From Anaerofilum hominis (lineage in GTDB: Bacteria > Bacillota > Clostridia > Oscillospirales > Ruminococcaceae), in NCBI RefSeq assembly GCF_014287275.1, contig NZ_JACONZ010000002.1:186001-250000 (forward strand): 64,000 nt of DNA, in the 5' to 3' direction. The notes under the pieces are model-generated. The model was given only the letters and a program-made list of their open reading frames with translations. It did no database searches and was not told the origin of the DNA. Position numbers and translations under genes: made by a program. This document shows, piece after piece, positions 1-64,000 of the stretch. The number at the start of each line of letters is the position of its first letter. Positions within the stretch are counted from its first letter, which is position 1.

Positions 1-168
1 CACCTGTTCCGCCTGTGCGGCAAGGCTGTCCCCGGCCAGTTCGCCGGTGGAGGGCACAATGCCGATCTGGCCCGAAGTGTAGAGCATGCCGTTTGCCTTG
101 ACCGCCTGTGAGTAGGGGCCGATGGCCGCGGGCGCGTTCTGGGTGCTGATGATCTCTGCCATATCCAT
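1..168 (-). CDS. ridA: RidA family protein (partial, 3' end outside window)
   Basis: Only the first 56 codons lie in the window. The translation contains [12 protein letters not shown] and YTSGQIG, hallmarks of the RidA/YjgF/UK114 family, which hydrolyses reactive enamine/imine intermediates released by PLP enzymes. The start chosen is the ATG at 168, with AAGGA about eight bases upstream; a second in-frame ATG at 162 is possible. It faces left and is divergent from nothing recognisable; the gene to its right (ade) is also on the minus strand but is cut off by a terminator. Family assignment is firm for the visible part. Confidence 0.9.
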
Positions 169-220
169 TCACCTGTCCTTTGCCAAAAGTTTGTGGTCTC
201 AGTATACCACGCCGCGGGCC

Positions 221-366
221 GAGGGTAAAGCGGCGGGAGGGAACAAAACGACAGGGCGGGACAAAGCGACAGGGCGGGACAAAGTGACAGAGCAGGACAA
301 AGTGACAGAGCAGGGCAAAGCAGCAGGGCAGGATAAAGCGATGGGGCAAGACAAAGCGGCCCGCAG
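221..366. repeat. 18-bp tandem repeat, about seven imperfect copies
   Basis: Consecutive units of GGACAAAGCGACAGGGCG with substitutions can be read at 259, 277, 295, 313, 331 and 349, preceded by a 19-20 base variant at 239 and a poor copy at 221. The unit is a multiple of three, so one plus-strand frame is open with a G-x-D-K-A/V-T hexapeptide pattern, but no start or ribosome binding site supports translation. It occupies the gap between the ridA start and the ade terminator. Confidence 0.85.
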
Positions 367-426
367 GTCTGCGCAGGGCGCGCGGCGGAGCCGGGGCAGT
401 GAGACCGGGGTGGTACAAAGAAATAA

Positions 427-457
427 AAAAGGCGCGCCGGGTGAGGGCGCGCCTTTT
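427..457 (-). terminator. Intrinsic terminator of ade
   Basis: A perfect stem AAAAGGCGCGCC/GGCGCGCCTTTT closes a seven-base loop; on the minus strand the stem runs into TTTTTTATTT. It lies 26 bases after the ade stop codon. Confidence 0.9.
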
Positions 458-482
458 GAACGGATATTGCGGAAAAGCTCCG

Positions 483-2258
483 TCAGGCCTCGGGGAAAAG
501 CGGGATGAACTCTTTTTTCATCACGTCGACCAGGCCCAGATCGCTGAACTTGGCCTCGGGCACGACGGGGAGAGCCAGGGTGGCGATGCGCAGCAGCGGG
601 TTTACCATCTGCAGGCCCAGCTGGCGAAGCGCCGCTTTCATCGCGGTGGCCTCCGCAGCGGTTTCCGGGGCCGGGGCGGCGCTCATCAGGCCGCCCACCG
701 GCAGCCGCAGCGTGTGCAGGATGCGCCCGTCCAGCGCTGCCGAGATGCCGCCGCCGCAGCTGCGCAGCTCGTTGTAAACGGCAAGGCCGCTGGCCGCGTC
801 TTTAAAGACCAGGGTCAGGTTGTGGCAGTCGTGGCTGACCGTGCTGCCGTCGGCGCCCTGGTCGATGCCAAAGCCCCGCACCAGCCCGAACATGCGTCTG
901 CCGCTGCCGAAGCGGTTGACCACCATGGCGTAGCAGAGCTCCTCGTCGCCGCTGATGTCCACATAGCCGTCCTTGACGGGCAGCTCTTCGGTGACACAGC
1001 GGGTCAGGGAGGTCTGGTCGGCATAGGTGAGCACGTTGATTTTCACCTTGCCGCCGCAGCCCGCCGGGGCCTGGAGGCGGAAGTCCTCCAGCGTCAGGTC
1101 GAGGACATTGACGCTGTTTTTGCGCTCCACCGCAAATTCTTTCTTTTCGATATCGGCCAGCAGCCTGCCCTCGCGGGCGACCTCCTCGCCGGCAAAATAG
1201 ACCGAGTGGACCGAGAACTGCTCCAGATCGTCCACCAGCAGCAGGTCCGCCGCGTAGCCGGGCGCCACGGCGCCCAGATTTTCCAGATGTGCGGCCTCGG
1301 CCGTGTGCAGGGTGGCGGCCCGGATGGCCTCAATGGGCGGCATGCCCAGTTTGATGATGTTGCGCAGCACCAGATCCAGCTGGCCGTTTTCCAGGATGTC
1401 GTCGGCCTCCCGGTCGTCGGTGCACAGGCACAGACGGTCCCGCCAGGGCATGTCGCGGACGTCCTCCCAGATGGCGGGCAGATTGTAGCACATGGAGGAC
1501 TCGCGCGCGTCCACATACATGCCGGCGCGCAGCTTGTCCTTTGCCTCGCCCGGGCGGCTGGTCTCATGGCAGGTGGCCGGGCCGCCGATGCGGTAGGCGC
1601 TCACCAAGCGGCCGAAGCCGGCGGGCAGGTGCCCCTGCAGGTAAAGCCCATTTTTTTCGGCGGTCTCGATGATGGACATCATGCGCTCCTCGCCGTCCAC
1701 CACACCCAGAAAATCCATCACCTCGGCCAGGCCGATGACGTTGGGCAGTTTGGCCAGGCGGTCGATCGCGGCGGCGTCAAAGCTGGCGCCCGCCTCCTCC
1801 AGGCCGGGCACCGAGGGCACGCAGGAGGGGATGTTGATGAACTGGCGCATCGGCAGGCCGCAGCCCGCGTCGTGCATATAGACCACAGCCTCTTCCCCCA
1901 GCACGTTGCCGATCTCGTGCGGGTCGGTGATGACCGAGGTCACGCCCCGGGGCACCACCGCGCTGGCAAAGACGCGCGGGGTCATCAGGCTGCTCTCAAT
2001 GTGCACATGGGCGTCGATCAGGCCGGGCACGATATAGCGGCCCTCCGCGTCCACCACGCGGCGGGCTTTTTCCAGCCCGGCGTCCAGGTCTTTGTCCTCC
2101 ACGTGGACCACAAAACCCTGGTGGATGTAGACGGTGGCGGGGTAGACCTCGCCGGTGAAAAGGTTGACGTATCTGGTGTTTTTGATGGCCAGATCGCAGT
2201 CGGTGCGGCCGAGTGCGGCGGCCATCAGGGCGCGTTTGTCCCTGGGCTGGATCTTCAT
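483..2258 (-). CDS. ade: Adenine deaminase
   Basis: The 591-residue product matches the length and layout of bacterial adenine deaminases (EC 3.5.4.2), amidohydrolase-superfamily enzymes converting adenine to hypoxanthine and ammonia in purine salvage. The metal-binding segment LIDAHVHIESSLMTP and PHEIGNVLG, together with the second-half stretch LCLCTDDREADD, are visible. I moved the start from the longest ORF (2435) to the ATG at 2258 because AAAGGAGG precedes it at ideal spacing and the extra N-terminus is low-complexity. The gene lies 244 bases downstream of the purine permease on the same strand, so riboswitch-controlled read-through is possible, though it also has its own candidate promoter. 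Confidence 0.95.
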   Translation of the reverse strand: MKIQPRDKRALMAAALGRTDCDLAIKNTRYVNLFTGEVYPATVYIHQGFVVHVEDKDLDAGLEKARRVVDAEGRYIVPGLIDAHVHIESSLMTPRVFASAVVPRGVTSVITDPHEIGNVLGEEAVVYMHDAGCGLPMRQFINIPSCVPSVPGLEEAGASFDAAAIDRLAKLPNVIGLAEVMDFLGVVDGEERMMSIIETAEKNGLYLQGHLPAGFGRLVSAYRIGGPATCHETSRPGEAKDKLRAGMYVDARESSMCYNLPAIWEDVRDMPWRDRLCLCTDDREADDILENGQLDLVLRNIIKLGMPPIEAIRAATLHTAEAAHLENLGAVAPGYAADLLLVDDLEQFSVHSVYFAGEEVAREGRLLADIEKKEFAVERKNSVNVLDLTLEDFRLQAPAGCGGKVKINVLTYADQTSLTRCVTEELPVKDGYVDISGDEELCYAMVVNRFGSGRRMFGLVRGFGIDQGADGSTVSHDCHNLTLVFKDAASGLAVYNELRSCGGGISAALDGRILHTLRLPVGGLMSAAPAPETAAEATAMKAALRQLGLQMVNPLLRIATLALPVVPEAKFSDLGLVDVMKKEFIPLFPEA

Positions 2259-2381
2259 GGGTCGTCCTCCTTTGTTTTTTGCGCTCCGGTGCAGAAAAGC
2301 GGGCGCCCGGGGCGGTCGGCCGCCGGGGCCTGCGCGCTGCGCCGGGTCTTGGGGGCGGGGATAAAAAGTCTGTTTAAAAAC

Positions 2382-2409
2382 AGTATAGCATCCGCGCCGC
2401 CGTTTGAAA
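2382..2409 (-). promoter_or_regulatory. Candidate promoter of ade
   Basis: On the minus strand an extended -10 TGCTATACT lies 16 bases after TTTCAA. The -35 match is poor (3 of 6) but the -10 is good. The start region that follows (CTGTTTTTAAACAG, 2370-2383) is a near-palindrome. Confidence 0.45.
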
Positions 2410-2502
2410 AGCGGCGCGAGAGGCGCGGCCGGCAAAGCGGGCGCGGGGCCGGCGTTTGGGGCCGGCAGGGCGCAGACGCTCCGTCCGCGCTGCGCGCCGG
2501 GG

Positions 2503-3825
2503 TCAGTTGAAGATGAAGTACATGATCAGGGGGACGCACAGCACATACATGCCGGGGTGGATCTCTTTGAATTTGCCGGTGAGCACCTTGATAAAGACAT
2601 GGGCCAGGATGCCGGCGGCGATGCCGGTGGCGATGGACCCGCAGAAAGTGCCGAACATGATCATCACAAAGGGGCCGAACGCCTCGCTGAAGTTGGAGAA
2701 GTCCACCTCGGTGATGCCGCTGATCATCAAAAAGCCCACAAAGATCAGAGCCGGGCCGGTGGCGGCGTCCGGGATGATGACGAACAGCGGCGAGAGGAAG
2801 GTGGCCAGCAGGAAGCAGGCCGAGGTGACCAACGCGGTCAGGCCGGTGCGGCCGCCCGCCTCCACGCCGGCGGAGGACTCCACAAAGGTGGTGATGGTGG
2901 TGTTGCCGGTGCAGGCGCCCACCACGGTGCCGACGGCGTCCACCAGGAACGGCTTCTGGATGCCGGGCAGGTTGCCGTCCTCATCCAGCATTTTGGCCTT
3001 GCCGGCAACGCCCAGCACAGTGCCCAGGGTGGAGAAGAAATCGCCGAAAAAGGCGATGAAGATCAGCACCAGCGTGCTGCCGGAAAGCAGGCCTTTAAAG
3101 TCGAAGTTAAAGCAGACGTTGCTCACCGTGGCAAAGCTGGGGACCTCGAAGATGCTGGCGGGCAGCTGGGTGACGCCGAAGGGGATGCCCAGCACGGTGA
3201 CGGCGACAATGCCGTACAAGATGGCGCCCTTTACCTTGAAAGCGGTGAGCACGGCGATGATGAGCAGCCCCACCAGGGCCAGGATGACCGAGGGCTGGGT
3301 GAAATCGCCCATGCCGATGCCGTCGGCGTAGGTGCCGATGCCGGTGTTTTTAAAGCCCAGATAGGCGATGAAAAAGCCGATGGAGGCCGAGATGGCGACC
3401 TTGATGTTTTTGGGGATCATGCGCACGATCAGATCGCGGATGCCAAAGACGCTGAGCAGGACGAAGATGACGCCGGAGATGAGGACGATGGCCATCATGG
3501 CGCCGAAAGAGAGCTGGCCGCTCTGCAGCATGGCGCCCAGCAGAAAGTTGGTGCCCATGCCGGTGGACAGCGCAAACGGGAAGTTGGCGTACAGGCCCAT
3601 GAACAGGGTGACAAGGCCGGAGATCAGCGCGCACATGATGAGGATGGCCTGCTTGCTGATGACCACGCCGTTGACGTCGGTGATAAAGGGGTCGGGGCCG
3701 AAACCGACGATGGCCGAGGGCTGTACCGCCAGCACATAGGCCATGGTCATGAAAGTGGTCAGGCCGGCGATGATCTCGGTCTTGACCGTGGTGCCGCGTT
3801 CCTTGAGCTTGAAAAATTTCTCCAT
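2503..3825 (-). CDS. NCS2 family purine permease (AzgA/PbuG-like)
   Basis: A 440-residue polytopic membrane protein beginning MEKFFKLKERGTTVKTEI, typical of the AzgA-like branch of NCS2 nucleobase:cation symporters (PbuG, PbuO, AdeP). The N-terminal GLTTFMTMAYVLAVQP and the later ESSAGVEAGGRTG match this branch, whose members import guanine, hypoxanthine or adenine. The start at 3825 has AAGGAGGAG upstream; the longer ORF is leader sequence. It sits behind a guanine-class riboswitch and before adenine deaminase, so import of purine bases for salvage is the likely job. Exact substrate cannot be told from sequence. Confidence 0.93.
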   Translation of the reverse strand: MEKFFKLKERGTTVKTEIIAGLTTFMTMAYVLAVQPSAIVGFGPDPFITDVNGVVISKQAILIMCALISGLVTLFMGLYANFPFALSTGMGTNFLLGAMLQSGQLSFGAMMAIVLISGVIFVLLSVFGIRDLIVRMIPKNIKVAISASIGFFIAYLGFKNTGIGTYADGIGMGDFTQPSVILALVGLLIIAVLTAFKVKGAILYGIVAVTVLGIPFGVTQLPASIFEVPSFATVSNVCFNFDFKGLLSGSTLVLIFIAFFGDFFSTLGTVLGVAGKAKMLDEDGNLPGIQKPFLVDAVGTVVGACTGNTTITTFVESSAGVEAGGRTGLTALVTSACFLLATFLSPLFVIIPDAATGPALIFVGFLMISGITEVDFSNFSEAFGPFVMIMFGTFCGSIATGIAAGILAHVFIKVLTGKFKEIHPGMYVLCVPLIMYFIFN

Positions 3826-3925
3826 ACGAAAAAACTCCTCCTTGCAGAGCTGTGTGTGTTGCACCCGCCAAAGGCGAACCGGCTGTGACAGGCGCGCGGA
3901 CATGTCAACAGTTGGTTGCAGCACA

Positions 3926-3972
3926 AAACAGCCCCGCAAAGAGGAGAACCGCTCTTTTCAGGGTCGTCAGGG
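3926..3972 (-). terminator. Candidate expression-platform terminator of the purine riboswitch
   Basis: After the aptamer, minus-strand GCCCTG (3967-3972) can pair with CGGGGC and an inner AAAGAG with CTCTTT, followed by TGTTTTG. It is a weak terminator by eye. A competing helix pairs the P1 3' strand ATGACAACAG (3989-3998) with CTGTTGACAT (3902-3911), 9 of 10 pairs. Confidence 0.4.
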
Positions 3973-3990
3973 CACAGCAAAGCTGCGCCT

Positions 3991-4059
3991 GTTGTCATTG
4001 TACCTCATTTACGGTGAGGTGTAGAAACTATCCGCCATATCCGGATATTAAACAACAAC
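3991..4059 (-). ncRNA. Purine riboswitch aptamer (guanine/hypoxanthine class)
   Basis: The minus strand shows the three-way junction expected: P1 GTTGTTGTT paired with AATGACAAC, P2 ATCCG/CGGAT closing loop GATATGG, the invariant J2/3 AGTTTCTAC, and P3 ACCTCA/TGAGGT closing CCGTAAA. The ligand-discriminating base in J3/1 (equivalent of position 74) is C at 4000, which specifies guanine or hypoxanthine rather than adenine. The neighbouring 21-75 pair is U-A instead of the A-U in the Bacillus xpt aptamer. It lies in the leader of the NCS2 permease. Confidence 0.93.
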
Positions 4060-4074
4060 TATCGACAAGTAATC

Positions 4075-4103
4075 ATTATGGGGGATGAGGAGGAAAAAAG
4101 CAA
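4075..4103 (-). promoter_or_regulatory. Promoter of the riboswitch-permease transcript
   Basis: Minus strand TTGCTT, 17-base spacer, CATAAT; the predicted start falls about ten bases before the aptamer P1 helix. Confidence 0.65.
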
Positions 4104-4322
4104 GGCGGGACGCCGTAGAAATATCCCGGGCGGGGAGGGAGGAATTTGGGGACAATCGACAAAATCCGGGCCGCGCCGCGCGCGCACCCAAAGCCCCGGC
4201 AAAGAAGACCCCTGCCGGGAGGGCGGGGGCGCGCGGGCGGGAAAAGCCCTGCGCCCGGCCGGGGGAAAGATGCTGCGGGCGTTCCGGGCGGCGGGAAAGC
4301 CCGCAGCGCCCCGGGAAGAAAA

Positions 4323-4352
4323 TTGACGAAAGCGGCGGCGGTAAGCTATAAT
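4323..4352 (+). promoter_or_regulatory. Sigma-A type promoter for the small membrane protein
   Basis: TTGACG, 18-base spacer, perfect TATAAT. The ATG of the next gene is about 80 bases downstream. The stretch from 4104 to 4322 upstream is GC-rich and shows no gene I can support. Confidence 0.8.
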
Positions 4353-4430
4353 GAAAGCAACGGGCCGCTCCCCGCTGCGACAGGGGAAGAAAAGCGGCCG
4401 GACACCCATTTGGGGAAGGAGCGGTGTGTG

Positions 4431-4871
4431 ATGGAACTGAGAGGGAAAACGATGCTCAAGGTCACGGGGATCCTGTACATCATCTTTGCGGTGCTGAGTA
4501 TGCTGGGGGGCCTGCTGACCATGCTGGGCGGAGGCCTGTTCGCCCTGGGCGGCATCGGGGCCAACGCCTATCTGGGGGCGGCCCTGGGCGGCATGATACT
4601 GCTCAGCGGCCTGGTGCTGATCCTGGGGAATATCCTGGGCCTGGTCGCCGGCATCTTGGGCGTGCGCTACTGCGATAAGCCCGAAAAAGCGCAAACCTGC
4701 TTTGTGCTGGGCGTGATCCTGATCGTCTTTGCGGCCCTGAACCTGTTGGGACAAGTGTTTGACAGCTCGGCAGGGGGGATCTTGGGCGGCCTGATCGGCC
4801 TGATCCTGCCCATCTGCTACACGGTGGGGGCTTCCTGGAACAAGCAGTCGGGCCAGCCGCCCCTGCTGTAA
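4431..4871 (+). CDS. Small four-helix membrane protein of unknown function
   Basis: The 146-residue product has four hydrophobic segments (roughly residues 8-28, 38-65, 78-98, 112-132) rich in Gly and Leu, with a short cytosolic N-terminus and the polar tail SWNKQSGQPPLL. The start ATG at 4431 has AAGGAG upstream; a longer in-frame ORF begins at 4146 but lies before the strong promoter. It is transcribed alone, between its promoter and a strong terminator. I do not recognise a defined family with certainty; it resembles the short DUF4064-like tetraspan proteins of Firmicutes. Confidence 0.75.
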   Translation: MELRGKTMLKVTGILYIIFAVLSMLGGLLTMLGGGLFALGGIGANAYLGAALGGMILLSGLVLILGNILGLVAGILGVRYCDKPEKAQTCFVLGVILIVFAALNLLGQVFDSSAGGILGGLIGLILPICYTVGASWNKQSGQPPLL

Positions 4872-4929
4872 AGGAAAAGACAAAAACGACCTGTCCGGGC
4901 GGCTGCGGCCCGAGTGGAACAGGCGGCCG

Positions 4930-4964
4930 AAAAAACGGCTCCCGCACGGCGGGGGCCGTTTTTT
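4930..4964. terminator. Bidirectional intrinsic terminator
   Basis: Stem AAAAAACGGCTCCCGC/GCGGGGGCCGTTTTTT with an ACG loop and one mismatch, A-run before and T-run after. Confidence 0.9.
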
Positions 4965-5092
4965 CCATGCGCAGCGCGGCGGGGCCGCAAAGACGATGCG
5001 CGCCCGGGTCTCGCGGCGGCCCGTCCCGCGGCGCGGCTGAAAACAGGAAAAACTCCCGGAGCAACCTTGCCCGCGGGGGAGAAGAGGGACCC

Positions 5093-5632
5093 ATGAAAAG
5101 ATACGTCGCACTGCTGAGAGGGATCAATATAAGCGGGAAAAACAAGGTCTCCATGCCTGAATTGAAAGCGGGGCTCACAGGCCTTGGCTTTGCAGAGGCG
5201 GTCACCTATCTGAACAGCGGGAATGCGGCCTTTTCCAGTACCCTGGACGACGAGGGCGCCCTTTCAGACAAGATCCGGCTGATGCTCAGAGAAAAATTTG
5301 GATTGGATCTGCCGGTTTTGGTCGTTCCGCAGGAATCGATCGCGGATATCCTGGACCATGCCCCCGACTGGTGGGGGAGCGGCGATCAGGAGAGATACGA
5401 CGACCTGATCTTTCTCATCCCCCCTTTGTCTTATGAGGAGTTCTGCCGGGAAATGGGCGGCCTCAAAGAGGAGTATGAGAGGGCATATCGTTACAAAAAT
5501 GTGGTTTTCTGGTCTTTCAGCCGCCGGTATTATCAAAAGACGAACTGGTGGTCCAGGACCGCCAGCTCCAGCATAAAGGACAAGATCACGATACGGACCG
5601 CAAATACGGTGCGGAAAACAGCGGGGATGTAA
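5093..5632 (+). CDS. DUF1697 domain-containing protein
   Basis: The 179-residue translation starts MKRYVALLRGINISGKNKV and ends with KTNWWSRTASSSIKDKIT and a short basic tail, a pattern shared by DUF1697 proteins, whose function is not established. Length is typical of the family. The start was chosen at 5093 because the family begins exactly there; the ribosome binding site (AGAGGGA) is modest. It is followed after 17 bases by the next gene and the two probably form one transcript ending at the terminator near 6060. Base composition is slightly lower in G+C than its neighbours. Confidence 0.88.
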   Translation: MKRYVALLRGINISGKNKVSMPELKAGLTGLGFAEAVTYLNSGNAAFSSTLDDEGALSDKIRLMLREKFGLDLPVLVVPQESIADILDHAPDWWGSGDQERYDDLIFLIPPLSYEEFCREMGGLKEEYERAYRYKNVVFWSFSRRYYQKTNWWSRTASSSIKDKITIRTANTVRKTAGM

Positions 5633-5649
5633 CATCAGAGGAGGAGAAA

Positions 5650-6006
5650 ATGGATTACCGGGAAAAGGCAGTAAACTGCGTCAAGGACACCGCACTGCCG
5701 GTCCAGATGCAGTGGTTTCGGGAATGCGGCTCCAATTTGGAGGCCTATTGTCAGAAGTATGGAGAGACGGAGTTTTTCTTTGCAAAGGTGATCGAGCCGG
5801 GACATGTCTATGAGATGGGATATCCCAAATGCGTCTGCCCGGAAGCGCTGGCAGGCGGAAAGGACGCCTCTTTCTGCGAGTGTTCCAGACAGGGGATGAT
5901 CTATGTTTTGGAAAACATGATGCCCCAAAAACACATAGAGGTGGAAGTCATCGAGACGGTTTTGAGCGGGGCTGAAAAATGCAGATTTAAAGTTACCGTG
6001 GAATAG
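5650..6006 (+). CDS. Cys-rich 118-residue protein, function unknown
   Basis: Starts at ATG 5650 behind AGAGGAGG. The protein has a Cys-containing core (MGYPKCVCPEA, then SFCECSRQGMIYVLE) and ends in a strand-like segment with AEKCRFKV. This C-terminal layout resembles, by eye, small domains of the V4R or L-2-amino-thiazoline-4-carboxylate hydrolase kind and the DUF6144-type proteins of Clostridia; I cannot decide among them. Spacing suggests co-transcription with the DUF1697 gene. The four clustered Cys could bind a metal or a small ligand. Confidence 0.75.
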   Translation: MDYREKAVNCVKDTALPVQMQWFRECGSNLEAYCQKYGETEFFFAKVIEPGHVYEMGYPKCVCPEALAGGKDASFCECSRQGMIYVLENMMPQKHIEVEVIETVLSGAEKCRFKVTVE

Positions 6007-6010
6007 CGCG

Positions 6011-6062
6011 GCGAGCCCGCGCCGCGCAGGGCGCTTTTCCTCTGCGCAGGCGGGCTTTTTTT
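6011..6062 (+). terminator. Intrinsic terminator after the DUF1697 pair
   Basis: Outer stem AGCCCG/CGGGCT with inner GCGCAG/CTGCGC and a T7 run. Confidence 0.8.
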
Positions 6063-6070
6063 GAGAAAAT

Positions 6071-6112
6071 GGAAAGGACCGGAACGCCCTGTTGGGCGTC
6101 CCGGTCCTTTCT
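6071..6112. terminator. Strong hairpin, probable terminator of the minus-strand hydrolase gene
   Basis: GAAAGGACCGG-ACGCCC pairs with GGGCG-CCGGTCCTTTC around a TGTT loop with one mismatch. It is 300 bases past the hydrolase stop codon. The remaining stretch 6113-6409 is GC-rich and holds nothing else I can support. Confidence 0.6.
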
Positions 6113-6409
6113 CACAGCGCCGCGGGGTCATTTGATCGCGGCAAAGCCGCGGTGAAGGGCGCTTTTTTCCCTGCGGGGCCGCCGGTGACCTGACATGCAG
6201 CCGGGCGCCTGTTCCCCGTCGGCTCTTTGCTTCCGGCCGCGCGGGAAACCCCATTTCACCGCCCGCGCGGTCGGGCTGGCCCCTCTGACGGTCCCCGCGA
6301 AAGTGCACCGGGACCCGCCGCCCGCGAGGGACAGGCGCGCACCGGTCGGTCGGGGTCAGGCCGGGAGCAGCCGGGCCCTCTGCAGGGCGGGCGGCAAAAG
6401 ACAGGCTTT

Positions 6410-6958
6410 TCACCGGCCCGCCAGATAGTCGTCCACCGTCATGACGCTGGTGTGGATGGGGGAGAAGCTGGCGACGATCTTTTCCACCGCCTGCTCGAAC
6501 GCGGCGGTCTGGCCGGCCACCGCGTCGGTGAGGTAGACCACCTTTGCGCCTGCGTCGATCAGCCCCTCCACGGTGGAGAGGATGCAGCACTCGGCCACCA
6601 CGCCGGTGACCACCACCCGGTCGGCCCGGGCGACGGCTTCGGCCACCTGCGGGATGGGCAGGGAGGAATAGGTGTGCTTGGTGTAGACCGGATACTCTGC
6701 CGCCGCGCCCGCCAGGGCGTCCACGATCTCGGCCAGGCGCGGGTCCGCGTTGACGTCCGCAAATTCGCGGTTGTAATCCGCCCAGGCCCCCACCGGGTCC
6801 GCCACGGCGTCAAAGCGGGTGAAGATCGTGTTTTCCGCCCTGCCGGCCGCCAGCAGCCGCAGGATGTTCTGCGACACCCGGTCCACGCCGCGGCAGGCCC
6901 AGGGCTCTCCCTCCTCGTACACTTTCTGCATGTCGATCACCAGCAGCAGATCTTTCAT
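6410..6958 (-). CDS. Isochorismatase/nicotinamidase-family cysteine hydrolase
   Basis: The 182-residue protein begins MKDLLLVIDMQ, with the family Asp, and contains the cis-peptide/nucleophile region VVTGVVAECCILSTVEG with the catalytic Cys. Such enzymes hydrolyse amide or vinyl-ether bonds (nicotinamide, isochorismate, carbamoyl derivatives). The start at 6958 was preferred over 7033 because AAGGAGGG precedes it and the family begins there. It is divergent from an HD-domain gene. The substrate is unknown; similarity of the active-site region is to nicotinamidase-like hydrolases in general. Confidence 0.9.
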   Translation of the reverse strand: MKDLLLVIDMQKVYEEGEPWACRGVDRVSQNILRLLAAGRAENTIFTRFDAVADPVGAWADYNREFADVNADPRLAEIVDALAGAAAEYPVYTKHTYSSLPIPQVAEAVARADRVVVTGVVAECCILSTVEGLIDAGAKVVYLTDAVAGQTAAFEQAVEKIVASFSPIHTSVMTVDDYLAGR

Positions 6959-7053
6959 GGAACATGCCCTCCTTATCCTGAGTGGGAAGCGTTTGTCTGA
7001 CCTTATCCTACCGCAAGACGCGGTTTCGCGCAAGCCCGGCGCCGCGATTGCGC

Positions 7054-7081
7054 TTGCATCCGGCGGCAGAGGCGTTATAAT
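7054..7081 (+). promoter_or_regulatory. Promoter of the HD-domain gene
   Basis: TTGCAT, 16-base spacer, TATAAT; the ATG is 66 bases downstream. Confidence 0.6.
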
Positions 7082-7146
7082 AGGTAATAATTACGCTGAG
7101 ATCGTCCCCAAAAGGGCGAAAAAATCGGAAGAGGAGTGGACGGAAG

Positions 7147-7701
7147 ATGACCAAACAGGAGGCGTGGGCCCTGCTCACCGAATACAATCACGAGGAGTTC
7201 CACCAGCACCATGCAAAAACAGTCGGGGCCGTGATGCGCTGGTATGCCGAAAAACTGGGCTATGGCGGCGAGGCTGATTTTTGGGAGATCGTGGGCATCC
7301 TGCACGATCTGGATTTTGAGATGTACCCGGAGCAGCACTGCAAAAAAGAGGTGGAGATCATGCGCGGCCGCGGGCTGGACGAGCGGCTGATCCGCGCCGC
7401 GGCCTGCCACGGCTGGGGTCTGTGCACCGACCTGAAACCGGAGCATGAGATGGAAAAGGTGCTGTTTGCCGCCGACGAACTGACCGGCCTGATCGGTGCG
7501 GCGGCCCTGATGCGCCCCTCAAGATCGGTGCAGGACATGGAACTGAAAAGCCTGAAAAAGAAATTCAAGGACAAAAAGTTCGCCGCCGGCTGCTCCCGCG
7601 AGGTGATCGCCCAGGGCGCAGAGCTGCTGGGCTGGGACCTGGACCGGCTGCTGGGCGACACCCTGGAGGCGATGAAAGCCTGCGAGGAGGACTGCGGATA
7701 A
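7147..7701 (+). CDS. HD-domain (HDIG-type) phosphohydrolase-like protein
   Basis: The 184-residue protein carries an HD-type metal site: His residues in FHQHHAKT, the HD doublet in ILHDLDFEMYPEQH and a later AACHGWG. HDIG-type proteins of this size are common in Clostridia and are usually annotated hydrolases; no substrate has been fixed. The start at 7147 has GAGGAG at good spacing. A short GC hairpin follows the stop. No operon partner is evident. Confidence 0.85.
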   Translation: MTKQEAWALLTEYNHEEFHQHHAKTVGAVMRWYAEKLGYGGEADFWEIVGILHDLDFEMYPEQHCKKEVEIMRGRGLDERLIRAAACHGWGLCTDLKPEHEMEKVLFAADELTGLIGAAALMRPSRSVQDMELKSLKKKFKDKKFAAGCSREVIAQGAELLGWDLDRLLGDTLEAMKACEEDCG

Positions 7702-7725
7702 AGGGGCGCGCTGCGGCGGCCCCTT
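7699..7725 (+). terminator. Probable terminator of the HD-domain gene
   Basis: Stem AAAGGGGC/GCCCCTTT around GCGCTGCGGCG; only a short T run. Confidence 0.55.
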
Positions 7726-7805
7726 TGCCGGGGCGGGGCGCTGACAAAACGCGGTGAAAATCAGCGGCTGTTTTTGGTGAAAACCGAAAAGCTTTGTCCG
7801 CCGCC

Positions 7806-7834
7806 TTGACTTGAGGATTTTCGTTTCGTATAAT
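7806..7834 (+). promoter_or_regulatory. Promoter of the pyrimidine operon
   Basis: TTGACT, 17-base spacer, perfect TATAAT. The predicted start (about 7841) is immediately before the leader hairpin. Confidence 0.88.
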
Positions 7835-7845
7835 AATGAAAATGC

Positions 7846-7901
7846 AAAGCGGCTGACTGGCGCGGCGGGCTGATGGCCCCGCGCGCTCGGCTGCTTTTTT
7901 T
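7846..7901 (+). terminator. Leader attenuator of the pyr operon
   Basis: Right after the predicted transcription start, AAAGCGGCTGA (7846-7856) pairs over 11 positions with TCGGCTGCTTT (7887-7897), enclosing a GC-rich inner hairpin and followed by seven T. A second stem GGCGCGG/CCGCGCC (7912-7929) lies just before the pyrC ribosome binding site. I see no PyrR-binding consensus in the leader, so the signal that overrides termination is unknown. Confidence 0.75.
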
Positions 7902-7962
7902 AGGGCCGTAAGGCGCGGCGCACCGCGCCGCGCGCGCCCATCTCACCGAACAGGAGGGTCCT

Positions 7963-9218
7963 ATGCGGCAGTTGCTCACCGGCGGACAGGTTTTCCGCGA
8001 AGGCGCTTTTCACCCCGGGGATCTCGTTATTGAAAACGGCCTCGTCGCAGGGGCCGGTGTTTCCGTTTCAAAATTTGAGAGCGGCAATTCCATCGATTGC
8101 CGCGGGCTTTTTATTTTGCCAGGTCTCGTTGATGTCCACGTACATCTTCGCGAGCCTGGCTTTTCTTTTAAGGAGACCATCGCCACCGGCACCGCTGCTG
8201 CGGCTGCCGGCGGGGTCACCCAGGTGTGCAGCATGCCCAACCTGTCTCCGCCGCCGGACGGTATGGAGCATCTGCAGGCCCAGCTGAAGGCCGTCCGCCG
8301 GGACGCGCGGGTCCGGGTGACCCCCTTTGGCTGCATCACCCGCGGGCAGCGGGGCGCGGGGGAACTTGCGGACATGGAGGCGATGGCCCCCTATGTGGCG
8401 GGCTTTTCCGACGACGGCCGCGGGGTGCAGGCGGAAGAGCTGATGGAGGCCGCCATGCGGCTGGCAAAGCGGCTGGACAGGCCCATTGTGGCCCACTGCG
8501 AGGACAACGCGCTCTTGAAGCCCGGCGGCTGTATCCATGAGGGCCGCTACGCCGCCGCCCACGGGCATGTGGGCATCTCCTCTGAAAGCGAGTGGCGGCA
8601 GGTCGAACGGGATCTGAAGCTGGCCGCAAAGACGGGCTGCCGCTATCACGTCTGCCACATCTCCACCAAGGAGAGCGTGGCCCTGATCCGGCAGGCAAAA
8701 GCCGCCGGGACGGCGGTGAGCTGCGAGACGGCCCCCCACTACCTGCTGCTGTGCGAGGACGATCTCGGGGAGGACGGGCGCTTTAAGATGAATCCGCCGC
8801 TGCGGACGGCGGCGGACCGGGACGCGCTGCTGGAGGGCCTCGCGGACGGCACGATCGATGTGATCGCCACCGATCACGCCCCCCACACGGCGCAGGAAAA
8901 GGCGAAAGGCCTGGACGGCAGCCTGATGGGGGTGGTGGGGCTGGAGACGGCTTTCGCGGTGCTGTACACCGGCCTGGTAAAGCGCGGTGTGCTGAGCCTG
9001 GCCGGCCTGGTGGAAAAGATGAGCCTGGCCCCGCGCCGCATCTTCGGGCTGCCGGGCGGCGCCGGGCCGGGGCAGGAGGCGGACCTCGCCGTCTTTGACC
9101 TGGACGGGGAATACGAGATCGACCCGGAAACTTTTCTCTCGATGGGGAGAGCGACTCCCTTTGCGGGCTGGCGGGTCCAGGGACGCAATATGCTGACAAT
9201 GGTGAAAGGATGTGTCGT

Positions 9219-9246
<28 letters not shown>
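7963..9246 (+). CDS. pyrC: Dihydroorotase
   Basis: The 427-residue zinc amidohydrolase (EC 3.5.2.3) cyclises carbamoyl-aspartate to dihydroorotate, the third step of UMP synthesis. Metal ligands His59 and His61 are in DVHVHLREPG; further family segments are HCEDN, HVCHIST, MNPPLR and IATDHAPH. Length and motifs indicate the class I (Bacillus-type) enzyme. The start has AGGAGG at seven bases. The first gene after the attenuator, it overlaps carA by 28 bases, so the two are translationally coupled. Confidence 0.97.
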
Positions 9247-10343
<1,097 letters not shown>

Positions 10344-10630
10344 AAAGGCGAAAAGGCCGCGGCGGGCCGGGCCTGCCGGCCGCCGGTCTCCGTCTTTGGA
10401 CCGCTTATGGGCGCACTGGAGCCGCCCTGCGGGGAGCGGGCGGCTTCCGGCGGAGCTCTTCCGGTTTGCCGGAGAGCGGACCGGCAGGCCGCCGGTCTCG
10501 TCTGCCCTGACGGCTCGCGGGCGGCGCCGGCGGCAGCCGCCAAAAGACCGCGGCGCCCAGCCCGGCCAGGATCGCTTTTCACTGCAGGCCGTTCCGCCTG
10601 TGCATCACCACCAAGGAGGTTGTTTCAGAT
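10344..10630 (+). other. carA-carB intergenic region, no gene seen
   Basis: An unusually long gap inside an otherwise tight operon, very GC-rich, with several self-complementary runs (for example GGCCGGGCC and GCCGGCCGCCGG). No T-run terminator or new promoter is evident. It ends in AAGGAGG before carB. Confidence 0.6.
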
Positions 10631-13600
10631 ATGCCAAAACGCACCGATATCCATAAGATCATGGTCATTGGCAGCGGCCCCATCGTCATCGGGCAGGCCG
10701 CCGAGTTTGATTACGCGGGCACCCAGGCCTGCCTTGCCCTGAAAGAGGAGGGCTACGAGGTCGTGCTGGTCAACTCGAACCCCGCCACCATCATGACCGA
10801 CACCGCCATCGCCGACAAGGTCTATATGGAGCCTCTGAACCTGGAATATGTGGCCAAGATCATCCGCTACGAGCGCCCGGACGCCATCGTGCCCGGCCTG
10901 GGCGGCCAGACCGGTCTCAACCTTGCCGTGCAGCTGGCCAAAAAGGGGGTGCTGGACGAGTGCCAGGTGGAGATCCTGGGCACCAGCTTTGCCAGCATCG
11001 AGCAGGCGGAGGACCGGGAAAAATTCAAGGAGCTCTGCGAGAGCCTGGGCGAGCCGGTGCTGCCCAGCATCATCGCCGGCAGCATGGAGCAGGGGCTCGC
11101 CGCGGCCGAGGAGATCGGCTATCCGGTGGTGCTGCGGCCGGCTTTCACGCTGGGCGGCACCGGCGGCGGCTTTGCCGACGACGAGGCCGAGTTCCGGGAA
11201 GTGATGAAAAACGCCCTCAAGCTCTCGCCTGTGCACCAGGTGCTGGTGGAAAAGAGCATCAAGGGCTATAAGGAGATCGAATACGAGGTGATGCGGGACA
11301 AAAAGGACACCGCCATCACCATCTGCAACATGGAGAACATCGACCCGGTGGGCATCCACACCGGTGACTCGGTGGTGGTCGCCCCCAGCCAGACCCTGAC
11401 CAACAAGGAATACCAGCTGCTGCGGGACTCTGCGCTGCGGCTGATCCGGGCGCTGAAGATCGAGGGCGGCTGCAACGTGCAGTTCGCGCTGGACCCCCAC
11501 TCTTTCAAATATTACCTGATCGAGGTCAATCCCCGCGTCTCCCGCTCGTCGGCGCTGGCCAGCAAGGCAAGCGGGTACCCCATCGCCCGGGTGAGCGCCA
11601 AGATCGCGGTGGGCATGACGCTGGACGAGATCGCCATCGCCAACACGCCCGCCAGCTTTGAGCCCACGCTGGACTATGTGGTGACCAAGATCGCCCGCTT
11701 CCCGTTTGACAAGTTCGCCTCCGCCAGCAACCGCCTCTCCACCCAGATGAAAGCCACCGGCGAGGTGATGAGCATTGGGCGCACCATTGAGGAGAGCCTG
11801 CTGAAAGCCATCCGCAGCCTGGAGACCGGGGTGTGGCACCTGCACAGCAAAAAGTTTGACGGCATGGCCGCGGACGAGCTGCTGCGCTATGTGCGCGAGG
11901 GCACCGACGACCGGCTGTTCGCCATCGCCGAGCTGATCCGTCAGGGGGTGGACCTGGGGCTGATCTACAATGCGACCAAGATCGACCTGCTGTTTTTGGA
12001 AAAGTTCAAAAACATCGTCGACTTTGAAAAGGTCCTGGCCGCGGGGCCCAAGGACCCCGCGGTGCTGCGGGATGCAAAGCGGATGGGGATCAGCGACAAG
12101 TACATCGCCGAGCGCTGGGGCATGACCGAGGCGTCGGTATACCGGCTGCGCAAAAAGCAGAACGTTTTTCCGGTCTATAAGATGATCGACACCTGCGCGT
12201 CCGAGTTCGACAGCTATGTGCCCTATTTTTACTCCACCTATGAGCAGGAAAACGAATCCATCGTCTCGGACAAAAAGAAGATCGTGGTGCTGGGCAGCGG
12301 CCCCATCCGCATCGGGCAGGGGGTGGAGTTCGACTACTCCACGGTGCATGCCATCTGGGGCATCCGCGAGGCGGGGTACGAGGCCATCATCATCAACAAC
12401 AACCCCGAGACCGTCTCCACCGATTACACCACCAGCGACAAGCTGTACTTTGAGCCGCTCACCGTCGAGGACGTGATGAACGTGCTGGAGCTGGAAAAAC
12501 CGCTGGGCGTGGTGGCCTCGCTGGGCGGGCAGACCGCCATCAATCTGGCGGGGCCGCTGCATGAGCTGGGGGTCAACATCATCGGCACCGGCGTGGAGGC
12601 CATCGAGAACGCCGAGAACCGCGACTGCTTTGAAAAGATCATGGAGCAGCTGCAGATCCCCCAGCCCAAGGGCGAGGCGGTGACCAACATTGAGGACGGC
12701 TGCCGGGTGGCGGCCCGCATCGGCTATCCGGTGCTGGTGCGGCCCAGCTATGTGTTGGGCGGGCGGGCCATGCAGATCGTGGCCGACGAGGACGCGCTGC
12801 GCCGCTATCTTCAGACCGCCGTGGAGCTGGACGCCGACCAGCCGGTGCTGGTGGACAAGTACATCCTGGGCAAGGAGCTGGAGGTGGACGCCATCTGCGA
12901 CGGCCGGGACGTGTTCGTGCCGGGCATCATGGAGCATGTGGAGCGCACCGGCGTCCACTCGGGCGACTCGATCAGCGTCTACCCCACCTTCAGCGTCAGC
13001 CAGAAAGTGAAGGACACGATCCTGGATTACACAAAGCGCCTCGGCCTTGGCATCGGCATCGTGGGGCTGTTCAACATCCAGTTCATCGCCGTGGGGGACG
13101 ACGTGTATGTCATCGAGGTCAACCCGCGCTCGTCCCGCACCGTGCCGTTTTTGTCCAAAGCCACCGGCATCCCTATTGCCAACATCGCCACCAAAGTGAT
13201 CCTGGGCCAGCCGCTGGCGCAGCAGGGCTGCACCCAGCTTTACCCGCCCGAGCGCAAAAAGTGGTATGTCAAGGCGCCGGCTTTCTCGTTTTCCAAGATC
13301 CGCGGTCTGGACGCCTACCTCTCGCCGGAGATGAAGTCCACCGGCGAGGCCATCGGCTATGACCGCAGCCTGACCCGCGCGCTGTACAAAGCGCTGCAGG
13401 CCAGCGGCATGAACGTGGCCAACTACGGCACCATCTTCGTCACCATAGCGGACAAGGACAAGGAAGAGGCGCTGCCGCTCATCCGGCGCTTTTACGACCT
13501 GGGCTTCAACATCGAGGCCACCGAGGGCACGGCGGCTTTTCTGAAAGAGCACGGCATCCGCACCCGGTCAAAGAAAAAGATCAGCGAGGGCAGTGAGGAG

Positions 13601-13810
13601 ATCCTGGAATCGCTGCGGCGCGGGCATGTCAACTACGTCATCAACACCAGCGTCATCGGCGGCGCGGGGGCCGAGACCGACGGCTACGAGATCCGCCGCT
13701 GCGCTGTGGAGAACGGCGTGACCATGTTTACGGCGCTGGAGACGGTAAAAGTGCTGCTGGACGTGCTGGAGGAGATCACGCTGGGCGTGTCCACCATCGA
13801 CGAGGACTGA
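10631..13810 (+). CDS. carB: Carbamoyl-phosphate synthase large subunit
   Basis: The full-length 1059-residue subunit has the two duplicated ATP-grasp halves: the first starting [19 protein letters not shown], the second near residue 550 with [19 protein letters not shown], followed by a C-terminal MGS-like allosteric domain (roughly residues 930-1059), where UMP or IMP/ornithine act in known enzymes. Start codon 10631 follows AAGGAGG. With carA it makes carbamoyl phosphate for pyrimidines; as no arginine genes are nearby, the pair here is the pyrimidine-cluster copy. Confidence 0.98.
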
Positions 13811-13889
13811 GCGCGCGGGCGCGGGCCGGGCAGCCTGAGAACAGCGGCCCGGCCGCCCGCAGGGATTGATTGAAAAAAGGAAGATCACG

Positions 13890-14633
13890 ATGCAGAAACA
13901 GGGACTTTATACCATCCAGGAAAACGCCCCCCTCACCCGCGACGTCTACCGCATGGTGCTGGCCGGCGACACCTCCGCCGTCACGGCACCCGGGCAGTTT
14001 GTCAACGTGCGTCTGGACGGCTGTTACCTGCGCCGCCCCATCTCCATCGCGGACTGGGACGACGCCACCATCACCCTGATCTACAAGGTGGTGGGCGAGG
14101 GCACGCGCCGCATGGCGGGCATGGGCGGCCCCGGGGCCGCGCTGGACCTGCTGGTGGGCCTGGGCAACGGCTATGATCTGGCGGCCTGCGGCGCGGCGCC
14201 GGTGCTGTTGGGGGGCGGCGTGGGCGTGCCCCCGCTCTACGGGCTGGCAAAGCGGCTTTGGCGGCAGGGCCGTCCCCCCGCGGTGCTGCTGGGCTTCAAT
14301 ACGGCGGCCGACGTCTTTTACGAGCAGGAGTTCCGCGACCTGGGCTGCCCCACCATGGTGGCCACCGCGGACGGCAGCTATGGGCAGAAAGGCTTTGTCA
14401 CCGACCTGCTGAACACGGCGGGCATGCGGTATGACTACTTTTACACCTGCGGCCCTGAGCCGATGCTGCGGGCTGTGTACAGCGCCTGCGCCTGCCCGGG
14501 ACAGCTCAGCTTTGAAGAGCGGATGGGCTGCGGGTTCGGCGCCTGTATGGGCTGCAGCTGCAAGACAAAATACGGCTCAAAGCGCATCTGCAAAGACGGC
14601 CCGGTGCTGGCAAAGGAGGAAGTGGTATGGTAG
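13890..14633 (+). CDS. pyrK: Dihydroorotate dehydrogenase electron-transfer subunit
   Basis: The 247-residue FAD/[2Fe-2S] subunit passes electrons from dihydroorotate to NAD+ in the class 1B enzyme. The N-terminal flavin domain contains YLRRPISI, and the C-terminal cluster motif is C-x4-C-x2-C-x(n)-C within ERMGCGFGACMGCSCKT and RICKDGPV. The start at 13890 follows AAAGGAAG; a TTG at 13866 in the same frame lacks that signal. It overlaps pyrD by seven bases. Confidence 0.96.
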   Translation: MQKQGLYTIQENAPLTRDVYRMVLAGDTSAVTAPGQFVNVRLDGCYLRRPISIADWDDATITLIYKVVGEGTRRMAGMGGPGAALDLLVGLGNGYDLAACGAAPVLLGGGVGVPPLYGLAKRLWRQGRPPAVLLGFNTAADVFYEQEFRDLGCPTMVATADGSYGQKGFVTDLLNTAGMRYDYFYTCGPEPMLRAVYSACACPGQLSFEERMGCGFGACMGCSCKTKYGSKRICKDGPVLAKEEVVW

Positions 14634-15550
14634 ACCTGCGGGTAACGCTTTCCGGCCTGGTGCTGGACAACCCGGTGATCCCGGCCAGCGGCACCTTTGG
14701 CTACGGCAACGAGTTCAAAGATTTTTACGATCTGGATATTTTGGGATCGTTTTCGTTCAAGGGCACCACAAAGGAACCGCGCTTCGGCAACGCCACCCCC
14801 CGCATCGCCGAGTGCGACGCGGGGATGCTCAACGCGGTGGGCCTGCAGAACCCCGGCATCGACGCGGTCATCCGGGAAGAGCTGCCCCGCATGAAGCGGT
14901 ATTTCCACAAGCCGGTCATCGCCAATATCGGCGGCTTTTCGGTGGAGGAGTTCCAGTACTGCTGCGAGCGCATCGGCAAAGAGGAGCAGGTGGGCCTGAT
15001 CGAGGTGAATGTCAGCTGTCCCAACGTCCACGAGGGCGGCATCAATTTCGGCAGCACGCCGGAGGGCGCGGCCGCCGTGACCCGGGCCGTCAAGCAGGTC
15101 ACCGATAAGCCGGTCTACATCAAGCTCTCCCCCAACGTCACCGATATCACCGCGGTGGCGCGGGCCTGTGAGGAAGCGGGGGCGGACGGCCTCTCCCTTA
15201 TCAACACGCTGCTGGGCATGCGCATCGACCTGGCCCACCGCCGGCCGGTGCTGGCCAACACGATGGGCGGCCTGTCCGGGCCCGCCATTTTCCCGGTGGC
15301 GCTGCGCATGGTGTGGCAGGTGGCCCATGCGGTGGACATCCCCGTGATCGGCATGGGCGGGGTGGACAGCGCCGAAAAGGTCGCAGAGATGATGATGGCC
15401 GGCGCCTCGGCGGTACAGGTGGGGGCCGCCAATCTGGTGGATCCTTTTGCCTGTAAAAAGATCGTGGAAGCCCTGCCGGGGGTGCTGGCCCGGCTGGGCG
15501 TGGAGCGGGCTGCAGAGCTGACCGGCATGGCAGCCGCAAAAACGGAATAG
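14627..15550 (+). CDS. pyrD: Dihydroorotate dehydrogenase, catalytic subunit (class 1B)
   Basis: The 307-residue FMN TIM barrel oxidises dihydroorotate to orotate. The active-site Cys (about residue 131) lies in VNVSCPNVHEGG, and the FMN phosphate region in GMGGVDSAEKV. Cys as catalytic base and the adjoining pyrK identify the NAD-dependent heterotetrameric class. Start codon overlaps the end of pyrK. A GC-rich terminator lies about 100 bases after the stop. Confidence 0.97.
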   Translation: MVDLRVTLSGLVLDNPVIPASGTFGYGNEFKDFYDLDILGSFSFKGTTKEPRFGNATPRIAECDAGMLNAVGLQNPGIDAVIREELPRMKRYFHKPVIANIGGFSVEEFQYCCERIGKEEQVGLIEVNVSCPNVHEGGINFGSTPEGAAAVTRAVKQVTDKPVYIKLSPNVTDITAVARACEEAGADGLSLINTLLGMRIDLAHRRPVLANTMGGLSGPAIFPVALRMVWQVAHAVDIPVIGMGGVDSAEKVAEMMMAGASAVQVGAANLVDPFACKKIVEALPGVLARLGVERAAELTGMAAAKTE

Positions 15551-15655
15551 AAGCGCAAAGATATACTTTTTGTATAAACCGGGCCTGTCGCAGAACGGCG
15601 CGCGGGCCCGCCGGCGCAACAACAGCCCCGAAACGGCGTGAGCGCAGAGCCGCGC

Positions 15656-15688
15656 CCGGGGCCGGGGCGTCCGCGCGGCCCCGTTTTT
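15656..15688 (+). terminator. Terminator after pyrD
   Basis: CGGGGCC pairs with GGCCCCG, followed by TTTTTGCTTTT. It would separate pyrC-carAB-pyrKD from pyrFE, at least partly. Confidence 0.65.
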
Positions 15689-15715
15689 GCTTTTCCGCTG
15701 TCCCAAAACTGTTTT

Positions 15716-15735
15716 TTTAAAAGTCTTTAAAAGTC
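15716..15735. repeat. Tandem 10-bp repeat upstream of pyrF
   Basis: Two abutting copies of TTTAAAAGTC, followed by TGAGTC, in an A+T-rich patch 56 bases before pyrF. No convincing promoter hexamers could be placed around it. Confidence 0.7.
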
Positions 15736-15791
15736 TGAGTCAAATAATTTTTGTCTGCAGAAAAAATCGATTTGAAAAGGAGACGAAAGCC

Positions 15792-16490
15792 ATGAACAGA
15801 GACGTCATCATTGCCTGCGATTTTGCGGGCGCCGGGGAGACCTATGCCTTTCTGGACCGGTTTGGGGAGGAGCGCCCGTTTGTCAAGATCGGCATGGAAC
15901 TGTTCTATTCCGAGGGGCCGGAGATCGTGCGGGAGATCAAGCGGCGCGGGCACAAGATCTTTCTGGACCTGAAGCTGCACGATATCCCCAACACGGTGAA
16001 AAAAGCCATGGCCGCCCTCTCCCGCCTGGACGTGGACATCTGCAACCTGCACGCTGCGGGCACCGTAGAGATGATGAAGTACGCGCTGGAGGGCCTCACC
16101 CGCCCAGACGGGAGCCGCCCGCTGCTGATCGCGGTGACCCAGCTCACCTCCACCAGTGAGGAGCGGATGCGGGACGAGCTGCTCATCGACCGGCCCATCA
16201 ACGACGTGATCGTCAAATATGCCCAGAACGCCAGGGCGGCGGGGCTGGACGGCGTGGTCTGCTCCCCGCTGGAGGCGGGCATGGTCAAGGAGGCCTGCGG
16301 CAGCGGCTTCCTCGCAGTGACCCCGGGCATCCGCTTTGCCGACGGCGAGGCGGGGGACCAGGTGCGCATCACCACCCCGGCCCGGGCCCGGCAGATCGGG
16401 GCCGATTACATCGTGGTCGGCCGCCCCATCACCGCCGCCGCCGACCCGCTGGCCGCCTATCGCCGCTGCGTGGAGGAATTTGTGGGCTGA
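15792..16490 (+). CDS. pyrF: Orotidine 5'-phosphate decarboxylase
   Basis: The 232-residue TIM-barrel enzyme makes UMP from OMP (EC 4.1.1.23). The catalytic Lys61 lies in [12 protein letters not shown], and the phosphate-binding end in [15 protein letters not shown] and YIVVGRPIT. The start at 15792 has AAGGAG; the longer ORF upstream runs through the repeat region and is unlikely to be coding. It follows pyrD after a terminator, so it may be separately initiated. Confidence 0.97.
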
Positions 16491-16676
16491 CAGGGCTTTG
16501 CGCCCCTTTTTGCGGGGCGCGCCCGCCCGTGCGCTCTGCCGCCGGCCCGGCGGCAGGCCGGCAAGCGCGCCGGAAAAGTCCCGCGCACTTTTCAGGCGGC
16601 GGGCCGCGCCGGGGACCCGGCCGCCGGCTGCCGCTGCCCGGGAACATCGACACATAGAAAAAAAGGAGAGATCATC

Positions 16677-17318
16677 ATGCTGGACACCGAAAACCGAATT
16701 GCAAAGGACCTGCTCTCTATCGGGGCCGTGTTTCTGAGGCCGGACGAGCCGTTCACCTGGGCATCCGGCATCAAAAGCCCGATCTACTGCGACAACCGGC
16801 TGACCCTGTCGGCCCCGGCGGTGCGCGAGGAGATCGAGAACGGGCTGGCGGAGCTCGTAGAAGAATTTTACCCCGATGCGCAGGTGCTGATGGGCACCTC
16901 CACCGCGGGCATCGCCCATGCCGCCATCACCGCCACCATTCTGGACCTGCCCATGGGCTATGTGCGCGGCGGCAGCAAGGATCACGGCCGCAAAAACCAG
17001 ATCGAGGGCAGGCTGGAGCCGGGACAGAAAGTCGTGGTCGTCGAGGACCTGATCTCCACCGGCGGCAGCGTGCTGGAGGTGGTGGACGTGCTGCGCGCCG
17101 CCGGGGCCGAGGTGCTGGGCGTGGTGTCCATCTTCACCTACGGGATGAAAAAGGGCCTGGAGCGGCTGGCGGCGGATGGGGTGGAAAACCACTCTCTCTC
17201 CAACCTGGACGCGCTGGTCCAGGTGGCGGCGGCCGAGGGATATATCCGGGAGAGCGACTGCAAAAAGCTGCTGGCGTTCCGCGACGACCCCTCTGACGAG
17301 AGCTGGATGAGCAGGTGA
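16677..17318 (+). CDS. pyrE: Orotate phosphoribosyltransferase
   Basis: The 213-residue enzyme joins orotate and PRPP to form OMP (EC 2.4.2.10). The PRPP loop is VVVVEDLISTGGSVLEV, and the flexible catalytic loop GGSKDHGRKNQIEG is intact. AAGGAG lies nine bases before ATG 16677. The 186-base gap after pyrF is GC-rich and holds no gene. pyrE closes the cluster. Confidence 0.97.
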   Translation: MLDTENRIAKDLLSIGAVFLRPDEPFTWASGIKSPIYCDNRLTLSAPAVREEIENGLAELVEEFYPDAQVLMGTSTAGIAHAAITATILDLPMGYVRGGSKDHGRKNQIEGRLEPGQKVVVVEDLISTGGSVLEVVDVLRAAGAEVLGVVSIFTYGMKKGLERLAADGVENHSLSNLDALVQVAAAEGYIRESDCKKLLAFRDDPSDESWMSR

Positions 17319-17473
17319 CAAAAACAGCCGCGGGCCGTTTTGCAGCCCATGCGGAGCGCCGGGCAGGCCCCGGTTTGTGAGGCGGACTGTTTTGCGGCCG
17401 CGCGGGGACCTGCGCAGGTCCCAAAAACGGCCGTTCGTGCGGTGGGGCGCGCTGCCCGGCCGCCGGAGCAAGG

Positions 17474-17496
17474 CTTTTATCGCACCGCGATAAAAG
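17474..17496. repeat. Perfect 10-bp inverted repeat before the M20 gene
   Basis: CTTTTATCGC-ACC-GCGATAAAAG, ending about 20 bases before the start codon and abutting its ribosome binding site AAAGGAGG. It lacks a T run on the plus strand, so it is better read as an operator or a translational hairpin than a terminator. Confidence 0.75.
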
Positions 17497-17517
17497 AAAA
17501 AAAGGAGGGCACCTGAG

Positions 17518-18690
17518 ATGGATAAAAACGGGATCAGGGCGCTGGCCGAGGGCCAGCGGGACTATATGGTGAGCCTGCGGCGGGAGTTTCACCGCCGCCC
17601 CGAGCTGGCGGGCGAAGAGGTGTGGACTTCCGCGCGCATCGCGCAGGAGCTGACCGCTCTGGGCATCCCCTTTGTGGTGGATGAGCGCCGCAATGTGATC
17701 GGCAGGATCGAGGGGGCGCGGCCGGGCAAACGGCTGGCCCTGCGGGCGGATTTTGACGCCCTGCCCATGACCGAGGCCACGGGCCTGCCCTTTGCCTCGG
17801 AAAACCCGGGCGTCATGCACGCCTGCGGCCATGACGGGCACGCGGCCGGGCTGCTGGGGGCGGCCAGACTGCTGTGGGATCTGCGCGATCAGCTGGCGGG
17901 CACCGTTTACCTCTGTTTTCAAATGGGGGAGGAGCAGGGCTGGGGCGCTGCGGAGATCATTGAGTATCTCAAGGCCCAGGGCGGCGTCGACCTCGCGGTG
18001 GGCATCCATCTGATGCCCGAGTGGGAGCCGGGCACCTTTGTCTGCATGCCCGGCCCCTTTATGGCGGGCGCGGTGGGCTGGGACATCACGGTCACCGGGC
18101 GCGGCGGCCACGGGTCGGCGCCCTGGAACACGGTGGACCCCATCCGTCCGGCGGCGGAGATCCTGCTGCGGCTGGGCGCGGTGCAGGGCACCAGGCGTTC
18201 CTCGTTCGACCATTTTGTCATCAGCCCCTGTATGTTCCAAGCGGGCACCGGCAAGAACATCGTGCCGGACACGGCGCTCATCAGCGGCACCAACCGCTTC
18301 TTCTCGGTGCCCCAGCTGAAAGAGCTTTTCGCGCTGATGGAGGGGATGGCGCGGGATGTGGCTGCGTCCTACGGGGCCACGGCCACGCTGGTGCACGGGC
18401 CCGCGACCCTGCCGGTGGTGAACGACGCCGATGCCGTGGCCGTGGCGGCCCGGGCGGCCGAGCAGATCGGCGGCCGGGTGGAGCAGATGGTGCCCTCCCT
18501 GGCGGCGGACGACATGGGGGATTATCTGCAGGAGTTCCCCGGCGTCTATGTCTTTGGCGGAAGCGCGCCGCTGCAGGGCGAGCGCCTGCCCATCCACAAT
18601 GCGGGCTATACCATCAACGAGGACGCCCTCTGCTGGAGCGCCGCCTTTTTCACGGCGCTGGCCTGCGATTTTTTGCCGGGGGAGGCGTAA
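17518..18690 (+). CDS. M20 family metallo-amidohydrolase
   Basis: The 390-residue protein belongs to the M20D group (hippurate/N-acyl-amino-acid amidohydrolases): EFHRRPEL near residue 24, the metal ligands in HACGHDGHAA and the general base pair in MGEEQGWGA are in place, with the dimerisation domain around GRGGHGSAPW. It releases amino acids from N-acyl conjugates. A perfect inverted repeat just upstream may control it. It may be cotranscribed from the pyr cluster side, but a weak hairpin follows pyrE. Confidence 0.92.
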   Translation: MDKNGIRALAEGQRDYMVSLRREFHRRPELAGEEVWTSARIAQELTALGIPFVVDERRNVIGRIEGARPGKRLALRADFDALPMTEATGLPFASENPGVMHACGHDGHAAGLLGAARLLWDLRDQLAGTVYLCFQMGEEQGWGAAEIIEYLKAQGGVDLAVGIHLMPEWEPGTFVCMPGPFMAGAVGWDITVTGRGGHGSAPWNTVDPIRPAAEILLRLGAVQGTRRSSFDHFVISPCMFQAGTGKNIVPDTALISGTNRFFSVPQLKELFALMEGMARDVAASYGATATLVHGPATLPVVNDADAVAVAARAAEQIGGRVEQMVPSLAADDMGDYLQEFPGVYVFGGSAPLQGERLPIHNAGYTINEDALCWSAAFFTALACDFLPGEA

Positions 18691-18815
18691 AAGACGGCGG
18701 CGTCCAAAGGCGTCCGTGCCGTTTTCGTCCGTTTCCATCGCGCGTTCCGCCCCTCCGCAGAGGGGGACGGGCTCGCCGCGGTGATCTTGTCCTTTCTATT
18801 ATGGAGTGATGAAAA

Positions 18816-19535
18816 ATGCCTTTTTCGCAGAAGAGTCTGGATTTTTTGTTTGAAAACCGGCTCCATGACAGTAAAGAGTGGTTTTTAGAGCATAAAAACG
18901 AGTATGAGACCCTGGTGAAAGCGCCGCTGACAGAGCTTTCCGCCGCGCTGGGGCCGGTGATGCTGGAGCTGGACCCGCAGCTCACCACCGACCCGGCGGT
19001 GGGCAAAACCATCAGCCGCATCCGCCGGGACACCCGCTTCACCCATGACAAATCGCTGTACCGCGACAATATGTGGATCGTCTACAAGCGGGGTAAAATG
19101 TACGGCCGCGAGGTGCCGGGCCTCTATTTTGAGGTGTTCAGCGACGGGCACTTCGGCTATGGCTGCGGTTTTTACGACGCCTCCACCGCGTATATGGAAA
19201 CGCTGCGCGCCCAGGTGCGCGCGCGGACGCCCGCCTGGAAAAAGGCGGATAAAGCCCTGCGCGCGCAGCAGGTGTTCGCGCTGGACGGCGAGCGGTACAA
19301 GCGCCCCCATTTCCCCGACGCGCCGGCCGCCCAGCGGGACTGGCTGGAGCTGCGGGGCATCAGCTTCAACGCCCGGCGGCGGGACCCGGAGCTGCTCTTT
19401 TCCGACCGGCTGGCGGACGAGCTGGCAAAGGATTTTCGCCTGCTGGCGCCGCTCTACCGCTTTTTGCTGGAAGTGGCGCATCAGCAGCGCGCAGAGACGG
19501 TGCAGCGCCCCTGGGAACTCGAACAGAAAGGTTGA
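18816..19535 (+). CDS. DUF2461 family protein (copy 1)
   Basis: The 239-residue product has the family pattern of DUF2461/TIGR02453: KEWFLEHKNEYE near the N-terminus, SRIRRDTRFTHDKSLYRDNM and GYGCGFYDA. The function of this widespread family is unknown. A second, shorter and only distantly similar member is encoded at 47017. Start 18816 is supported by TGGAG upstream. A strong bidirectional terminator follows 50 bases after the stop. Confidence 0.9.
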   Translation: MPFSQKSLDFLFENRLHDSKEWFLEHKNEYETLVKAPLTELSAALGPVMLELDPQLTTDPAVGKTISRIRRDTRFTHDKSLYRDNMWIVYKRGKMYGREVPGLYFEVFSDGHFGYGCGFYDASTAYMETLRAQVRARTPAWKKADKALRAQQVFALDGERYKRPHFPDAPAAQRDWLELRGISFNARRRDPELLFSDRLADELAKDFRLLAPLYRFLLEVAHQQRAETVQRPWELEQKG

Positions 19536-19582
19536 CCGGAAAGCGGCAGGGAGCACGCAGGCCCTGCCGGAACAGGCAACAA

Positions 19583-19628
19583 AAAACGCGGCCTTTCCCC
19601 GCAGCAATGGGGGGAAAGGCCGCGTTTT
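19583..19628. terminator. Terminator of the DUF2461 gene
   Basis: Long stem: AAAACGCGGCCTTTCCCC pairs with GGGGAAAGGCCGCGTTTT around a GCAGCAATGG-type loop. Confidence 0.9.
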
Positions 19629-19666
19629 GATCTTGAGCCCGAAACTGCCCCGCAAAGGGCGGCGCG

Positions 19667-19795
19667 CTATCTGCTCACCGCAAAGAAAGCGCCGCAGCGC
19701 TCGCAGCAATATTGCCACACTTTGCCGTCATCCGAGCAGACGGGATGAGCAGGAAAGCCCCAGGCCAGATAGAAAAGCCCGGGCTTTCGGCGCAC
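19667..19795 (-). CDS. Possible 42-residue Cys-rich small protein
   Basis: An open frame from a GTG at 19795 encodes a peptide ending PVCSDDGKVWQYCCERCG and FFAVSR. The Cys pattern C-x10-CC-x2-C and Trp/Tyr content look like a tiny zinc-ribbon. There is no good ribosome binding site and the start lies against the copper-operon terminator, so it may be a remnant rather than a gene. The rest of the 19629-19810 gap holds nothing else. Confidence 0.3.
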   Translation of the reverse strand: MRRKPGLFYLAWGFPAHPVCSDDGKVWQYCCERCGAFFAVSR

Positions 19796-19810
19796 TGCCC
19801 GGGAGAAAGA

Positions 19811-19863
19811 TCAAAAAAACGCAGCGGCTGTGAGGACATTTTGTCCGGCCGCTGCGTTTTTTG
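19811..19863. terminator. Terminator of the copper operon
   Basis: CAAAAAACGCAGCGGC pairs with GCCGCTGCGTTTTTTG; A and T runs on both sides. It lies six bases after the csoR stop on the minus strand. Confidence 0.92.
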
Positions 19864-19868
19864 ATCTT

Positions 19869-20141
19869 TCATTTGCCCAGAGAGTCCATCACATTCAGGA
19901 TCTCTTCGATCTGACGTTCCATCCGCTCTTCGCTGCCGGAGGAAAACGCGTCCTTGACGCAGCCCTCCAGATGGGCGCGGATGATCTCTTTGTTGGCCTT
20001 GCGCAGGATCGCCTCGGCGGCCATGATCTGGTTGGCGATATCGATGCAGTATTTGTCGTCGTCCACCATACGCAGTACGCCGTCGATCTGGCCGCGCGCG
20101 GTTTTTAAAAGGCGGGTGATCTGGGCCTTATCAGCTTTCAC
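19869..20141 (-). CDS. csoR: CsoR family copper-sensing repressor
   Basis: The 90-residue all-helical DUF156 protein has the Cu(I) ligand set expected of CsoR: a Cys in DDKYCIDI (about residue 32), His in IIRAHLEGC and the Cys four residues on. Apo-CsoR binds operator DNA and releases it on Cu(I). The start is GTG at 20141 with AAAGGA at a rather long 13 bases. It lies 60 bases downstream of the copper ATPase on the same strand, and a matching operator overlaps that operon's promoter, giving autoregulation. Confidence 0.93.
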   Translation of the reverse strand: MKADKAQITRLLKTARGQIDGVLRMVDDDKYCIDIANQIMAAEAILRKANKEIIRAHLEGCVKDAFSSGSEERMERQIEEILNVMDSLGK

Positions 20142-20200
20142 GGGGCAGGTTCCGTCCTTTCCTGAGAATACGGCCGTGCGGGCCGCTGGTGAGGGGGCGC

Positions 20201-20410
20201 TCAGCCCACCGACACGACCTCATAGCCGGCCTCGGTAACGGCGGTGACCAGCTTTTCATCGGCGACGTCGGCGGCCAGCGTCACCACGGCCTGTTTGGAC
20301 TCCAGGTCCACCGCCACGGCCGACACGCCCTCCACGGCGGCCAGCGCTTTTTCCACATGGGCCTTGCAGTTGTTGCACATCATGCCTTCGATTTTCAGGG
20401 TCTTGTTCAT
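20201..20410 (-). CDS. Possible separately translated CopZ copper chaperone (nested)
   Basis: Inside the fused gene, ATG 20410 is preceded by AAAAGGAAG at about ten bases and opens a 69-residue product of exact CopZ length with the MxCxxC copper site. Translation from this internal start would yield a free chaperone in addition to the fused domain. Whether it is used cannot be seen from sequence. Confidence 0.45.
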   Translation of the reverse strand: MNKTLKIEGMMCNNCKAHVEKALAAVEGVSAVAVDLESKQAVVTLAADVADEKLVTAVTEAGYEVVSVG

Positions 20411-22789
20411 CACGGACACTTCCTTTTCTTTTTTGTTGTTTTCTATCTCGGACGGTGCGGCCGCCGCGATGGGACAGCCGCTTGCGGGGGACGGGAGGGG
20501 ATGACGGAATTTGGGCCGGAACAGTTTTAGCCGCAGCGCGTTGGACACCACGCAGAAAGAGGAAAGGCTCATGGCCGCCGCGCCAAACATGGGGTTCAGC
20601 CTCCAGCCCAGCAGGGTGTAGAACACGCCGGCCGCCAGGGGGATGCCGATGGAGTTATAGAAGAATGCCCAGAAGAGATTTTCCTTAATGTTGCGGATGA
20701 CCGAGCGGGAGAGCTGGAACGCGGTGACCGCGTCCAGCAGGTCGCTTTTCATCAATACCACGTCGGCGCTCTCGATGGCGATGTCGGTGCCCGCGCCGAT
20801 GGCGACGCCCACGTCTGCGCGGGCCAGGGCCGGGGCGTCGTTGATGCCGTCCCCGATCATGGCCACCTTTTTGCCCGCCTGCTGCAGGGCGGCGACCTCC
20901 CGCTCTTTGTCCTGGGGCAGCACTTCGGCCACGACCCGGTCGATGCCGAGCTGGCCGCGGATGGCCTCGGCGGTGCGCCGGTTGTCGCCGGTGAGCATGA
21001 CCACATCCACGCCCAGGGCCCGGAACTCCTCGATGGCGGCACGGCTGGTGGGCTTGACCACGTCCGCCACCGCGATCACGCCCAGCGGCCTGCCGGCCCA
21101 GGCGAAAAACAGGGGGGTCTTGCCCTCGTTTGCCAGCGCGTCCGCGTCCGCGCCGAAATCGGCGGCGGAGAGGCCGTTCGCCTCCATCATCCGCAGATTG
21201 CCCGCCAGCACGGGCTGCCCATCCACCTGCCCGGTCACGCCCTGGCCGGGGACGGTCTCAAAGCCCGCGGCCGCGTCCGGCTCAAGCCCTTCGGCGCCAG
21301 CGCGGCGCAGGATGGCGGCGGCCAGCGGGTGCTCGCTGGGGCGCTCGGCGGCGGCGGCCACCCGCAGCAGTTCGCGCGGGTCTGCGCCGGGCGCGGGCAG
21401 CAGGTCGGTGACCTCGGGCTTGCCCTCGGTGACGGTGCCGGTCTTGTCCAGCACCACGGTGTTCACGGTGTGCGCCACCTCAAGGCTTTCGGCGGATTTG
21501 AAGAGGATGCCGTGCTCGGCGCCCTTGCCCGTGCCCACCATGATGGCGGTGGGGGTGGCGAGGCCCAGTGCGCAGGGGCAGCTGATGACCAGCACCGCAA
21601 TACCGATGGAAAGCGCAAAATCGATGGGATAGCCCAGCAGCAGCCAGACCGCCGCCGCGGCCGCGGCGATCGTGATGACCACCGGCACAAAGACGCCGCT
21701 GACCTTATCCGCCAGCTTGGCGATGGGGGCCTTGCTGGCGTTGGCGTCCTCCACCAGCTGTACGATCTGGGCCAGCGTGGTGTCGTCGCCCACTTTCAGG
21801 GCCCTGCATTTCAGATAACCGGACTGGTTGATGGAGGCGGAGATGACCTTGTCGCCGGGGCCTTTTTCCACCGGCAGGCTCTCGCCGGTGAGGGCGGACT
21901 CGTCCAGCGCCGCATTGCCCTCCAGGATCACGCCGTCCACCGGGATGCGCCCGCCGGGCCGCACGATGACCACGTCGCCCACGACGACCTCCTCCACCGG
22001 GAGCTCGAGCTCTTCACCGTCCCGCTCCACCACCGCGGTCTTGGGAGCCAGGTCCAGCAGCTTGGTGATGGCGTCGCTGGTGCGTCCCTTGGAGCGGGTC
22101 TCCAGATACTTGCCCACGGTGATCAGGGTCAGGATGGTGCCGGCCGATTCAAAATAGAGGTCCATGTGGTAATGAGCGACCAGCTCCATGTCGCCGTGGC
22201 CCAGGCCCCAGCCGATGCCGTAGATGGCCACAACGCCATACACCACCGCCGCGGCGGACCCGATGGCGATCAGCGAATCCATGTTCGGCGCGCCGCGGAA
22301 CAGGGTCTTGAAGCCGACCTCGTAGTATTTGCGGTTCACATACAGGATGGGCAGGGTCAGCAGCAGCTGGGTCATGGCAAAGGAGACGGCGTTTTCGTGC
22401 CCCAGCAGGAACGCGGGCAGCGGCAGCCCCATCATATGCCCCATGGAGACGTACATCAGCGGCACAAGAAAGCAGAAAGAGACGATCAGCCTTTGCTTCA
22501 TGGCCGCCAGCTCGGCTGACATCACGCCGCCGGGCGCCTCTTTGGGCGGGGCCGCGCGTTTTGGCCCCGCGCCGCGGGGCTGCTGGGGGGCGGCGCCATA
22601 ACCGCCGGCCTTGACCGCGCTGCAGATCTGCGCTGCGCTGAGCTTGTCCTCCTCATATTCCACCAGCATGGTGTTCTGCAGCAGATTGACCGCCACCGAC
22701 GAGACGCCGGGCAGTTTGCGCACGCTTTTTTCCACGTGGGCGCTGCAGGCCGAGCAGGTCATGCCGGTCACGTCGAATTTTTGTTTCAT
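20201..22789 (-). CDS. copA: Cu(+)-exporting P-type ATPase fused to a C-terminal CopZ-like domain
   Basis: The 862-residue protein has an N-terminal heavy-metal domain (GMTCSACS, Cys12/Cys15), the transmembrane CPC motif in ISCPCALGLATP, the phosphorylation site DKTGT, SEHPLA and GDGINDAPALARAD, all diagnostic of a P1B-1 copper ATPase that exports Cu(I) from the cytosol. After the last helices and a polar linker ENNKKEKEVSV, the frame runs without a stop into a second metal domain (GMMCNNCKAHVEKAL). Normal CopA ends before that. ATG 22789 was preferred over 22795 and 22828 because AAAGGA is ten bases away. Promoter and CsoR box lie upstream. Confidence 0.95.
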   Translation of the reverse strand: MKQKFDVTGMTCSACSAHVEKSVRKLPGVSSVAVNLLQNTMLVEYEEDKLSAAQICSAVKAGGYGAAPQQPRGAGPKRAAPPKEAPGGVMSAELAAMKQRLIVSFCFLVPLMYVSMGHMMGLPLPAFLLGHENAVSFAMTQLLLTLPILYVNRKYYEVGFKTLFRGAPNMDSLIAIGSAAAVVYGVVAIYGIGWGLGHGDMELVAHYHMDLYFESAGTILTLITVGKYLETRSKGRTSDAITKLLDLAPKTAVVERDGEELELPVEEVVVGDVVIVRPGGRIPVDGVILEGNAALDESALTGESLPVEKGPGDKVISASINQSGYLKCRALKVGDDTTLAQIVQLVEDANASKAPIAKLADKVSGVFVPVVITIAAAAAAVWLLLGYPIDFALSIGIAVLVISCPCALGLATPTAIMVGTGKGAEHGILFKSAESLEVAHTVNTVVLDKTGTVTEGKPEVTDLLPAPGADPRELLRVAAAAERPSEHPLAAAILRRAGAEGLEPDAAAGFETVPGQGVTGQVDGQPVLAGNLRMMEANGLSAADFGADADALANEGKTPLFFAWAGRPLGVIAVADVVKPTSRAAIEEFRALGVDVVMLTGDNRRTAEAIRGQLGIDRVVAEVLPQDKEREVAALQQAGKKVAMIGDGINDAPALARADVGVAIGAGTDIAIESADVVLMKSDLLDAVTAFQLSRSVIRNIKENLFWAFFYNSIGIPLAAGVFYTLLGWRLNPMFGAAAMSLSSFCVVSNALRLKLFRPKFRHPLPSPASGCPIAAAAPSEIENNKKEKEVSVMNKTLKIEGMMCNNCKAHVEKALAAVEGVSAVAVDLESKQAVVTLAADVADEKLVTAVTEAGYEVVSVG

Positions 22790-22874
22790 TCTCATCCTAT
22801 CCTTTCTCTGTGGGGCGATCGCCGGCAAAACGGGCCGGCGGGATACCAGGCTGTTGAAAGGACAGCCGTTTCAT

Positions 22875-22898
22875 ATACCCCACCCCTGGGGGGTGTAT
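22875..22898. promoter_or_regulatory. CsoR operator
   Basis: ATACCCCACCCCTGGGG followed by GGTGTAT forms the G/C-tract pseudo-palindrome known for CsoR boxes. It covers the predicted start point just downstream of the copA -10. Confidence 0.88.
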
Positions 22899-22902
22899 CT
22901 TC

Positions 22903-22931
22903 ATAATATCGTTCTCTTCGCCGGCTGTCAA
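22903..22931 (-). promoter_or_regulatory. Promoter of the copper operon
   Basis: Minus strand: consensus TTGACA, 17-base spacer, TATTAT; the CsoR box begins five bases downstream of the -10. Confidence 0.92.
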
Positions 22932-22934
22932 GAG

Positions 22935-23390
22935 GCAGTATGCCCAAAATGAGGTAAGATCGTGAGGGCTTCCCAAGGTCCGCCCCCGATTTTTCCTTTT
23001 TACCGGCTAAAATCAGCTGCAGAGTTTCCGTTTTGCAGGTACGGGAAAAACTGGCTGCGAGTATTTGTTGCATTTTATAATTGATTTCGACAAAAAAGTC
23101 GAATACGATTGGAATAGAGATAAGAGAGGCGGCCGGTCCCGGGAGATTTTTCCAGATGCGCAGGTCCTGCAGAAAGGCGCACGGCTGCACGAGCATGCCG
23201 GGAACGCTTTCGGAAAAGCCTGACGGCCCCTGTGAACCAAGCGTCCGCAGTCACCGCAGCAGACGTTCCCGATGATTTTTTGGCCCAGCCGCAGAAATTT
23301 TTCTTTCGTGCTGTGGGAGGGCGGATGGGGATCTTTATGCAGATAACCGCGGCAGTTCTATGGTGCGTTAAGAAGTTTTCCGCGAAATAT
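22935..23390. other. A+T-richer intergenic stretch, no supported gene
   Basis: The 450 bases between the copper promoter and the MATE gene have clearly lower G+C than the flanks. Minus-strand frames give suggestive but broken coding (for example KEKFLRLGQKIIGNVCCGDC around 23290-23240), which could be a decayed gene. A palindrome TTCGAC-AAAAAA-GTCGAA lies near 23087-23104. I cannot assign a function. Confidence 0.4.
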
Positions 23391-24749
23391 TTATTTTGAA
23401 ACAAGCGTTCTTCTTTCCCATCCCTTACTGCGAAAATAGAGAAACCCCACAATAGCCGGAATGATCGGAGAAAGAGCCTGTCCGCAATAAATACCCGGGA
23501 ATCCCATATTAAGTGAAAAGGCGAGAAGCCAACTCACGGGTAAGCGTACGATCACCGCGTCCAACAAGGCGTCCAGCATGGCGATATTTGCCGACCCTAT
23601 GCCGATCGCAAATGAGTCCAATGTGTACATCACAGCATAAACAAGGCTGTTTATCCCACAGCAGACCCGCAGATAGTAAATTCCATCCTTTACTGTTTGG
23701 GGACTGCTGCTGCCGAAAAGCAGAATCAGCTGTTCCGCAAAAATTTGGACGCCTGATACGACCACAAGTGTTGCGGAGACATTGAGCAGCAAACCCGTTT
23801 TGACTACTTTTCGTGCCCGTTTTATCTGACCTGCCCCGATACACTGGCCCGCCATTGCTGTAACCGCCTGTCCAATAGCCCAACAGGGCATACCGGCAAA
23901 AGTGTTGATCTGCAATCCCATACCGGAAGCTGCAGACACCGAAGTGCCAAATTGATTCAGCATACCTGTTACGATCAGATAGGCTGTGTTTACCACTGCC
24001 ATCTGAAAGGCTGTGGGTAAACCGACTTTCAGAATGGCGATCAGTTTATCCATTTGTAATGTGAATTTCTTCTGGCCGTCAGCATAAAAAAATACTTTAT
24101 GCTTCCGCAAGTAGAAAATTGAGATCACAAAAGAGATCCCTTGCGCCGTGATCGTTGCATAAGCGGCTCCTGCCGTTCCCATTTCCAGGGGACCCACCAG
24201 TAAAATATCCAGTATTACATTAACAAATGCAGCGATCCCAACGAAATAAAGGGGCGATCTGGAATCCCCCAGGCCTTTTAGAATGGAACAGACCGCATTA
24301 TATCCAAAGACAAAGACCGTTCCCCAGCAGATGATTTTCATGTAATCGCAGGCAGCCTGATAGGCGTCTGCCGGAATGCCTAACACTTGAAAAAGCGGCT
24401 GATAGAATGCCAAACTCACAACGGTTACAAGCAGCGCTGACGCAAGGGAGACCAAAGCCAGCGTTTGAAAAGTTTCAGCCTGTCCTTTCTTATCATTTGC
24501 GCCTTTATATTGAGCGATCAATACAGCTCCCCCCATCGTGAGGCCGATGCAGATGGAGTTGATAATATAGCATAGTTTGGATGCGTTGCTGATGGCCGCA
24601 AGACCCGCTTCTCCGACGGTCCGTCCAACCACCAACATATCTGCGACGTTATAAAAAGATTGCAGGAGATTTGCCAAAAGCAGCGGAAACGCAAAAGCGA
24701 CCAACCTTTTGGGCACGCTCCCGGTCAATAAGTTTTGTTCCTCAGTCAT
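23391..24749 (-). CDS. MATE family multidrug efflux transporter
   Basis: The 452-residue, twelve-helix protein begins MTEEQNLLTGSVPKRL and contains QSFYNVADMLVVGR and repeats of the two MATE halves (second half from about residue 235). MATE proteins export cationic drugs using Na+ or H+ gradients. ATG 24749 follows AAAGGGGA. Codon and base composition are much lower in G+C than the flanks, pointing to recent acquisition. A 310-base leader with its own peptide ORF and three terminators precedes it, so expression is probably induced by transcription attenuation. Confidence 0.93.
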   Translation of the reverse strand: MTEEQNLLTGSVPKRLVAFAFPLLLANLLQSFYNVADMLVVGRTVGEAGLAAISNASKLCYIINSICIGLTMGGAVLIAQYKGANDKKGQAETFQTLALVSLASALLVTVVSLAFYQPLFQVLGIPADAYQAACDYMKIICWGTVFVFGYNAVCSILKGLGDSRSPLYFVGIAAFVNVILDILLVGPLEMGTAGAAYATITAQGISFVISIFYLRKHKVFFYADGQKKFTLQMDKLIAILKVGLPTAFQMAVVNTAYLIVTGMLNQFGTSVSAASGMGLQINTFAGMPCWAIGQAVTAMAGQCIGAGQIKRARKVVKTGLLLNVSATLVVVSGVQIFAEQLILLFGSSSPQTVKDGIYYLRVCCGINSLVYAVMYTLDSFAIGIGSANIAMLDALLDAVIVRLPVSWLLAFSLNMGFPGIYCGQALSPIIPAIVGFLYFRSKGWERRTLVSK

Positions 24750-24769
24750 AGATCTGTTCCCCTTTCAAA

Positions 24770-24800
24770 GAAAAGAGGGCACACAAAACTGTGCGCCCTC
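24770..24800 (-). terminator. Leader terminator T3 before the MATE gene
   Basis: Minus strand GAGGGCGCACA/TGTGTGCCCTC then TTTTCTTTG, placed directly before the gene's ribosome binding site. Confidence 0.88.
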
Positions 24801-24828
24801 TGCGTGATTGCCTCAAAACAGGCAGAAC

Positions 24829-24860
24829 AAAAGGCCGCAAACAAAACATTGTCTGTGGCC
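24829..24860 (-). terminator. Leader terminator T2
   Basis: Minus strand GGCC-CAGACAA pairs with TTGTTTG-GGCC around TGTT with one mismatch, followed by TTTTG. Confidence 0.7.
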
Positions 24861-24900
24861 CGAACCGTTTGTTTTCTATTGTCGATTGGTCAAAAGGGTA

Positions 24901-24931
24901 TAAAAACCAAAGGCAGTCCCTGGCTGCCTTT
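24901..24931 (-). terminator. Leader terminator T1
   Basis: Minus strand AAAGGCAG/CTGCCTTT around CCAGGGA, then GGTTTTTAT. It begins only 11 bases after the leader-peptide stop codon. Confidence 0.85.
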
Positions 24932-24941
24932 GCCTCCCCGT

Positions 24942-25037
24942 TTATCCATCAACGCTCAGAAAAGGCTCCGCACAATGTTTCGTGGTATAAACTTGTGTGG
25001 AGCCAAAATCAATCGTAAATTTTCCGAATAACACCAT
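24942..25037 (-). CDS. Leader peptide of the MATE gene (31 residues)
   Basis: A short frame starts at ATG 25037 with a perfect AGGAGGTGA seven bases upstream and reads MVLFGKFTIDFGS, then QVYTTKHCAEPFLSVDG. The coding sequence contains a hairpin (GGCTCC-CACAA with TTGTG-GGAGCC, about 24963-25004) and ends just before terminator T1. Strong ribosome binding, small size and position fit a regulatory leader whose stalled translation changes leader folding, as in antibiotic-inducible resistance genes. The peptide itself is not one I recognise. Confidence 0.7.
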   Translation of the reverse strand: MVLFGKFTIDFGSTQVYTTKHCAEPFLSVDG

Positions 25038-25066
25038 GTTCACCTCCTGTCAACAGGACATTACCA

Positions 25067-25095
25067 ATCGTAAGCATTTTGGCGCCTCTTGTCAA
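25067..25095 (-). promoter_or_regulatory. Promoter of the MATE leader transcript
   Basis: Minus strand TTGACA, 17-base spacer, TACGAT with TG two bases upstream of the -10. The start falls about 25060, 20 bases before the leader ribosome binding site. Confidence 0.85.
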
Positions 25096-25097
25096 GT

Positions 25098-25655
25098 GGG
25101 GGAAAGAGGGCTTTCTTCTCTGCTTTTTTGTGATTTATTCAGGATCGTCAATGGCGCTCACCGTCTGTCAGAAGTATCCGAGATTTGCAGTTGGCCTTTT
25201 TAAGCCGGAAAATCATATCCGTTTTTTCTGGTCCATTTGAGTGGGCGGTGATCACAACGCATTTGCCGGATGGACAGGTGCTGCCTTTGAGGATCGATGT
25301 GGTGTCAGCAGCGGCATCTTTATTCAGGTCCCCGGTCGGATCCATCGGCAGGCACCGCCGGTGCTTCGCCAACAGGGCGCTGATGGATACCGCGCTCTGC
25401 TGCTGGCTGCCGGGGCGCTTCAGAACAATCTTTCCCTGGTAAGCCCTTATTGTATCCCGGTAGGGGCCAAAGCGGCGGGTTTGAAAGTCATCTTCGAGGG
25501 GTAAAGGAGCCGGGCCGCAAAAGCGTCCTTTTGCACCGGCAGGGCTTTTCAAAAAATTTTACACCCGGTTGGTGTTTAAAAAAGGCAGACCGGGGTAAAC
25601 TGTAAGTGTTGCAGAGCTGCCAACGATGCAACGGCTTTTTTCATTTTTCTTCCTC
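25098..25655. other. Unassigned stretch, possible gene remnant
   Basis: A plus-strand frame from ATG 25151 reads MALTVCQKYPRFAVGLFKPE up to a TGA at 25238, and the same frame reopens from GTG 25241 to 25504 (ending AAGLKVIFEG). Other frames are also partly open, and no family is recognisable. Composition is intermediate. It may be the scar of an acquired element next to the MATE gene. Confidence 0.3.
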
Positions 25656-25699
25656 AAAAACGGCCCCCGCCTTCTGTACAGAGGCGGGGGTCGTTTTTT
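25656..25699. terminator. Bidirectional terminator
   Basis: AAAAACG-CCCCCGCCT pairs with AGGCGGGGG-CGTTTTTT. A second GC hairpin, CGGCCTTTCCGC/GCGGAAAGGCCG, follows at about 25726-25761 directly after the XRE gene stop on the minus strand. Confidence 0.85.
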
Positions 25700-25772
25700 G
25701 GTTTTTGACGGCGGCGTTTCCGGTCCGGCCTTTCCGCACCAAACAAGGCGCGGAAAGGCCGCAGGGCGGCGT

Positions 25773-26681
25773 CTATTTTTTTTCGCTCTTGCCCGTGTGG
25801 TTCAGCGCCACGGCCGTGATGCCGCAGCCGATGCCGCCGACCGAGTAGATGATGGCGGCAGCCTCGTCCCGCCACTGGGGCAGGGCAAAGATACAGACCA
25901 CAAACACCGCGGTGGACGCCAGCATGATGCAGGCGCAAAGGCGGCCGATCCGGCTGCGGCGGGCGCGGGTCTCGTCGTCGGGGTCGTTTTCCCGGTTGTA
26001 GTTGTCGATATGATATTTTTCTTCCTGGATGCCTGTCCAGATGAGCAGGGCCACGCCCAGCGCGATGCCCACAAAAAAGATCGAGCCGGAGAAGCTGTCG
26101 TTCCAGCGGGCGGGCAGAGGCAGCGCCTGGGAGCCCAGCAGCCAGAGGACGCTGAGAAAAATGACCCCCAGGGCGGAAGCGGTCAGCACCACATAACGGC
26201 TGTGGAAAGCGTCCCGCTGGGCCTCGGTGTAGCAATCTTCCATGCGCGGGTGTTTGCGGTTGAATTCGCTGGACAGCAGGCCGCTGACGATGAGCACCAT
26301 GCAGCCGAGCAGGGCCGCCGCAAAAAAGGCCATACCGGCCACCATTTCGTGCATCCCCAGCCCGTCCAGCAGGCAGGCGAGGGCAAGGGCGGAGATCAAA
26401 ATGCCCACCCCGGCGGCGCTCATCACCGCAGAGCGGTTTTTATAGGCGTCATAGGCTCTGCCCACGTCGGCGCTGGCGGCGACGGCGCTGCCTTTCAGCA
26501 GGGTGTCCAGATCGCAGCGGAACAACTCGCAAAGCGCGAGCAGCTTTTCCATTTCCGGGTAGCTCTGCCCGGACTCCCACTTGGAGACCGACTGGCGGGA
26601 GACGCCCAGCGTCTCGGCCAGCTGCTCCTGGGTGAGGCCGCCCTGCTGGCGGTAAAACTGAAGATTTTCACTGAAACTCAT
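25773..26681 (-). CDS. XRE-family helix-turn-helix protein with C-terminal membrane domain
   Basis: Residues 5-60 form an XRE HTH (LTQEQLAETLGVSRQSVSKW, then ESGQSYPEMEKLLALCELF). After a linker the remaining 220 residues hold about six hydrophobic segments and a hydrophilic loop with HPRMEDCYTEAQRD. Membrane-tethered XRE regulators of this layout are common in Firmicutes; their signals are unknown. Start 26681 has AAGGAGGAA; the longer ORF is not supported. The gene stands alone between terminators and a weak promoter. Confidence 0.88.
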   Translation of the reverse strand: MSFSENLQFYRQQGGLTQEQLAETLGVSRQSVSKWESGQSYPEMEKLLALCELFRCDLDTLLKGSAVAASADVGRAYDAYKNRSAVMSAAGVGILISALALACLLDGLGMHEMVAGMAFFAAALLGCMVLIVSGLLSSEFNRKHPRMEDCYTEAQRDAFHSRYVVLTASALGVIFLSVLWLLGSQALPLPARWNDSFSGSIFFVGIALGVALLIWTGIQEEKYHIDNYNRENDPDDETRARRSRIGRLCACIMLASTAVFVVCIFALPQWRDEAAAIIYSVGGIGCGITAVALNHTGKSEKK

Positions 26682-26899
26682 GACAAGTTCCTCCTTGGCG
26701 TTGATGAGGCGCTCTCTCCCCGCCGCCGCAGCGGGCGGCGGGCCGGGAGGCCTTTTCTGTGCTCTCAGTTTACCGTGGCGGGACGGCAACCTCCACCAAC
26801 TTGCTGTTGCGTTTTGGTTTCGCGATGTAAAGTTGCGGTTGCGCCGGTTTTTTCGGCCCTGAAAAGCGGCCGCGCGGAAGCCGCGGGGCCGGTGACCTG

Positions 26900-26929
26900 A
26901 TTATACCACAGAGAGGTCCGCCGCCGCAA
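26900..26929 (-). promoter_or_regulatory. Candidate promoter of the XRE gene
   Basis: Minus strand TTGCGG, 18-base spacer, perfect TATAAT; leader of about 210 bases. No other feature was found between 26682 and 27180. Confidence 0.5.
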
Positions 26930-27182
26930 AGCGGGGCAGGCGTCCCCCGAAAGCCGGGGCGGAAAACGGCGTTGGGGCCGGCATGGGGCGCCTGTCCGGG
27001 GAAAGCGCGCCGCAGCCCCTTGCCCGCCGCCCCCGCGGCACCTCCCCGCCGGCGGGGGCGGCAAAAAAGGCCCTATGCGGATCGGGCGGGCAAAATACTT
27101 GTGCATTTTGTTGAATTTAAATGCCGCAAAAAGGATAAAACACAGGCACAAATGAATATATATACAAATTTTAAAAAATATA

Positions 27183-27211
27183 TTGAATATTTATTCATTA
27201 TCTGATACAAT
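27183..27211 (+). promoter_or_regulatory. Promoter of the amino-acid ABC operon
   Basis: TTGAAT, 17-base spacer, TACAAT with an upstream TG, set in a strongly A+T-rich patch (about 27105-27210). Confidence 0.8.
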
Positions 27212-27259
27212 GGACCCATCGCAGAACAAAGGGCTGCAGAACGGGGAGGTGACGTCCCT

Positions 27260-27940
27260 TTGAACATCCTGGAAATACTTACTAATTATTATCACTACTT
27301 TTTGCAGGGGACCCGAACCACCATTCTGATCTCGCTGATCACCGTGTTCTGCGGGTTTTTGCTGGGCTGCGTGATCTCGCTGCTGCGGCTGTCCAAGAAC
27401 CGGCTGCTGAACGGATTTGCCCGGTTTTACATCACCGTGCTGCGCGGCACGCCGCTGCTGGTACAGCTGTATATCGTCTATTACCAGCTGGATTTTATCC
27501 CCTATCCCAAGGTGAGCGTCTGGGGGATCGCACTGGAGCGGGCGCTGCCCTGCGTCATCGCCCTGTCGATGAACTCGGCCGCCTATGTGGCGGAGGTCAT
27601 CCGCTCGGGCATCCAGGCGGTGGATGTGGGGCAAAGCGAGGCGGCGCGCTCCATCGGCATGACGGGCGGACAGACGATGCTGCACATCGTTATGCCGCAG
27701 GCGATCAAAAACATCCTGCCGGCCATCGGCAACGAGTTTGTCACCATGATCAAGGAGACCTCGGTCATCCAGTATCTCGGCATCAGCGATCTGATGTACA
27801 ACAACGGCATCGTGGTCACGGCCACCTACAACCCGCTGCCCTGCTATTACATCTCGGCCGTGATCTATCTGATCCTGAATCTGGTGGCGGGCAAGGGCGT
27901 GAGCATCTTTGAGAGGAGGCTGAAGCGCAGTGACCGGTGA
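27260..27940 (+). CDS. Amino-acid ABC transporter permease
   Basis: The 226-residue HisM/GlnP-family permease contains the N-terminal [10 protein letters not shown] and the EAA loop ([20 protein letters not shown], ATPase contact) and about five helices. It starts at TTG 27260, seven bases after GGAGGTGA. The gene overlaps the ATPase by 11 bases. Polar amino-acid importers of this type often use one permease gene as a homodimer, as here. Substrate is not deducible, but the enzyme gene in the operon suggests a basic or amine-type amino acid. Confidence 0.94.
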
Positions 27941-28682
27941 AACAAATCTGTTGATCGAGGCCAGGGGCCTGCGCAAGAGCTTTGGCGGCAACGAGGTGCT
28001 GAAAGGGATCGACGTGCAGATCAGCCGGGGCGAGGTCGTGGTGGTCATCGGGCCGTCAGGGTCCGGCAAGTCCACCTTTCTGCGATGCCTGAACCGGCTG
28101 GAAGAACCCAGCGGCGGGCAGATCATTTTTGAGGGCAGCGATATCTGCGCCAAGGGCGCCAACATCAATCTGCTGCGGCAGAAGATGGGCATGGTGTTTC
28201 AGCAGTTCAACCTCTTCAACCATCTCACGGTGCTGGAAAACATCGTCATCGGCCCCAAGCTGGTAAAAAAGTGCAGCCAGGAGGAAGCGGAGCAGGAGGC
28301 CATGAAGCTGCTGGAGCGGATCGGCCTGGCGGACAAAGCGCAGGAATACCCCTCGCGCCTGTCGGGCGGACAAAAGCAGCGCATCGCCATCGTGCGCGCC
28401 CTGGCCATGAACCCGGACGTGATGCTTTTTGACGAGCCCACAAGCGCCCTGGACCCCGAGATGGTGGGCGAGGTGCTGGGCGTGATGAAAGATCTGGCCG
28501 GGGAGGGCATCACGATGGTGGTGGTCACCCACGAGATGGGCTTTGCCCAAAAGGTGGGCACCCGGGTGCTGTTTATGGACGAGGGACAGATCCTGGAGCA
28601 GGGCGCGCCGCAGAAGCTTTTCACTTCCCCGCAGCATCCGCGCACACAGGATTTTCTGTCAAAGGTGCTCAACTGCATCTGA
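27930..28682 (+). CDS. Amino-acid ABC transporter ATP-binding protein
   Basis: The 250-residue ATPase of the GlnQ/HisP type has Walker [11 protein letters not shown]-loop [16 protein letters not shown], signature LSGGQKQR, Walker [15 protein letters not shown] and the switch His in [10 protein letters not shown]. It energises the permease encoded immediately before it. Start is GTG 27930 with GAGGAGG at 11 bases, inside the end of the permease gene. Confidence 0.96.
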
Positions 28683-28757
28683 GGGCTGCCCCGCGCGGTC
28701 CGGGACCAGGTGTGAAAATAAAAAACAAACATCAAAACTTTTCAGGAGGAGAGAATC

Positions 28758-29798
28758 ATGATCCATTCCATTGACCCGGGTATTCTGTTTTTGCAGGAAG
28801 AGGACGTTATCAAGGCAGGCGCTCTGGATATGAAGATGACCATCGAGACGGTGGAAAAGACCTATGCGCTGCTGGGCCAGGGGCAGGTCATCAACCCGCC
28901 CAAGACCCACATCGGCATGCCCATCGGCTCGGGCGCCGACTGGAACTCGTTTTTCAACTCCATGCCCTGCTATATCGGCGGGGATGTCAACATCGGCGGC
29001 ACCAAGTGGGCGGCCGAGTCCAAAAAGAACAGCGCCATCCCCGGCATCCCCTACGGCATCGACATCACCATCCTCAGCGACCCGGAGACCGTGCTGCCTT
29101 TCTGCATCCTGGACGGCACCCTGATCACCGCGATGCGGACCTCGGCGGTGGCCGGCGTCTTCGCAAAGCACACGGCGCCCGCCGATACCAAGGCGGTCAC
29201 GCTGGTGGGCGCGGGGGTCATCGGGCGCACCATGATCATGGCGGTCTGCGAGAGCCTGCCCCAGGTGGAAACGATCTATCTGTCCGACCTGGACCTGTCC
29301 AAGGCGGAGGGGCTGGCGGCGGAATACAAGGACGTCTATCCGGCAGAGATCGTGCCCACCGCGGACGCAAAGACGGCGGCGCTGGCCTCGCAGATCATCA
29401 TCACCGAGACCACGGCCCGCAAGCCGTTCCTGGACCAGTCGTGGGTCAAACCGGGCGTCACGGTCATCAATATGGGCAGCATGGAGGCGGAGCTGGACGT
29501 GGTGACCGCCAGCGACGTCATCGCGGTGGACTATTGGGACCAGATCATCACCTACGAGACCAAGGCGGCGGCCCAGCTGTACAAGGCGGGCAAACTGACC
29601 AAGGACACGGTGGTCGAGCTGTCCGACATGGTGCTGGGCAAATGGGGCGGCCGCACCGACCCGGCCCAGGTGATCAACTGCTCCTCGCTGGGGCTGGGCG
29701 CGCTGGATATCATGATCGGCTACCAGCTGTTCCTGAACGCGCAGAAGATGGGGATCGGCACCCCGCTCAAGCTGTGGGATAAGCCCCTGTGGGAGTAA
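28758..29798 (+). CDS. Ornithine cyclodeaminase/mu-crystallin family protein
   Basis: The 346-residue protein has the family Rossmann segment TLVGAGVIGRTMIM and preceding TAMRTSAVAGVFAK. Characterised relatives include ornithine cyclodeaminase, alanine dehydrogenase (archaeal) and ketimine reductases; in Clostridia this longer subgroup is also annotated as tyramine oxidase subunit B. Catalytic identity is therefore open. AGGAGGAG precedes ATG 28758. Its position between the ATPase and the binding protein of an amino-acid importer implies that it acts on the imported compound. Confidence 0.88.
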   Translation: MIHSIDPGILFLQEEDVIKAGALDMKMTIETVEKTYALLGQGQVINPPKTHIGMPIGSGADWNSFFNSMPCYIGGDVNIGGTKWAAESKKNSAIPGIPYGIDITILSDPETVLPFCILDGTLITAMRTSAVAGVFAKHTAPADTKAVTLVGAGVIGRTMIMAVCESLPQVETIYLSDLDLSKAEGLAAEYKDVYPAEIVPTADAKTAALASQIIITETTARKPFLDQSWVKPGVTVINMGSMEAELDVVTASDVIAVDYWDQIITYETKAAAQLYKAGKLTKDTVVELSDMVLGKWGGRTDPAQVINCSSLGLGALDIMIGYQLFLNAQKMGIGTPLKLWDKPLWE

Positions 29799-29855
29799 GC
29801 GGACGCCGCCAGGGCGGCACCGGGGAAACATGAAGAGAAGAGAGAGGGAGAAAAG

Positions 29856-30755
29856 ATGAAAAAGATCACTGCAATGGTTTTGGCGCTGGCAATGGCGCTT
29901 TCCCTGGCCGCCTGCGGCGGCTCGGACTCCAGTTCTGTCCCGCCGGACGCGTCGGGGACCGGTCCATCCGCATCCGCCCCCGCTGCGGGCTCCTCCGCGC
30001 CGGACTCGGGCGCGGGCGACTGGTCTGCCAGTGAGCGCATCGCCGGCATCAAAGCGGCCGGCAAGATCGTGCTGGGCACCTCGGCAGATTACCCGCCGTT
30101 TGAGTTCCACACCGAGATCGACGGCACAGACACCATTGTGGGCTTTGACGTCGCCCTGGCGCAGAAGGTCGCCGACGCGCTGGGGGTAGAGCTGGAGGTC
30201 GTGGACATGTCCTTTGACAACCTGCTCATCAGCCTGGACAAAGGGGATTTCGACTTTGTCATGGCCTCGCTGTCCAACACGCCCGAGCGTGCCAAAGCGG
30301 TGGACTTCTCCTCCTCTTATTTCCGCGGCGCGCAGGTGGTGCTGGTGCGCGCGGAGGACGCGGACAAATACACCACCCAGGAAAGCCTGGCCGGCTGCCA
30401 AGTGGCGGCGCAGAAAGGCGCTATCCAGGTGCCTCTGGCAAACGAGATCGCCGGGGCGGAAAATGTGGTGCAGCTGACCAAGGTGGGGGACATGATCACC
30501 GAGCTGAAAGCCGGCAAGGTGGAAGCGGTCTTTCTGGACAACACCATCGGCGCGGGCTACGCGGCGGTGCACGACGATCTGGTCATGCAGGACATCGGTA
30601 TCGTCTATGAGAGCAACGGCAACGTGGCGGCGGTCAAAAAGGGCGACGCTGATCTGGCGGCTTTTATCAGCGAGGTTTTCGACGCGCTGACGGAAGAGGA
30701 GATCAACGCCCTGCTGGGCGAGGCGCAGGCCACGGCCGGCATCGTCGAAGAGTAA
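29856..30755 (+). CDS. Amino-acid ABC transporter substrate-binding lipoprotein
   Basis: The 299-residue protein has a signal peptide with lipobox LSLAAC (Cys20), a Ser/Pro/Ala linker to about residue 50 and a type-II periplasmic binding fold (family 3): GTSADYPPFEFH, IVGFDVALAQKVADALG and SFDNLLISLDKGDFDFVMASL. It is the extracellular receptor of the importer encoded upstream. RBS GAGGGAGA lies before ATG 29856. The gene closes the four-gene operon. Confidence 0.95.
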   Translation: MKKITAMVLALAMALSLAACGGSDSSSVPPDASGTGPSASAPAAGSSAPDSGAGDWSASERIAGIKAAGKIVLGTSADYPPFEFHTEIDGTDTIVGFDVALAQKVADALGVELEVVDMSFDNLLISLDKGDFDFVMASLSNTPERAKAVDFSSSYFRGAQVVLVRAEDADKYTTQESLAGCQVAAQKGAIQVPLANEIAGAENVVQLTKVGDMITELKAGKVEAVFLDNTIGAGYAAVHDDLVMQDIGIVYESNGNVAAVKKGDADLAAFISEVFDALTEEEINALLGEAQATAGIVEE

Positions 30756-30875
30756 GAACTTTTGACGGCGCGTCCCGCAGGCCGACCGCCTCCGCTGTGG
30801 TCAAAAAAGGACGGGGGCCGCGGGGCTATCCCGAAAAGAAACGCTGCCCGGCGGCAGCGGAATGGTAAAAATGAA

Positions 30876-30915
30876 AGAAACCCCTGCCTGTCGCAAAACA
30901 GGCAGGGGTCTCTTG
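30876..30915 (+). terminator. Terminator of the amino-acid ABC operon
   Basis: ACCCCTGCCTGT/ACAGGCAGGGGT around CGCAAA, followed by CTCTT. Confidence 0.85.
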
Positions 30916-31437
30916 GGGATGGCGGCGTTTGGGCCGGCGCTGCGTGTTAAGATCCGCCTTAGGCCCGCCCCTAGCCACGCTGGGGAGGGGCGGCGTTCGG
31001 GCCGGCGCTGCTGGTCAAGCCCCGCTGCCTCAAAACAGCGCGGCCCCTTATGCGGGACTGCGTTTGCCGGGCGCTCCGGCACAGAAATGCTGTGCTGCGC
31101 TTTTTTCCAAAACGCTGTTTTGAGATGGCCCAAACGGGGCTTTTCAAAAAAATTTGCGGATTGGGCGCCGCGTGAGGCGGACGCCGCAAGGCCCGGGCCC
31201 TGTCTTTTTGTTTTTTCGCGCTTTTGCGGCATTCCCTTACTCCAGGGCAGGGCCCGGCTGCAGGGGGGCGGCTGCGGGAAAGCGCCTTTTCAGCGCGGCT
31301 GTTTTTTCAGTGCCGGCTGCGCGCCCGCCCGGGCAGACCGGCTGCGGGCGCGCCCTGCCGCCTGGTTTTCTGCGGCGGGGACCGCGCCCCCTGGGGAGCG
31401 GCGGAGCGGACAAGGCCCTGTTTTTCAGTCGGACCGA
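30916..31437. other. GC-rich gap with an imperfect direct repeat
   Basis: Two copies of a 23-base sequence (GGCGGCGTTTGGGCCGGC and five further bases) lie at 30921-30943 and 30989-31011 with one mismatch. No gene, promoter or known RNA could be supported in the rest. Confidence 0.6.
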
Positions 31438-31477
31438 TAAAAAAGAGAGGGAGGGGCGAAAGCCCCTCCCGCTTTTC
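31438..31477 (-). terminator. Terminator of the CoA-transferase gene
   Basis: GGGAGGGGC-GAAA-GCCCCTCCC; the minus strand continues into TCTCTTTTTT. Confidence 0.88.
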
Positions 31478-31519
31478 TGTATTTGGAGATTTGGCGCCGC
31501 CGCGCGGCGCGCAGTCCCT

Positions 31520-33076
31520 TTATTTCAGGCCCATCGGCTCGTCCCGGAAGATGCGCGCGTCCATCAGCCGCAGATCGGGGGAGATGGCTGGGCGCACCGC
31601 CATATGCGCACAGATATCCCGCTCCAGATCGATGCCCGGGGCGATCTCGGTCAGCTCCAGGCCCTGGGCGGTGAGACGGAATACCGCCCGCTCGGTAAAG
31701 TAGACCACGGGTACGCCGTTTGCCAGCGCGGTCTTGGCGCTGAAGGTGATCTGCTCCACCTCTTTGAGGAATTTGTCGATGCGGCCCTCCTGGTCGATCA
31801 CCAGTTTGCCGTCCTCCACATGGGTCTTGAGGCCGCTGGCAGTAAAGGTGCCGCAGAAAAAGACCTGTTTTGAGTTCTGGCTGATGTCGATAAAGCCGCC
31901 GCAGCCCGGCAGCTTGGGGCCGAATTTGGAGACGTTGACATTGCCCGCGCCGTCGCCCTCAGCAAAGCCCAGATAGGTCTGGTCCAGGCCGCCGCCCTGA
32001 TAGTAGTCGAACATGCTGGGCTGGCACATGATGCAGTCCGGGTTCAGGCTGGTGCCGAAAGAGAGGCCGCCCTGGGGCGCGCCGCCGGTGATGCCGGCCT
32101 CCACGGTCAGGGTGAAATGGCTGGTGATGCCCTCCTCGGCCGCCACGTTGGAGATAAACTCCGGCGCGCCGATGCCCAGGTTGACCACCGTGCCCTTGCG
32201 CAGCTCCATGGCGGCGCGGCGGGCGATGATCTTTTTGTCGGTCAGGGGCAGCGGGTCCGCCGCTTTCAGGCTCACCCGGTGCTCGCCCGAAAGGGCGGGG
32301 TTATAGTCCACGTCAAAGGTCTGCATGTGGTATTTCATATCGCTCACCGGCACCACCGCGTCCACCAGGATGCCGGGGATCTCCACCTTTTTGGGGTCCA
32401 GTGAGCCGGCTTTGACCACCCGCTCCACCTGCACCACCACGGTGCCGCCGCTGTTTTTGCAGGCCTGGGCGGTGGCCAGCATCTCGCCGGTGACGGCGCA
32501 GCGCTCCATGCTGATATTGCCGTTTTCGTCCGCGTAGGTGCCGCACAGCAGCGCGAAATCCACCTTTTGATAATCATAAAACAGATAGTCCCTGCCGCCC
32601 AGTTCCATCAGATGCACCCGGTCCGGGGCAGCGCGGGTCAGATCGTTGATCTTGCCGCCGCCAAGGCGCGGGTCCACAAAGGTGCCCAGCCCCACGTGGG
32701 TGAGGGTGCCGGGCCGGTGCGCGGCAGAATCGCGCAGCATGTGGCACATGACCCCCTGCGGGAACACATAGGCCAGGATCTTGTTGTCAGCCACCATCTG
32801 GCCGATCTTGGGCGCCAGGCCCCAGTGGGCGCCCATGGCGGCTTTCAGCATGCCGTCGTGGGCCAGATGGTTCAGCCCCTTGTCCTTGCGGTCGCCCTGG
32901 GCGGCGCAGAAGATCAGCGACAGATCGCGCGGCCGCCCGGTCTCGAGAAAGCGGTTTTCCAGTTCCAGCGCCAGCTCCTCGGCAAAGCTGGCGCCGATGA
33001 AGCCGCCGGTGGCCACAGTGGCGCCGTCCGGCACCAGATCCATCGCCTCGCGGGCGGTCATGATCTTGACTGACAT
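31520..33076 (-). CDS. Acyl-CoA:carboxylate CoA-transferase (propionate/acetate CoA-transferase type)
   Basis: The 518-residue single-chain enzyme fuses the alpha and beta halves of class I CoA-transferases. The N-terminal half starts VKIMTAREAMDLVPDGATV and the C-terminal half carries the catalytic Glu in FTLTVEAGITGG, which forms the glutamyl-CoA thioester. Such enzymes move CoA between short-chain acids (acetate, propionate, butyrate, lactate) in fermentation. It has its own promoter and terminator and no pathway neighbours, so the preferred acid is unknown. Confidence 0.93.
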   Translation of the reverse strand: MSVKIMTAREAMDLVPDGATVATGGFIGASFAEELALELENRFLETGRPRDLSLIFCAAQGDRKDKGLNHLAHDGMLKAAMGAHWGLAPKIGQMVADNKILAYVFPQGVMCHMLRDSAAHRPGTLTHVGLGTFVDPRLGGGKINDLTRAAPDRVHLMELGGRDYLFYDYQKVDFALLCGTYADENGNISMERCAVTGEMLATAQACKNSGGTVVVQVERVVKAGSLDPKKVEIPGILVDAVVPVSDMKYHMQTFDVDYNPALSGEHRVSLKAADPLPLTDKKIIARRAAMELRKGTVVNLGIGAPEFISNVAAEEGITSHFTLTVEAGITGGAPQGGLSFGTSLNPDCIMCQPSMFDYYQGGGLDQTYLGFAEGDGAGNVNVSKFGPKLPGCGGFIDISQNSKQVFFCGTFTASGLKTHVEDGKLVIDQEGRIDKFLKEVEQITFSAKTALANGVPVVYFTERAVFRLTAQGLELTEIAPGIDLERDICAHMAVRPAISPDLRLMDARIFRDEPMGLK

Positions 33077-33187
33077 TGTGATCCCATCCCTTTTTTATCA
33101 GTTTTAAAGCCGCGCTCCCAGCTCCGCCCTGCAGCGCAGCCGCCTGCTTTGGGCATTGGCGAGCGGGAGGTGTTTTTATATGTTAAA

Positions 33188-33216
33188 ATTATAACAAAGT
33201 GAGGGCGCAAAGTCAA
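33188..33216 (-). promoter_or_regulatory. Promoter of the CoA-transferase gene
   Basis: Minus strand TTGACT, 17-base spacer, perfect TATAAT. Confidence 0.88.
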
Positions 33217-33227
33217 TGCGCCGGACA

Positions 33228-33256
33228 TTGTGCCGCCGCTTTTTTAGAAGTATAAT
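33228..33256 (+). promoter_or_regulatory. Promoter of the small membrane protein-sirtuin pair
   Basis: TTGTGC, 17-base spacer, perfect TATAAT, back to back with the CoA-transferase promoter. Confidence 0.75.
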
Positions 33257-33361
33257 AAAAACACGGAAAAAAGGGAGCGGCGTTTTATCCATTTTGCGGA
33301 CAGCCCCGGCCCCGGCGCAGCAACGCCGCGCCCGCCGGGGCCGGGAAAGGGAGGACGAAAG

Positions 33362-33721
33362 ATGAACAAAAAAGAGGCGCTTTTGGCCCTGGGGCTGGGC
33401 CTTATCCTTTTTGCCGGGGTGCCGGCACTGGCGCGGGCCCTGCTGCCGCCCGGGGCGGGAATGGCTTTTTCCATGTTTTTTCTGCTGGTCCTGCATCCGG
33501 CCTTTTTTCTGGCTGCCGGCGTTTTCTGCGGCTGGCAGGCGTCCCGGCGCTGGGCGCTGCCCGCACTGCTGACGGCCCTTTTTGCCGCCGGTTACGGCCT
33601 GGTGCTGCAGATGCGGGAACCGTTTTATCCGCTGCTGTATCTGGCGCTGAGCTATGCGGCGCTGGCGGCCGCCGCTTTCTGCCGCAAAAAGCGGCGGGAC
33701 GGCATGGGGAGGGAAAGCTGA
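33362..33721 (+). CDS. Small hydrophobic membrane protein, unknown function
   Basis: The 119-residue protein has four predicted helices (about residues 7-25, 34-57, 65-83, 88-105) and a short basic C-terminus FCRKKRRDGMG. It follows GGGAGGA and its TGA overlaps the ATG of the sirtuin gene, indicating coupled translation. I do not recognise the family. Confidence 0.75.
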   Translation: MNKKEALLALGLGLILFAGVPALARALLPPGAGMAFSMFFLLVLHPAFFLAAGVFCGWQASRRWALPALLTALFAAGYGLVLQMREPFYPLLYLALSYAALAAAAFCRKKRRDGMGRES

Positions 33722-34425
33722 TGGATGCAAAACTGAGAGAACTCGTCGAAAGCAGCGGCAATATCGTCTTTTTCGGGGGCGCGGGGGTGTCTACCGAGAG
33801 CGGCATCCCGGATTTCCGCAGCGTGGACGGGCTCTATCATCAAAAGTATGACTACCCGCCCGAGACCATCTTGAGCCATACCTTTTTTGAGCGCCATACC
33901 CAGGCGTTTTTCGATTTTTACCGCGACAGGATGCTTTACCTGGACGCGGCGCCCAACGCGGCCCACCGCATGCTGGCAAAGCTGGAAGCGCAGGGGAAAT
34001 GCCGCGCCGTGGTGACCCAGAACATCGACGGCCTGCATCAGCGCGCGGGCAGCAAAAATGTTTTCGAGCTGCACGGCAGCGTGCTGCGCAACCACTGCAT
34101 GCGCTGCGGCAGGGCTTACGGCGTAAAGGCGGTCACAGAGAGCACCGGCGTCCCCCGGTGCAGCTGCGGCGGCGTCATCAAGCCGGACGTGATATTGTAT
34201 GAGGAGGGCCTGGACAGCGATGTGCTGGAGGGCGCGGTCCGCGCCATCGCGGCCTGCGACATGCTGATCATCGGCGGCACCTCGCTTGCCGTTTATCCGG
34301 CGGCGGGGCTGATCGACTATTACCGCGGGGACAGGCTGGTGGTCATCAACCGCACCCCCACACCGGCCGACCGGCGGGCTGATCATCTGTTTCACGGGTC
34401 GATAGGAGAGATATTAGGGGAGTGA
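33721..34425 (+). CDS. Sir2-family NAD-dependent protein deacylase
   Basis: The 234-residue sirtuin has the NAD-binding GGAGVSTESGIPDFRS, TQNIDGLHQRAG, the catalytic His in ELHGS and a zinc site C-x2-C plus C-x-C in HCMRCGRAYG and PRCSCGG. It removes acyl groups from protein lysines, linking metabolism to NAD+ level. The start overlaps the preceding stop codon. Length is typical for bacterial class U/III sirtuins. Confidence 0.95.
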   Translation: MDAKLRELVESSGNIVFFGGAGVSTESGIPDFRSVDGLYHQKYDYPPETILSHTFFERHTQAFFDFYRDRMLYLDAAPNAAHRMLAKLEAQGKCRAVVTQNIDGLHQRAGSKNVFELHGSVLRNHCMRCGRAYGVKAVTESTGVPRCSCGGVIKPDVILYEEGLDSDVLEGAVRAIAACDMLIIGGTSLAVYPAAGLIDYYRGDRLVVINRTPTPADRRADHLFHGSIGEILGE

Positions 34426-34493
34426 AAACGGTTTGGCACTCGGCCGGATTCTTTTATGAAATGTGGAGAAAACAACGCAGCAAAGCGGAAAAA

Positions 34494-34522
34494 TTGAATT
34501 CATAAAAAATTAGCACTCTAAC
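34494..34522 (+). promoter_or_regulatory. Candidate CIRCE-overlapping promoter of hsp20
   Basis: TTGAAT, 17-base spacer, TCTAAC; the -10 lies inside CIRCE, giving a direct means of repression by HrcA. Confidence 0.5.
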
Positions 34523-34536
34523 TTAAAGAGTGCTAA
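34510..34536. promoter_or_regulatory. CIRCE element (HrcA operator)
   Basis: TTAGCACTC, nine bases, GAGTGCTAA: a perfect CIRCE inverted repeat. HrcA binding here would repress the small heat-shock gene. The following TTTTTT means that the repeat may also terminate transcripts from the sirtuin gene. Confidence 0.97.
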
Positions 34537-34565
34537 TTTTTTACAGTTTGTTCAAAAATCATCCG

Positions 34566-34593
34566 TTGTTTTTTAACATGGCGGCGGTATACT
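34566..34593 (+). promoter_or_regulatory. Second candidate promoter of hsp20
   Basis: TTGTTT, 16-base spacer, TATACT, 30 bases downstream of CIRCE. Confidence 0.5.
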
Positions 34594-34743
34594 GTAGCCG
34601 TAAACAAAAAACAGGATACGCCCGCAAAGGCGCAAAGGGAAACGGGTGATGAAACATGTGCCGCAGGGATGGGCGGAGCTGATCCGCAGAAGTTTTCGGT
34701 TTACAGTGCAAAAATGACGATGCAGACGAAAGGGGAATGCTTT

Positions 34744-35184
34744 ATGTTTGGTCTTATGCCTTATGAGCGCCGCGAGCGCGGTATGATGGATCTGTTCAAT
34801 GATCTGGATAAATATTTCTTCGGCGACAAGAGCATGCCGTCGATGCCGGCCCTGAGCTGCAGGACGGACATCGAGGACAGGGGAGACAGTTATCTGCTCA
34901 GCGCCGAGCTGCCCGGTTTCAGCAAGGAGGATATCCGGCTGGATCTGGACGGGGACGTGCTGACCATCTCGGCCGCCCACAGCGGGGAGAGCGAGAAAAA
35001 AGAAAAGGACGGCAGCTATGTCTGCCGCGAGCGCCATTACGGCTCTTACAGCCGCAGCTTCGACGTTTCCGCCATCCGCCAGGAGGAGATCAGGGCCACC
35101 TATAAAAACGGCGTGCTGGAGCTGACGCTGCCCAAAAAGGAGGCTGCGCCGGCGCCCGCGGCCCGCGCCATCGAGATCGAGTAA
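34744..35184 (+). CDS. hsp20: Hsp20/alpha-crystallin family small heat-shock protein
   Basis: The 146-residue chaperone starts MFGLMPYERRERGMMDLFND and carries an alpha-crystallin domain with AELPGFSKEDIRLDLDGD and the closing KNGVLELTLPKKE. It binds unfolding proteins without ATP. ATG 34744 has AAAGGGG at eight bases; upstream in-frame ATGs (34669, 34714) give an atypical N-terminus. Control by HrcA is expected from the CIRCE element in the leader region. Confidence 0.95.
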   Translation: MFGLMPYERRERGMMDLFNDLDKYFFGDKSMPSMPALSCRTDIEDRGDSYLLSAELPGFSKEDIRLDLDGDVLTISAAHSGESEKKEKDGSYVCRERHYGSYSRSFDVSAIRQEEIRATYKNGVLELTLPKKEAAPAPAARAIEIE

Positions 35185-35314
35185 GCGGATGGGATCGGGA
35201 TCGGAACAGCGCCGCCGGCCCGCCGGCACGGGGCCGGAAAAGGAATGTGCCCGGCCGTGGGACAGGCGGCTCGCCTGAAAAAGCTGCCGCGGTTTTGACC
35301 GCGTTTGAGATACC

Positions 35315-35345
35315 GGCCCGCAGGGGGACCCCCCTGCGGGCCTTT
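35315..35345 (+). terminator. Terminator of hsp20
   Basis: GGCCCGCAGGGGG-AC-CCCCCTGCGGGCC followed by TTTT. Confidence 0.88.
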
Positions 35346-35456
35346 TGCTGTGTGCATGGGAGGGACAAAGACAGGTAAAAGTGTCGGTCAGTTTCCCACA
35401 GAGAGGGCCCTGTTTTAGCGAAACGACTATTTCAGCGCCCGGTGCGCAGGCAGTTG

Positions 35457-35485
35457 TTGCGCCGCTGGGCCCGGCGTGCTATGCT
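35457..35485 (+). promoter_or_regulatory. Promoter of the YitT gene
   Basis: TTGCGC, 17-base spacer, TATGCT with upstream TG. Confidence 0.6.
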
Positions 35486-35565
35486 AGTGCTGTAAAAAGC
35501 CGGTCCTGCGCGGGACCGGCGCCGGACGCCGCATTTTGAGGGCGCCGGAAAAGGAGGCTGCGGCC

Positions 35566-36543
35566 GTGGCAAAGCAAAAGTCCCGTTTTGCGAACGAGGT
35601 GCGCAAGATCATCTATTTTCTGCTGGCAAACGGCTGTTACGCGTTTGCCATCCAGCTGTTCCTGGCGGGCAACAACATCGCGGCGGGGGGCTTTTCCGGC
35701 ATCGCCATCGTGCTCTCCTCCCTTCTGCCCGTGTCCATCGGCACCTTTGTGTTTTTGCTGAACATCCCTTTCATCATCCTCGCGTTTTTCATCAAGGGGC
35801 CGCGCTACACCCTGCTCACGCTGTGCGGCTCCACGGTATACGCCGTGATCCTCAACGCGATCTCCTTTTTGCCCACCATCACGGAAAACAAGCTGGTGGC
35901 GGCGGTGTTCGGCGGCCTGATCTACGGGGTGGGGGCGGTGCTGTTTCTCAAGTCGGGGGCCTCCAACGGCGGCACCGACCTGGTGGCGCGGCTGCTGCTG
36001 ATCCGCTTCCGGTCCATGTCGGTGGGCAAGATGTTTCTGATCGTGGACGGAAGCGTGGTGCTGTTTGCGATGCTGATGTTCCGCGACATTGAAGCGGGCA
36101 TTTACGCCATCATCACCATCTACGTCTGCGGCATGGTGAACGACCGCATCCTCAACGGCTTCGACAAGGCCAACATGTGCTATATCATCAGCGACAAAGA
36201 CCCGGTGGCGCTCTCGGACGCCATCCAGAAAGAGATCCACCGCGGCGTGACGCTGCAGCGGGGCGTGGGTATGTATCAGGGATATGAGCACAATATCCTG
36301 ATGACGGTGGTGCGCCCCCGGGAGACCTACCACCTCAAAGAGGTGGTGCAGGGGCTGGACGAAAAGGCCTTTGTGGTGATGGCGGAGGTCAACGAGGTGC
36401 TGGGGCGCGGCTTCAAGGGCTTTGCGGACGAGACCCCCGTGGATGCGCCCGAACTGCCGGTGATCCCGGTGCCGGGAGGCAAAAAGAAGAAAAAAGCCCA
36501 CAAAAAAGAAAAAGAGAAAAAAGAGGCAAAGACAGGCGTCTAG
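35566..36543 (+). CDS. YitT family membrane protein (DUF161/DUF2179)
   Basis: The 325-residue protein has five to six helices with AAGGFSGIAIVLS and SGASNGGTDLVARLL of the YitT_membrane domain, then a cytosolic DUF2179 domain (about residues 215-290, CYIISDKDP and the VTLQRGVGMYQGYE stretch). The family is widespread in Firmicutes and has no settled function; DUF2179 may bind a nucleotide-like ligand. Start is GTG 35566 with AAGGAGG at eight bases, rather than TTG 35536. An unusual Lys-rich tail (GGKKKKKAHKKEKEKKE) ends the protein. Confidence 0.9.
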   Translation: MAKQKSRFANEVRKIIYFLLANGCYAFAIQLFLAGNNIAAGGFSGIAIVLSSLLPVSIGTFVFLLNIPFIILAFFIKGPRYTLLTLCGSTVYAVILNAISFLPTITENKLVAAVFGGLIYGVGAVLFLKSGASNGGTDLVARLLLIRFRSMSVGKMFLIVDGSVVLFAMLMFRDIEAGIYAIITIYVCGMVNDRILNGFDKANMCYIISDKDPVALSDAIQKEIHRGVTLQRGVGMYQGYEHNILMTVVRPRETYHLKEVVQGLDEKAFVVMAEVNEVLGRGFKGFADETPVDAPELPVIPVPGGKKKKKAHKKEKEKKEAKTGV

Positions 36544-36726
36544 GGCTTGCCGGAGCTTGTGGAAAAAGCGCGGGCGCCGTTTTTTTTCTGCGCAAGGCGC
36601 TGCGGCCGGCGTGGGCGGGATACCCGCGGCGTCCCGGGTTTGGGGCGGTGCGGACGCCGGTCGGCGCGGAGAACACGGCTTTTGGCTCTTTGCGGCGGCC
36701 CGCCTGTCGGGAGGAGGAGTGAGCGT

Positions 36727-37539
36727 TTGAAAGACAACCATGATCTGCCGCGCGCAGTGATCTGCGATGTGGACGGCACCCTGGTGGACCGGGAGAGGCA
36801 GGACCCCACCCCCCGCCTGCTGGCCTGCCTGGAACGCGCCCGGCAGCAGGGGGCGCTGGTGATGGTCGCCTCGGGCCGCATCCGGCAGCTGGTGCCCGCG
36901 GCGCTGCGGGAGATGGCGGATTACTGTGTGTGCGGCAACGGGGGCATCGTGCTGGACCGCAGCGGCGCCGTGGTCTGCGAGACCTCCTATGCGCCGGATC
37001 TGGTGGAAGAGCTGACCGCGTTCTGCATCCGCATCGGCGCCGCGCTGAGCTTTTCTTTCCCCAGCGGGTACGGCGCTTACTGCAACTATGAGCGGATGCG
37101 CCGGATGTATCTGGAGAGCACCGGCATGGACGGCGGCATCACTGATGAGACTGCCGGCAGGGACCGGCATCTGCGGGAAGCGCCTTTCAGCGCTTTTCTG
37201 ATCGGCAATGAGGGCGAGGTGTACCGTTATCTGCGCGCGCAGCCGCGCCTGCAGGGCGCGCGGCAGTGGCAGGACCACTTTGACATTTATCCGGTGGCCA
37301 CCACCAAGGCGGCCGGCATCAGTCAGGTGCTGCAGCGGCACGGCATCGACTGGAAAGACGTGATCGCGTTCGGGGACAGCCCCAACGATCTGGAGATGCT
37401 GGCGGCGGCCGGGCGCGGTTATGCCATGGGCAACGCCTGCCCCGAGGCCAAAGCCCTCACCGGCTATCTCGCGCCCCCCGTGTGGGAAGACGGCGCGGCC
37501 CAGGTGCTGGAAAAAATTTTTGGTTCGGGTGAAAAGTAG
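36727..37539 (+). CDS. Cof-type HAD-family phosphatase
   Basis: The 270-residue protein has HAD motif I DVDGTLVD, motif II in VASGR, the motif III Lys in TKAAGI and motif IV GDSPNDLEML, with the C2B cap characteristic of the Cof subfamily of sugar-phosphate and cofactor phosphatases. The start is TTG 36727 behind GGAGGAG; the ORF opening at 36547 is GC-rich spacer. Substrate unknown. Confidence 0.9.
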   Translation: MKDNHDLPRAVICDVDGTLVDRERQDPTPRLLACLERARQQGALVMVASGRIRQLVPAALREMADYCVCGNGGIVLDRSGAVVCETSYAPDLVEELTAFCIRIGAALSFSFPSGYGAYCNYERMRRMYLESTGMDGGITDETAGRDRHLREAPFSAFLIGNEGEVYRYLRAQPRLQGARQWQDHFDIYPVATTKAAGISQVLQRHGIDWKDVIAFGDSPNDLEMLAAAGRGYAMGNACPEAKALTGYLAPPVWEDGAAQVLEKIFGSGEK

Positions 37540-38138
37540 TAAAATCGCGCGCTGTTCCGTTTATTCTATAAAGGGCGGCGGCCGGGCGGCGAAAAATTTT
37601 TGAGCGCCCTGCCGGGAAAAGCCTCGTGCCGAAAACCCGCTTCCCGCCGCATGGCGCTGGGCGCGGCCGGTCCCCCGGGATCTGCGGCGGCCTTTTATCG
37701 CCGCGCAGGGAAACGGTCGGTCTCTGCGGCGCAGGCAGTCCGGGATAAGGGCGCAGACCCGGGGAGAAAGCTTTTGCGCGCCGCGGCTGCTTTTTGCCGC
37801 GCAGCATGGCAGGGAGCCAAAAACTTGCCGCCCCGCACTTTTGACGGCAGTGCGGCCACAGCGGTGCTGCGGCGCTGTTTTTTAGCGTTCCGCCAGAAAA
37901 ACAGGCGTTTGGACGCCCTGCACGCAGGGCCGGCCTCATCCTACGCTTGCCCCGCGGGGACGCCTGGGCGGGCCAAAGACGGCGCAGCTGCTGTTTTTGG
38001 CCCGCAGCGCTGCGGGAGCGCAAAAAATCGGTTTTTCCGGGCGTTTGGCAGGAGGACGGGCCGCGGCGCTGCCTGCTGCTTTTTTGCCCCCATTCGACCT
38101 GCCGCCCGTCTTCAAAATACAAAAGCGAGGTGCTTTTT
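37540..38138. other. 600-base GC-rich gap, nothing recognised
   Basis: Several frames are open on both strands, but no ribosome binding site, family motif, convincing promoter or long hairpin with a T run was found. Runs of five to seven T are scattered through otherwise GC-rich sequence. Confidence 0.6.
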
Positions 38139-38648
38139 ATGAAAAAGAAGCTTGTGATCCTGGCCGCACTGGCCTGCCTGCTGTTCACCGCCTGCGGGGG
38201 AAACAGTTCTTCCGCTGCCGGCGGCGCGTCCTCTTCTCAGCCGGGTTCCTCGTCCTCCGCCGCGGCACAGCCCACCGCCACGCCGAAAGCCACCGCCGCG
38301 CCCACCGCGACCCCGCAGAAAGACGCGTCCTCTTCCGCTGCGCCGTCCTCCTCCGAGGTGGCGCAGGACGTCTCCGCCTGGGTGGGCAGTTATGCCAAGC
38401 AGCCGGGCAGCGCCGGCCAGATCCTGCTCACCGTCACCGAGGGCAGCGAGACGGGGCTCATCCATTTTGTGCTGGACGCCAAGGGCCTGACGGTGGAGGG
38501 AGACGCCACGGTCTACAAGGACGGCGGCGCGCTCTGCGAGGCGCAGGGCAACCTGACCCTGTCGCTGGGCCGCAGCGGCGTCACGGTGACAGAGGGCAAG
38601 GAGCTGAATCCCAATGTCGCATTCAGCGGCCTGTATGAAAAGATCTGA
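38139..38648 (+). CDS. Small secreted lipoprotein, unknown function
   Basis: The 169-residue protein has a lipoprotein signal (MKKKLVILAALACLLFTAC, Cys19), then a 70-residue low-complexity linker rich in Ser, Ala, Pro and Thr (repeats of TAAPTATP type), then a compact domain from about residue 80 (VSAWVGSYAKQPGSAGQI) with beta-strand character. It is anchored outside the membrane. GAGGTG precedes ATG 38139. No named family recognised. Confidence 0.8.
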   Translation: MKKKLVILAALACLLFTACGGNSSSAAGGASSSQPGSSSSAAAQPTATPKATAAPTATPQKDASSSAAPSSSEVAQDVSAWVGSYAKQPGSAGQILLTVTEGSETGLIHFVLDAKGLTVEGDATVYKDGGALCEAQGNLTLSLGRSGVTVTEGKELNPNVAFSGLYEKI

Positions 38649-38659
38649 ATAGATGCCGC

Positions 38660-38691
38660 AAAAAAATAGCCGCAGTGCGGCTATTTTTTTT
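38660..38691. terminator. Bidirectional terminator
   Basis: AAAAAATAGCCGCA-GT-TGCGGCTATTTTTT; serves the lipoprotein gene and the minus-strand remnant. Confidence 0.92.
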
Positions 38692-38711
38692 GTGTAGTTG
38701 TATCGGGAGTT

Positions 38712-39031
38712 CTAAAGGCAAAAAACAGCCTGATGAGATAGGAAAAGTATCCAGAGCCGCGGTACAAGGACCGGAATCGAGGATCCTGGTGCCGAGGATA
38801 GGCGCTTCCCTCTTTCCATAGGATCGGCGGTGTCCTCCAATGTGCCTGACAGGGAGATTTCAGGCACTTCATCTGTGAGCTGAAATCAAGGTATCGCCTG
38901 TCTTGCCGCCTTTGGGATCGGATCTGCCGGTCAGACTGTTCCAGCAGTTCTTTGACCGAAGCTGAGTCCTCAACACAAATCCGGCCCCCAGAGGCGTTTT
39001 GATATTCTATCTTTACGAAAGACTTCTCCAT
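38712..39031 (-). pseudogene. Frameshifted, truncated sigma-70-like ORF of mobile-element type
   Basis: ATG 39031, with GGAGGAAAAA upstream, opens MEKSFVKIEYQNASGG and later SDRQIRSQRRQDRRYLDF, the N-terminal pattern of small sigma-70-like proteins carried on integrative elements of Firmicutes. After that point the sensible reading moves to another frame (LTDEVPEISLSGTLEDTADP, then MERGKRL) and then loses similarity. A one-base shift and loss of the C-terminal helix-turn-helix would explain this. Family assignment is from memory of the pattern. Confidence 0.55.
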
Positions 39032-39160
39032 TTGTTTTTCCTCCCTCCCTCATGTTTGCGGGCGGGCAGATGAGATGGGGGAGGGCGGGAAGCAGCAGCC
39101 GGGGCGGCAGTGGGAGACAGACCCCGTCCGGACTTTGGGTCAAGTTGGCTCAAAACCCTG

Positions 39161-39883
39161 TCAAAACAACCTTTTTCCATCTGAAATATCTATTCCAAGT
39201 TCTTTGGCTATACTTGCTTGCTTAAAAGGATTTATTTTTTCAACTATTCCATTACGCCTAAAAAGTGAGCCTGTATTTTTGAACCAAAACGTTTTGCTTG
39301 CCTTTTCGCATTGCTCACGGATATTCAGTACCCAATCATAGTCGCATTCACGGGCTTCCCGGCCTGTTTCGCCGCCAACGGTAACATGCTCTACGCCATG
39401 AAGATACGGGGTCAAGTCTATCGCTTCTAAAAGTGGGGCGCAAGCGATAAATCGCCGCTTTATCGGATAAGACAGAAATAAAGGAAGTCTGTAATCGGCT
39501 GATTTTTGATTTTCAACAGTACATCCAATATTCACATTGTCATATCCTGCTCCCCAATCTGACGGAAGCGATATGAGAAAGCGGTCGATCCGTTTTGTCA
39601 AAATCAAAAAATCGATGTCCGCCCGTTCCTTGATCATCGCCCAGACCTCGCCCCGCCACTCGTCCGCTTCGGGCAGGAAAAAATCAGTGGCAAAACAAGT
39701 AGCGAGAATTTTATCCCCTTTGATGTTATATTCGCCCTTTTTATTTCTCCTTATGGGCCAGTCGAATTTGTCTGTTTTTAGAATTGTATTCTGCCCATAT
39801 CGTTTTGCATATGGCCCGTAAAAATAACAGTTTGTGCAACCATCACTTATTTTGTAACAGCCGGTCCACGGCTCCCAATTCAT
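39161..39883 (-). CDS. DUF5131 (phage Gp37/Gp68) family protein
   Basis: The 240-residue protein begins MNWEPWTGCYKISDGCTNCY, with the three closely spaced Cys typical of the phage Gp37/Gp68 (DUF5131) family, followed by WRGEVWAMIKERADIDFLIL, TKRIDRF, VNIGCTVENQ and VTVGGETGREAREC. Members resemble radical-SAM-type folds and are associated with phages and mobile elements, often beside a three-Cys-motif partner gene, which is not seen here. AAAGGAGG precedes ATG 39883. The gene is much lower in G+C than its surroundings, consistent with acquisition. Confidence 0.85.
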   Translation of the reverse strand: MNWEPWTGCYKISDGCTNCYFYGPYAKRYGQNTILKTDKFDWPIRRNKKGEYNIKGDKILATCFATDFFLPEADEWRGEVWAMIKERADIDFLILTKRIDRFLISLPSDWGAGYDNVNIGCTVENQKSADYRLPLFLSYPIKRRFIACAPLLEAIDLTPYLHGVEHVTVGGETGREARECDYDWVLNIREQCEKASKTFWFKNTGSLFRRNGIVEKINPFKQASIAKELGIDISDGKRLF

Positions 39884-39949
39884 AGGCGGCCTCCTTTGTT
39901 TAGGGTAAAATCGCGGCTTTGATTCACCAAAGCCGCTGCGGGTCATCTA

Positions 39950-40096
39950 TCAAAGTACGGCTCCAAAATAGACTTGAAAATCATGTGACTGTTCTTTGAC
40001 ACGATCGACTGGTGCACCAGCGATTTCGGCGTATCCTTGTTCCAGGGAAAATCCCTCAAAGGTTCCATGCGCACCAAACCTTTCAAAAAAATTCAC
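39950..40096 (-). pseudogene. Short open frame, possibly a gene remnant
   Basis: A minus frame reads NFFERFGAHGTFEGFSLEQ and later VDRVKEQSHDFQVYF to a stop at 39950; an alternative overlapping frame reads MEPLRDFPWNKDTPKS. Both look protein-like, neither has a good start. A possible TATAAT (minus, about 40114-40119) lies upstream. I cannot identify the origin. Confidence 0.25.
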
Positions 40097-40207
40097 CGAC
40101 AAGGATTTTTATTATAGCATGATAAATCGGGAAAGGAAATGTACAATAGCAGCAAAGGATATTTACTATGCGCGACCCCGGCGCGGCCGGGCGTTTTCCG
40201 TCTCAAA

Positions 40208-40250
40208 AAAAGCGCGCCTTGAAAACCGAAAGTTTTTCAAGGCGCGCTTT
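40208..40250. terminator. Bidirectional terminator
   Basis: AAAGCGCGCCTTGAAAA pairs with TTTTCAAGGCGCGCTTT; 60 bases after the ECF gene stop. Confidence 0.9.
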
Positions 40251-40311
40251 ATGATGTTGTTTCACATGCCGCCAGGAGAGCTGCAGACGGACCGGTTTTC
40301 CGGCCCGGGGC

Positions 40312-40884
40312 TCACCCCTTTGCGGAGCGGCCGCTGTCCAGCGGCAGGATGCCTGCCCGGCGCAGGGCGGGACGCAGCGCGCGCGCCAGAAGCACCGAGG
40401 CGATCACAGCCATCACGGCGTTGGTCAGCGAGGTGGCCCCTTTGGTGTAGAGCTGGGTGACGATGGCCCCCTGCGCCTGCCCTTCAATGGTCATGACGAT
40501 AAAGGATTTTACCAGATAAAGCGCCACATAAGCGGCGCTGCCCACCGCCGCGCCCAGCACGTCCCGGCCCGGGCCCTGCTTTTGGCCGCGGCCCGCGATC
40601 AGGCCGGCGAGAAAGCCGATAAAGAACTTGGTGATAAAGGTGATCCAGCACTCTGCGATATAGGCCGGATTGGTCAGGTCGAACAGCATGCTGCCGAAGC
40701 CGGAGGCGAGGCCGCCGGTAAACGGCCCGAACAGCAGGCCGGACAGCGCGCAGAACACATTGCCCAGATGGATGCGGGCGATTTGCCCGATGGGGATCTG
40801 GATCCAGCTGAAGATAAAGACCAGGGCGGCGAGCAGCCCGGTGACCGCCAGGCGGCGCACGGTGAAAGACGCTTTGTTTTGCAT
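40312..40884 (-). CDS. ECF transporter S component
   Basis: The 190-residue, six-helix protein shows the S-component signature: N-terminal RRLAVTGLLAALVFIFSW, then IARIHLGNVFCALSG, LFGPFTGGLASGFGS and MLFDLTNPAYIAECWITF. It captures a vitamin or precursor for the shared EcfAA'T energising module, which is encoded elsewhere. GAGGGGA precedes ATG 40884. It is divergent from a MocR regulator; in Firmicutes that pairing often marks vitamin B6 uptake (PdxU-type), so a B6 vitamer is a reasonable guess, not a demonstration. Confidence 0.9.
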   Translation of the reverse strand: MQNKASFTVRRLAVTGLLAALVFIFSWIQIPIGQIARIHLGNVFCALSGLLFGPFTGGLASGFGSMLFDLTNPAYIAECWITFITKFFIGFLAGLIAGRGQKQGPGRDVLGAAVGSAAYVALYLVKSFIVMTIEGQAQGAIVTQLYTKGATSLTNAVMAVIASVLLARALRPALRRAGILPLDSGRSAKG

Positions 40885-40934
40885 AAATGGTTCCCCTCTC
40901 TGATTGACAAAAGCCCTTGTCGGGTCTATGGTTA

Positions 40935-40963
40935 TTGTAAAGAAAAACTGGACCCATTAAAAT
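40935..40963 (+). promoter_or_regulatory. Promoter of the MocR gene (in divergent intergenic region)
   Basis: TTGTAA, 17-base spacer, TAAAAT. A minus-strand TACAAT (40934-40939) overlaps its -35 and could serve the ECF gene, so the regulator could control both from one site. Confidence 0.7.
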
Positions 40964-41007
40964 ATCCAAAAAATGTTTTTTTAATGAGGTCAGATGGGAG
41001 GTGTTCC

Positions 41008-42393
41008 GTGGAATATTTTCCTCTGGTACTGGATGCCGCAGACAGACGGCCCCTTTATCAGCAGCTGTACGCCTGGCTGGCGGGCGAGATCAGCGCGGGG
41101 CGGCTGCAGGCGGGCGAGCGGCTGCCCGCCAAGCGCAGCGCGGCGGCCAACCTGGGGGTCAGCCTGAATACGGTGGAAACGGCGCTGGCCATGCTGGCGG
41201 CGGAAGGCTATGTGGAGGCGCGGCCGCGCAGCGGGGTCTATGTGGCGGACGTGGCGCCGCTGGTGCCCGCCGCGCGGCCGCTGCCCGCCGCCGCGCAGGA
41301 GCAGACGCCCCCGCAGTGGGACTACAGCTTTGCCACCAGCGGGGTGGATACCTCGCTGTTCCCTTTCAAGACCTGGGGGCGCATCGCGCGCGGCGTGCTC
41401 TCCGCCGACCCGGCGCTGCTGAACCCCGGCCCGGCGGAGGGAGAGGCGGCGCTGCGGGGCGCGATCGCGGGCTATCTGCACGAGTTCCGCGGCGTCCACT
41501 GCGCGCCGGAGCAGATCGTGGTGGGCGCGGGCATGGAATATCTGCTGGGCCTGCTGGCCCATCTGCTGCCGGCGGAGGTGGCGCTGGAAGAGCCCGGTTA
41601 CCCCAAGGCGCGGCGCATTTTTGAAAACAGCGGCCTGCAGGTGCGGGGGGTGCCGGTGGACGGGGGAGGCCTGCGGGTGGACGCGCTGGAACGCAGCGGC
41701 GCCGGCGCGGTCTATGTCACCCCCTCGCATCAGTTCCCCACCGGCGCCCTGATGCCGGTGGGGCGGCGCAGCGCCCTGCTGCGGTGGGCGGGGGCCGCGC
41801 CAGGGCGGCTGATCGTGGAGGACGACTACGACTCGGAGTTCCGCTTCGACGGCAGGCCGGTGCCCTCGCTGCAAAGCCTGGACGCGCACGGGCGGGTGGT
41901 CTATGTGGGTACTTTTTCCCGCAGCATCGCGCCGGGCATCCGCATCGGCTATATGGTGCTGCCGACGGCGCTTCTGGCCCGGTACCGCCGCGTTTTTGCC
42001 GGTTATGCCTGTACGGTGTCCCGTTTGGAGCAGCAGACGCTGACCGGCTTTTTGACAGGCGGCCATTTTACCCGCGGGCTCAACCGGGCCAGGGGCCAGT
42101 ATCGCCGCCGCAGGGACGCCCTGACGCAGGCGCTGCACGCCGCTTTCGGGCCGCGGCTGGCGCTGTGGGGGGCGCACACGGGCCTTCACCTTGTGGCGTC
42201 GCCCGGTCTGCCGCTGACGGAGGCCCAGCTGGTGGAGCGGGCCGCGGCGGCCCGCGTGCGGCTGTCCGGGCTCTCCCGTTACGGCAGCCCGCCGCCGGGG
42301 CTGGACGCCGCGGTGGTGCTGGGCTACGGCACGATGGACGAAGACGCCATCCGCTGCGCGGTGCGGCGGCTGGCGGCGGTCTGGCAGGCCTGA
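41008..42393 (+). CDS. MocR/PdxR-type transcriptional regulator (GntR HTH plus aminotransferase-like domain)
   Basis: The 461-residue protein has a GntR winged helix (residues 10-80: RPLYQQLYAWLAGEIS, then LPAKRSAAANLGVSLNTVE) and a class I aminotransferase-like domain (residues 100-461) with VEDDYDSEF and GTFSRSIAPGIRIGYMV. In most relatives the residue equivalent to Arg305 in that last motif is the Lys that binds PLP; here it is Arg (codon CGC at 41920). The start is GTG 41008 after GGAGGTG. It probably regulates the divergent ECF transporter gene. Confidence 0.93.
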   Translation: MEYFPLVLDAADRRPLYQQLYAWLAGEISAGRLQAGERLPAKRSAAANLGVSLNTVETALAMLAAEGYVEARPRSGVYVADVAPLVPAARPLPAAAQEQTPPQWDYSFATSGVDTSLFPFKTWGRIARGVLSADPALLNPGPAEGEAALRGAIAGYLHEFRGVHCAPEQIVVGAGMEYLLGLLAHLLPAEVALEEPGYPKARRIFENSGLQVRGVPVDGGGLRVDALERSGAGAVYVTPSHQFPTGALMPVGRRSALLRWAGAAPGRLIVEDDYDSEFRFDGRPVPSLQSLDAHGRVVYVGTFSRSIAPGIRIGYMVLPTALLARYRRVFAGYACTVSRLEQQTLTGFLTGGHFTRGLNRARGQYRRRRDALTQALHAAFGPRLALWGAHTGLHLVASPGLPLTEAQLVERAAAARVRLSGLSRYGSPPPGLDAAVVLGYGTMDEDAIRCAVRRLAAVWQA

Positions 42394-42555
42394 GAGGCCT
42401 CCGATGCCCGCGCCCTGCCGCGCGCCCCCGCAGGGCGCGCGTTTTTCCCTGTACGCTCAAAAAGAGCGGGGGCGGGGAAAAACTGCACCCGCAGACGCGC
42501 CGTGTGCGCCCTGTCCCGCCGCGGCGGGCACAGGACAAACGGCGGGCCCTGTCTC

Positions 42556-42584
42556 TTTCAGGCGCGGGGGGAATGTGGTATACT
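42556..42584 (+). promoter_or_regulatory. Candidate promoter of the M20 peptidase gene
   Basis: TTTCAG, 17-base spacer, TATACT, 55 bases before the ATG. Confidence 0.5.
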
Positions 42585-42639
42585 GTTTTAAAACAAGTCA
42601 GCTGTGGGCGGCCCCGCCGCCCTGAAAGGGAGTGTTGTC

Positions 42640-44073
42640 ATGTTCTGGTGGATCCTTCTGGCCCTGGCGGCGGTCTTCATCGCCGTGCTTCTGGTGCGGG
42701 CGGCGCGGTTTCGGCCGCAGGACGACGGCCGTGCGGCGGCCGGGCCCTGCGAGGTGGACGCCGCCGCTGCGACAGAGCATCTGGCGCAGCTGGTGCGCGT
42801 GCCCACGGTGTCCAGCTACCGGCTCGAGGAATTTGACGAGGAAAAGTTCGAAGAGTTCCGCGGCCTGCTGAAAAAGTTTTATCCAAAGGTGTTCGAGACC
42901 TGTACTTACGAGCGCTTTGACCACACCGAGATGCTTTTCACCTGGAAAGGCAAAAGCAGCGCCGCCCCAGTGGTGCTGATGGCCCATTACGATGTGGTGC
43001 CGGTGGAGGAGAGCCGCTGGAAGCACCCGCCTTTCTGCGGCGAAGTTTTTGACGGGGAGCTGTGGGGACGCGGCACCCTGGACACCAAGATCACCCTGAT
43101 GGGCATCTTTGAGGCCGCCGAGCGGCTGATCGGCGAGGGCTTTGTGCCCCAAAACGACGTCTACTTTGCCTTTGCGGGCGACGAGGAGGTCAACGGCACC
43201 GGCGCGCCCGCCGCGGTACAGGTGCTGCGGGAGCGCGGCGTCAAGCCCGCCATGGTGGTGGACGAGGGCGGCGCGGTGGTAGAGGGCGTTTTCCCCGGTG
43301 TGCAGCGGCCAATGGCCGTGGTGGGCATTGGGGAGAAAGGCCTGGCCGACCTGGAGGTCACGGCCAAAAGCGAGGGCGGACACGCCAGCCACCCGCCGCT
43401 GCACAGCGCCGTGGGCGTGCTCAGCAAAGCGGTGGTGGCCTGCGAGAAGCATCAGTTCAAAGCGGAGATCACCACCCCGGTGCGGGAGATGCTGAATACC
43501 GTGGGCCCCCACGCGCCGTTTGCCCTGCGGATCGTCTTTGCAAATCTGTGGTGCTTCGGCGGCCTCATCACCGGCGTTATCCACAAGCTGGGCGGCGAGC
43601 TGAACGCCATGATGCGCACCACGATGGCTTTCACGATGGCGCGGGGGTCCAAGCAGTCGAACGTGATGCCCAACGAGGCCACTGCCACCGTCAACCTGCG
43701 GCTGATCAACAGCACTACGGTGGAGGGCGCGGCCGAACATCTGCGCAGGGCCATCAACGACCCGGCGGTGGAGGTCAGGGTACTGCACGGCTCGGAGGCG
43801 TCGCCGTATGCGGACGTGAACAGCGAAGCCTGGCGCACCTTGGCGGCGGCGGTGGGGGAGACCTGGCAGGAGGCCATCGTCACCCCGTATCTGATGATCG
43901 CCTGTTCCGACTCGCGCCATTTTTCTGAGATCTGCCCCAACGTGTTCAAGTTTTCGGCCATGGCGCTCTCCGCAGAGCAGCGCGGCCTGATCCACAACGA
44001 TGACGAGCGGGTGGAGCTGCCCACCATCGCCAAGACGGTGGAGTTTTTCACGCGGCTGATCCAGAAGCTGTGA
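42640..44073 (+). CDS. Membrane-anchored M20 peptidase (PM20D1/carboxypeptidase S-like)
   Basis: The 477-residue protein starts with one helix (FWWILLALAAVFIAVLLV) and then carries an M20 catalytic domain: AHYDVVPVE with the first metal ligands, WGRGTLDTKITLMG, the general base in AGDEEVNGTG, and the late metal His in LIHNDDERV. The PM20D1/CPS group cleaves or forms N-acyl amino acids and C-terminal peptides. AAGGGAG precedes ATG 42640. It is followed by an acetyltransferase gene after about 130 bases. Confidence 0.92.
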   Translation: MFWWILLALAAVFIAVLLVRAARFRPQDDGRAAAGPCEVDAAAATEHLAQLVRVPTVSSYRLEEFDEEKFEEFRGLLKKFYPKVFETCTYERFDHTEMLFTWKGKSSAAPVVLMAHYDVVPVEESRWKHPPFCGEVFDGELWGRGTLDTKITLMGIFEAAERLIGEGFVPQNDVYFAFAGDEEVNGTGAPAAVQVLRERGVKPAMVVDEGGAVVEGVFPGVQRPMAVVGIGEKGLADLEVTAKSEGGHASHPPLHSAVGVLSKAVVACEKHQFKAEITTPVREMLNTVGPHAPFALRIVFANLWCFGGLITGVIHKLGGELNAMMRTTMAFTMARGSKQSNVMPNEATATVNLRLINSTTVEGAAEHLRRAINDPAVEVRVLHGSEASPYADVNSEAWRTLAAAVGETWQEAIVTPYLMIACSDSRHFSEICPNVFKFSAMALSAEQRGLIHNDDERVELPTIAKTVEFFTRLIQKL

Positions 44074-44207
44074 GCCGCGCCGGGCGTGCCGGCCAGGCTG
44101 GGGGACCGCGGGGCTTTGAAAAAGGCTCCGCGGCTTTTCCTCACCGGGCCGCCGCGGCCCGCACCCAAAGCAAAAAAATGCCGCGCAGCGGCGGGGAGAA
44201 GAGAGCG

Positions 44208-44774
44208 ATGCTGAGACTGGGCACACCGATGGACGCAGGAGAATTGCTGGCGGTCTACGCGCCGTATGTGGAAAAGACCGCCGTCACCTTTGAGACCCGG
44301 ACACCCGCGCTGGAAGAGTTCGCGGGCCGGATCGACGAGGACGGTCGCTATCCCTGGGTGCTGGCGTTTCATAGCGGGGAACTGCTGGGGTATGCCTGCG
44401 CCCATCCGTTCAGCGGCCGGGCGGCATATGGCTGGACGGCGGAGACCAGCATCTATCTGCGGGAGGACAGGCGCGGCCTGGGGGTGGGGCGCAAGCTGTA
44501 CACCGCCCTGCTGGAGCTGCTGCGCCTGCAGGGATATGGCTCCGCGGTGGCGGTGCTCACCGACCCCAACGCGCCCAGCGAGGCCTTTCACGAAAAGCTG
44601 GGCTTTTCTGTCTGCGGCCGGCTGCCCCGCGCGGGCTATAAGGCGGGCCGCTGGTGGGGCGTCAGCTGGTGGCAAAAAGAGCTGCAGGCCCCCGGCTTTG
44701 TCCCCGGCCCTATTTTGCCGCTGCCTGCCCTGAGCCGCGGGACCGTGGAACGGGTGCTGCGCGAAAACAGCTGA
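44208..44774 (+). CDS. GNAT family N-acetyltransferase (phosphinothricin-acetyltransferase-like)
   Basis: The 188-residue protein starts MLRLGTPMDAGELLAVYAPY and has the acetyl-CoA loop in REDRRGLGVGRKLY, FETRTPALEEF and NAPSEAFHEKLGF, the layout of the PAT/methionine-sulfone acetyltransferase branch, which acetylates small amino-acid analogues. Start 44208 is preceded by GGAGAAGAG. The next gene begins 17 bases downstream. Confidence 0.88.
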   Translation: MLRLGTPMDAGELLAVYAPYVEKTAVTFETRTPALEEFAGRIDEDGRYPWVLAFHSGELLGYACAHPFSGRAAYGWTAETSIYLREDRRGLGVGRKLYTALLELLRLQGYGSAVAVLTDPNAPSEAFHEKLGFSVCGRLPRAGYKAGRWWGVSWWQKELQAPGFVPGPILPLPALSRGTVERVLRENS

Positions 44775-44790
44775 GAGAGGGGCGGACAGG

Positions 44791-45279
44791 ATGGCAAAAA
44801 AAGAGGAAAAGACCAATGTGATGCGCCTGCTGGACCGGGAAAAGGTCGCCTATCAGGCCCACGCCTACGACCATTCGGACGGGGTGATCGACGGCGCGGG
44901 GGTGGCCCGCAAGCTGGGGCAGGACCCGGCGCGGGTCTTTAAGACCCTGGTCACCCGCAGCGCCTCGGGCAGCTATGTGGTTTTTTGCCTGCCGGTGGAG
45001 CGGGAACTGGATCTGAAAAAAGCGGCCCGCGCGGCCGGGGAAAAATCGGTGTCGATGATCGCTGTGGCGGAGATCAACAAGGTCACCGGCTATATCCGCG
45101 GCGGCTGCAGCCCGCTGGGGATGAAAAAACAGTATGCGACATTTTTTGACGCCAGCGTCCAGGGGCTGGAGACGGTGATGGTCTCGGCGGGCCGGGTTGG
45201 CTTTCAGATCGAGGCCGCGCCGGCGGACCTGCTGCGGCTGACAGGCGCGTCGACGGCGGATCTTGCGGCCCGGCCCTGA
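44791..45279 (+). CDS. ybaK: YbaK/EbsC family aminoacyl-tRNA deacylase (Cys-tRNA(Pro) type)
   Basis: The 162-residue protein belongs to the INS superfamily; VFKTLVTR and the conserved KVTGYIRGGCSPLGMKK identify the YbaK branch, which hydrolyses cysteine mischarged on tRNA(Pro). It starts with MAKKEEKTNVMRLLD after GAGGGGC. Cotranscription with the GNAT gene is likely. Confidence 0.94.
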   Translation: MAKKEEKTNVMRLLDREKVAYQAHAYDHSDGVIDGAGVARKLGQDPARVFKTLVTRSASGSYVVFCLPVERELDLKKAARAAGEKSVSMIAVAEINKVTGYIRGGCSPLGMKKQYATFFDASVQGLETVMVSAGRVGFQIEAAPADLLRLTGASTADLAARP

Positions 45280-45458
45280 GCGGGGAGGGCTGAAAAAGGA
45301 ATGCCTGCCCCGTGGCAGCCGTGGGACGGCGGCCGCGCCGGGAGACCTGCTGCACCTTATCACCAGGGCGGAGCGGCGGCTCTGCGCCCGGCGTCTGTTG
45401 TCAGCAAGGCGCCCGCCCTGCGGCACGGTTTTGCCGGAAGATCGCGTTTTCCCTTTCC

Positions 45459-45490
45459 AAAAGCCATCCGCACCGGGGCGGATGGCTTTT
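45459..45490. terminator. Bidirectional terminator-like hairpin
   Basis: AAAAGCCATCCGC/GCGGATGGCTTTT. It ends the acetyltransferase-ybaK unit. The remaining gap to 45628 holds only a T-rich patch and a possible TATGAT (45598-45603). Confidence 0.85.
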
Positions 45491-45628
45491 GTGTTCCGGG
45501 CCGGGCGGCAGCGGAGAGGCAGGGGACCGTGCGCGGGGCTGCGGCAGCCGCCGGGCAGCGGGGCAAAAATAGTCGAGAAAAATTTTTTTCTTTTCTCTAT
45601 GATGAAAAGGCCGGGGAGGTGAGAGGAA

Positions 45629-46507
45629 ATGCGGGAACAGGTGGAAGCGGTGCAGCGGATGCAGGATTATATCGAGGAGCACCTGGGGGAAGAGATCACC
45701 CCCGCCGATCTGGCGCGGGCGGCGCTCTTCTCCCCCTGGCACGCCTGCCGGCTGTTTACCGCCTGGCTGGGCCTGACCCCGGCGGATTACATCCGCCGCC
45801 TGCGGCTGTCCCGCTCGGCGCTGCGGCTGCGGGACGAGGCCTGCAAGGTCGCGGACGTGGCGTTTGAGATGGGGTTTGGCAGCGTGGACGGGTATCAGCG
45901 GGCGTTTTTCCGCGCGTTCGGCTGCAATCCGCGGGAGTATGCCGCCCGGCCGGTCCCGCTGAGACTTTTCACCCCTTACGGCGTAAAATACCGAGAAATG
46001 GAGAGAAAAACCGTCATGGAACCTGTCAAAAACGTCTTTGTCCGGCTCGTGGAAAAACCGGCGCGAAAAGTGATCCTCAAAAGGGGCGTGCGCGCGGACG
46101 ATTATTTTGCCTACTGCGAAGAGGTGGGCTGCGATGTGTGGGGGATTTTGCGGAGCATCCGGGGCCTGGAGGGGGAGCCGGTCTGCCTGTGGCTGCCCTC
46201 CGCCTATATCGCGCCCGGCACCTCGCGATATGTGCAGGGGGTCGAGGTCGCAGAGGTGGATGAGACCCAGCCCCCCGAGGGCTTTGACGTCATCCGGCTG
46301 CCGGCCGCAGAATACCTGCTGTTCCAGGGCGAGCCCTTTGCGGAGGAGGACTACTGTCAGGCCATCGAGGAGCTGGAGGCGGCGATAAAGAAGTACGACC
46401 CGTCCGGGATGGGCTATGTCTGGGACGAGACCAACCCCCGCATCCAGCTGGAACCCATCGGCACACGCGGCTATATCGAGCTTATGCCGGTGTGCAGAAA
46501 ACCGTAA
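45629..46507 (+). CDS. AraC-family regulator with GyrI-like effector domain
   Basis: The 292-residue protein has two AraC helix-turn-helices (residues 8-105: ITPADLARAALFSPWHACRL and KVADVAFEMGFGSVDGYQR) followed by a GyrI-like/SOUL-fold domain (about residues 130-290, ending GTRGYIELMPVCR). Relatives such as Rob/BmrR-type regulators bind hydrophobic drugs in this domain. GGGGAGGTGA precedes ATG 45629. No adjacent target gene is evident. Confidence 0.92.
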   Translation: MREQVEAVQRMQDYIEEHLGEEITPADLARAALFSPWHACRLFTAWLGLTPADYIRRLRLSRSALRLRDEACKVADVAFEMGFGSVDGYQRAFFRAFGCNPREYAARPVPLRLFTPYGVKYREMERKTVMEPVKNVFVRLVEKPARKVILKRGVRADDYFAYCEEVGCDVWGILRSIRGLEGEPVCLWLPSAYIAPGTSRYVQGVEVAEVDETQPPEGFDVIRLPAAEYLLFQGEPFAEEDYCQAIEELEAAIKKYDPSGMGYVWDETNPRIQLEPIGTRGYIELMPVCRKP

Positions 46508-47016
46508 CGCCCCGGGGCTGGGCAGAACGCAGGGAACCAAAAGCGCCCCCGGGCGCAGAAGCGGCGGGCGGCCGCAGCGGAGCCCCTCTCTGCCGCCCGG
46601 GGCCAGGCGGCCGATTTTCACGGCTTTTACAGCGCGGGGCCGCCGGGGGCACCCGGCCGTGCGGGGGATGCCGTCCCGCGGTTTAAAGATCGGTTTTTTT
46701 ACTTTTTTAGCTGCTTCTTTTGTTTCTGTGCAAAAAAGTGCCCGGCCGTCCAGCGGCCGGGCGCTTTTTGCTGTTTTATCCTCGGGGCAGGCCGCGGCGG
46801 CGACCACCGCGGGGCGGGCCTGGGCGGGCCCGTTTTGCGGGAGAGGGAGCTGCTTTTCCGGCGGGCGGCGGGCGCGCGGTCAAAGGCCGCAGTTTCAGCG
46901 CTTTTCCGGGCAGGGCGCCCATGACCGCCGGCCGTCAGCGCCGGGAAAAGCCGTCAGGAGGACCACCTTTGCGGGGGAGAGAAAAAGAAAAACTTTTCCC
47001 CTACGAGCCGCGCGCT
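46508..47016. other. GC-rich gap with one terminator
   Basis: Apart from the hairpin at 46732-46770, no gene, promoter or repeat was recognised. A pyrimidine-rich run lies at about 46690-46730. Confidence 0.6.
46732..46770. terminator. Strong terminator hairpin
   Basis: AAAAAG-GCCCGGCCG pairs with CGGCCGGGC-CTTTTTG. Confidence 0.85.
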
Positions 47017-47697
47017 TTACCGGGCGGGCAGTTCAAACCCCTCCAGCGCGCGGTTCAAAAAGTCGTTGAAAGGCTGCATCCGCTGAAAGGCCTCCGCCAC
47101 CCAGGGCAGAAAGCCCGGCTCCAGCAGGCGGCTGTCCGGCACCGGCAGTTCCAGATACCAGCTTTTGCAGCGCAGCCATTCCGCCTGCGGATGGGCCGGG
47201 TCATAGCCCTGCGGCACCCTTTTCAGGGCGCTGCCGCCCACTGTGAAGGTCCCGGCAAAAACGGGGTCGGCGAGGATCGCCGCCCATTCCTCCCCGTTTG
47301 CCGCGATGGCGTCCCGCACCCGTGTGGTGGCGTCCCGGAACATGTCCGCAAACAGCCCGCCGCCGAGGAACGAGCGGCCGCCCGGGCGGACCATCAGATA
47401 ATATCCCACCGGCACCGGCAGTTTGCCGCGCGGCCCCAGATGGGCGCGGAAAGCGGGAAGATAGGGGGATTTGTCGCGGCTGAAACGGGTGTCCCGCATC
47501 AGTTTGAAAGTCAGCTCCCGCGCCGGCAGGACGGGCAGCGAGGGATCGGACCTGCGCAGCTCGCACAGCAGGTCCTCCACCAGCTTTTCAAAGGCCGTGC
47601 GGGCCTGGTCATACTCCTGCCGGTGGGTGTGGAACCAGTCGCGGTCATTGTTTTGTTCCAGCGCCGCCAGATAGTGCAGCATCTGCTCCATACTCAT
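47017..47697 (-). CDS. DUF2461 family protein (copy 2)
   Basis: The 226-residue protein has the DUF2461/TIGR02453 signature DRDWFHTHRQEYDQAR, FKLMRDTRFSRDKSPY, and YYLMVRPGGRSFLGGG, the last being closer to the family consensus than copy 1 at 18816. Its ATG overlaps the stop codon of the sigma factor gene (ATGA), so the two are translationally coupled. The family's function is unknown. Confidence 0.93.
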   Translation of the reverse strand: MSMEQMLHYLAALEQNNDRDWFHTHRQEYDQARTAFEKLVEDLLCELRRSDPSLPVLPARELTFKLMRDTRFSRDKSPYLPAFRAHLGPRGKLPVPVGYYLMVRPGGRSFLGGGLFADMFRDATTRVRDAIAANGEEWAAILADPVFAGTFTVGGSALKRVPQGYDPAHPQAEWLRCKSWYLELPVPDSRLLEPGFLPWVAEAFQRMQPFNDFLNRALEGFELPAR

Positions 47698-48551
47698 GCG
47701 CCCGTCCCCCCGTCCTGCACCGCCGCCGCAAAGCTCTCAGAGCGCATCAGCGCCCGCACGCGGCCGGCGGCCTGGGCCGGGGTGCGGTAGGCGGGCAGGC
47801 CGGCAAAGACCTGCGAGAGCTGGTCCAGCTGCTCCATGGCGCGGGCGTGCCGCAAGACCTCGTCATAGCTGCAGGACGGCAGCCCCGCAAAGGCGGGGGC
47901 GGCCGGGTCGATGCGGTGGGTGGCGACGGCGTAGTCCACCCGGCGCGCGCAGGCGCAGACGCCGCCCCCAAGGCCGCAGTACTCGCCCAAAAAAGCGGCC
48001 ATTTTTTTGCGGGCGCGGGACAAGCGCTGGCGGTAGGCCTCGGGCGTCAGCTCCAGCGCCTGGGCCGCGACGCGGCTGTCCAGCCGGAACATGGTGCCCA
48101 AAATGTAGGCGCAGCGGCTCTCCGGGTCCAGACACTGCAGCATGACATTGGTGCAGGAGAGCTTCAGCTCCTGCTCCAGCAGCGACCGGTCCACGCCGCC
48201 GCTGAGGTCCGGCAGGTCCCGCTCACGGCCCGAAACGATGTCCTCACCGTAGGCTTCAAAGCTGAGCGGGCGGGCGGCGAACATGCCCTTGCGGCAGGTC
48301 TTCAGGTGATTGGCCGCGACGCGGAACACCCAGGTGGCAAAGCTGCTCTCGCCGCGGAAAGAGGCCAGGCGGGTCATCACTTTCACCAGGATCTCCTGCG
48401 CGGCGTCCTCCGCGTCCGGCACCGTGCCGAGCATCCGCAGCGAAAGGTTGAACACCATGTCCTGCACGCCCACCAGCAGGTCCTCCAGGGCCTGCCGGTC
48501 GCCGCCCAGGGCGGCTTCGATCAATTGTTTTTCCCGGTCGGGATCTTTCAT
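47694..48551 (-). CDS. ECF-type RNA polymerase sigma factor with Cys-containing C-terminal extension
   Basis: The 285-residue protein has region 2 (about residues 25-90: DMVFNLSLRMLGTVPDAEDA and SFATWVFRVAANHL) and a region 4 HTH (ALELTPEAYRQRLSRARKKM). Beyond it, about 95 residues follow, opening with EYCGLGGGVCACARRVDYAV. Ordinary ECF factors end near residue 190; the extra domain may be a ligand or metal sensor replacing an anti-sigma factor. AGGAGGT precedes ATG 48551, and the gene is coupled to a DUF2461 gene. Confidence 0.9.
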   Translation of the reverse strand: MKDPDREKQLIEAALGGDRQALEDLLVGVQDMVFNLSLRMLGTVPDAEDAAQEILVKVMTRLASFRGESSFATWVFRVAANHLKTCRKGMFAARPLSFEAYGEDIVSGRERDLPDLSGGVDRSLLEQELKLSCTNVMLQCLDPESRCAYILGTMFRLDSRVAAQALELTPEAYRQRLSRARKKMAAFLGEYCGLGGGVCACARRVDYAVATHRIDPAAPAFAGLPSCSYDEVLRHARAMEQLDQLSQVFAGLPAYRTPAQAAGRVRALMRSESFAAAVQDGGTGA

Positions 48552-49067
48552 TTTTCAGCACCTCCTGTTTGATTAGACTGCTGCTTGTCCCGTTTGTGAC
48601 AGGCAGGGCACAGATCTTTGCGCCGCGCCGGGGCAAGCGGGGGACATCCTCTCTCCCGCCTTAAGATTTTCTTTGTCATCTTTTTGCAATCTATTTATAA
48701 GTCTAACAAAAATTGTTCACGATTCCCCTCTATAATAGCAACTGTCGGAGGGAAAGAAAATCCCCTTTGCCGGACAAGTTACAGGCCGCCGGGACGCCGC
48801 GGTGATGAAATTGCCGGGATCGGCGCAAAACGCCGGCCGCCGGCGAAAAATGCGAGAAGCCAAAAATTCCTGCTGTCCCCCGCCGCTCGGGACGCCGCCG
48901 TCGGGGCGCAGCAGACAAACCATCCTCCGCTTTGCGCGGTTTTTATAGATGTTCTCCTTTTTTTCTTTCTTTTCTCCTCATTGTCCTTGCCTGCCAAACG
49001 ACTAGTTACAAAATAATTACAAATGTTAACAATTTCGTAACAACTTCTTGTAACCGTTTTGATACAA
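48552..49067. other. A+T-enriched gap with GTTAC/GTAAC-rich segment
   Basis: From about 49001 to 49055, repeated GTTAC/GTAAC and TTACAA words are packed together (ACTAGTTACAAAATAATT, then GTTAAC, GTAACAA, TTGTAAC). They precede a possible promoter and small RNA. No coding sequence was supported. Confidence 0.5.
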
Positions 49068-49075
49068 TATAGTCG

Positions 49076-49154
49076 TAGCAAGTGACAATAACTTTTCTCC
49101 TTTTCCTCTTTTTTCTTTATGGGCCGCCGGTTCCACCGGCGGCCCCTCTTTTTG
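49076..49154 (+). ncRNA. Candidate small RNA with pyrimidine-rich 5' part
   Basis: A possible promoter (TTCTTG, 17 bases, TATAGT at 49068-49073) would start an RNA of about 75 bases that contains a C/U-rich single-stranded run (TTTTCTCCTTTTCCTCTTTT) complementary to purine-rich ribosome binding sites, and ends in a stem GGGCCGCCGG/CCGGCGGCCC followed by CTCTTTTTG. Neither end is proven. Confidence 0.4.
49120..49154 (+). terminator. Intrinsic terminator (of the candidate small RNA)
   Basis: GGGCCGCCGG-TTCCA-CCGGCGGCCC then CTCTTTTTG; no gene ends nearby on the plus strand. Confidence 0.85.
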
Positions 49155-49225
49155 TGCCGCACGGGCAGTGGACGAGGCGGCGGTGTTGTGGTATGATGGC
49201 CGTTGAGAAAGGCAGGTTGTTTAAA

Positions 49226-49429
49226 ATGACGCAGGAAAAGATCGCGCGCATCAACGCGCTGGCGAAAAAAAGCCGCGAGGGCGGCCTCACCGCGGAGGAG
49301 CGGGCCGAGCAGGAGGCGCTGCGGCAGGAGTACGTGCAGGCCATGAAAGCGAGCCTGAAAGCGCAGCTGGACAACGCCGAGACGATCGACGAGTTCGGTG
49401 TGCACCGTCCGCTGAAAAAGAAGCCGTGA
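49226..49429 (+). CDS. DUF896 (UPF0291/YnzC-like) protein
   Basis: The 67-residue protein MTQEKIARINALAKKS, then GGLTAEERAEQEALRQEYV, matches DUF896, a small helical-hairpin family of Firmicutes (YnzC) without firm function. ATG 49226 is chosen because the family starts there; AAAGGCAGG upstream is at long spacing. An earlier in-frame ATG (49193) overlaps a possible -10 TATGAT. A strong hairpin follows the stop. Confidence 0.88.
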   Translation: MTQEKIARINALAKKSREGGLTAEERAEQEALRQEYVQAMKASLKAQLDNAETIDEFGVHRPLKKKP

Positions 49430-49444
49430 GCCTCGCGGCCATTT

Positions 49445-49485
49445 AAAAGAGCGCCGCCGGCATCTCAGTGCCGGCGGCGCTCTTT
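49445..49485 (+). terminator. Terminator of the DUF896 gene
   Basis: AAAGAGCGCCGCCGGCA pairs with TGCCGGCGGCGCTCTTT. Confidence 0.9.
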
Positions 49486-49650
49486 GCACAAAAAAGGGGG
49501 ATGGGGGCAAAAATGCTCCCCGGGGCGGCCTGCACAGGCCGGGGGCCGCGCTGCGGGCCCCGCCGCCGCTTGAGAGAGACGCGGCAAAAGCGCTTTTCCC
49601 GGCCCCGGGCAGATCGGGGCGGCGGTCCGGGGCAGGGCGGGTCCGCCGCG

Positions 49651-49688
49651 AAAAACAGGGGCCGGCATTAGCCGGCCCCTGTTTTTAT
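49651..49688. terminator. Terminator of the ABC exporter operon (bidirectional)
   Basis: AAAAACAGGGGCCGGC-ATTA-GCCGGCCCCTGTTTTT. Confidence 0.92.
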
Positions 49689-49716
49689 TGTGAAAGCCAC
49701 TGCCCGGCAAACGCGT

Positions 49717-51588
49717 TCAGGCGGTCTCCTCGGGCTCAAACTGGCTCTGGTAGAGCTCCGCATAAAAGCCGCCCTTTGCCATCAGCGCGTCGTGGCTGCC
49801 GACCTCCACGATATCGCCGTCCCGCATGACCAGGATGACGTCGCTGTCCCGGATGGTGGACAGGCGGTGGGCGATGACAAAGCTGGTGCGGCCTTTCATC
49901 AGCCGGTCCATGGCGTGCTGGATATGCAGCTCGGTGCGGGTGTCCACGCTGCTGGTCGCCTCGTCCAGGATCAGGATCTTCGGATCGCTGAGCACGGCCC
50001 GGGCAATGGTCAGCAGCTGCTTCTGGCCCTGGCTGATGTTGCTGGCTTCCTCGTTGAGAACGGTGTGATAGCCGTCGGGCAGGGTGTGGACAAAGTGCTC
50101 CACCCCCGCCATGCGGGCGGCGGCGTAGACCTCTTCGTCGGTGGCATCCAGCCGCCCGTAGCGGATGTTTTCAAGAATGGTGCCGTTGTACAGCCAGGTG
50201 TCCTGCAGCACCATGCCGAACAGGCCGCGCAGGCCGTTGCGGGTGAACTGGCGCACGTCGTAGCCATCCACCAGGATGGCCCCTTCGTTGACGTCGTAAA
50301 AGCGCATCAGCAGCTTGACCATGGTGGTCTTGCCGGCGCCGGTGGGGCCGACGATGGCCACTTTCTGGCCCGGCTGCACGATGTGGGAGAAGTCGTGGAT
50401 GATGATCTTTTCCGGGGAGTAGCCGAACTTGACGTGGGCGAACATCACCTGGCCCTGGACCTCATCGGCGGACACGGGCTGTTCGGGGTCGGGGAGCTCC
50501 TCTTTTTCGTCCAGAAATTCAAAGACCCGCTCGGCCGCGGCCGCGGTCTGCTGCAGCACGTTGCTGATGTTGGCCAGCTGGTTGATGGGCTGGTTGAAGC
50601 TGCGCACATACTGGATAAAGGCCTGGATATCGCCCACGCTGATGCTGCCCTTTGCGGTCAGCCAGCCGCCCAGCACACAGATGGCCACATAGCCGATGTT
50701 GCCCACAAAGCCCATCAGCGGCTGCATCAGGCCGGAGAGGAACTGGCTCTTCCAGGCGGAATTGTACAGCTTGTCGTTGATCTCGTTAAAGGTCTCGATG
50801 CTTCTGTCCTCGCCGTTGAAAGCGCGCACCACCACGTGGCCGCCGTACATCTCTTCAATGTGGCCGTTGGCCTCGCCCAGATACCGCTGCTGCCGCACAA
50901 AGAAAGGCTGGCTGCGCTTGACGATCTGGGTGATGAAAAGCAGCGAGAGCGGCAGCGTGAGCACGGCCACCAGCGTCATCAGCGGGCTGATGGAGAGCAT
51001 CATCGCCAGCACGCCCAGCACGGTGGTGACGCTGGTGACGATCTGGGTCAGGCTCTGGTTCAGGCTCTGGCTCAGGGTGTCCACGTCGTTGGTCACGCGG
51101 CTGAGCACGTCGCCGGTGGAGGTGCCGTCAAAATAGCTCAGCGGCAGGCGGTTGATCTTGAGGCTGATATCCCGGCGCAGCCGGTAGGAGACCTTTTGGG
51201 TCACGCCGGTCATCAGCCAGCCCTGCAGATAGGACAGCGCGCAGGACAGCACGTACAGGCCCGCCAGGATCAGGATGATCCAGCCGATATAGCCAAAATC
51301 GATCCCACCGGCGCCGGTGAGCATGGCGATGACGCCCTCGAACAGCTTGTTGGTGGCCTTGGCCATCACCTTGGGTCCTGCGATGGCGAACACACAGGAG
51401 AGCATGGCCGCGGCCGCCACCACGAGAATGGTCACATGATACTCGCCGAGATAGCGGATCAGCTTGCGGAAAGTGCCTTTAAAATCTTTTGCCTTTTCGC
51501 CCGGCATCATGCCGCGGGGGCCGCCGGGCCCGTGGCCGCCGAAGGGCCCGCGGCGCTGGGCGCGGGCGCCCTTGTTCTGTTCGCTCAT
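49717..51588 (-). CDS. ABC multidrug exporter subunit, catalytic-Glu half
   Basis: The 623-residue half-transporter has six helices (residues 45-330) and an ATPase domain with Walker A GPTGAGKTT, Walker B ILILDEATSSVD (catalytic Glu present) and an altered signature NISQGQKQLL in place of LSGGQ. It begins with a Gly/Arg/Pro-rich segment. It overlaps the upstream partner gene by four bases (ATGA). With that partner it should form a heterodimeric LmrCD/BmrCD-like exporter of drugs or lipids. Confidence 0.95.
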   Translation of the reverse strand: MSEQNKGARAQRRGPFGGHGPGGPRGMMPGEKAKDFKGTFRKLIRYLGEYHVTILVVAAAAMLSCVFAIAGPKVMAKATNKLFEGVIAMLTGAGGIDFGYIGWIILILAGLYVLSCALSYLQGWLMTGVTQKVSYRLRRDISLKINRLPLSYFDGTSTGDVLSRVTNDVDTLSQSLNQSLTQIVTSVTTVLGVLAMMLSISPLMTLVAVLTLPLSLLFITQIVKRSQPFFVRQQRYLGEANGHIEEMYGGHVVVRAFNGEDRSIETFNEINDKLYNSAWKSQFLSGLMQPLMGFVGNIGYVAICVLGGWLTAKGSISVGDIQAFIQYVRSFNQPINQLANISNVLQQTAAAAERVFEFLDEKEELPDPEQPVSADEVQGQVMFAHVKFGYSPEKIIIHDFSHIVQPGQKVAIVGPTGAGKTTMVKLLMRFYDVNEGAILVDGYDVRQFTRNGLRGLFGMVLQDTWLYNGTILENIRYGRLDATDEEVYAAARMAGVEHFVHTLPDGYHTVLNEEASNISQGQKQLLTIARAVLSDPKILILDEATSSVDTRTELHIQHAMDRLMKGRTSFVIAHRLSTIRDSDVILVMRDGDIVEVGSHDALMAKGGFYAELYQSQFEPEETA

Positions 51589-53807
51589 GCCAATTCCTCC
51601 TTTGACAGCTGGCTCAGCGCGATCTCGCGGTAAGTCTCGCAGGTCTCCAGCAGCTGTTTGTGGGTGCCCTTGCCCACCATGCGCCCCTCGTCCAGCACGA
51701 TGATCTGTTCGGCGTTCATGATGGTGGAGATGCGCTGGGCCACGATCAGCACGGCGCTGTCCGCGGTTTTTTCCCGCAGGGCGTGACGCAGGGCGGCGTC
51801 GGTCTTAAAGTCCAGCGCCGAGAACGAGTCGTCAAAAATGTAGACCGGGGCCTTTTTTACCAGTGCCCGCGCGATGGACAGGCGCTGCTTCTGCCCGCCG
51901 GACACGTTGGCGCCGCCCTGGCTGATGGGCTCGTCAAAGTGGTCGGGTTTCTGATCGATGAATTCCTTTGCCTGGGCGATCTCCGCTGCCTGATCGAGAT
52001 CCGCGTCGGAGGCGTTTTCGTCGCCGTAGCGCAGGTTGGAGGCAATGGTGCCCGAAAAGAGCAGCCCTTTCTGCGGCACATAGCCGATATTGTCCCGCAG
52101 CTCTTTCTGGGACAGCTCCCGGATATCCACCCCGTCCAGCGTGATGCTGCCGCCGGTGACATCGTAAAAGCGGGGGATCAGGTTGATCAGGGTGGATTTG
52201 CCGCTGCCGGTGGAGCCGATGAAAGCCGTGGTCTCGCCCGGCCGGGCGGTGAAATCAATGTGCTGCAGCACGTCCGCGTCGGCCCCCGCATAGCGGAAAG
52301 AGACGTCGTTGAAGCGGATCTCGCCCCGGGCGCGGCCGCCGGCCAGATGCTTTGCCTGTGCCGGGTCCTCGATGCTGGCCTCGGTGGTCAGCACCTCGTT
52401 GATGCGCTCGGCCGAGACCGAGGCGCGGGGGATCATGATGAACATCATGCTGATCATCAAAAAGCTGAACATGATCTGCATGGCATACTGCATAAACGCC
52501 ATCATGTCGCCCACCTGCATGTTGCTGGCGGCGATCTGGTGCCCGCCCACCCAGAGGATGAGCACCATCAGCAGGTTCATGGTCAGGTTCATCGCCGGCA
52601 TCATAAAGGCCATCAAGCGGTTGACGAACAGGTTGGTGCGGTTCAGGTCCCGGTTGGCGTCGTCAAAGCGCTTTTCCTCAAATTTCTGGGTGCCGAAAGC
52701 GCGGATCACCATCATACCGGACAGGTTTTCACGCGTGACCAGGTTGAGCTTGTCGACCAGCTTCTGCATGATCTTGAACTTGGGCATGCCGATGTTGTAG
52801 ATCACGGCGATGAAGAGCAGGATGAAGATCACGCCGACTGCCAGCACCCAGCTCATGTTGGGGCTTTTGGACAGCGCCATGAACACGCCGCCCACCCCCA
52901 TGATGGGCGCATAACAGACCATGCGCAGGCCCATGGTGATGAGCATCTGCATCTGGGTGATGTCGTTGGTGGTGCGGGTGATGAGGCTGGCGGTGGAAAA
53001 GCGGTCAAACTCCTGATTGGTGAAGCGGGAGACCTTTGAGAACACGTCTCCGCGCAGGGTGCGGGCCGCGCCCGCGCCGATGCGGGCGGCCAGCAGGCCC
53101 ACCAGGATGCTGGACGCCGCGCCGATCAGCGAGACCAGAAGCATCCTGCCGCCGGTTTTCATCACATAGCGGGACTGGAGGGCCGCCGTGTCGGCGCCCA
53201 GCTCGGCCAGAAAGCTCCGGGCAAAAAGCGCGCCGGTGGAAGAGGTGGTCTGTTCCGGCGCGGCGGCCGCGGCGGCCACCGCCCTGTCCACCGCCTGCTG
53301 CTGTGCGGCCAGCATCGGCAGCATGGGGTACAGCTGGGTCAGGTCAAAGGAGGCGCTGTCCCCGGCCTGCTGCGCCGTCTCGCCGGCGGCGCCCGCCAGG
53401 TCCTGCATCAGCAGCACCATGGCGTAGCCGGCGCGGCCAAAGGCGGCGTTCAGCGCGGCGCTGTCCTGCGCGTTCAGCGGGCCGGCGGTATAGACGGTGC
53501 CCGACAGGGCGGGGTAATCCTTTTTCAGGCTCTCCCACTCCGGGGTCCCCTCCTCCACCGGCGCGTAGACGCGCTCGGCCAGGGCGCGGTCCTCCCCGGT
53601 CAAAAAGGTCTCCATCAGCGCCAGGCCGTCGGCGCTGATCGCCTCCGGGTAGCTGTGCTCCACACCGCCCTGCTGGATGCCGACATTGACGATGTCGGAC
53701 ATGTAGTTGGGCAGGTTCAGGTCGGCGTTGGCCTGCACAAAGAGCAGTGCCACGCACAGCAGGATGGGCAGGATATAGGGCTTGAGATATCTTGCCAGTT
53801 TTGTCAT
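51585..53807 (-). CDS. ABC multidrug exporter subunit, degenerate-site half
   Basis: The 740-residue half-transporter has the canonical signature NVSGGQKQR and Walker A GSTGSGKST, but its Walker B reads VYIFDDSFSALD, with Asp in place of the catalytic Glu. Between helices 1 and 2 it carries a large outside segment (about residues 45-215), rich in Ala, Gln and Glu, that standard exporters lack. The start was set at 53807 because AGAGGA is six bases away; 53813 is too close. It is preceded by marR. Confidence 0.94.
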   Translation of the reverse strand: MTKLARYLKPYILPILLCVALLFVQANADLNLPNYMSDIVNVGIQQGGVEHSYPEAISADGLALMETFLTGEDRALAERVYAPVEEGTPEWESLKKDYPALSGTVYTAGPLNAQDSAALNAAFGRAGYAMVLLMQDLAGAAGETAQQAGDSASFDLTQLYPMLPMLAAQQQAVDRAVAAAAAAPEQTTSSTGALFARSFLAELGADTAALQSRYVMKTGGRMLLVSLIGAASSILVGLLAARIGAGAARTLRGDVFSKVSRFTNQEFDRFSTASLITRTTNDITQMQMLITMGLRMVCYAPIMGVGGVFMALSKSPNMSWVLAVGVIFILLFIAVIYNIGMPKFKIMQKLVDKLNLVTRENLSGMMVIRAFGTQKFEEKRFDDANRDLNRTNLFVNRLMAFMMPAMNLTMNLLMVLILWVGGHQIAASNMQVGDMMAFMQYAMQIMFSFLMISMMFIMIPRASVSAERINEVLTTEASIEDPAQAKHLAGGRARGEIRFNDVSFRYAGADADVLQHIDFTARPGETTAFIGSTGSGKSTLINLIPRFYDVTGGSITLDGVDIRELSQKELRDNIGYVPQKGLLFSGTIASNLRYGDENASDADLDQAAEIAQAKEFIDQKPDHFDEPISQGGANVSGGQKQRLSIARALVKKAPVYIFDDSFSALDFKTDAALRHALREKTADSAVLIVAQRISTIMNAEQIIVLDEGRMVGKGTHKQLLETCETYREIALSQLSKEELA

Positions 53808-53888
53808 CTGCATTCCTCTCCCTTCTTGGATCTTGAAATGGACGCCGCGGCCCGCCCGCGGGCGCGGCAGGCGCCGTGTGCGGCGCGT

Positions 53889-54443
53889 TTACGGCTCCGG
53901 CGGGGCATCTTCCCCCTCCGTCCCGCCGCGCGCCAGGGCGGCCGCAAACTCGGCCTGCTCCGCCGCGAGGGCGTCTTTTAAGTTTTGCAGCGTCTGGACA
54001 AAAACGCGGATCTGCTCGTCGCCCAGCCGGGCCACCACCCTGCGTCCCAGATGATCGTACAGCCGCATGGCGCGCGCCATCAGCGTCTGTCCCCGGGGGG
54101 TGAGCGAGACGTAGACGGCGCGCCGGTCCCTGCGGCCGCGCCGCCGCTCGATGTAGCCCAGCCGTTCCAGATCGTCGGCTTTCTGGCTGACGGTGGGGGG
54201 CGCGTTGCGCATCAGCTTTGCCAACGCGGTGATCTTGATGCCGCCCTCGCCGTCGGACAGGCCGGGCGGCGCGGCGCCGAACGGGCACTGGTCGTTTTCA
54301 AACAAATAGATATGGCGCAGCATCAAAAATTGCCCATGGCTGAGCTGGGGCAGGGGCGAATAGTTGAAAAACAGGTCTTTGATCTCCGCCGCAGTCGCAA
54401 ACAGCTCCCGCGTGCGCTGATCGATCTCCTCCGACGTGGACAC
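53889..54443 (-). CDS. MarR family transcriptional regulator
   Basis: The 184-residue protein has a winged helix (about residues 65-130) with ITALAKLMRNAPPTVSQKAD and RRGRRDRRAVYVSLTPRG, the MarR wing. It starts at GTG 54443, nine bases after AGGAGGT. Genes downstream encode the drug exporter, and a palindrome fitting a MarR operator lies near the promoter, so it probably represses its own operon until a ligand binds. Confidence 0.93.
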   Translation of the reverse strand: MSTSEEIDQRTRELFATAAEIKDLFFNYSPLPQLSHGQFLMLRHIYLFENDQCPFGAAPPGLSDGEGGIKITALAKLMRNAPPTVSQKADDLERLGYIERRRGRRDRRAVYVSLTPRGQTLMARAMRLYDHLGRRVVARLGDEQIRVFVQTLQNLKDALAAEQAEFAAALARGGTEGEDAPPEP

Positions 54444-54547
54444 GCCCGGACCACCTCCTGTGGATGATAGTACCGCCGGCCCGGGCATACCTGGCGCTCC
54501 GGCCGCCGTGCGCCCTGAAAGGGGCAAAAAGATTCGCAGGACAAATA

Positions 54548-54562
54548 TTTAGGTATGCTAAA
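54548..54562. promoter_or_regulatory. Probable MarR operator
   Basis: TTTAG-GTATG-CTAAA inverted repeat, about 15 bases downstream of the predicted start of the marR transcript. Confidence 0.65.
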
Positions 54563-54582
54563 CAAATTGCGAAAGAGGTTCT

Positions 54583-54611
54583 ATCATATGCTTTTCTTTC
54601 CAAAAAATCAA
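54583..54611 (-). promoter_or_regulatory. Promoter of the marR-ABC operon
   Basis: Minus strand TTGATT, 17-base spacer, TATGAT. Confidence 0.7.
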
Positions 54612-54634
54612 TGAAAATTTTGTTAAAAATGTAA

Positions 54635-54660
54635 AAAGCCCGGCAGCCGCCGGGCAAAAA
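54635..54660 (-). terminator. Minus-strand terminator between tadA and marR
   Basis: GCCCGGC-GGCT-GCCGGGC followed on the minus strand by TTTTTACATTTTT. It is 370 bases after tadA. Confidence 0.85.
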
Positions 54661-55030
54661 GAGAAAAATAAAAACGACGGCTGGCCGCCGCCGTACACTG
54701 CCGGGATCAGCGCCCGGCCCGGCACCGTGCCGGAGGAGGGTATGTGGGTCTGCATTTCAGACGTCCATCCGCAGCCGCGGCTTCGGTTTTGCCGCCCCAC
54801 GGGGTCACATTACCTGTGCGTGTCCGTCTACCCCGGCACCTGCACCAGCGCCCGACGGTAACCAGTGCCCGCGCCCGCCTGCCGGGATTCCCGTGGGGAG
54901 AGACGGAAGCGCGCAGGGTATGCCGGTCATGGGGCGACGGGACGATGGGCGCTTTCCCTGCCGGACCGGGCGCACCGGGGCAGGCAGCCGCCCCGCGCTC
55001 TGGGCGGTGCGGAGGGGCGGCCGGGATCGG
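54661..55030. other. Highly structured non-coding stretch after tadA
   Basis: No coding sequence. Nested complementary segments suggest a branched RNA: 54795-54803 with 54890-54898 (CCCCACGGG/CCCGTGGGG), 54832-54838 with 54880-54886 (CCCGGCA/TGCCGGG), a GCAC/GTGC inner stem (54842-54868) and a CACA/TGTG hairpin (54807-54819). On the minus strand it would lie between tadA and the terminator at 54635. I looked for SRP RNA, which often follows tadA in Firmicutes, and did not find its conserved core. Confidence 0.45.
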
Positions 55031-55531
55031 CTACTGCGCGTTCCCCTGCCCGGGCGGGACGCGCTTTTCGGCCCGTTTCTGCCGCAGGTCCTTGAAAAAT
55101 TCCGTCAGCAGGGCGGCACATTCGGCCTCCCGGACGCCGCGCACCAGCACCGGCCGGTGGTTAAAGGGCAGGGCGGTCAGGTCGATCAGGCTGCCGCAGC
55201 AGCCCGCGCGGGGGTCGGCGGCGCCGTAGACCACCCGCACGATGCGGCTGTTGATGATAGCCCCCGTGCACATGGGACAGGGCTCCAGCGTCACATAGAG
55301 GTCGCACTGCCAAAGCCGCCAGCCTCCCAGTTCCCGGCAGGCGGCGTCGATGGCGGCCAGCTCGGCGTGGGCCAGGGCGCTGCGGCCGGTCTCGCGCCGG
55401 TTGTGGCCCGCGCCGACCACCTGGCCGTCCCGCACCACGACCGCGCCCACCGGCACCTCGCCCAGGGCGGCGGCGCGGCGCGCCTGTTCCAGCGCAAGGC
55501 CCATAAAATAGTCGTCGTCTCTCTCATTCAT
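55031..55531 (-). CDS. tadA: tRNA adenosine(34) deaminase
   Basis: The 166-residue cytidine-deaminase-fold enzyme makes inosine at the wobble position of tRNA(Arg). Zinc and catalytic residues are in HAELAAID and the PCPMC motif of LEPCPMCTGAI; the N-terminal YFMGLALEQARRA is typical. ATG 55531 is preceded by GGAG and overlaps the stop codon of the CPBP gene by four bases. Confidence 0.96.
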   Translation of the reverse strand: MNERDDDYFMGLALEQARRAAALGEVPVGAVVVRDGQVVGAGHNRRETGRSALAHAELAAIDAACRELGGWRLWQCDLYVTLEPCPMCTGAIINSRIVRVVYGAADPRAGCCGSLIDLTALPFNHRPVLVRGVREAECAALLTEFFKDLRQKRAEKRVPPGQGNAQ

Positions 55532-56484
55532 CTGAAATACTCCAATATCGCGGTCAGAATCAGGATCAGCAGCATAAAGACAAAGACCGGGGCCGACAGG
55601 ATGCGCTCGGTGCGGCCCATGCGGTTTTTGCGGGTGGGGTAGCAGGGCAGCTTTTTTGCGCCGCCGCGGCGGATCAGCGCCGCCAGCGCCAGCAGCCCGG
55701 CGCCAAAGTAAAGGGTGAACAGAATGGCCGACAGGCCCACCGCGTTGGTGCCGTCCATCTGCTGCTGGGACCAGAGCAGCAGAAAGCTGGACACATTGTT
55801 CACAAAGTGCAGCAGGATGGAGTTGCCCACATTTTTGGTGGCAGCCGCCACATAGCCCAGAAAGAGCGAGAGGGCAAAGATGGAGGGCAGCTGGGACAGA
55901 TCGGAGTGGAGCAGCGCAAAGAGGGCGGAGGTGACGATGATCGAGAACCAGTCGCCGTAAGGCGCCAGGATGCCCTGGATCGCGCCGCGGAAAAACAGCT
56001 CCTCCAGCACGGCGGGCAGCACGCAGATGGCGACGAAAGCCAGCGCCAGACCGCCCGCGCTGTCGGGCAGGCGGACGGCGGCGGGCGGGGTATAGCCGCC
56101 AAAGCCCAGCAGGATGCGCACCAGGTTGGACAGGGCGCTGCAAAGCGTGGTGTAGCAGAGAAAAAGCGGGATGCCCAGCAGCGCCACCTGCCGGGACGGC
56201 GGGCGCAGCGGGCGGCGGGGCAGCCCCAGGGGCCTGGCCCACCGGCGCAGGCAGAAAAGGGGCAGGGCCAGGTTGACGCAGGTGGCAAGGCAGTTGAGCA
56301 GCATTGCGGCCCACACCGGGATGCCCGCGGGGTTGGCCGCGCCTGCGCCCGGCAGGTTCGCGCCCAGCGCGGCCGAGAGGGCGGCCTGCAGCAGCTGGCC
56401 CAGCAGCAGATAAAGCCCCACCGCCATGCCGATCAGGTTGGCGGAATAATACAGATTGTCCCTGCGTGGTCTGCCCTCTGCCAT
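55528..56484 (-). CDS. CPBP family intramembrane glutamic endopeptidase
   Basis: The 318-residue, about eight-helix protein contains the CAAX-protease/bacteriocin-processing motifs: the EExxxR box in VLEELFFRGAIQG, ALLHSDL, and HFVNN. Such proteases act on membrane-embedded or prenylated-like substrates; in bacteria the targets are mostly unknown. ATG 56484 follows AAAGGAGGGG; the ORF upstream of it is spacer. tadA is translated from its end. Confidence 0.92.
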   Translation of the reverse strand: MAEGRPRRDNLYYSANLIGMAVGLYLLLGQLLQAALSAALGANLPGAGAANPAGIPVWAAMLLNCLATCVNLALPLFCLRRWARPLGLPRRPLRPPSRQVALLGIPLFLCYTTLCSALSNLVRILLGFGGYTPPAAVRLPDSAGGLALAFVAICVLPAVLEELFFRGAIQGILAPYGDWFSIIVTSALFALLHSDLSQLPSIFALSLFLGYVAAATKNVGNSILLHFVNNVSSFLLLWSQQQMDGTNAVGLSAILFTLYFGAGLLALAALIRRGGAKKLPCYPTRKNRMGRTERILSAPVFVFMLLILILTAILEYFR

Positions 56485-56911
56485 CCCGGTCCCCTCCTTT
56501 TGCTGCGCGGCGCGCGGATCTTGCTCTGACAGTCTATATAGTAATGGAAACGGAAAAAAATTACAATACGCGGCCGTCAGGACGGCGCAGGGGGGCGCGG
56601 GCGCTTTTGGGGCCCGGTGAAACGGCGCGCGGGCGTTTTTCGGGGGCGGCGCAAGGACGGGGCGGAAGAAAAAGCGGCGTTTGCAGAGGAGCGTTTGGGG
56701 GGCGGCCGCCGGGCGCCGGGGCGTGCCGGTGAAAATTTCCTGTAAAAAAGCGGTACAGTTTTGAAGAGTTTTCTCCCTGCCGGTCGTTTCAATGCTAGAA
56801 TCAAAAGCGGGGACAGGCCTCACGGACCGACGGCCGCGTCTTGGGCAAACGCCCGGCATCCCCGCAAAAATATCCCCGTCTCCCCCAGGGAGAAAAAAGG
56901 AGCTGACCGCC
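56485..56911. other. Divergent intergenic region
   Basis: Between the CPBP and glycosyltransferase genes. It contains a T-rich minus-strand patch (TATATA at 56535-56540, TTGTAA complement at 56561-56566) and on the plus strand an extended -10 TGCTAGAAT (56793-56801) for the glycosyltransferase. The middle is GC-rich without features. Confidence 0.5.
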
Positions 56912-58159
56912 ATGTCACTGAACCTGTTGATCGCACTGATGGCCGTGCCCGGGCTGTTTTTGGCCGCTTACGGCCTGTACTTTGCGGGCATCGCGCTGTT
57001 TGGACTGCGCCGCCGCGCCCACTATGAGCCCGCCGCCCCCAGGACCCGCTTCGCGGTGGTGATCGCCGCCCGCAACGAGGAGGCCGTGATCGGCAACCTG
57101 GTGGACAGTCTGCTGCGCCAGGATTATCCGCGCGCCCTGTACGACGTGATCGTCGCGCCCAACAACTGCACCGACGGCACCGAAGTGGCGGCCCGCGCCC
57201 ACGGGGCCCGCATCTTCCGCCCGCAGGGGCAGGTGAAGAGCAAGGGCGAGGTGCTGCGCCAGGCGGTGGAAAAGGTGGTGCTGGCCGAGGGCTACGACGC
57301 CATGTGCGTCTTTGACGCCGACAATCTGGTGGACCCGGCTTTCCTCTCCCGCATGAACGACGCCCGGCAGGCGGGCGCGGGTGCGGCGCAGGGCTTCCGG
57401 GACAGCAAGAACCCGCGCCAGAGCGCGGTGTCCGGCTGTTACTCGATCTGCTATTGGATGCTGAGTCATTTTTACAACAACGCCCGCGCCGTGCTGGGCC
57501 TGTCGGCGCTGGTAAACGGCAGCGGCTTTATGGTCACGGCCGCGCTGCTGCGCCGCCTGGGCGGCTGGAACACCCGCACCATGACCGAGGACTACGAGTT
57601 CAGCGCCCAGTGCGTGCTGGCGGGCGAGCGGGTCTTTTTTGTGCCCGAGGCCGTCATCTACGACGAGCAGCCGCTGACGTTCCGCCAGTCCTGGAAGCAG
57701 CGCCGCCGCTGGACCACCGGCAGCCTGCAGGGGCTGGAGCTCTACGGCGGCCGTCTGTTCGCGCACGCGGTGTCAGAGCATGACATGGTGAGCTTTGACA
57801 TGTATCTGACCTTTCTCTCCCCGATCATCCAGGTGGCGTCGGCCGCGGCCGGGGCCCTGGCCGCGGGGCTGATGATCTGGCAGGGCAGGCTGGAGCCGGT
57901 GCATCTGCTCATCGCGGCGGCAGCGGCGGCGGGCTCGGTGCTGGCCAGCGCCGTGGGCTGCGCGGTGGTGGCCCTGGCCGCGGTGCTGATGAAAAAGACG
58001 CCTCTGCCCGGCATGGCCAAGAGCATCCTCTCGTTCTGGCTGTTCATGGGCAGCTGGATGGTCATCACCCTGGTCAGCATGGTGCGCCGCCAGAAGAGCT
58101 GGGACCCCATCGCCCACACCAGCGCGCTGACCATCGACGAGGTGGGGCGCACGGCCTGA
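56912..58159 (+). CDS. Glycosyltransferase family 2 membrane protein
   Basis: The 415-residue protein has one N-terminal helix, a GT-A domain (residues 45-280) with AARNEEAVIGNLVDSL, the metal-binding CVFDADN, TEDYEFS and the acceptor motif KQRRRWTTG, then three C-terminal helices. This is the processive BcsA/NodC-like layout, used to make polysaccharide on a lipid or at the membrane. ATG 56912 follows AAAGGAG; the ORF start at 56792 is inside the promoter. It stands alone and ends in a strong terminator. Confidence 0.93.
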   Translation: MSLNLLIALMAVPGLFLAAYGLYFAGIALFGLRRRAHYEPAAPRTRFAVVIAARNEEAVIGNLVDSLLRQDYPRALYDVIVAPNNCTDGTEVAARAHGARIFRPQGQVKSKGEVLRQAVEKVVLAEGYDAMCVFDADNLVDPAFLSRMNDARQAGAGAAQGFRDSKNPRQSAVSGCYSICYWMLSHFYNNARAVLGLSALVNGSGFMVTAALLRRLGGWNTRTMTEDYEFSAQCVLAGERVFFVPEAVIYDEQPLTFRQSWKQRRRWTTGSLQGLELYGGRLFAHAVSEHDMVSFDMYLTFLSPIIQVASAAAGALAAGLMIWQGRLEPVHLLIAAAAAAGSVLASAVGCAVVALAAVLMKKTPLPGMAKSILSFWLFMGSWMVITLVSMVRRQKSWDPIAHTSALTIDEVGRTA

Positions 58160-58248
58160 GCCAAGGGCCGCAGCGGGAGAGCGGGCGGTCCTGTACGGCC
58201 GCCGTGCAGGGCGGCGGTGGAAAACCGCTTTGGCGTTGCGGCAAATTG

Positions 58249-58281
58249 AAAAAAGGCGCGGGGCTGGCCCCGCGCCTTTTT
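58249..58281. terminator. Terminator of the glycosyltransferase gene
   Basis: AAAAAGGCGCGGGGC-TG-GCCCCGCGCCTTTTT. Confidence 0.92.
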
Positions 58282-58297
58282 GCTTTTGGGTTTTAGC

Positions 58298-58478
58298 ATC
58301 GTCCCTTTGGCAAAGGCAAAGGGACGATAACCGCCCGCTATGCGGGTGGGATCAAAGCTTAAACAAAAGAACATCTTTTTGAGGAAAAAAGTATGTAGAC
58401 CCTTTTCCAGGGCGGCAAGCAGTGATGCCGCCGCAGCTTGAACAAAGTGAAAGCCAGCGTCTTCTGGGCGCTGGCTTC
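58298..58478. repeat. Cluster of four hairpins, possible dispersed intergenic repeat
   Basis: Successive stems: ATCGTCCCTTTG/CAAAGGGACGAT (58298-58329), CCGCCCGC/GCGGGTGG (about 58331-58350), GGCGGCA/TGCCGCC (58413-58434) and AAGCCAGCG/CGCTGGCTT (58451-58477), separated by A-rich linkers. There is no start codon context. Regular packing of palindromes suggests a REP/MITE-like element or a structured RNA. Confidence 0.5.
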
Positions 58479-58631
58479 TGTTGCGTCCTTATAGGCCGCT
58501 CGTCATGCCGACCCTTTTAGGGGAGGCCATGACTTGAACGAGCCGGCGCTCCTGCCCCGCCTTTTCCGTGCCTGGTCCGGGCGCTGCTGAGTGAGACCGG
58601 CCTGGGCCCCGATCTCCCGGCCGCGCTTCGC

Positions 58632-58868
58632 TCATCGCCAGGCAGGGCGCACGCCGGGACGGGTCACGCGGTCCAGCGGCGACCAGCCGCCGCAGTCCGG
58701 CAGGTCCGGGTCCCGCAGCACCGCGTCCAAACGGGCGAGCGGTACCCCGGCCTCGGTGGCGGTAGCGGCCGGACGCAGCGGGTAGACGCCGCCCCGCAGC
58801 GCGGCGCGCGGCAAACGGCGCAGGACGCGGTCTGCATCGACGATCAGCACCACGGACGTTTGTTCTAT
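58632..58868 (-). pseudogene. Remnant of a response-regulator receiver domain (KdpE/OmpR-like)
   Basis: A minus frame reads IEQTSVVLIVDADRVLRRL, then LARLDAVLRDPDLPDCGG and WSPLDRVTRPGV before a TGA. This follows the receiver pattern VLIVDDD...LLLDLDLPDxDG, with the phospho-acceptor Asp position still recognisable. The frame lacks a start (ATA stands where ATG would be expected, after GGAGAGAGGGGG) and stops after about 80 residues, with no DNA-binding domain. It lies beside a potassium operon that ends in a kinase-less KdpD-like gene. Confidence 0.5.
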
Positions 58869-59015
58869 GACCGCCCCCTCTCTCCGATCCTCTATCCGTA
58901 CAGGATATCTCGATATCGCGCGGGCCGTCAAAGGGTGTTGGCAAGCGGCGGAGGAGATCGATTTTTCACAAAAGTCCAAACCGGGACGCGGCGCGCATCG
59001 CCGCCGGACAGAAAT

Positions 59016-59032
59016 ATTAACGCGGCGTTAAT
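59016..59032. promoter_or_regulatory. Operator-like palindrome 1 upstream of the potassium operon
   Basis: ATTAACGC-G-GCGTTAAT, a perfect 8-1-8 inverted repeat. Confidence 0.7.
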
Positions 59033-59048
59033 GGAACCCCCAAAACCA

Positions 59049-59080
59049 TAATGCCGCGCTAATCGCAGAAAAGGTATACT
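59049..59080 (+). promoter_or_regulatory. Promoter of the potassium operon with operator copy 2
   Basis: TAATGCCGCGCTAAT (59049-59063) is a degenerate copy of the upstream palindrome, 32 bases centre to centre, and occupies the -35 area of the -10 TATACT at 59075-59080. No normal -35 is present, suggesting regulator-dependent expression. Confidence 0.6.
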
Positions 59081-59118
59081 AACACCGGACCGAGAAAAAA
59101 GAAGGGATGGGACGCGCC

Positions 59119-59580
59119 GTGAGGGCAAAAAGGAACAACGGTATTTTGATCGCGGGCTGCGGGCGGCTGGGGTCGGGTCTGGCCTCGATGCTCAGTGCCC
59201 GCGGGCACAGTGTGACGGTGATCGACCGGGACGGCCGCGCCTTTCGCCGGCTGCCGGCAGAATTTGCCGGTTTTGAGCTGCAGGGGGATGCCACGGACCC
59301 GGATATTTTGCGGGATGCGGGCGTCGAGACGGCGGGACTGCTGGTGGCGGCCACCGAGAACGACAATGTGAACTGCATGATCGCCCAGATCGCGGGACGG
59401 CTGTTCGGGTTGGGGCAGGTTTTTGCCCGGTTTGACGACCCAGAGCTGTCCTATCTGGTGGAGGGGAGCGGTATCCATGTGCTCTGCCCGGCCCAATTGT
59501 CGATGGATGCGTTCAGCGCTGTCAGCCTGCTGAGCGCCGATGAGGCGGGGACGCCGCGCAGAGGGGGGATTTTCACATGA
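59119..59580 (+). CDS. TrkA-type potassium channel regulatory subunit 1 (RCK/NAD-binding)
   Basis: The 153-residue protein has a Rossmann RCK-N fold: GILIAGCGRLGSGLASML, VTVIDRD, GDATDPDILRDAG and AATENDNVNCMIAQ. It is one half of the gating ring that controls the TrkH pore in response to nucleotides. GTG 59119 is preferred because AAGGGATGGG lies eight bases away, whereas ATG 59107 directly abuts it. The stop overlaps the next gene (ATGA). Confidence 0.9.
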   Translation: MRAKRNNGILIAGCGRLGSGLASMLSARGHSVTVIDRDGRAFRRLPAEFAGFELQGDATDPDILRDAGVETAGLLVAATENDNVNCMIAQIAGRLFGLGQVFARFDDPELSYLVEGSGIHVLCPAQLSMDAFSAVSLLSADEAGTPRRGGIFT

Positions 59581-60248
59581 GGATCGCGATCGCGGGCGGG
59601 CGCGGCAAAGCGGATTATCTGATCCGGCTGCTGCTGAGCAGGCACCATCAGGTCGTGGCGCTGCATGACGACCCGGACTACTGCGCTTATCTCTCCCGCC
59701 AGCATCATATCCCGGTGATCTGCGGCGATCCTTGCAAGCGCTATGTGCTGGACGACGCTGAGATCGACGGGTTTGACCTGCTGGTGGCGCTGCGCCCCAG
59801 CGATGCGGACAATCTGGTGATCTGCCAGAGCGCGCAGCGGCTGTACCATGTGAAGCGCACACTGGCAGTGGTCGCCAGTCCCAAAAGCGTCGAGCTGTTT
59901 CAAAAGCTGGGGGTCACCACCGCGCTCAGCGCCGCTTATCTGGCGTCTCAGTATATCGAACAAGCCGCCGCGGTGGAGGGCATGGTGGATACCCTGCCGC
60001 TGGAAAACGGACGGCTTTCCCTCACCGAACTGCTGATCACGGCCGCAAGCCCGGCAGCCGGGAAAAAGGTGGCCCGGCTGCCGCTGCCGCAGGATGCGGT
60101 CATCTGCTGCATCCTGCGCGGCGGGGATATGCTGGTGGCAAGGGGCGAGTCTCAGGTGCTGGCAAACGACAAGCTGCTGGTGCTCTCGCCCGCCGCCCTG
60201 CGGGAGAGCGTCGTCGCGGCGCTGCGGGGAGGCAACGGCGTTGTGTGA
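59577..60248 (+). CDS. TrkA-type potassium channel regulatory subunit 2 (RCK-N plus RCK-C)
   Basis: The 223-residue protein has an RCK-N domain (IAIAGGRGKADYLIRLL, GDPCKRYVLDDAEIDGFD, LVALRPSDADNLVICQ) and a TrkA-C domain (about residues 135-220, ending VLANDKLLVLSP). With the preceding protein it forms a split TrkA-like system, here with unequal halves. Translation is coupled to both neighbours. Confidence 0.92.
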   Translation: MRIAIAGGRGKADYLIRLLLSRHHQVVALHDDPDYCAYLSRQHHIPVICGDPCKRYVLDDAEIDGFDLLVALRPSDADNLVICQSAQRLYHVKRTLAVVASPKSVELFQKLGVTTALSAAYLASQYIEQAAAVEGMVDTLPLENGRLSLTELLITAASPAAGKKVARLPLPQDAVICCILRGGDMLVARGESQVLANDKLLVLSPAALRESVVAALRGGNGVV

Positions 60249-61761
60249 ATGTTTTTCCTGTCGGCAGGCGGAGGGCTGGCGGCTGATCCTGGGCTATTTC
60301 GGGGTGATCCTGATGCTGCTGGGCGGCATCATTCTGCTGCCGCTGCTGGTGTTGCCCGCCTACCCGGACGAGGGGGGACAGGCTGTTTTTTTCATTCTGC
60401 CCGGCTGCGGCGCGGTGCTGGGCGGTTATCTGCTGGCGCTGCTCATCCGCGGCAGGCCGCGCGGCCGGCTGCGCAAGCACCAGGACGCCGTCATCGTGGT
60501 GGGCGCGTGGCTGCTGGCGATCACCCTGTGCGCGATCCCTTTCCTGCTCACCGGCAACTATAATTTCACACAGGCTGTTTTTGAGTGCACCAGCGGCTGG
60601 TCCACCACCGGGCTGTCAGTGGTGGAGGTGGAAGCCGCGCCGCGCATCTTTTTGATGTATCGCAGCGTAATGCTGTTTTTTGGCGGGGTGGGCCTGGTGC
60701 TGGTGATGCTGTCGGTGCTTTCCGACAGCTATGGCATGCGGCTGTACAGCGCCGAGGGGCATGCGGACCGGCTGCTGCCGAACCTGGCGTCCTCCGCCCG
60801 CACCATCCTGGCCATCTACGCGGGGTACATCCTGGCCGGAACGGTGCTGTACAGCATTTTCGGCATGGACTGGTTCGACGCGCTCAACCACTCCATCGCC
60901 GCCCTCTCCACCGGGGGCTTTTCCACCCGGGCCGCCAGCATCGGCTATTATGACAGCCCGGCCATCGAGCTGGTCACCGTGCTGCTGATGCTGTTGGGCT
61001 GCACCAATTTTCTGGCCCATCTCTATCTGATCCGGGGCAGGCTGAAAAATTTTTTTGGCTACTGTGAGGTGCGCTTCTGCCTTTTTGCGACCGCTTTTGT
61101 GTCCCCGCTGCTGGCGGGGCTGCTGCTGACGGGAGGCCTGTCGGACACGCTGCCGCGGGCGCTGCGGGACGGCCTGTTTCAGACCGTCAGCGCTCTGACC
61201 ACCACCGGCTTTCAGTCCATCCCTGGTTTTGCGGGCTTTCCCGGCGCAGCGCTGCTGGTCCTGATCCTGCTGCAGCTGATCGGCGGCGGCACCGGGTCCA
61301 CGGCGGGCGGCATCAAGCAGTTCCGGATCTATATTTTATATAAGGATCTGATCTGGACGCTGCGGGACAAATTTTCCCACCGGCGGGTGGTGCACGACGA
61401 TGCGATCCGCAGGCCGGACGGCCTTCAGCAGGTCGGCACGCGCACCCGCGGCGAAGTGGCGGGTTTTGTGCTGCTGTATCTGGCAGTCTTTGCGCTGGGC
61501 AGTTTTATCCTCAGCTGTTACGGCTACCCACTGGCGGAAAGCATGTTCGAGTTCTCTTCGGCGCTGGGCACGGTCGGCCTGTCCGCGGGCATCACTGCCT
61601 TTGACGCGCCCGCGGGCGTGCTTTGGACCGAGACCGCGGGTATGCTGCTGGGCCGGCTGGAGATCTATGTGGTGCTGCTTGCCGCCGTCCGGGCGGCAGG
61701 AGATCTGAAGAACGGGGCCGCCGCTCTGGCGGGTCAGCTGAAAGGGAGGATGCGCAGATGA
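60241..61761 (+). CDS. trkH: TrkH family potassium uptake channel
   Basis: The 506-residue membrane protein has the four K+ pore-loop repeats of the Trk/Ktr/HKT superfamily: TSGWSTTGLS, ALSTGGFST, ALTTTGFQS and ALGTVGLSAG, each with its filter Gly. It imports K+ under control of the TrkA-like subunits. The start is TTG 60241, eight bases after GGGGAGG and overlapping the previous gene by eight bases; no ATG is suitably placed. It overlaps the next gene by four bases. Confidence 0.94.
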   Translation: MCECFSCRQAEGWRLILGYFGVILMLLGGIILLPLLVLPAYPDEGGQAVFFILPGCGAVLGGYLLALLIRGRPRGRLRKHQDAVIVVGAWLLAITLCAIPFLLTGNYNFTQAVFECTSGWSTTGLSVVEVEAAPRIFLMYRSVMLFFGGVGLVLVMLSVLSDSYGMRLYSAEGHADRLLPNLASSARTILAIYAGYILAGTVLYSIFGMDWFDALNHSIAALSTGGFSTRAASIGYYDSPAIELVTVLLMLLGCTNFLAHLYLIRGRLKNFFGYCEVRFCLFATAFVSPLLAGLLLTGGLSDTLPRALRDGLFQTVSALTTTGFQSIPGFAGFPGAALLVLILLQLIGGGTGSTAGGIKQFRIYILYKDLIWTLRDKFSHRRVVHDDAIRRPDGLQQVGTRTRGEVAGFVLLYLAVFALGSFILSCYGYPLAESMFEFSSALGTVGLSAGITAFDAPAGVLWTETAGMLLGRLEIYVVLLAAVRAAGDLKNGAAALAGQLKGRMRR

Positions 61762-62603
61762 AAGAAAAAAGGACGGTCCGCTGCGGCGCTCTGAATTACG
61801 GAAAAGCGGCCGCCGCGCTGGCGCTGTGCACCCTGCTGGCGCTGGCCCTGCAGCAGTTGGGGGCCCATACGGAAAATTGCTTGATGATCTACCTGCTGGG
61901 CACCATCATCATCATTTTGGAGACGGGCGGCTATTTGTTCGGCATGGGGTTTGCGGCGGTCTGTATGCTGGTATTCAATTTTCTTTTCACCGACCCGCGC
62001 CTTTCGTTCAAGGTCAGCGATCCCAACCTGCTGCTGACGATGGGCATCTTTTTGGTCGTCTCCCTGCTGACTGCGGTACTGGTCACCCGTCTGCAGCAGC
62101 AGGAGCGCCTGGCCCGCGATCTGGCGCGGCGCACCCAGGCCCTGTTTGAGATCAGCAGCGGTTATCTGAACCTGTCGGGGGTGGACAATATCGTCTATTA
62201 CGGTTTGCGCAGCCTATACAGTGCCCGCGGCGACCGCTGCGTGGCCTATGTGGCAAGTCCCTCCGCCGGACTGTCAAAACCCTATTATATCGCGGCGCAG
62301 TTCGACGATCCCGCGGACCTGGAGGGGGAGGCCCTGCCGGGCTGGTGCCTGGTCAACGCCACGCCCTGCGGCGCGGGCACTGCGTTTTACGGCGAGTCCC
62401 ATTGGCTCTATCTGCCCATCCGCAGTTCCGGCCGGGTGCTGGGGGTGCTGGGCGTTTTCTGCGGCGGCGGGCAGGCCGGGGACGAGCAGATGCTGTTTGT
62501 GCGCACGGTACTCTCCCAGATGGGCCTGGCGCTGGAGCGGGAACTGGGGAGCGGGGAGAAAGCGAAAAACAGCGATGTGTCAAGCGCCGGCGCCCCAGCA
62601 TGA
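61758..62603 (+). CDS. KdpD-like sensor protein lacking the kinase domain (DUF4118 plus GAF)
   Basis: The 281-residue protein has four helices of the DUF4118 (KdpD) membrane domain (about residues 13-110: LLALALQQLGAHTENCLMIY and FNFLFTDPRLSF), a coiled linker QQQERLARDLARRTQALFE and a GAF-like domain to about residue 265. In KdpD the GAF domain is followed by the phospho-accepting His domain and ATPase; here the protein stops at GLALERELGSGEKAKN. AAAGGGAGG precedes ATG 61758, which overlaps the trkH stop. It may still sense but cannot phosphorylate. Confidence 0.85.
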   Translation: MKEKRTVRCGALNYGKAAAALALCTLLALALQQLGAHTENCLMIYLLGTIIIILETGGYLFGMGFAAVCMLVFNFLFTDPRLSFKVSDPNLLLTMGIFLVVSLLTAVLVTRLQQQERLARDLARRTQALFEISSGYLNLSGVDNIVYYGLRSLYSARGDRCVAYVASPSAGLSKPYYIAAQFDDPADLEGEALPGWCLVNATPCGAGTAFYGESHWLYLPIRSSGRVLGVLGVFCGGGQAGDEQMLFVRTVLSQMGLALERELGSGEKAKNSDVSSAGAPA

Positions 62604-62753
62604 GATAAAAACGGCGCGGCGTACTTCTCCGGCCGGAGGGGAGATCTCTCCCGGCACGGCCTTTTGTCGCCGCGCCGGGATCTGCTTTGCAGGGCCGGAC
62701 GGCTGGTCAGGGGACCGGCCCTGCCGGGCGGGAGCCGATTGCCCGAAAAGCGC

Positions 62754-62799
62754 AAAAAACGAGCAGCACATCCATTTTGGGATGTGCTGCTCGTTTTTT
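62754..62799. terminator. Bidirectional terminator
   Basis: AAAAACGAGCAGCACATC/GATGTGCTGCTCGTTTTT; closes both the potassium operon and the QueD-like gene. Confidence 0.93.
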
Positions 62800-62808
62800 G
62801 CTTGTCTT

Positions 62809-63372
62809 TTACTTTCGGTATCCGCACTTGGGGCATACGCCGTTTTCATCCAGGGCGATACCGCATAGAGGGCAGCGGTCGATCTTGTTTCTGGTCTCAA
62901 ATTCCGCACAGGCGGCGTTGACGCCGCTGGTGAAGGTGAGTTTGACGATGTTCAGCTGATCTTTCAACAGGTCGTAAACGATCTTGATCATGCCCTCAAC
63001 GGTCATGGTCTCTTTGGTGACGACCAAACGGCACTCGGGATAGGCGGCTGCCAGTTCCGTTTTAAAAGCGGGGCCCTTCATCTGGTTGGTGGGCGCACCG
63101 TCCCGGATGCCCTGTTTTTCATACACGTCCAGCACGGCGGGCAGCAGGGGATCGTCCTCCCGCAGGATCAGGGCGTGATCAAAGTTTTTTAGCACGGCCC
63201 ATGCGGCTTTCTGGATCTCATTACAGGGAAAGACCATGTTGACCCCGTCGTTGATCGAATCCTCCACTTCGATGGTCAAAATGCCGGTGTGGCCGTGCAG
63301 GTACTGCGCTTCGCCCTTGAATCCGTAAAATCGGTGTGCGTACTGCAGGTCCAATGTGGTGATGCTTCTCAT
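62809..63372 (-). CDS. 6-pyruvoyl-tetrahydropterin synthase/QueD-like protein with C-terminal zinc ribbon
   Basis: The 187-residue protein has the tunnelling-fold pattern with zinc ligands His13 and His26/His28 (YAHRFYGFKGE, LHGHTGIL), and a C-terminal four-Cys ribbon (Cys167, 170, 180, 183: CPLCGIALDENGVCPKCGY). QueD and PTPS carry a catalytic Cys four residues before HGH; here that position is Ala22. Activity as a canonical QueD is therefore doubtful and no queuosine genes are nearby. AAGGAGAA precedes ATG 63372. Confidence 0.85.
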   Translation of the reverse strand: MRSITTLDLQYAHRFYGFKGEAQYLHGHTGILTIEVEDSINDGVNMVFPCNEIQKAAWAVLKNFDHALILREDDPLLPAVLDVYEKQGIRDGAPTNQMKGPAFKTELAAAYPECRLVVTKETMTVEGMIKIVYDLLKDQLNIVKLTFTSGVNAACAEFETRNKIDRCPLCGIALDENGVCPKCGYRK

Positions 63373-63553
63373 GTCGCTGTTCTCCTTACATCTATTTTAT
63401 TTACGGGATGCTCCCGTATGCGCACGGAAAGAGTGCTTTGCAGGCGAGCCCCGGCCAGGGCCGGCGGCCGTGCCGGCATTTGTAAAATGCCGTGAAAGCG
63501 GTATCGCGCCTGGTAAAAAAAACTGCGAGGCATGATAATTAATCTTTATTAAT

Positions 63554-63582
63554 ATAGTATATCAATAAAAACTAAAAGTCAA
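63554..63582 (-). promoter_or_regulatory. Candidate promoter of the QueD-like gene
   Basis: Minus strand TTGACT, 17-base spacer, TACTAT, within a strongly A+T-rich segment. The 175-base leader contains GGCATTT/AAATGCC (63475-63491) and ACGGGA/TCCCGT (about 63403-63417) hairpins but no riboswitch I recognise. Confidence 0.5.
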
Positions 63583-64000
63583 TAGATGCAAAAAATTTTG
63601 TTTGACAGGCTCACCAAACTTGCAGTATCGCTTCCCCTGTCCAAAGGCGGCGCAAAAAATAAGCAGGCCTCGTCTGGGGGAGATACGAGAGAACGGCAGC
63701 GCGGACGGTTGAAGCGGCTGGGCGACAGAGACAAAAGGCTGCGGCCTGCCGGGGCGGCAGCGCGCGCCGGGGAGAGGGCGATGGGGCGTTCGTAAGGCTG
63801 CGCAGTTTCTCTGACAGCCCAAACCCGGCGAGGGCATGGACGTAGGAACGCCTGAAACCGAAGAAATGCGGGCGGCCAGATACGCCGCTCCTTACCTGTG
63901 TCCGGCGCGCAAAAAGGGAGACGCCTGCGGCTGGGCCGGCCGTCGGAAAGCGTCTCACTTTTTATGCATTTTTTTTGTGGGGCCGTTTTGCAGCGTTTTT
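63583..64000. other. Unassigned right end of window
   Basis: No gene could be supported. A plus-strand TTGACA (63602) lacks a good -10. CTCGT/ACGAG and GAGACGC/GCGTCTC hairpins occur; the latter (63916-63966) is flanked by T runs on both strands and is a likely terminator. Confidence 0.5.
63916..63966. terminator. Probable bidirectional terminator
   Basis: GAGACGC (63918-63924) pairs with GCGTCTC (63950-63956), then ACTTTTTATG on the plus strand and CCTTTTTG on the minus strand. Confidence 0.6.

Follow-up and report, generated by a model that had tools for sequence, protein, structure and literature searches.

A candidate ribosome-mediated attenuator upstream of a MATE efflux gene in Anaerofilum hominis, related to uup RNA and to the poxtA leader

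What are a short open reading frame and three successive predicted terminators doing in front of an efflux pump gene? The stretch of DNA analysed here, called the window, comprises 64,000 nt from Anaerofilum hominis and carries on its minus strand a gene for a MATE family transporter, whose product has MatE domains and exceeds the subfamily cut-off. The original prediction read the region upstream of this gene as a translation-sensing attenuator. All the parts that it named, a promoter, a leader ORF with its Shine-Dalgarno sequence (SD), a hairpin inside that ORF and three predicted terminators before the MATE gene, are present on the minus strand (Table 1). Intrinsic terminators between leader and gene are what a transcription attenuator needs, and those found here are predicted hairpins with T tracts.

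Table 1. Features of the leader unit and pump gene, in window coordinates
Feature	Position	Strand	Details
Promoter, sigma-70 type	25067..25095	-	TTGACA - 17 nt - TACGAT; -35 TTGACA 25095-25090, -10 TACGAT 25072-25067; 10/12 consensus matches
Shine-Dalgarno of leader ORF	25040..25048	-	AGGAGGTGA; strong match
Leader ORF	24942..25037	-	31 codons, MVLFGKFTIDFGSTQVYTTKHCAEPFLSVDG; ATG 25037, stop at 24942
In-ORF hairpin H1	25004-24964	-	
Arm A of H1	24993..25004	-	GGCTCCACACAA; codons G-S-T-Q
Segment B	24972..24983	-	ACGAAACATTGT; part loop, part 3' arm of H1; complementary to T2 apex
3' arm of H1	24964..24975	-	TTGTGCGGAGCC
T1, terminator-like hairpin	24908..24932	-	directly 3' of leader stop codon
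T2, terminator hairpin	24833..24860	-	GGCCACAGACAATGTTTTGTTTGCGGCC, then TTTTG; apex 24852-24841 complementary to segment B
T3, terminator hairpin	24774..24801	-	adjoins MATE ribosome binding site
MATE family efflux transporter	23391..24749	-	452 aa; TIGR00797 207.3 bits (cut-off 147.4); PF01554 157.7 (cut-off 24.9)

Most relatives of the leader align with a start one codon later, which is GTG 25034 in the window. T2 of the window contains one A.C mismatch. The pump SD lies at about 24765-24759, so that T3 does stand next to the pump's own ribosome binding site, as had been claimed, with no overlap between the two. Folding of the minus strand between 25060 and 24750 gives -116.8 kcal/mol (z = -5.84), and none of 100 shuffled sequences was equally stable. 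Terminator-like sites number 18 versus 5.4 expected, a count that covers 3.5 kb on both strands and so describes the region as a whole, beyond the leader unit. The unit had also been described as A+T-rich relative to its surroundings, and the GC profile bears this out: 0.46-0.53 at 22.75-25.25 kb, versus 0.60-0.73 on the left (20.0-23.0 kb) and 0.50-0.66 on the right as far as 30 kb. Elsewhere on the same strand, window positions 3978-4075 match a purine riboswitch aptamer (RF00167, 57.9 bits), and at 20201-22828 the frame of a copper-type P-type ATPase continues into a CopZ-like HMA domain, which looks like a CopA-chaperone fusion.

A scan of genome contigs with the MATE protein yielded 50 loci, six of which (L001-L006; protein identity 66-84%) carry the leader. 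On the gene strand and at E≤1, a covariance model, R2, built from window-type leaders and the poxtA leader discussed below, recovered the window and the same six loci but none of the remaining 44, some of which are cut by contig ends. One of these (L008) starts downstream of the leader and retains T2 and T3, in another (L007) the protein match begins only at residue 131, and the remaining 42 are distant, with 32-41% identity or a 50-residue fragment. In genome searches with models R1 and R2, matches were found in six of the eight genomes carrying L001-L008, in 7 of 299 genomes of one family and 1 of 9 of a genus, in 11 of 247 of another family (three judged false: L073, L074, L076), and in 15 of 391 of a class (seven judged false: L082, L084, L086-L090). 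These ten, together with L112 and L125, were rejected by eye on their architecture and lie outside the set of 57 loci used from here on. That set is free of exact repeats of one stretch and includes many close kin (e.g. L114-L120), so that counts within it are not independent. A promoter with at least 10 of 12 consensus positions stands upstream of 45 of 55 leaders, versus 8 of 159 control windows.

The leader had been thought unlike anything recognised. This did not hold, since it has kin both in Rfam family RF03060, the uup RNA, and in the leader of poxtA. The uup RNA motif was reportedly described in a 2017 survey. Its Rfam model spans 48 nt only, and includes neither a leader ORF start nor T2. 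The window scores 22.6 bits against it at 24965-25006 on the minus strand (E 0.049 for 501 nt), below the gathering cut-off of 36.8, and is therefore not a formal member; nor is its gene, a MATE gene, one for a Uup-like ABC-F protein. A match of 17.5 bits on the opposite strand was discarded as the mirror of the same hairpin H1. Among 20 loci tested, six gave a leader-strand match at E≤1 and 14, most of them window-type, gave none. L066 scored 23.8 bits and G004, which has a window-type leader, 32.3 bits (E 4e-4), both below the cut-off. Members above it precede ABC-F genes (L075 47.8, L083 40.3 and L085 57.9 bits) and MATE genes too (L069 47.4, L078 43.0 and L080/L081 54.9 bits, and also L091 and L092). 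Conversely, R2 recovers L069-L072, L075, L078-L081, L083 and L085 at 26-54 bits. By way of these intermediate loci, the G004 match and the recovery of uup-type loci by R2, the window leader is to be regarded as a divergent relative of uup RNA. The two are alike in the sequence and shape of H1; a GATG loop segment and its partner, found in uup RNA, are absent from the window type. RF03060 searches of four genome sets matched 15 of 391 genomes (14 above the cut-off), 3 of 299 (2), 7 of 150 (6) and 15 of 71 (14), and in each search none of 14 control genomes. According to the available part of a 2024 review, the motif precedes CD3359 of C. difficile (PMC11477304).

Downstream genes could be read in 55 of the 57 loci, and comprise 27 MATE, 26 ABC-F and two others, an acetyltransferase (L124) and a metallo-beta-lactamase-fold protein (L101). 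As the loci were found via the leader, this tally is not a census; many of the proteins run past the fetched stretch, and L111 was counted as ABC-F on a weak match of its longest ORF. One MATE subset (e.g. L091) is nearer to the MepA model, though below its cut-off. The idea that the leader is a feature of MATE genes in particular has therefore to be given up, related leaders preceding ABC-F genes in 26 of 55 loci. The two loci with other genes are peculiar in their leaders. At L101:1501-1700, a uup RNA match of 45.7 bits has a shifted leader frame, no clear T2 and the metallo-beta-lactamase-fold gene behind it, and looks decayed; at L124:1499-2224, where the gene behind the uup RNA match encodes a GNAT acetyltransferase, the leader is in the third frame and a terminator is present. 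On an IMG/VR contig filed as viral (L053), the leader is followed by the start of a MATE gene whose product is 85% identical over 75 aa to that of the window. Phages as carriers were otherwise discarded, as two phage records match a 25-nt stretch only.

A nucleotide search of plasmids matched 121 records, 117 of them from Enterococcus; among the 20 matches listed, 81 nt of leader align at 78% identity, and nothing else. In the two plasmid records inspected, the hairpin is followed after about 0.37 kb by the start of the ABC-F resistance gene poxtA, and in one of them the resistance prediction gives poxtA in three pieces. The poxtA leader region was itself found at 99% identity or more, mostly covered, in 121 of 125 matching records; the other four are from Acinetobacter, and the one of these among the matches listed shares 26 nt. 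This leader, of a gene for phenicol and oxazolidinone resistance on enterococcal plasmids, has promoter, leader, H1 and T2 apex in common with the window. It differs in its length of 43 codons, in T1 and T3, and in a gene unrelated to MATE. A closer counterpart is the MATE locus L065: over 360 aligned positions it shares 79% identity with the poxtA region (E 2e-75). The aligned stretch begins at the -10 hexamer and stops after the T tract of T3, and the -35 hexamers are also alike. It therefore looks as if an almost whole control unit was swapped between genes that are not related, and the earlier proposal of movement as a cassette can be upheld for the leader unit. The MATE gene behind the poxtA-like leader, at L065:1850-2000, has a frame that looks interrupted near its start. 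In loci of chromosomal type, too, the leader precedes ABC-F genes other than poxtA (L070, L072, L075, L079, L083, L085). The nearest solved structures to the L085 protein are YbiT, EttA, PoxtA and Uup, and these chromosomal proteins are putatively ribosome-protection-like.

If the unit senses translation, its ORF should be translated. In 14 distinct window-type leaders, pairwise single-difference codons among the nine that precede H1 were synonymous in 238 cases and non-synonymous in 87 (n=325). This synonymous fraction of 0.73 compares with 0.18 expected, and with 0.04 and 0.13 in the other frames, a pattern that argues for a translated ORF in the window-type group. A second set of three distinct leaders gave 6 synonymous out of 11 codon differences. 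In a further set of four distinct N-termini, none of 28 was synonymous, so no peptide constraint is seen there before H1; these come from the family of G849, which we guess to be Peptostreptococcaceae-like. In 51 of 57 loci the frame S-x-Q ... K/R-H/R-C-x-E can be read without a stop across H1 from a start lying upstream, and in 50 of these 51 the start codon has an SD match of at least 4 nt, the start having been picked to favour an SD. In the six others this frame is not open across B: L070 and L072 use another frame, L100 and L101 have a stop or a frame shift within H1, and in L113 and L124 B is read in another frame. At or next to arm A, all 57 loci have a codon for Ser, Ala or Thr, and 56 have one for Ser or Ala. 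The RNA sequence GCUCC partly forces this, since two of its three reading frames encode Ser or Ala. Translation across arm A is thus the predicted property that all leaders have in common. The original prediction would have suffered had the peptide and the hairpins not been conserved at homologous loci, which is not what the comparison shows.

We next consider how a translated leader could act on a terminator. Judged by eye, compensating changes occur in the lower stem of T2, whereas the apex, ACAATGTTTT, is mostly constant; this apex and segment B, AAACATTGT, are complementary. The position of T2 was assigned from hairpin strength only, inside a set span and with no reference to the leader, and T2 was found in 55 of 57 loci (L101 was left out by name and L108 is too short); for L110, L121, L122 and L123 this span was extended manually, and in the window, L056 and L081 an earlier search over a wider region had chosen T3 in place of T2. 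The apex is changed in L067, L107, L113, L123 and L124. When all 9-mers of the leader were scanned against the T2 apex, the top-scoring one lay no more than 2 nt from B in 38 of 47 distinct loci; ignoring ties, chance would put it there about 5 times in 110 at each locus. Own B:T2 pairs scored 7.74 versus 7.21 ± 0.09 for permuted ones, and none of 20,000 permutations was as high (39 distinct combinations, L113 dropped, kinship uncorrected). A compensatory change accompanies this fit: a leader G occurs with a T2 C in 10 of 15 cases and a leader A with a T2 C in 0 of 24, with the register set by best fit and several of the ten being kin. However, leaders with a non-consensus B fit their own T2 no better (7.29) than consensus T2s (7.56). 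In a per-locus shuffle test, complementarity reached p≤0.05 in 40 of 57 loci and p≤0.01 in 14; for some loci the best match falls elsewhere than in T2 (e.g. L067, L083, L085, L115, L116).

Another pairing concerns the 33 loci with an H1 loop of GATG or GGTG. This loop fits a segment 3' of the hairpin (7.24 versus 6.55, permutation maximum 6.97), with matched changes between the partners: GATGAAG/CTTCATC, GATGAGA/TCTCATC, GATGTAG/CTACATC and GGTGAA/TTCACC. Among the 33 it is absent in L113 and poor in L078, and the window type lacks it. As to T3, its region shares GCAGAGGGCGCAC in 8 of 57 loci (the window, L053, L054, L059, L063, L064, L066, L068), a likeness beyond what a terminator needs. No partner segment for this stretch was found in those eight loci, and by eye no pairing of T3 with other segments that would explain its passage was consistent.

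The nascent RNA was folded up to the T2 apex in 49 of the 55 loci with T2, chosen for a complementarity score of at least 6. Masking arm A raised the median probability of B:T2 pairing from 0.01 to 0.98, with an increase in 43 of 49 loci and a decrease in none. With a ribosome at the stop codon, the median stayed at 0.01. In 11 of the 49 loci, poxtA among them (0.96), B:T2 was already the preferred pairing (P over 0.5) with no ribosome present. In full-length RNA, T2 beats B:T2 even with arm A covered (median P 0.00). Since T2 wins in the finished RNA, the switch would have to be kinetic and to rely on co-transcriptional pairing.

We favour, at roughly three chances in four, a ribosome-mediated transcription attenuator that controls T2. 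Most likely, the switch would turn the pump gene on when antibiotics stall ribosomes. In the absence of drug, ribosomes would clear the leader, H1 would re-form and hide B, T2 would fold as it is made and RNA polymerase would stop. A drug-stalled ribosome on arm A (codons G-S-T-Q) would cover A and leave B free just ahead; by geometry, A should be covered by a ribosome whose penultimate residue is the Ser or Thr encoded by arm A, and the edge of that ribosome should fall a few nt short of B. Free B could then pair with the apex and 5' half of the emerging T2 and slow or block its formation, so that the pump is transcribed. An identical mechanism is proposed for the ABC-F leaders of the uup RNA class and for the poxtA leader. 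The claim of a translation-sensing attenuator is in this way supported by comparison, through the synonymous leader differences, the conserved promoter and the B:T2 complementarity with its compensatory change. The nature of the inducer is more speculative. Linezolid stalls ribosomes with Ala, and less so Ser, in the -1 (penultimate) position, as stated in the portion of the source available (PMC8987054). Ser or Ala at arm A would fit stalling by phenicols and oxazolidinones, which is why these are our guess for the inducers.

Could H1 and its downstream pairings instead be the aptamer of a metabolite or drug riboswitch, with the ORF incidental? The pairing of the H1 loop in GATG-type leaders is pseudoknot-like, and uup RNA is grouped with riboswitch-like motifs in the 2024 review, which also states that further evidence for a riboswitch is absent (PMC11477304). 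We hold this to be unlikely, because the window type lacks the loop pairing and has a synonymous substitution pattern before H1, because 50 of the 51 in-frame loci have an SD-matched start (even if chosen to favour an SD), and because ABC-F neighbours point to drugs that act on translation.

Less likely still is a classical amino-acid attenuator, in which scarce charged tRNA, for instance for His or Cys at K-H-C, would stall the ribosome. The motif K/R-H/R-C is indeed well conserved, but its codons lie on segment B. A ribosome stalled there would occupy B and so preclude B:T2 pairing, and L070 and L072 do not read these codons in that frame. Besides, the leader has no run of a single amino acid, and the downstream genes are not biosynthetic. 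Equally improbable, in our judgement, is an explanation without any regulation, in which ordinary terminators, next to an ORF that arose by chance, serve to insulate a pump acquired by horizontal transfer. The region is A+T-rich, and three successive terminators could merely insulate; yet leader, T2 apex and promoter are conserved across MATE and ABC-F loci, and leader and T2 change together.

The ribosome-mediated attenuator has precedents, known to us from the available parts of the reports. The bmrB leader of bmrCD in B. subtilis exerts ribosome-mediated transcription attenuation on a drug exporter; like the window it has a leader ORF, alternative stem-loops, an exporter gene and control at the level of transcription, but the exporter is of the ABC type and the likeness is one of architecture (PMC4191407). 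The cplR and vmlR leaders, before ABC-F genes, similarly combine a uORF, a terminator and an antiterminator; unlike here, the uORFs have three codons (MR[I/M]; MIN), and those parts describe no uup-type hairpin (PMC10201436; PMC9226507). In the available portions of the open-licence literature, which leaves most subscription journals outside, neither uup RNA nor poxtA is described as having a leader ORF, and no MATE gene is described with such a leader in front of it (sources including PMC8987054, PMC10201436, PMC11477304, PMC4191407, PMC12428224, PMC11700844). The attenuator predicted in the window would thus be a variant of leader-peptide attenuation, one that is well supported by comparison.

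A wider reading, to which we give even odds, is that uup RNA is the in-ORF hairpin of a widespread ribosome-stall attenuator and not a riboswitch, a mobile unit swapped whole between MATE and ABC-F genes, of which poxtA carries one. Since poxtA would carry such a unit, it and the pump should share ribosome-stalling inducers, most likely phenicols and oxazolidinones. An unexplained RNA family would thereby gain a concrete, testable regulatory mechanism, and leader-peptide attenuation would extend to MATE pumps. The comparison points to a control unit common to a Clostridia pump family and the mobile resistance gene poxtA, and the sharing of this unit predicts which drugs would raise the expression of the pump, ABC-F and poxtA genes.
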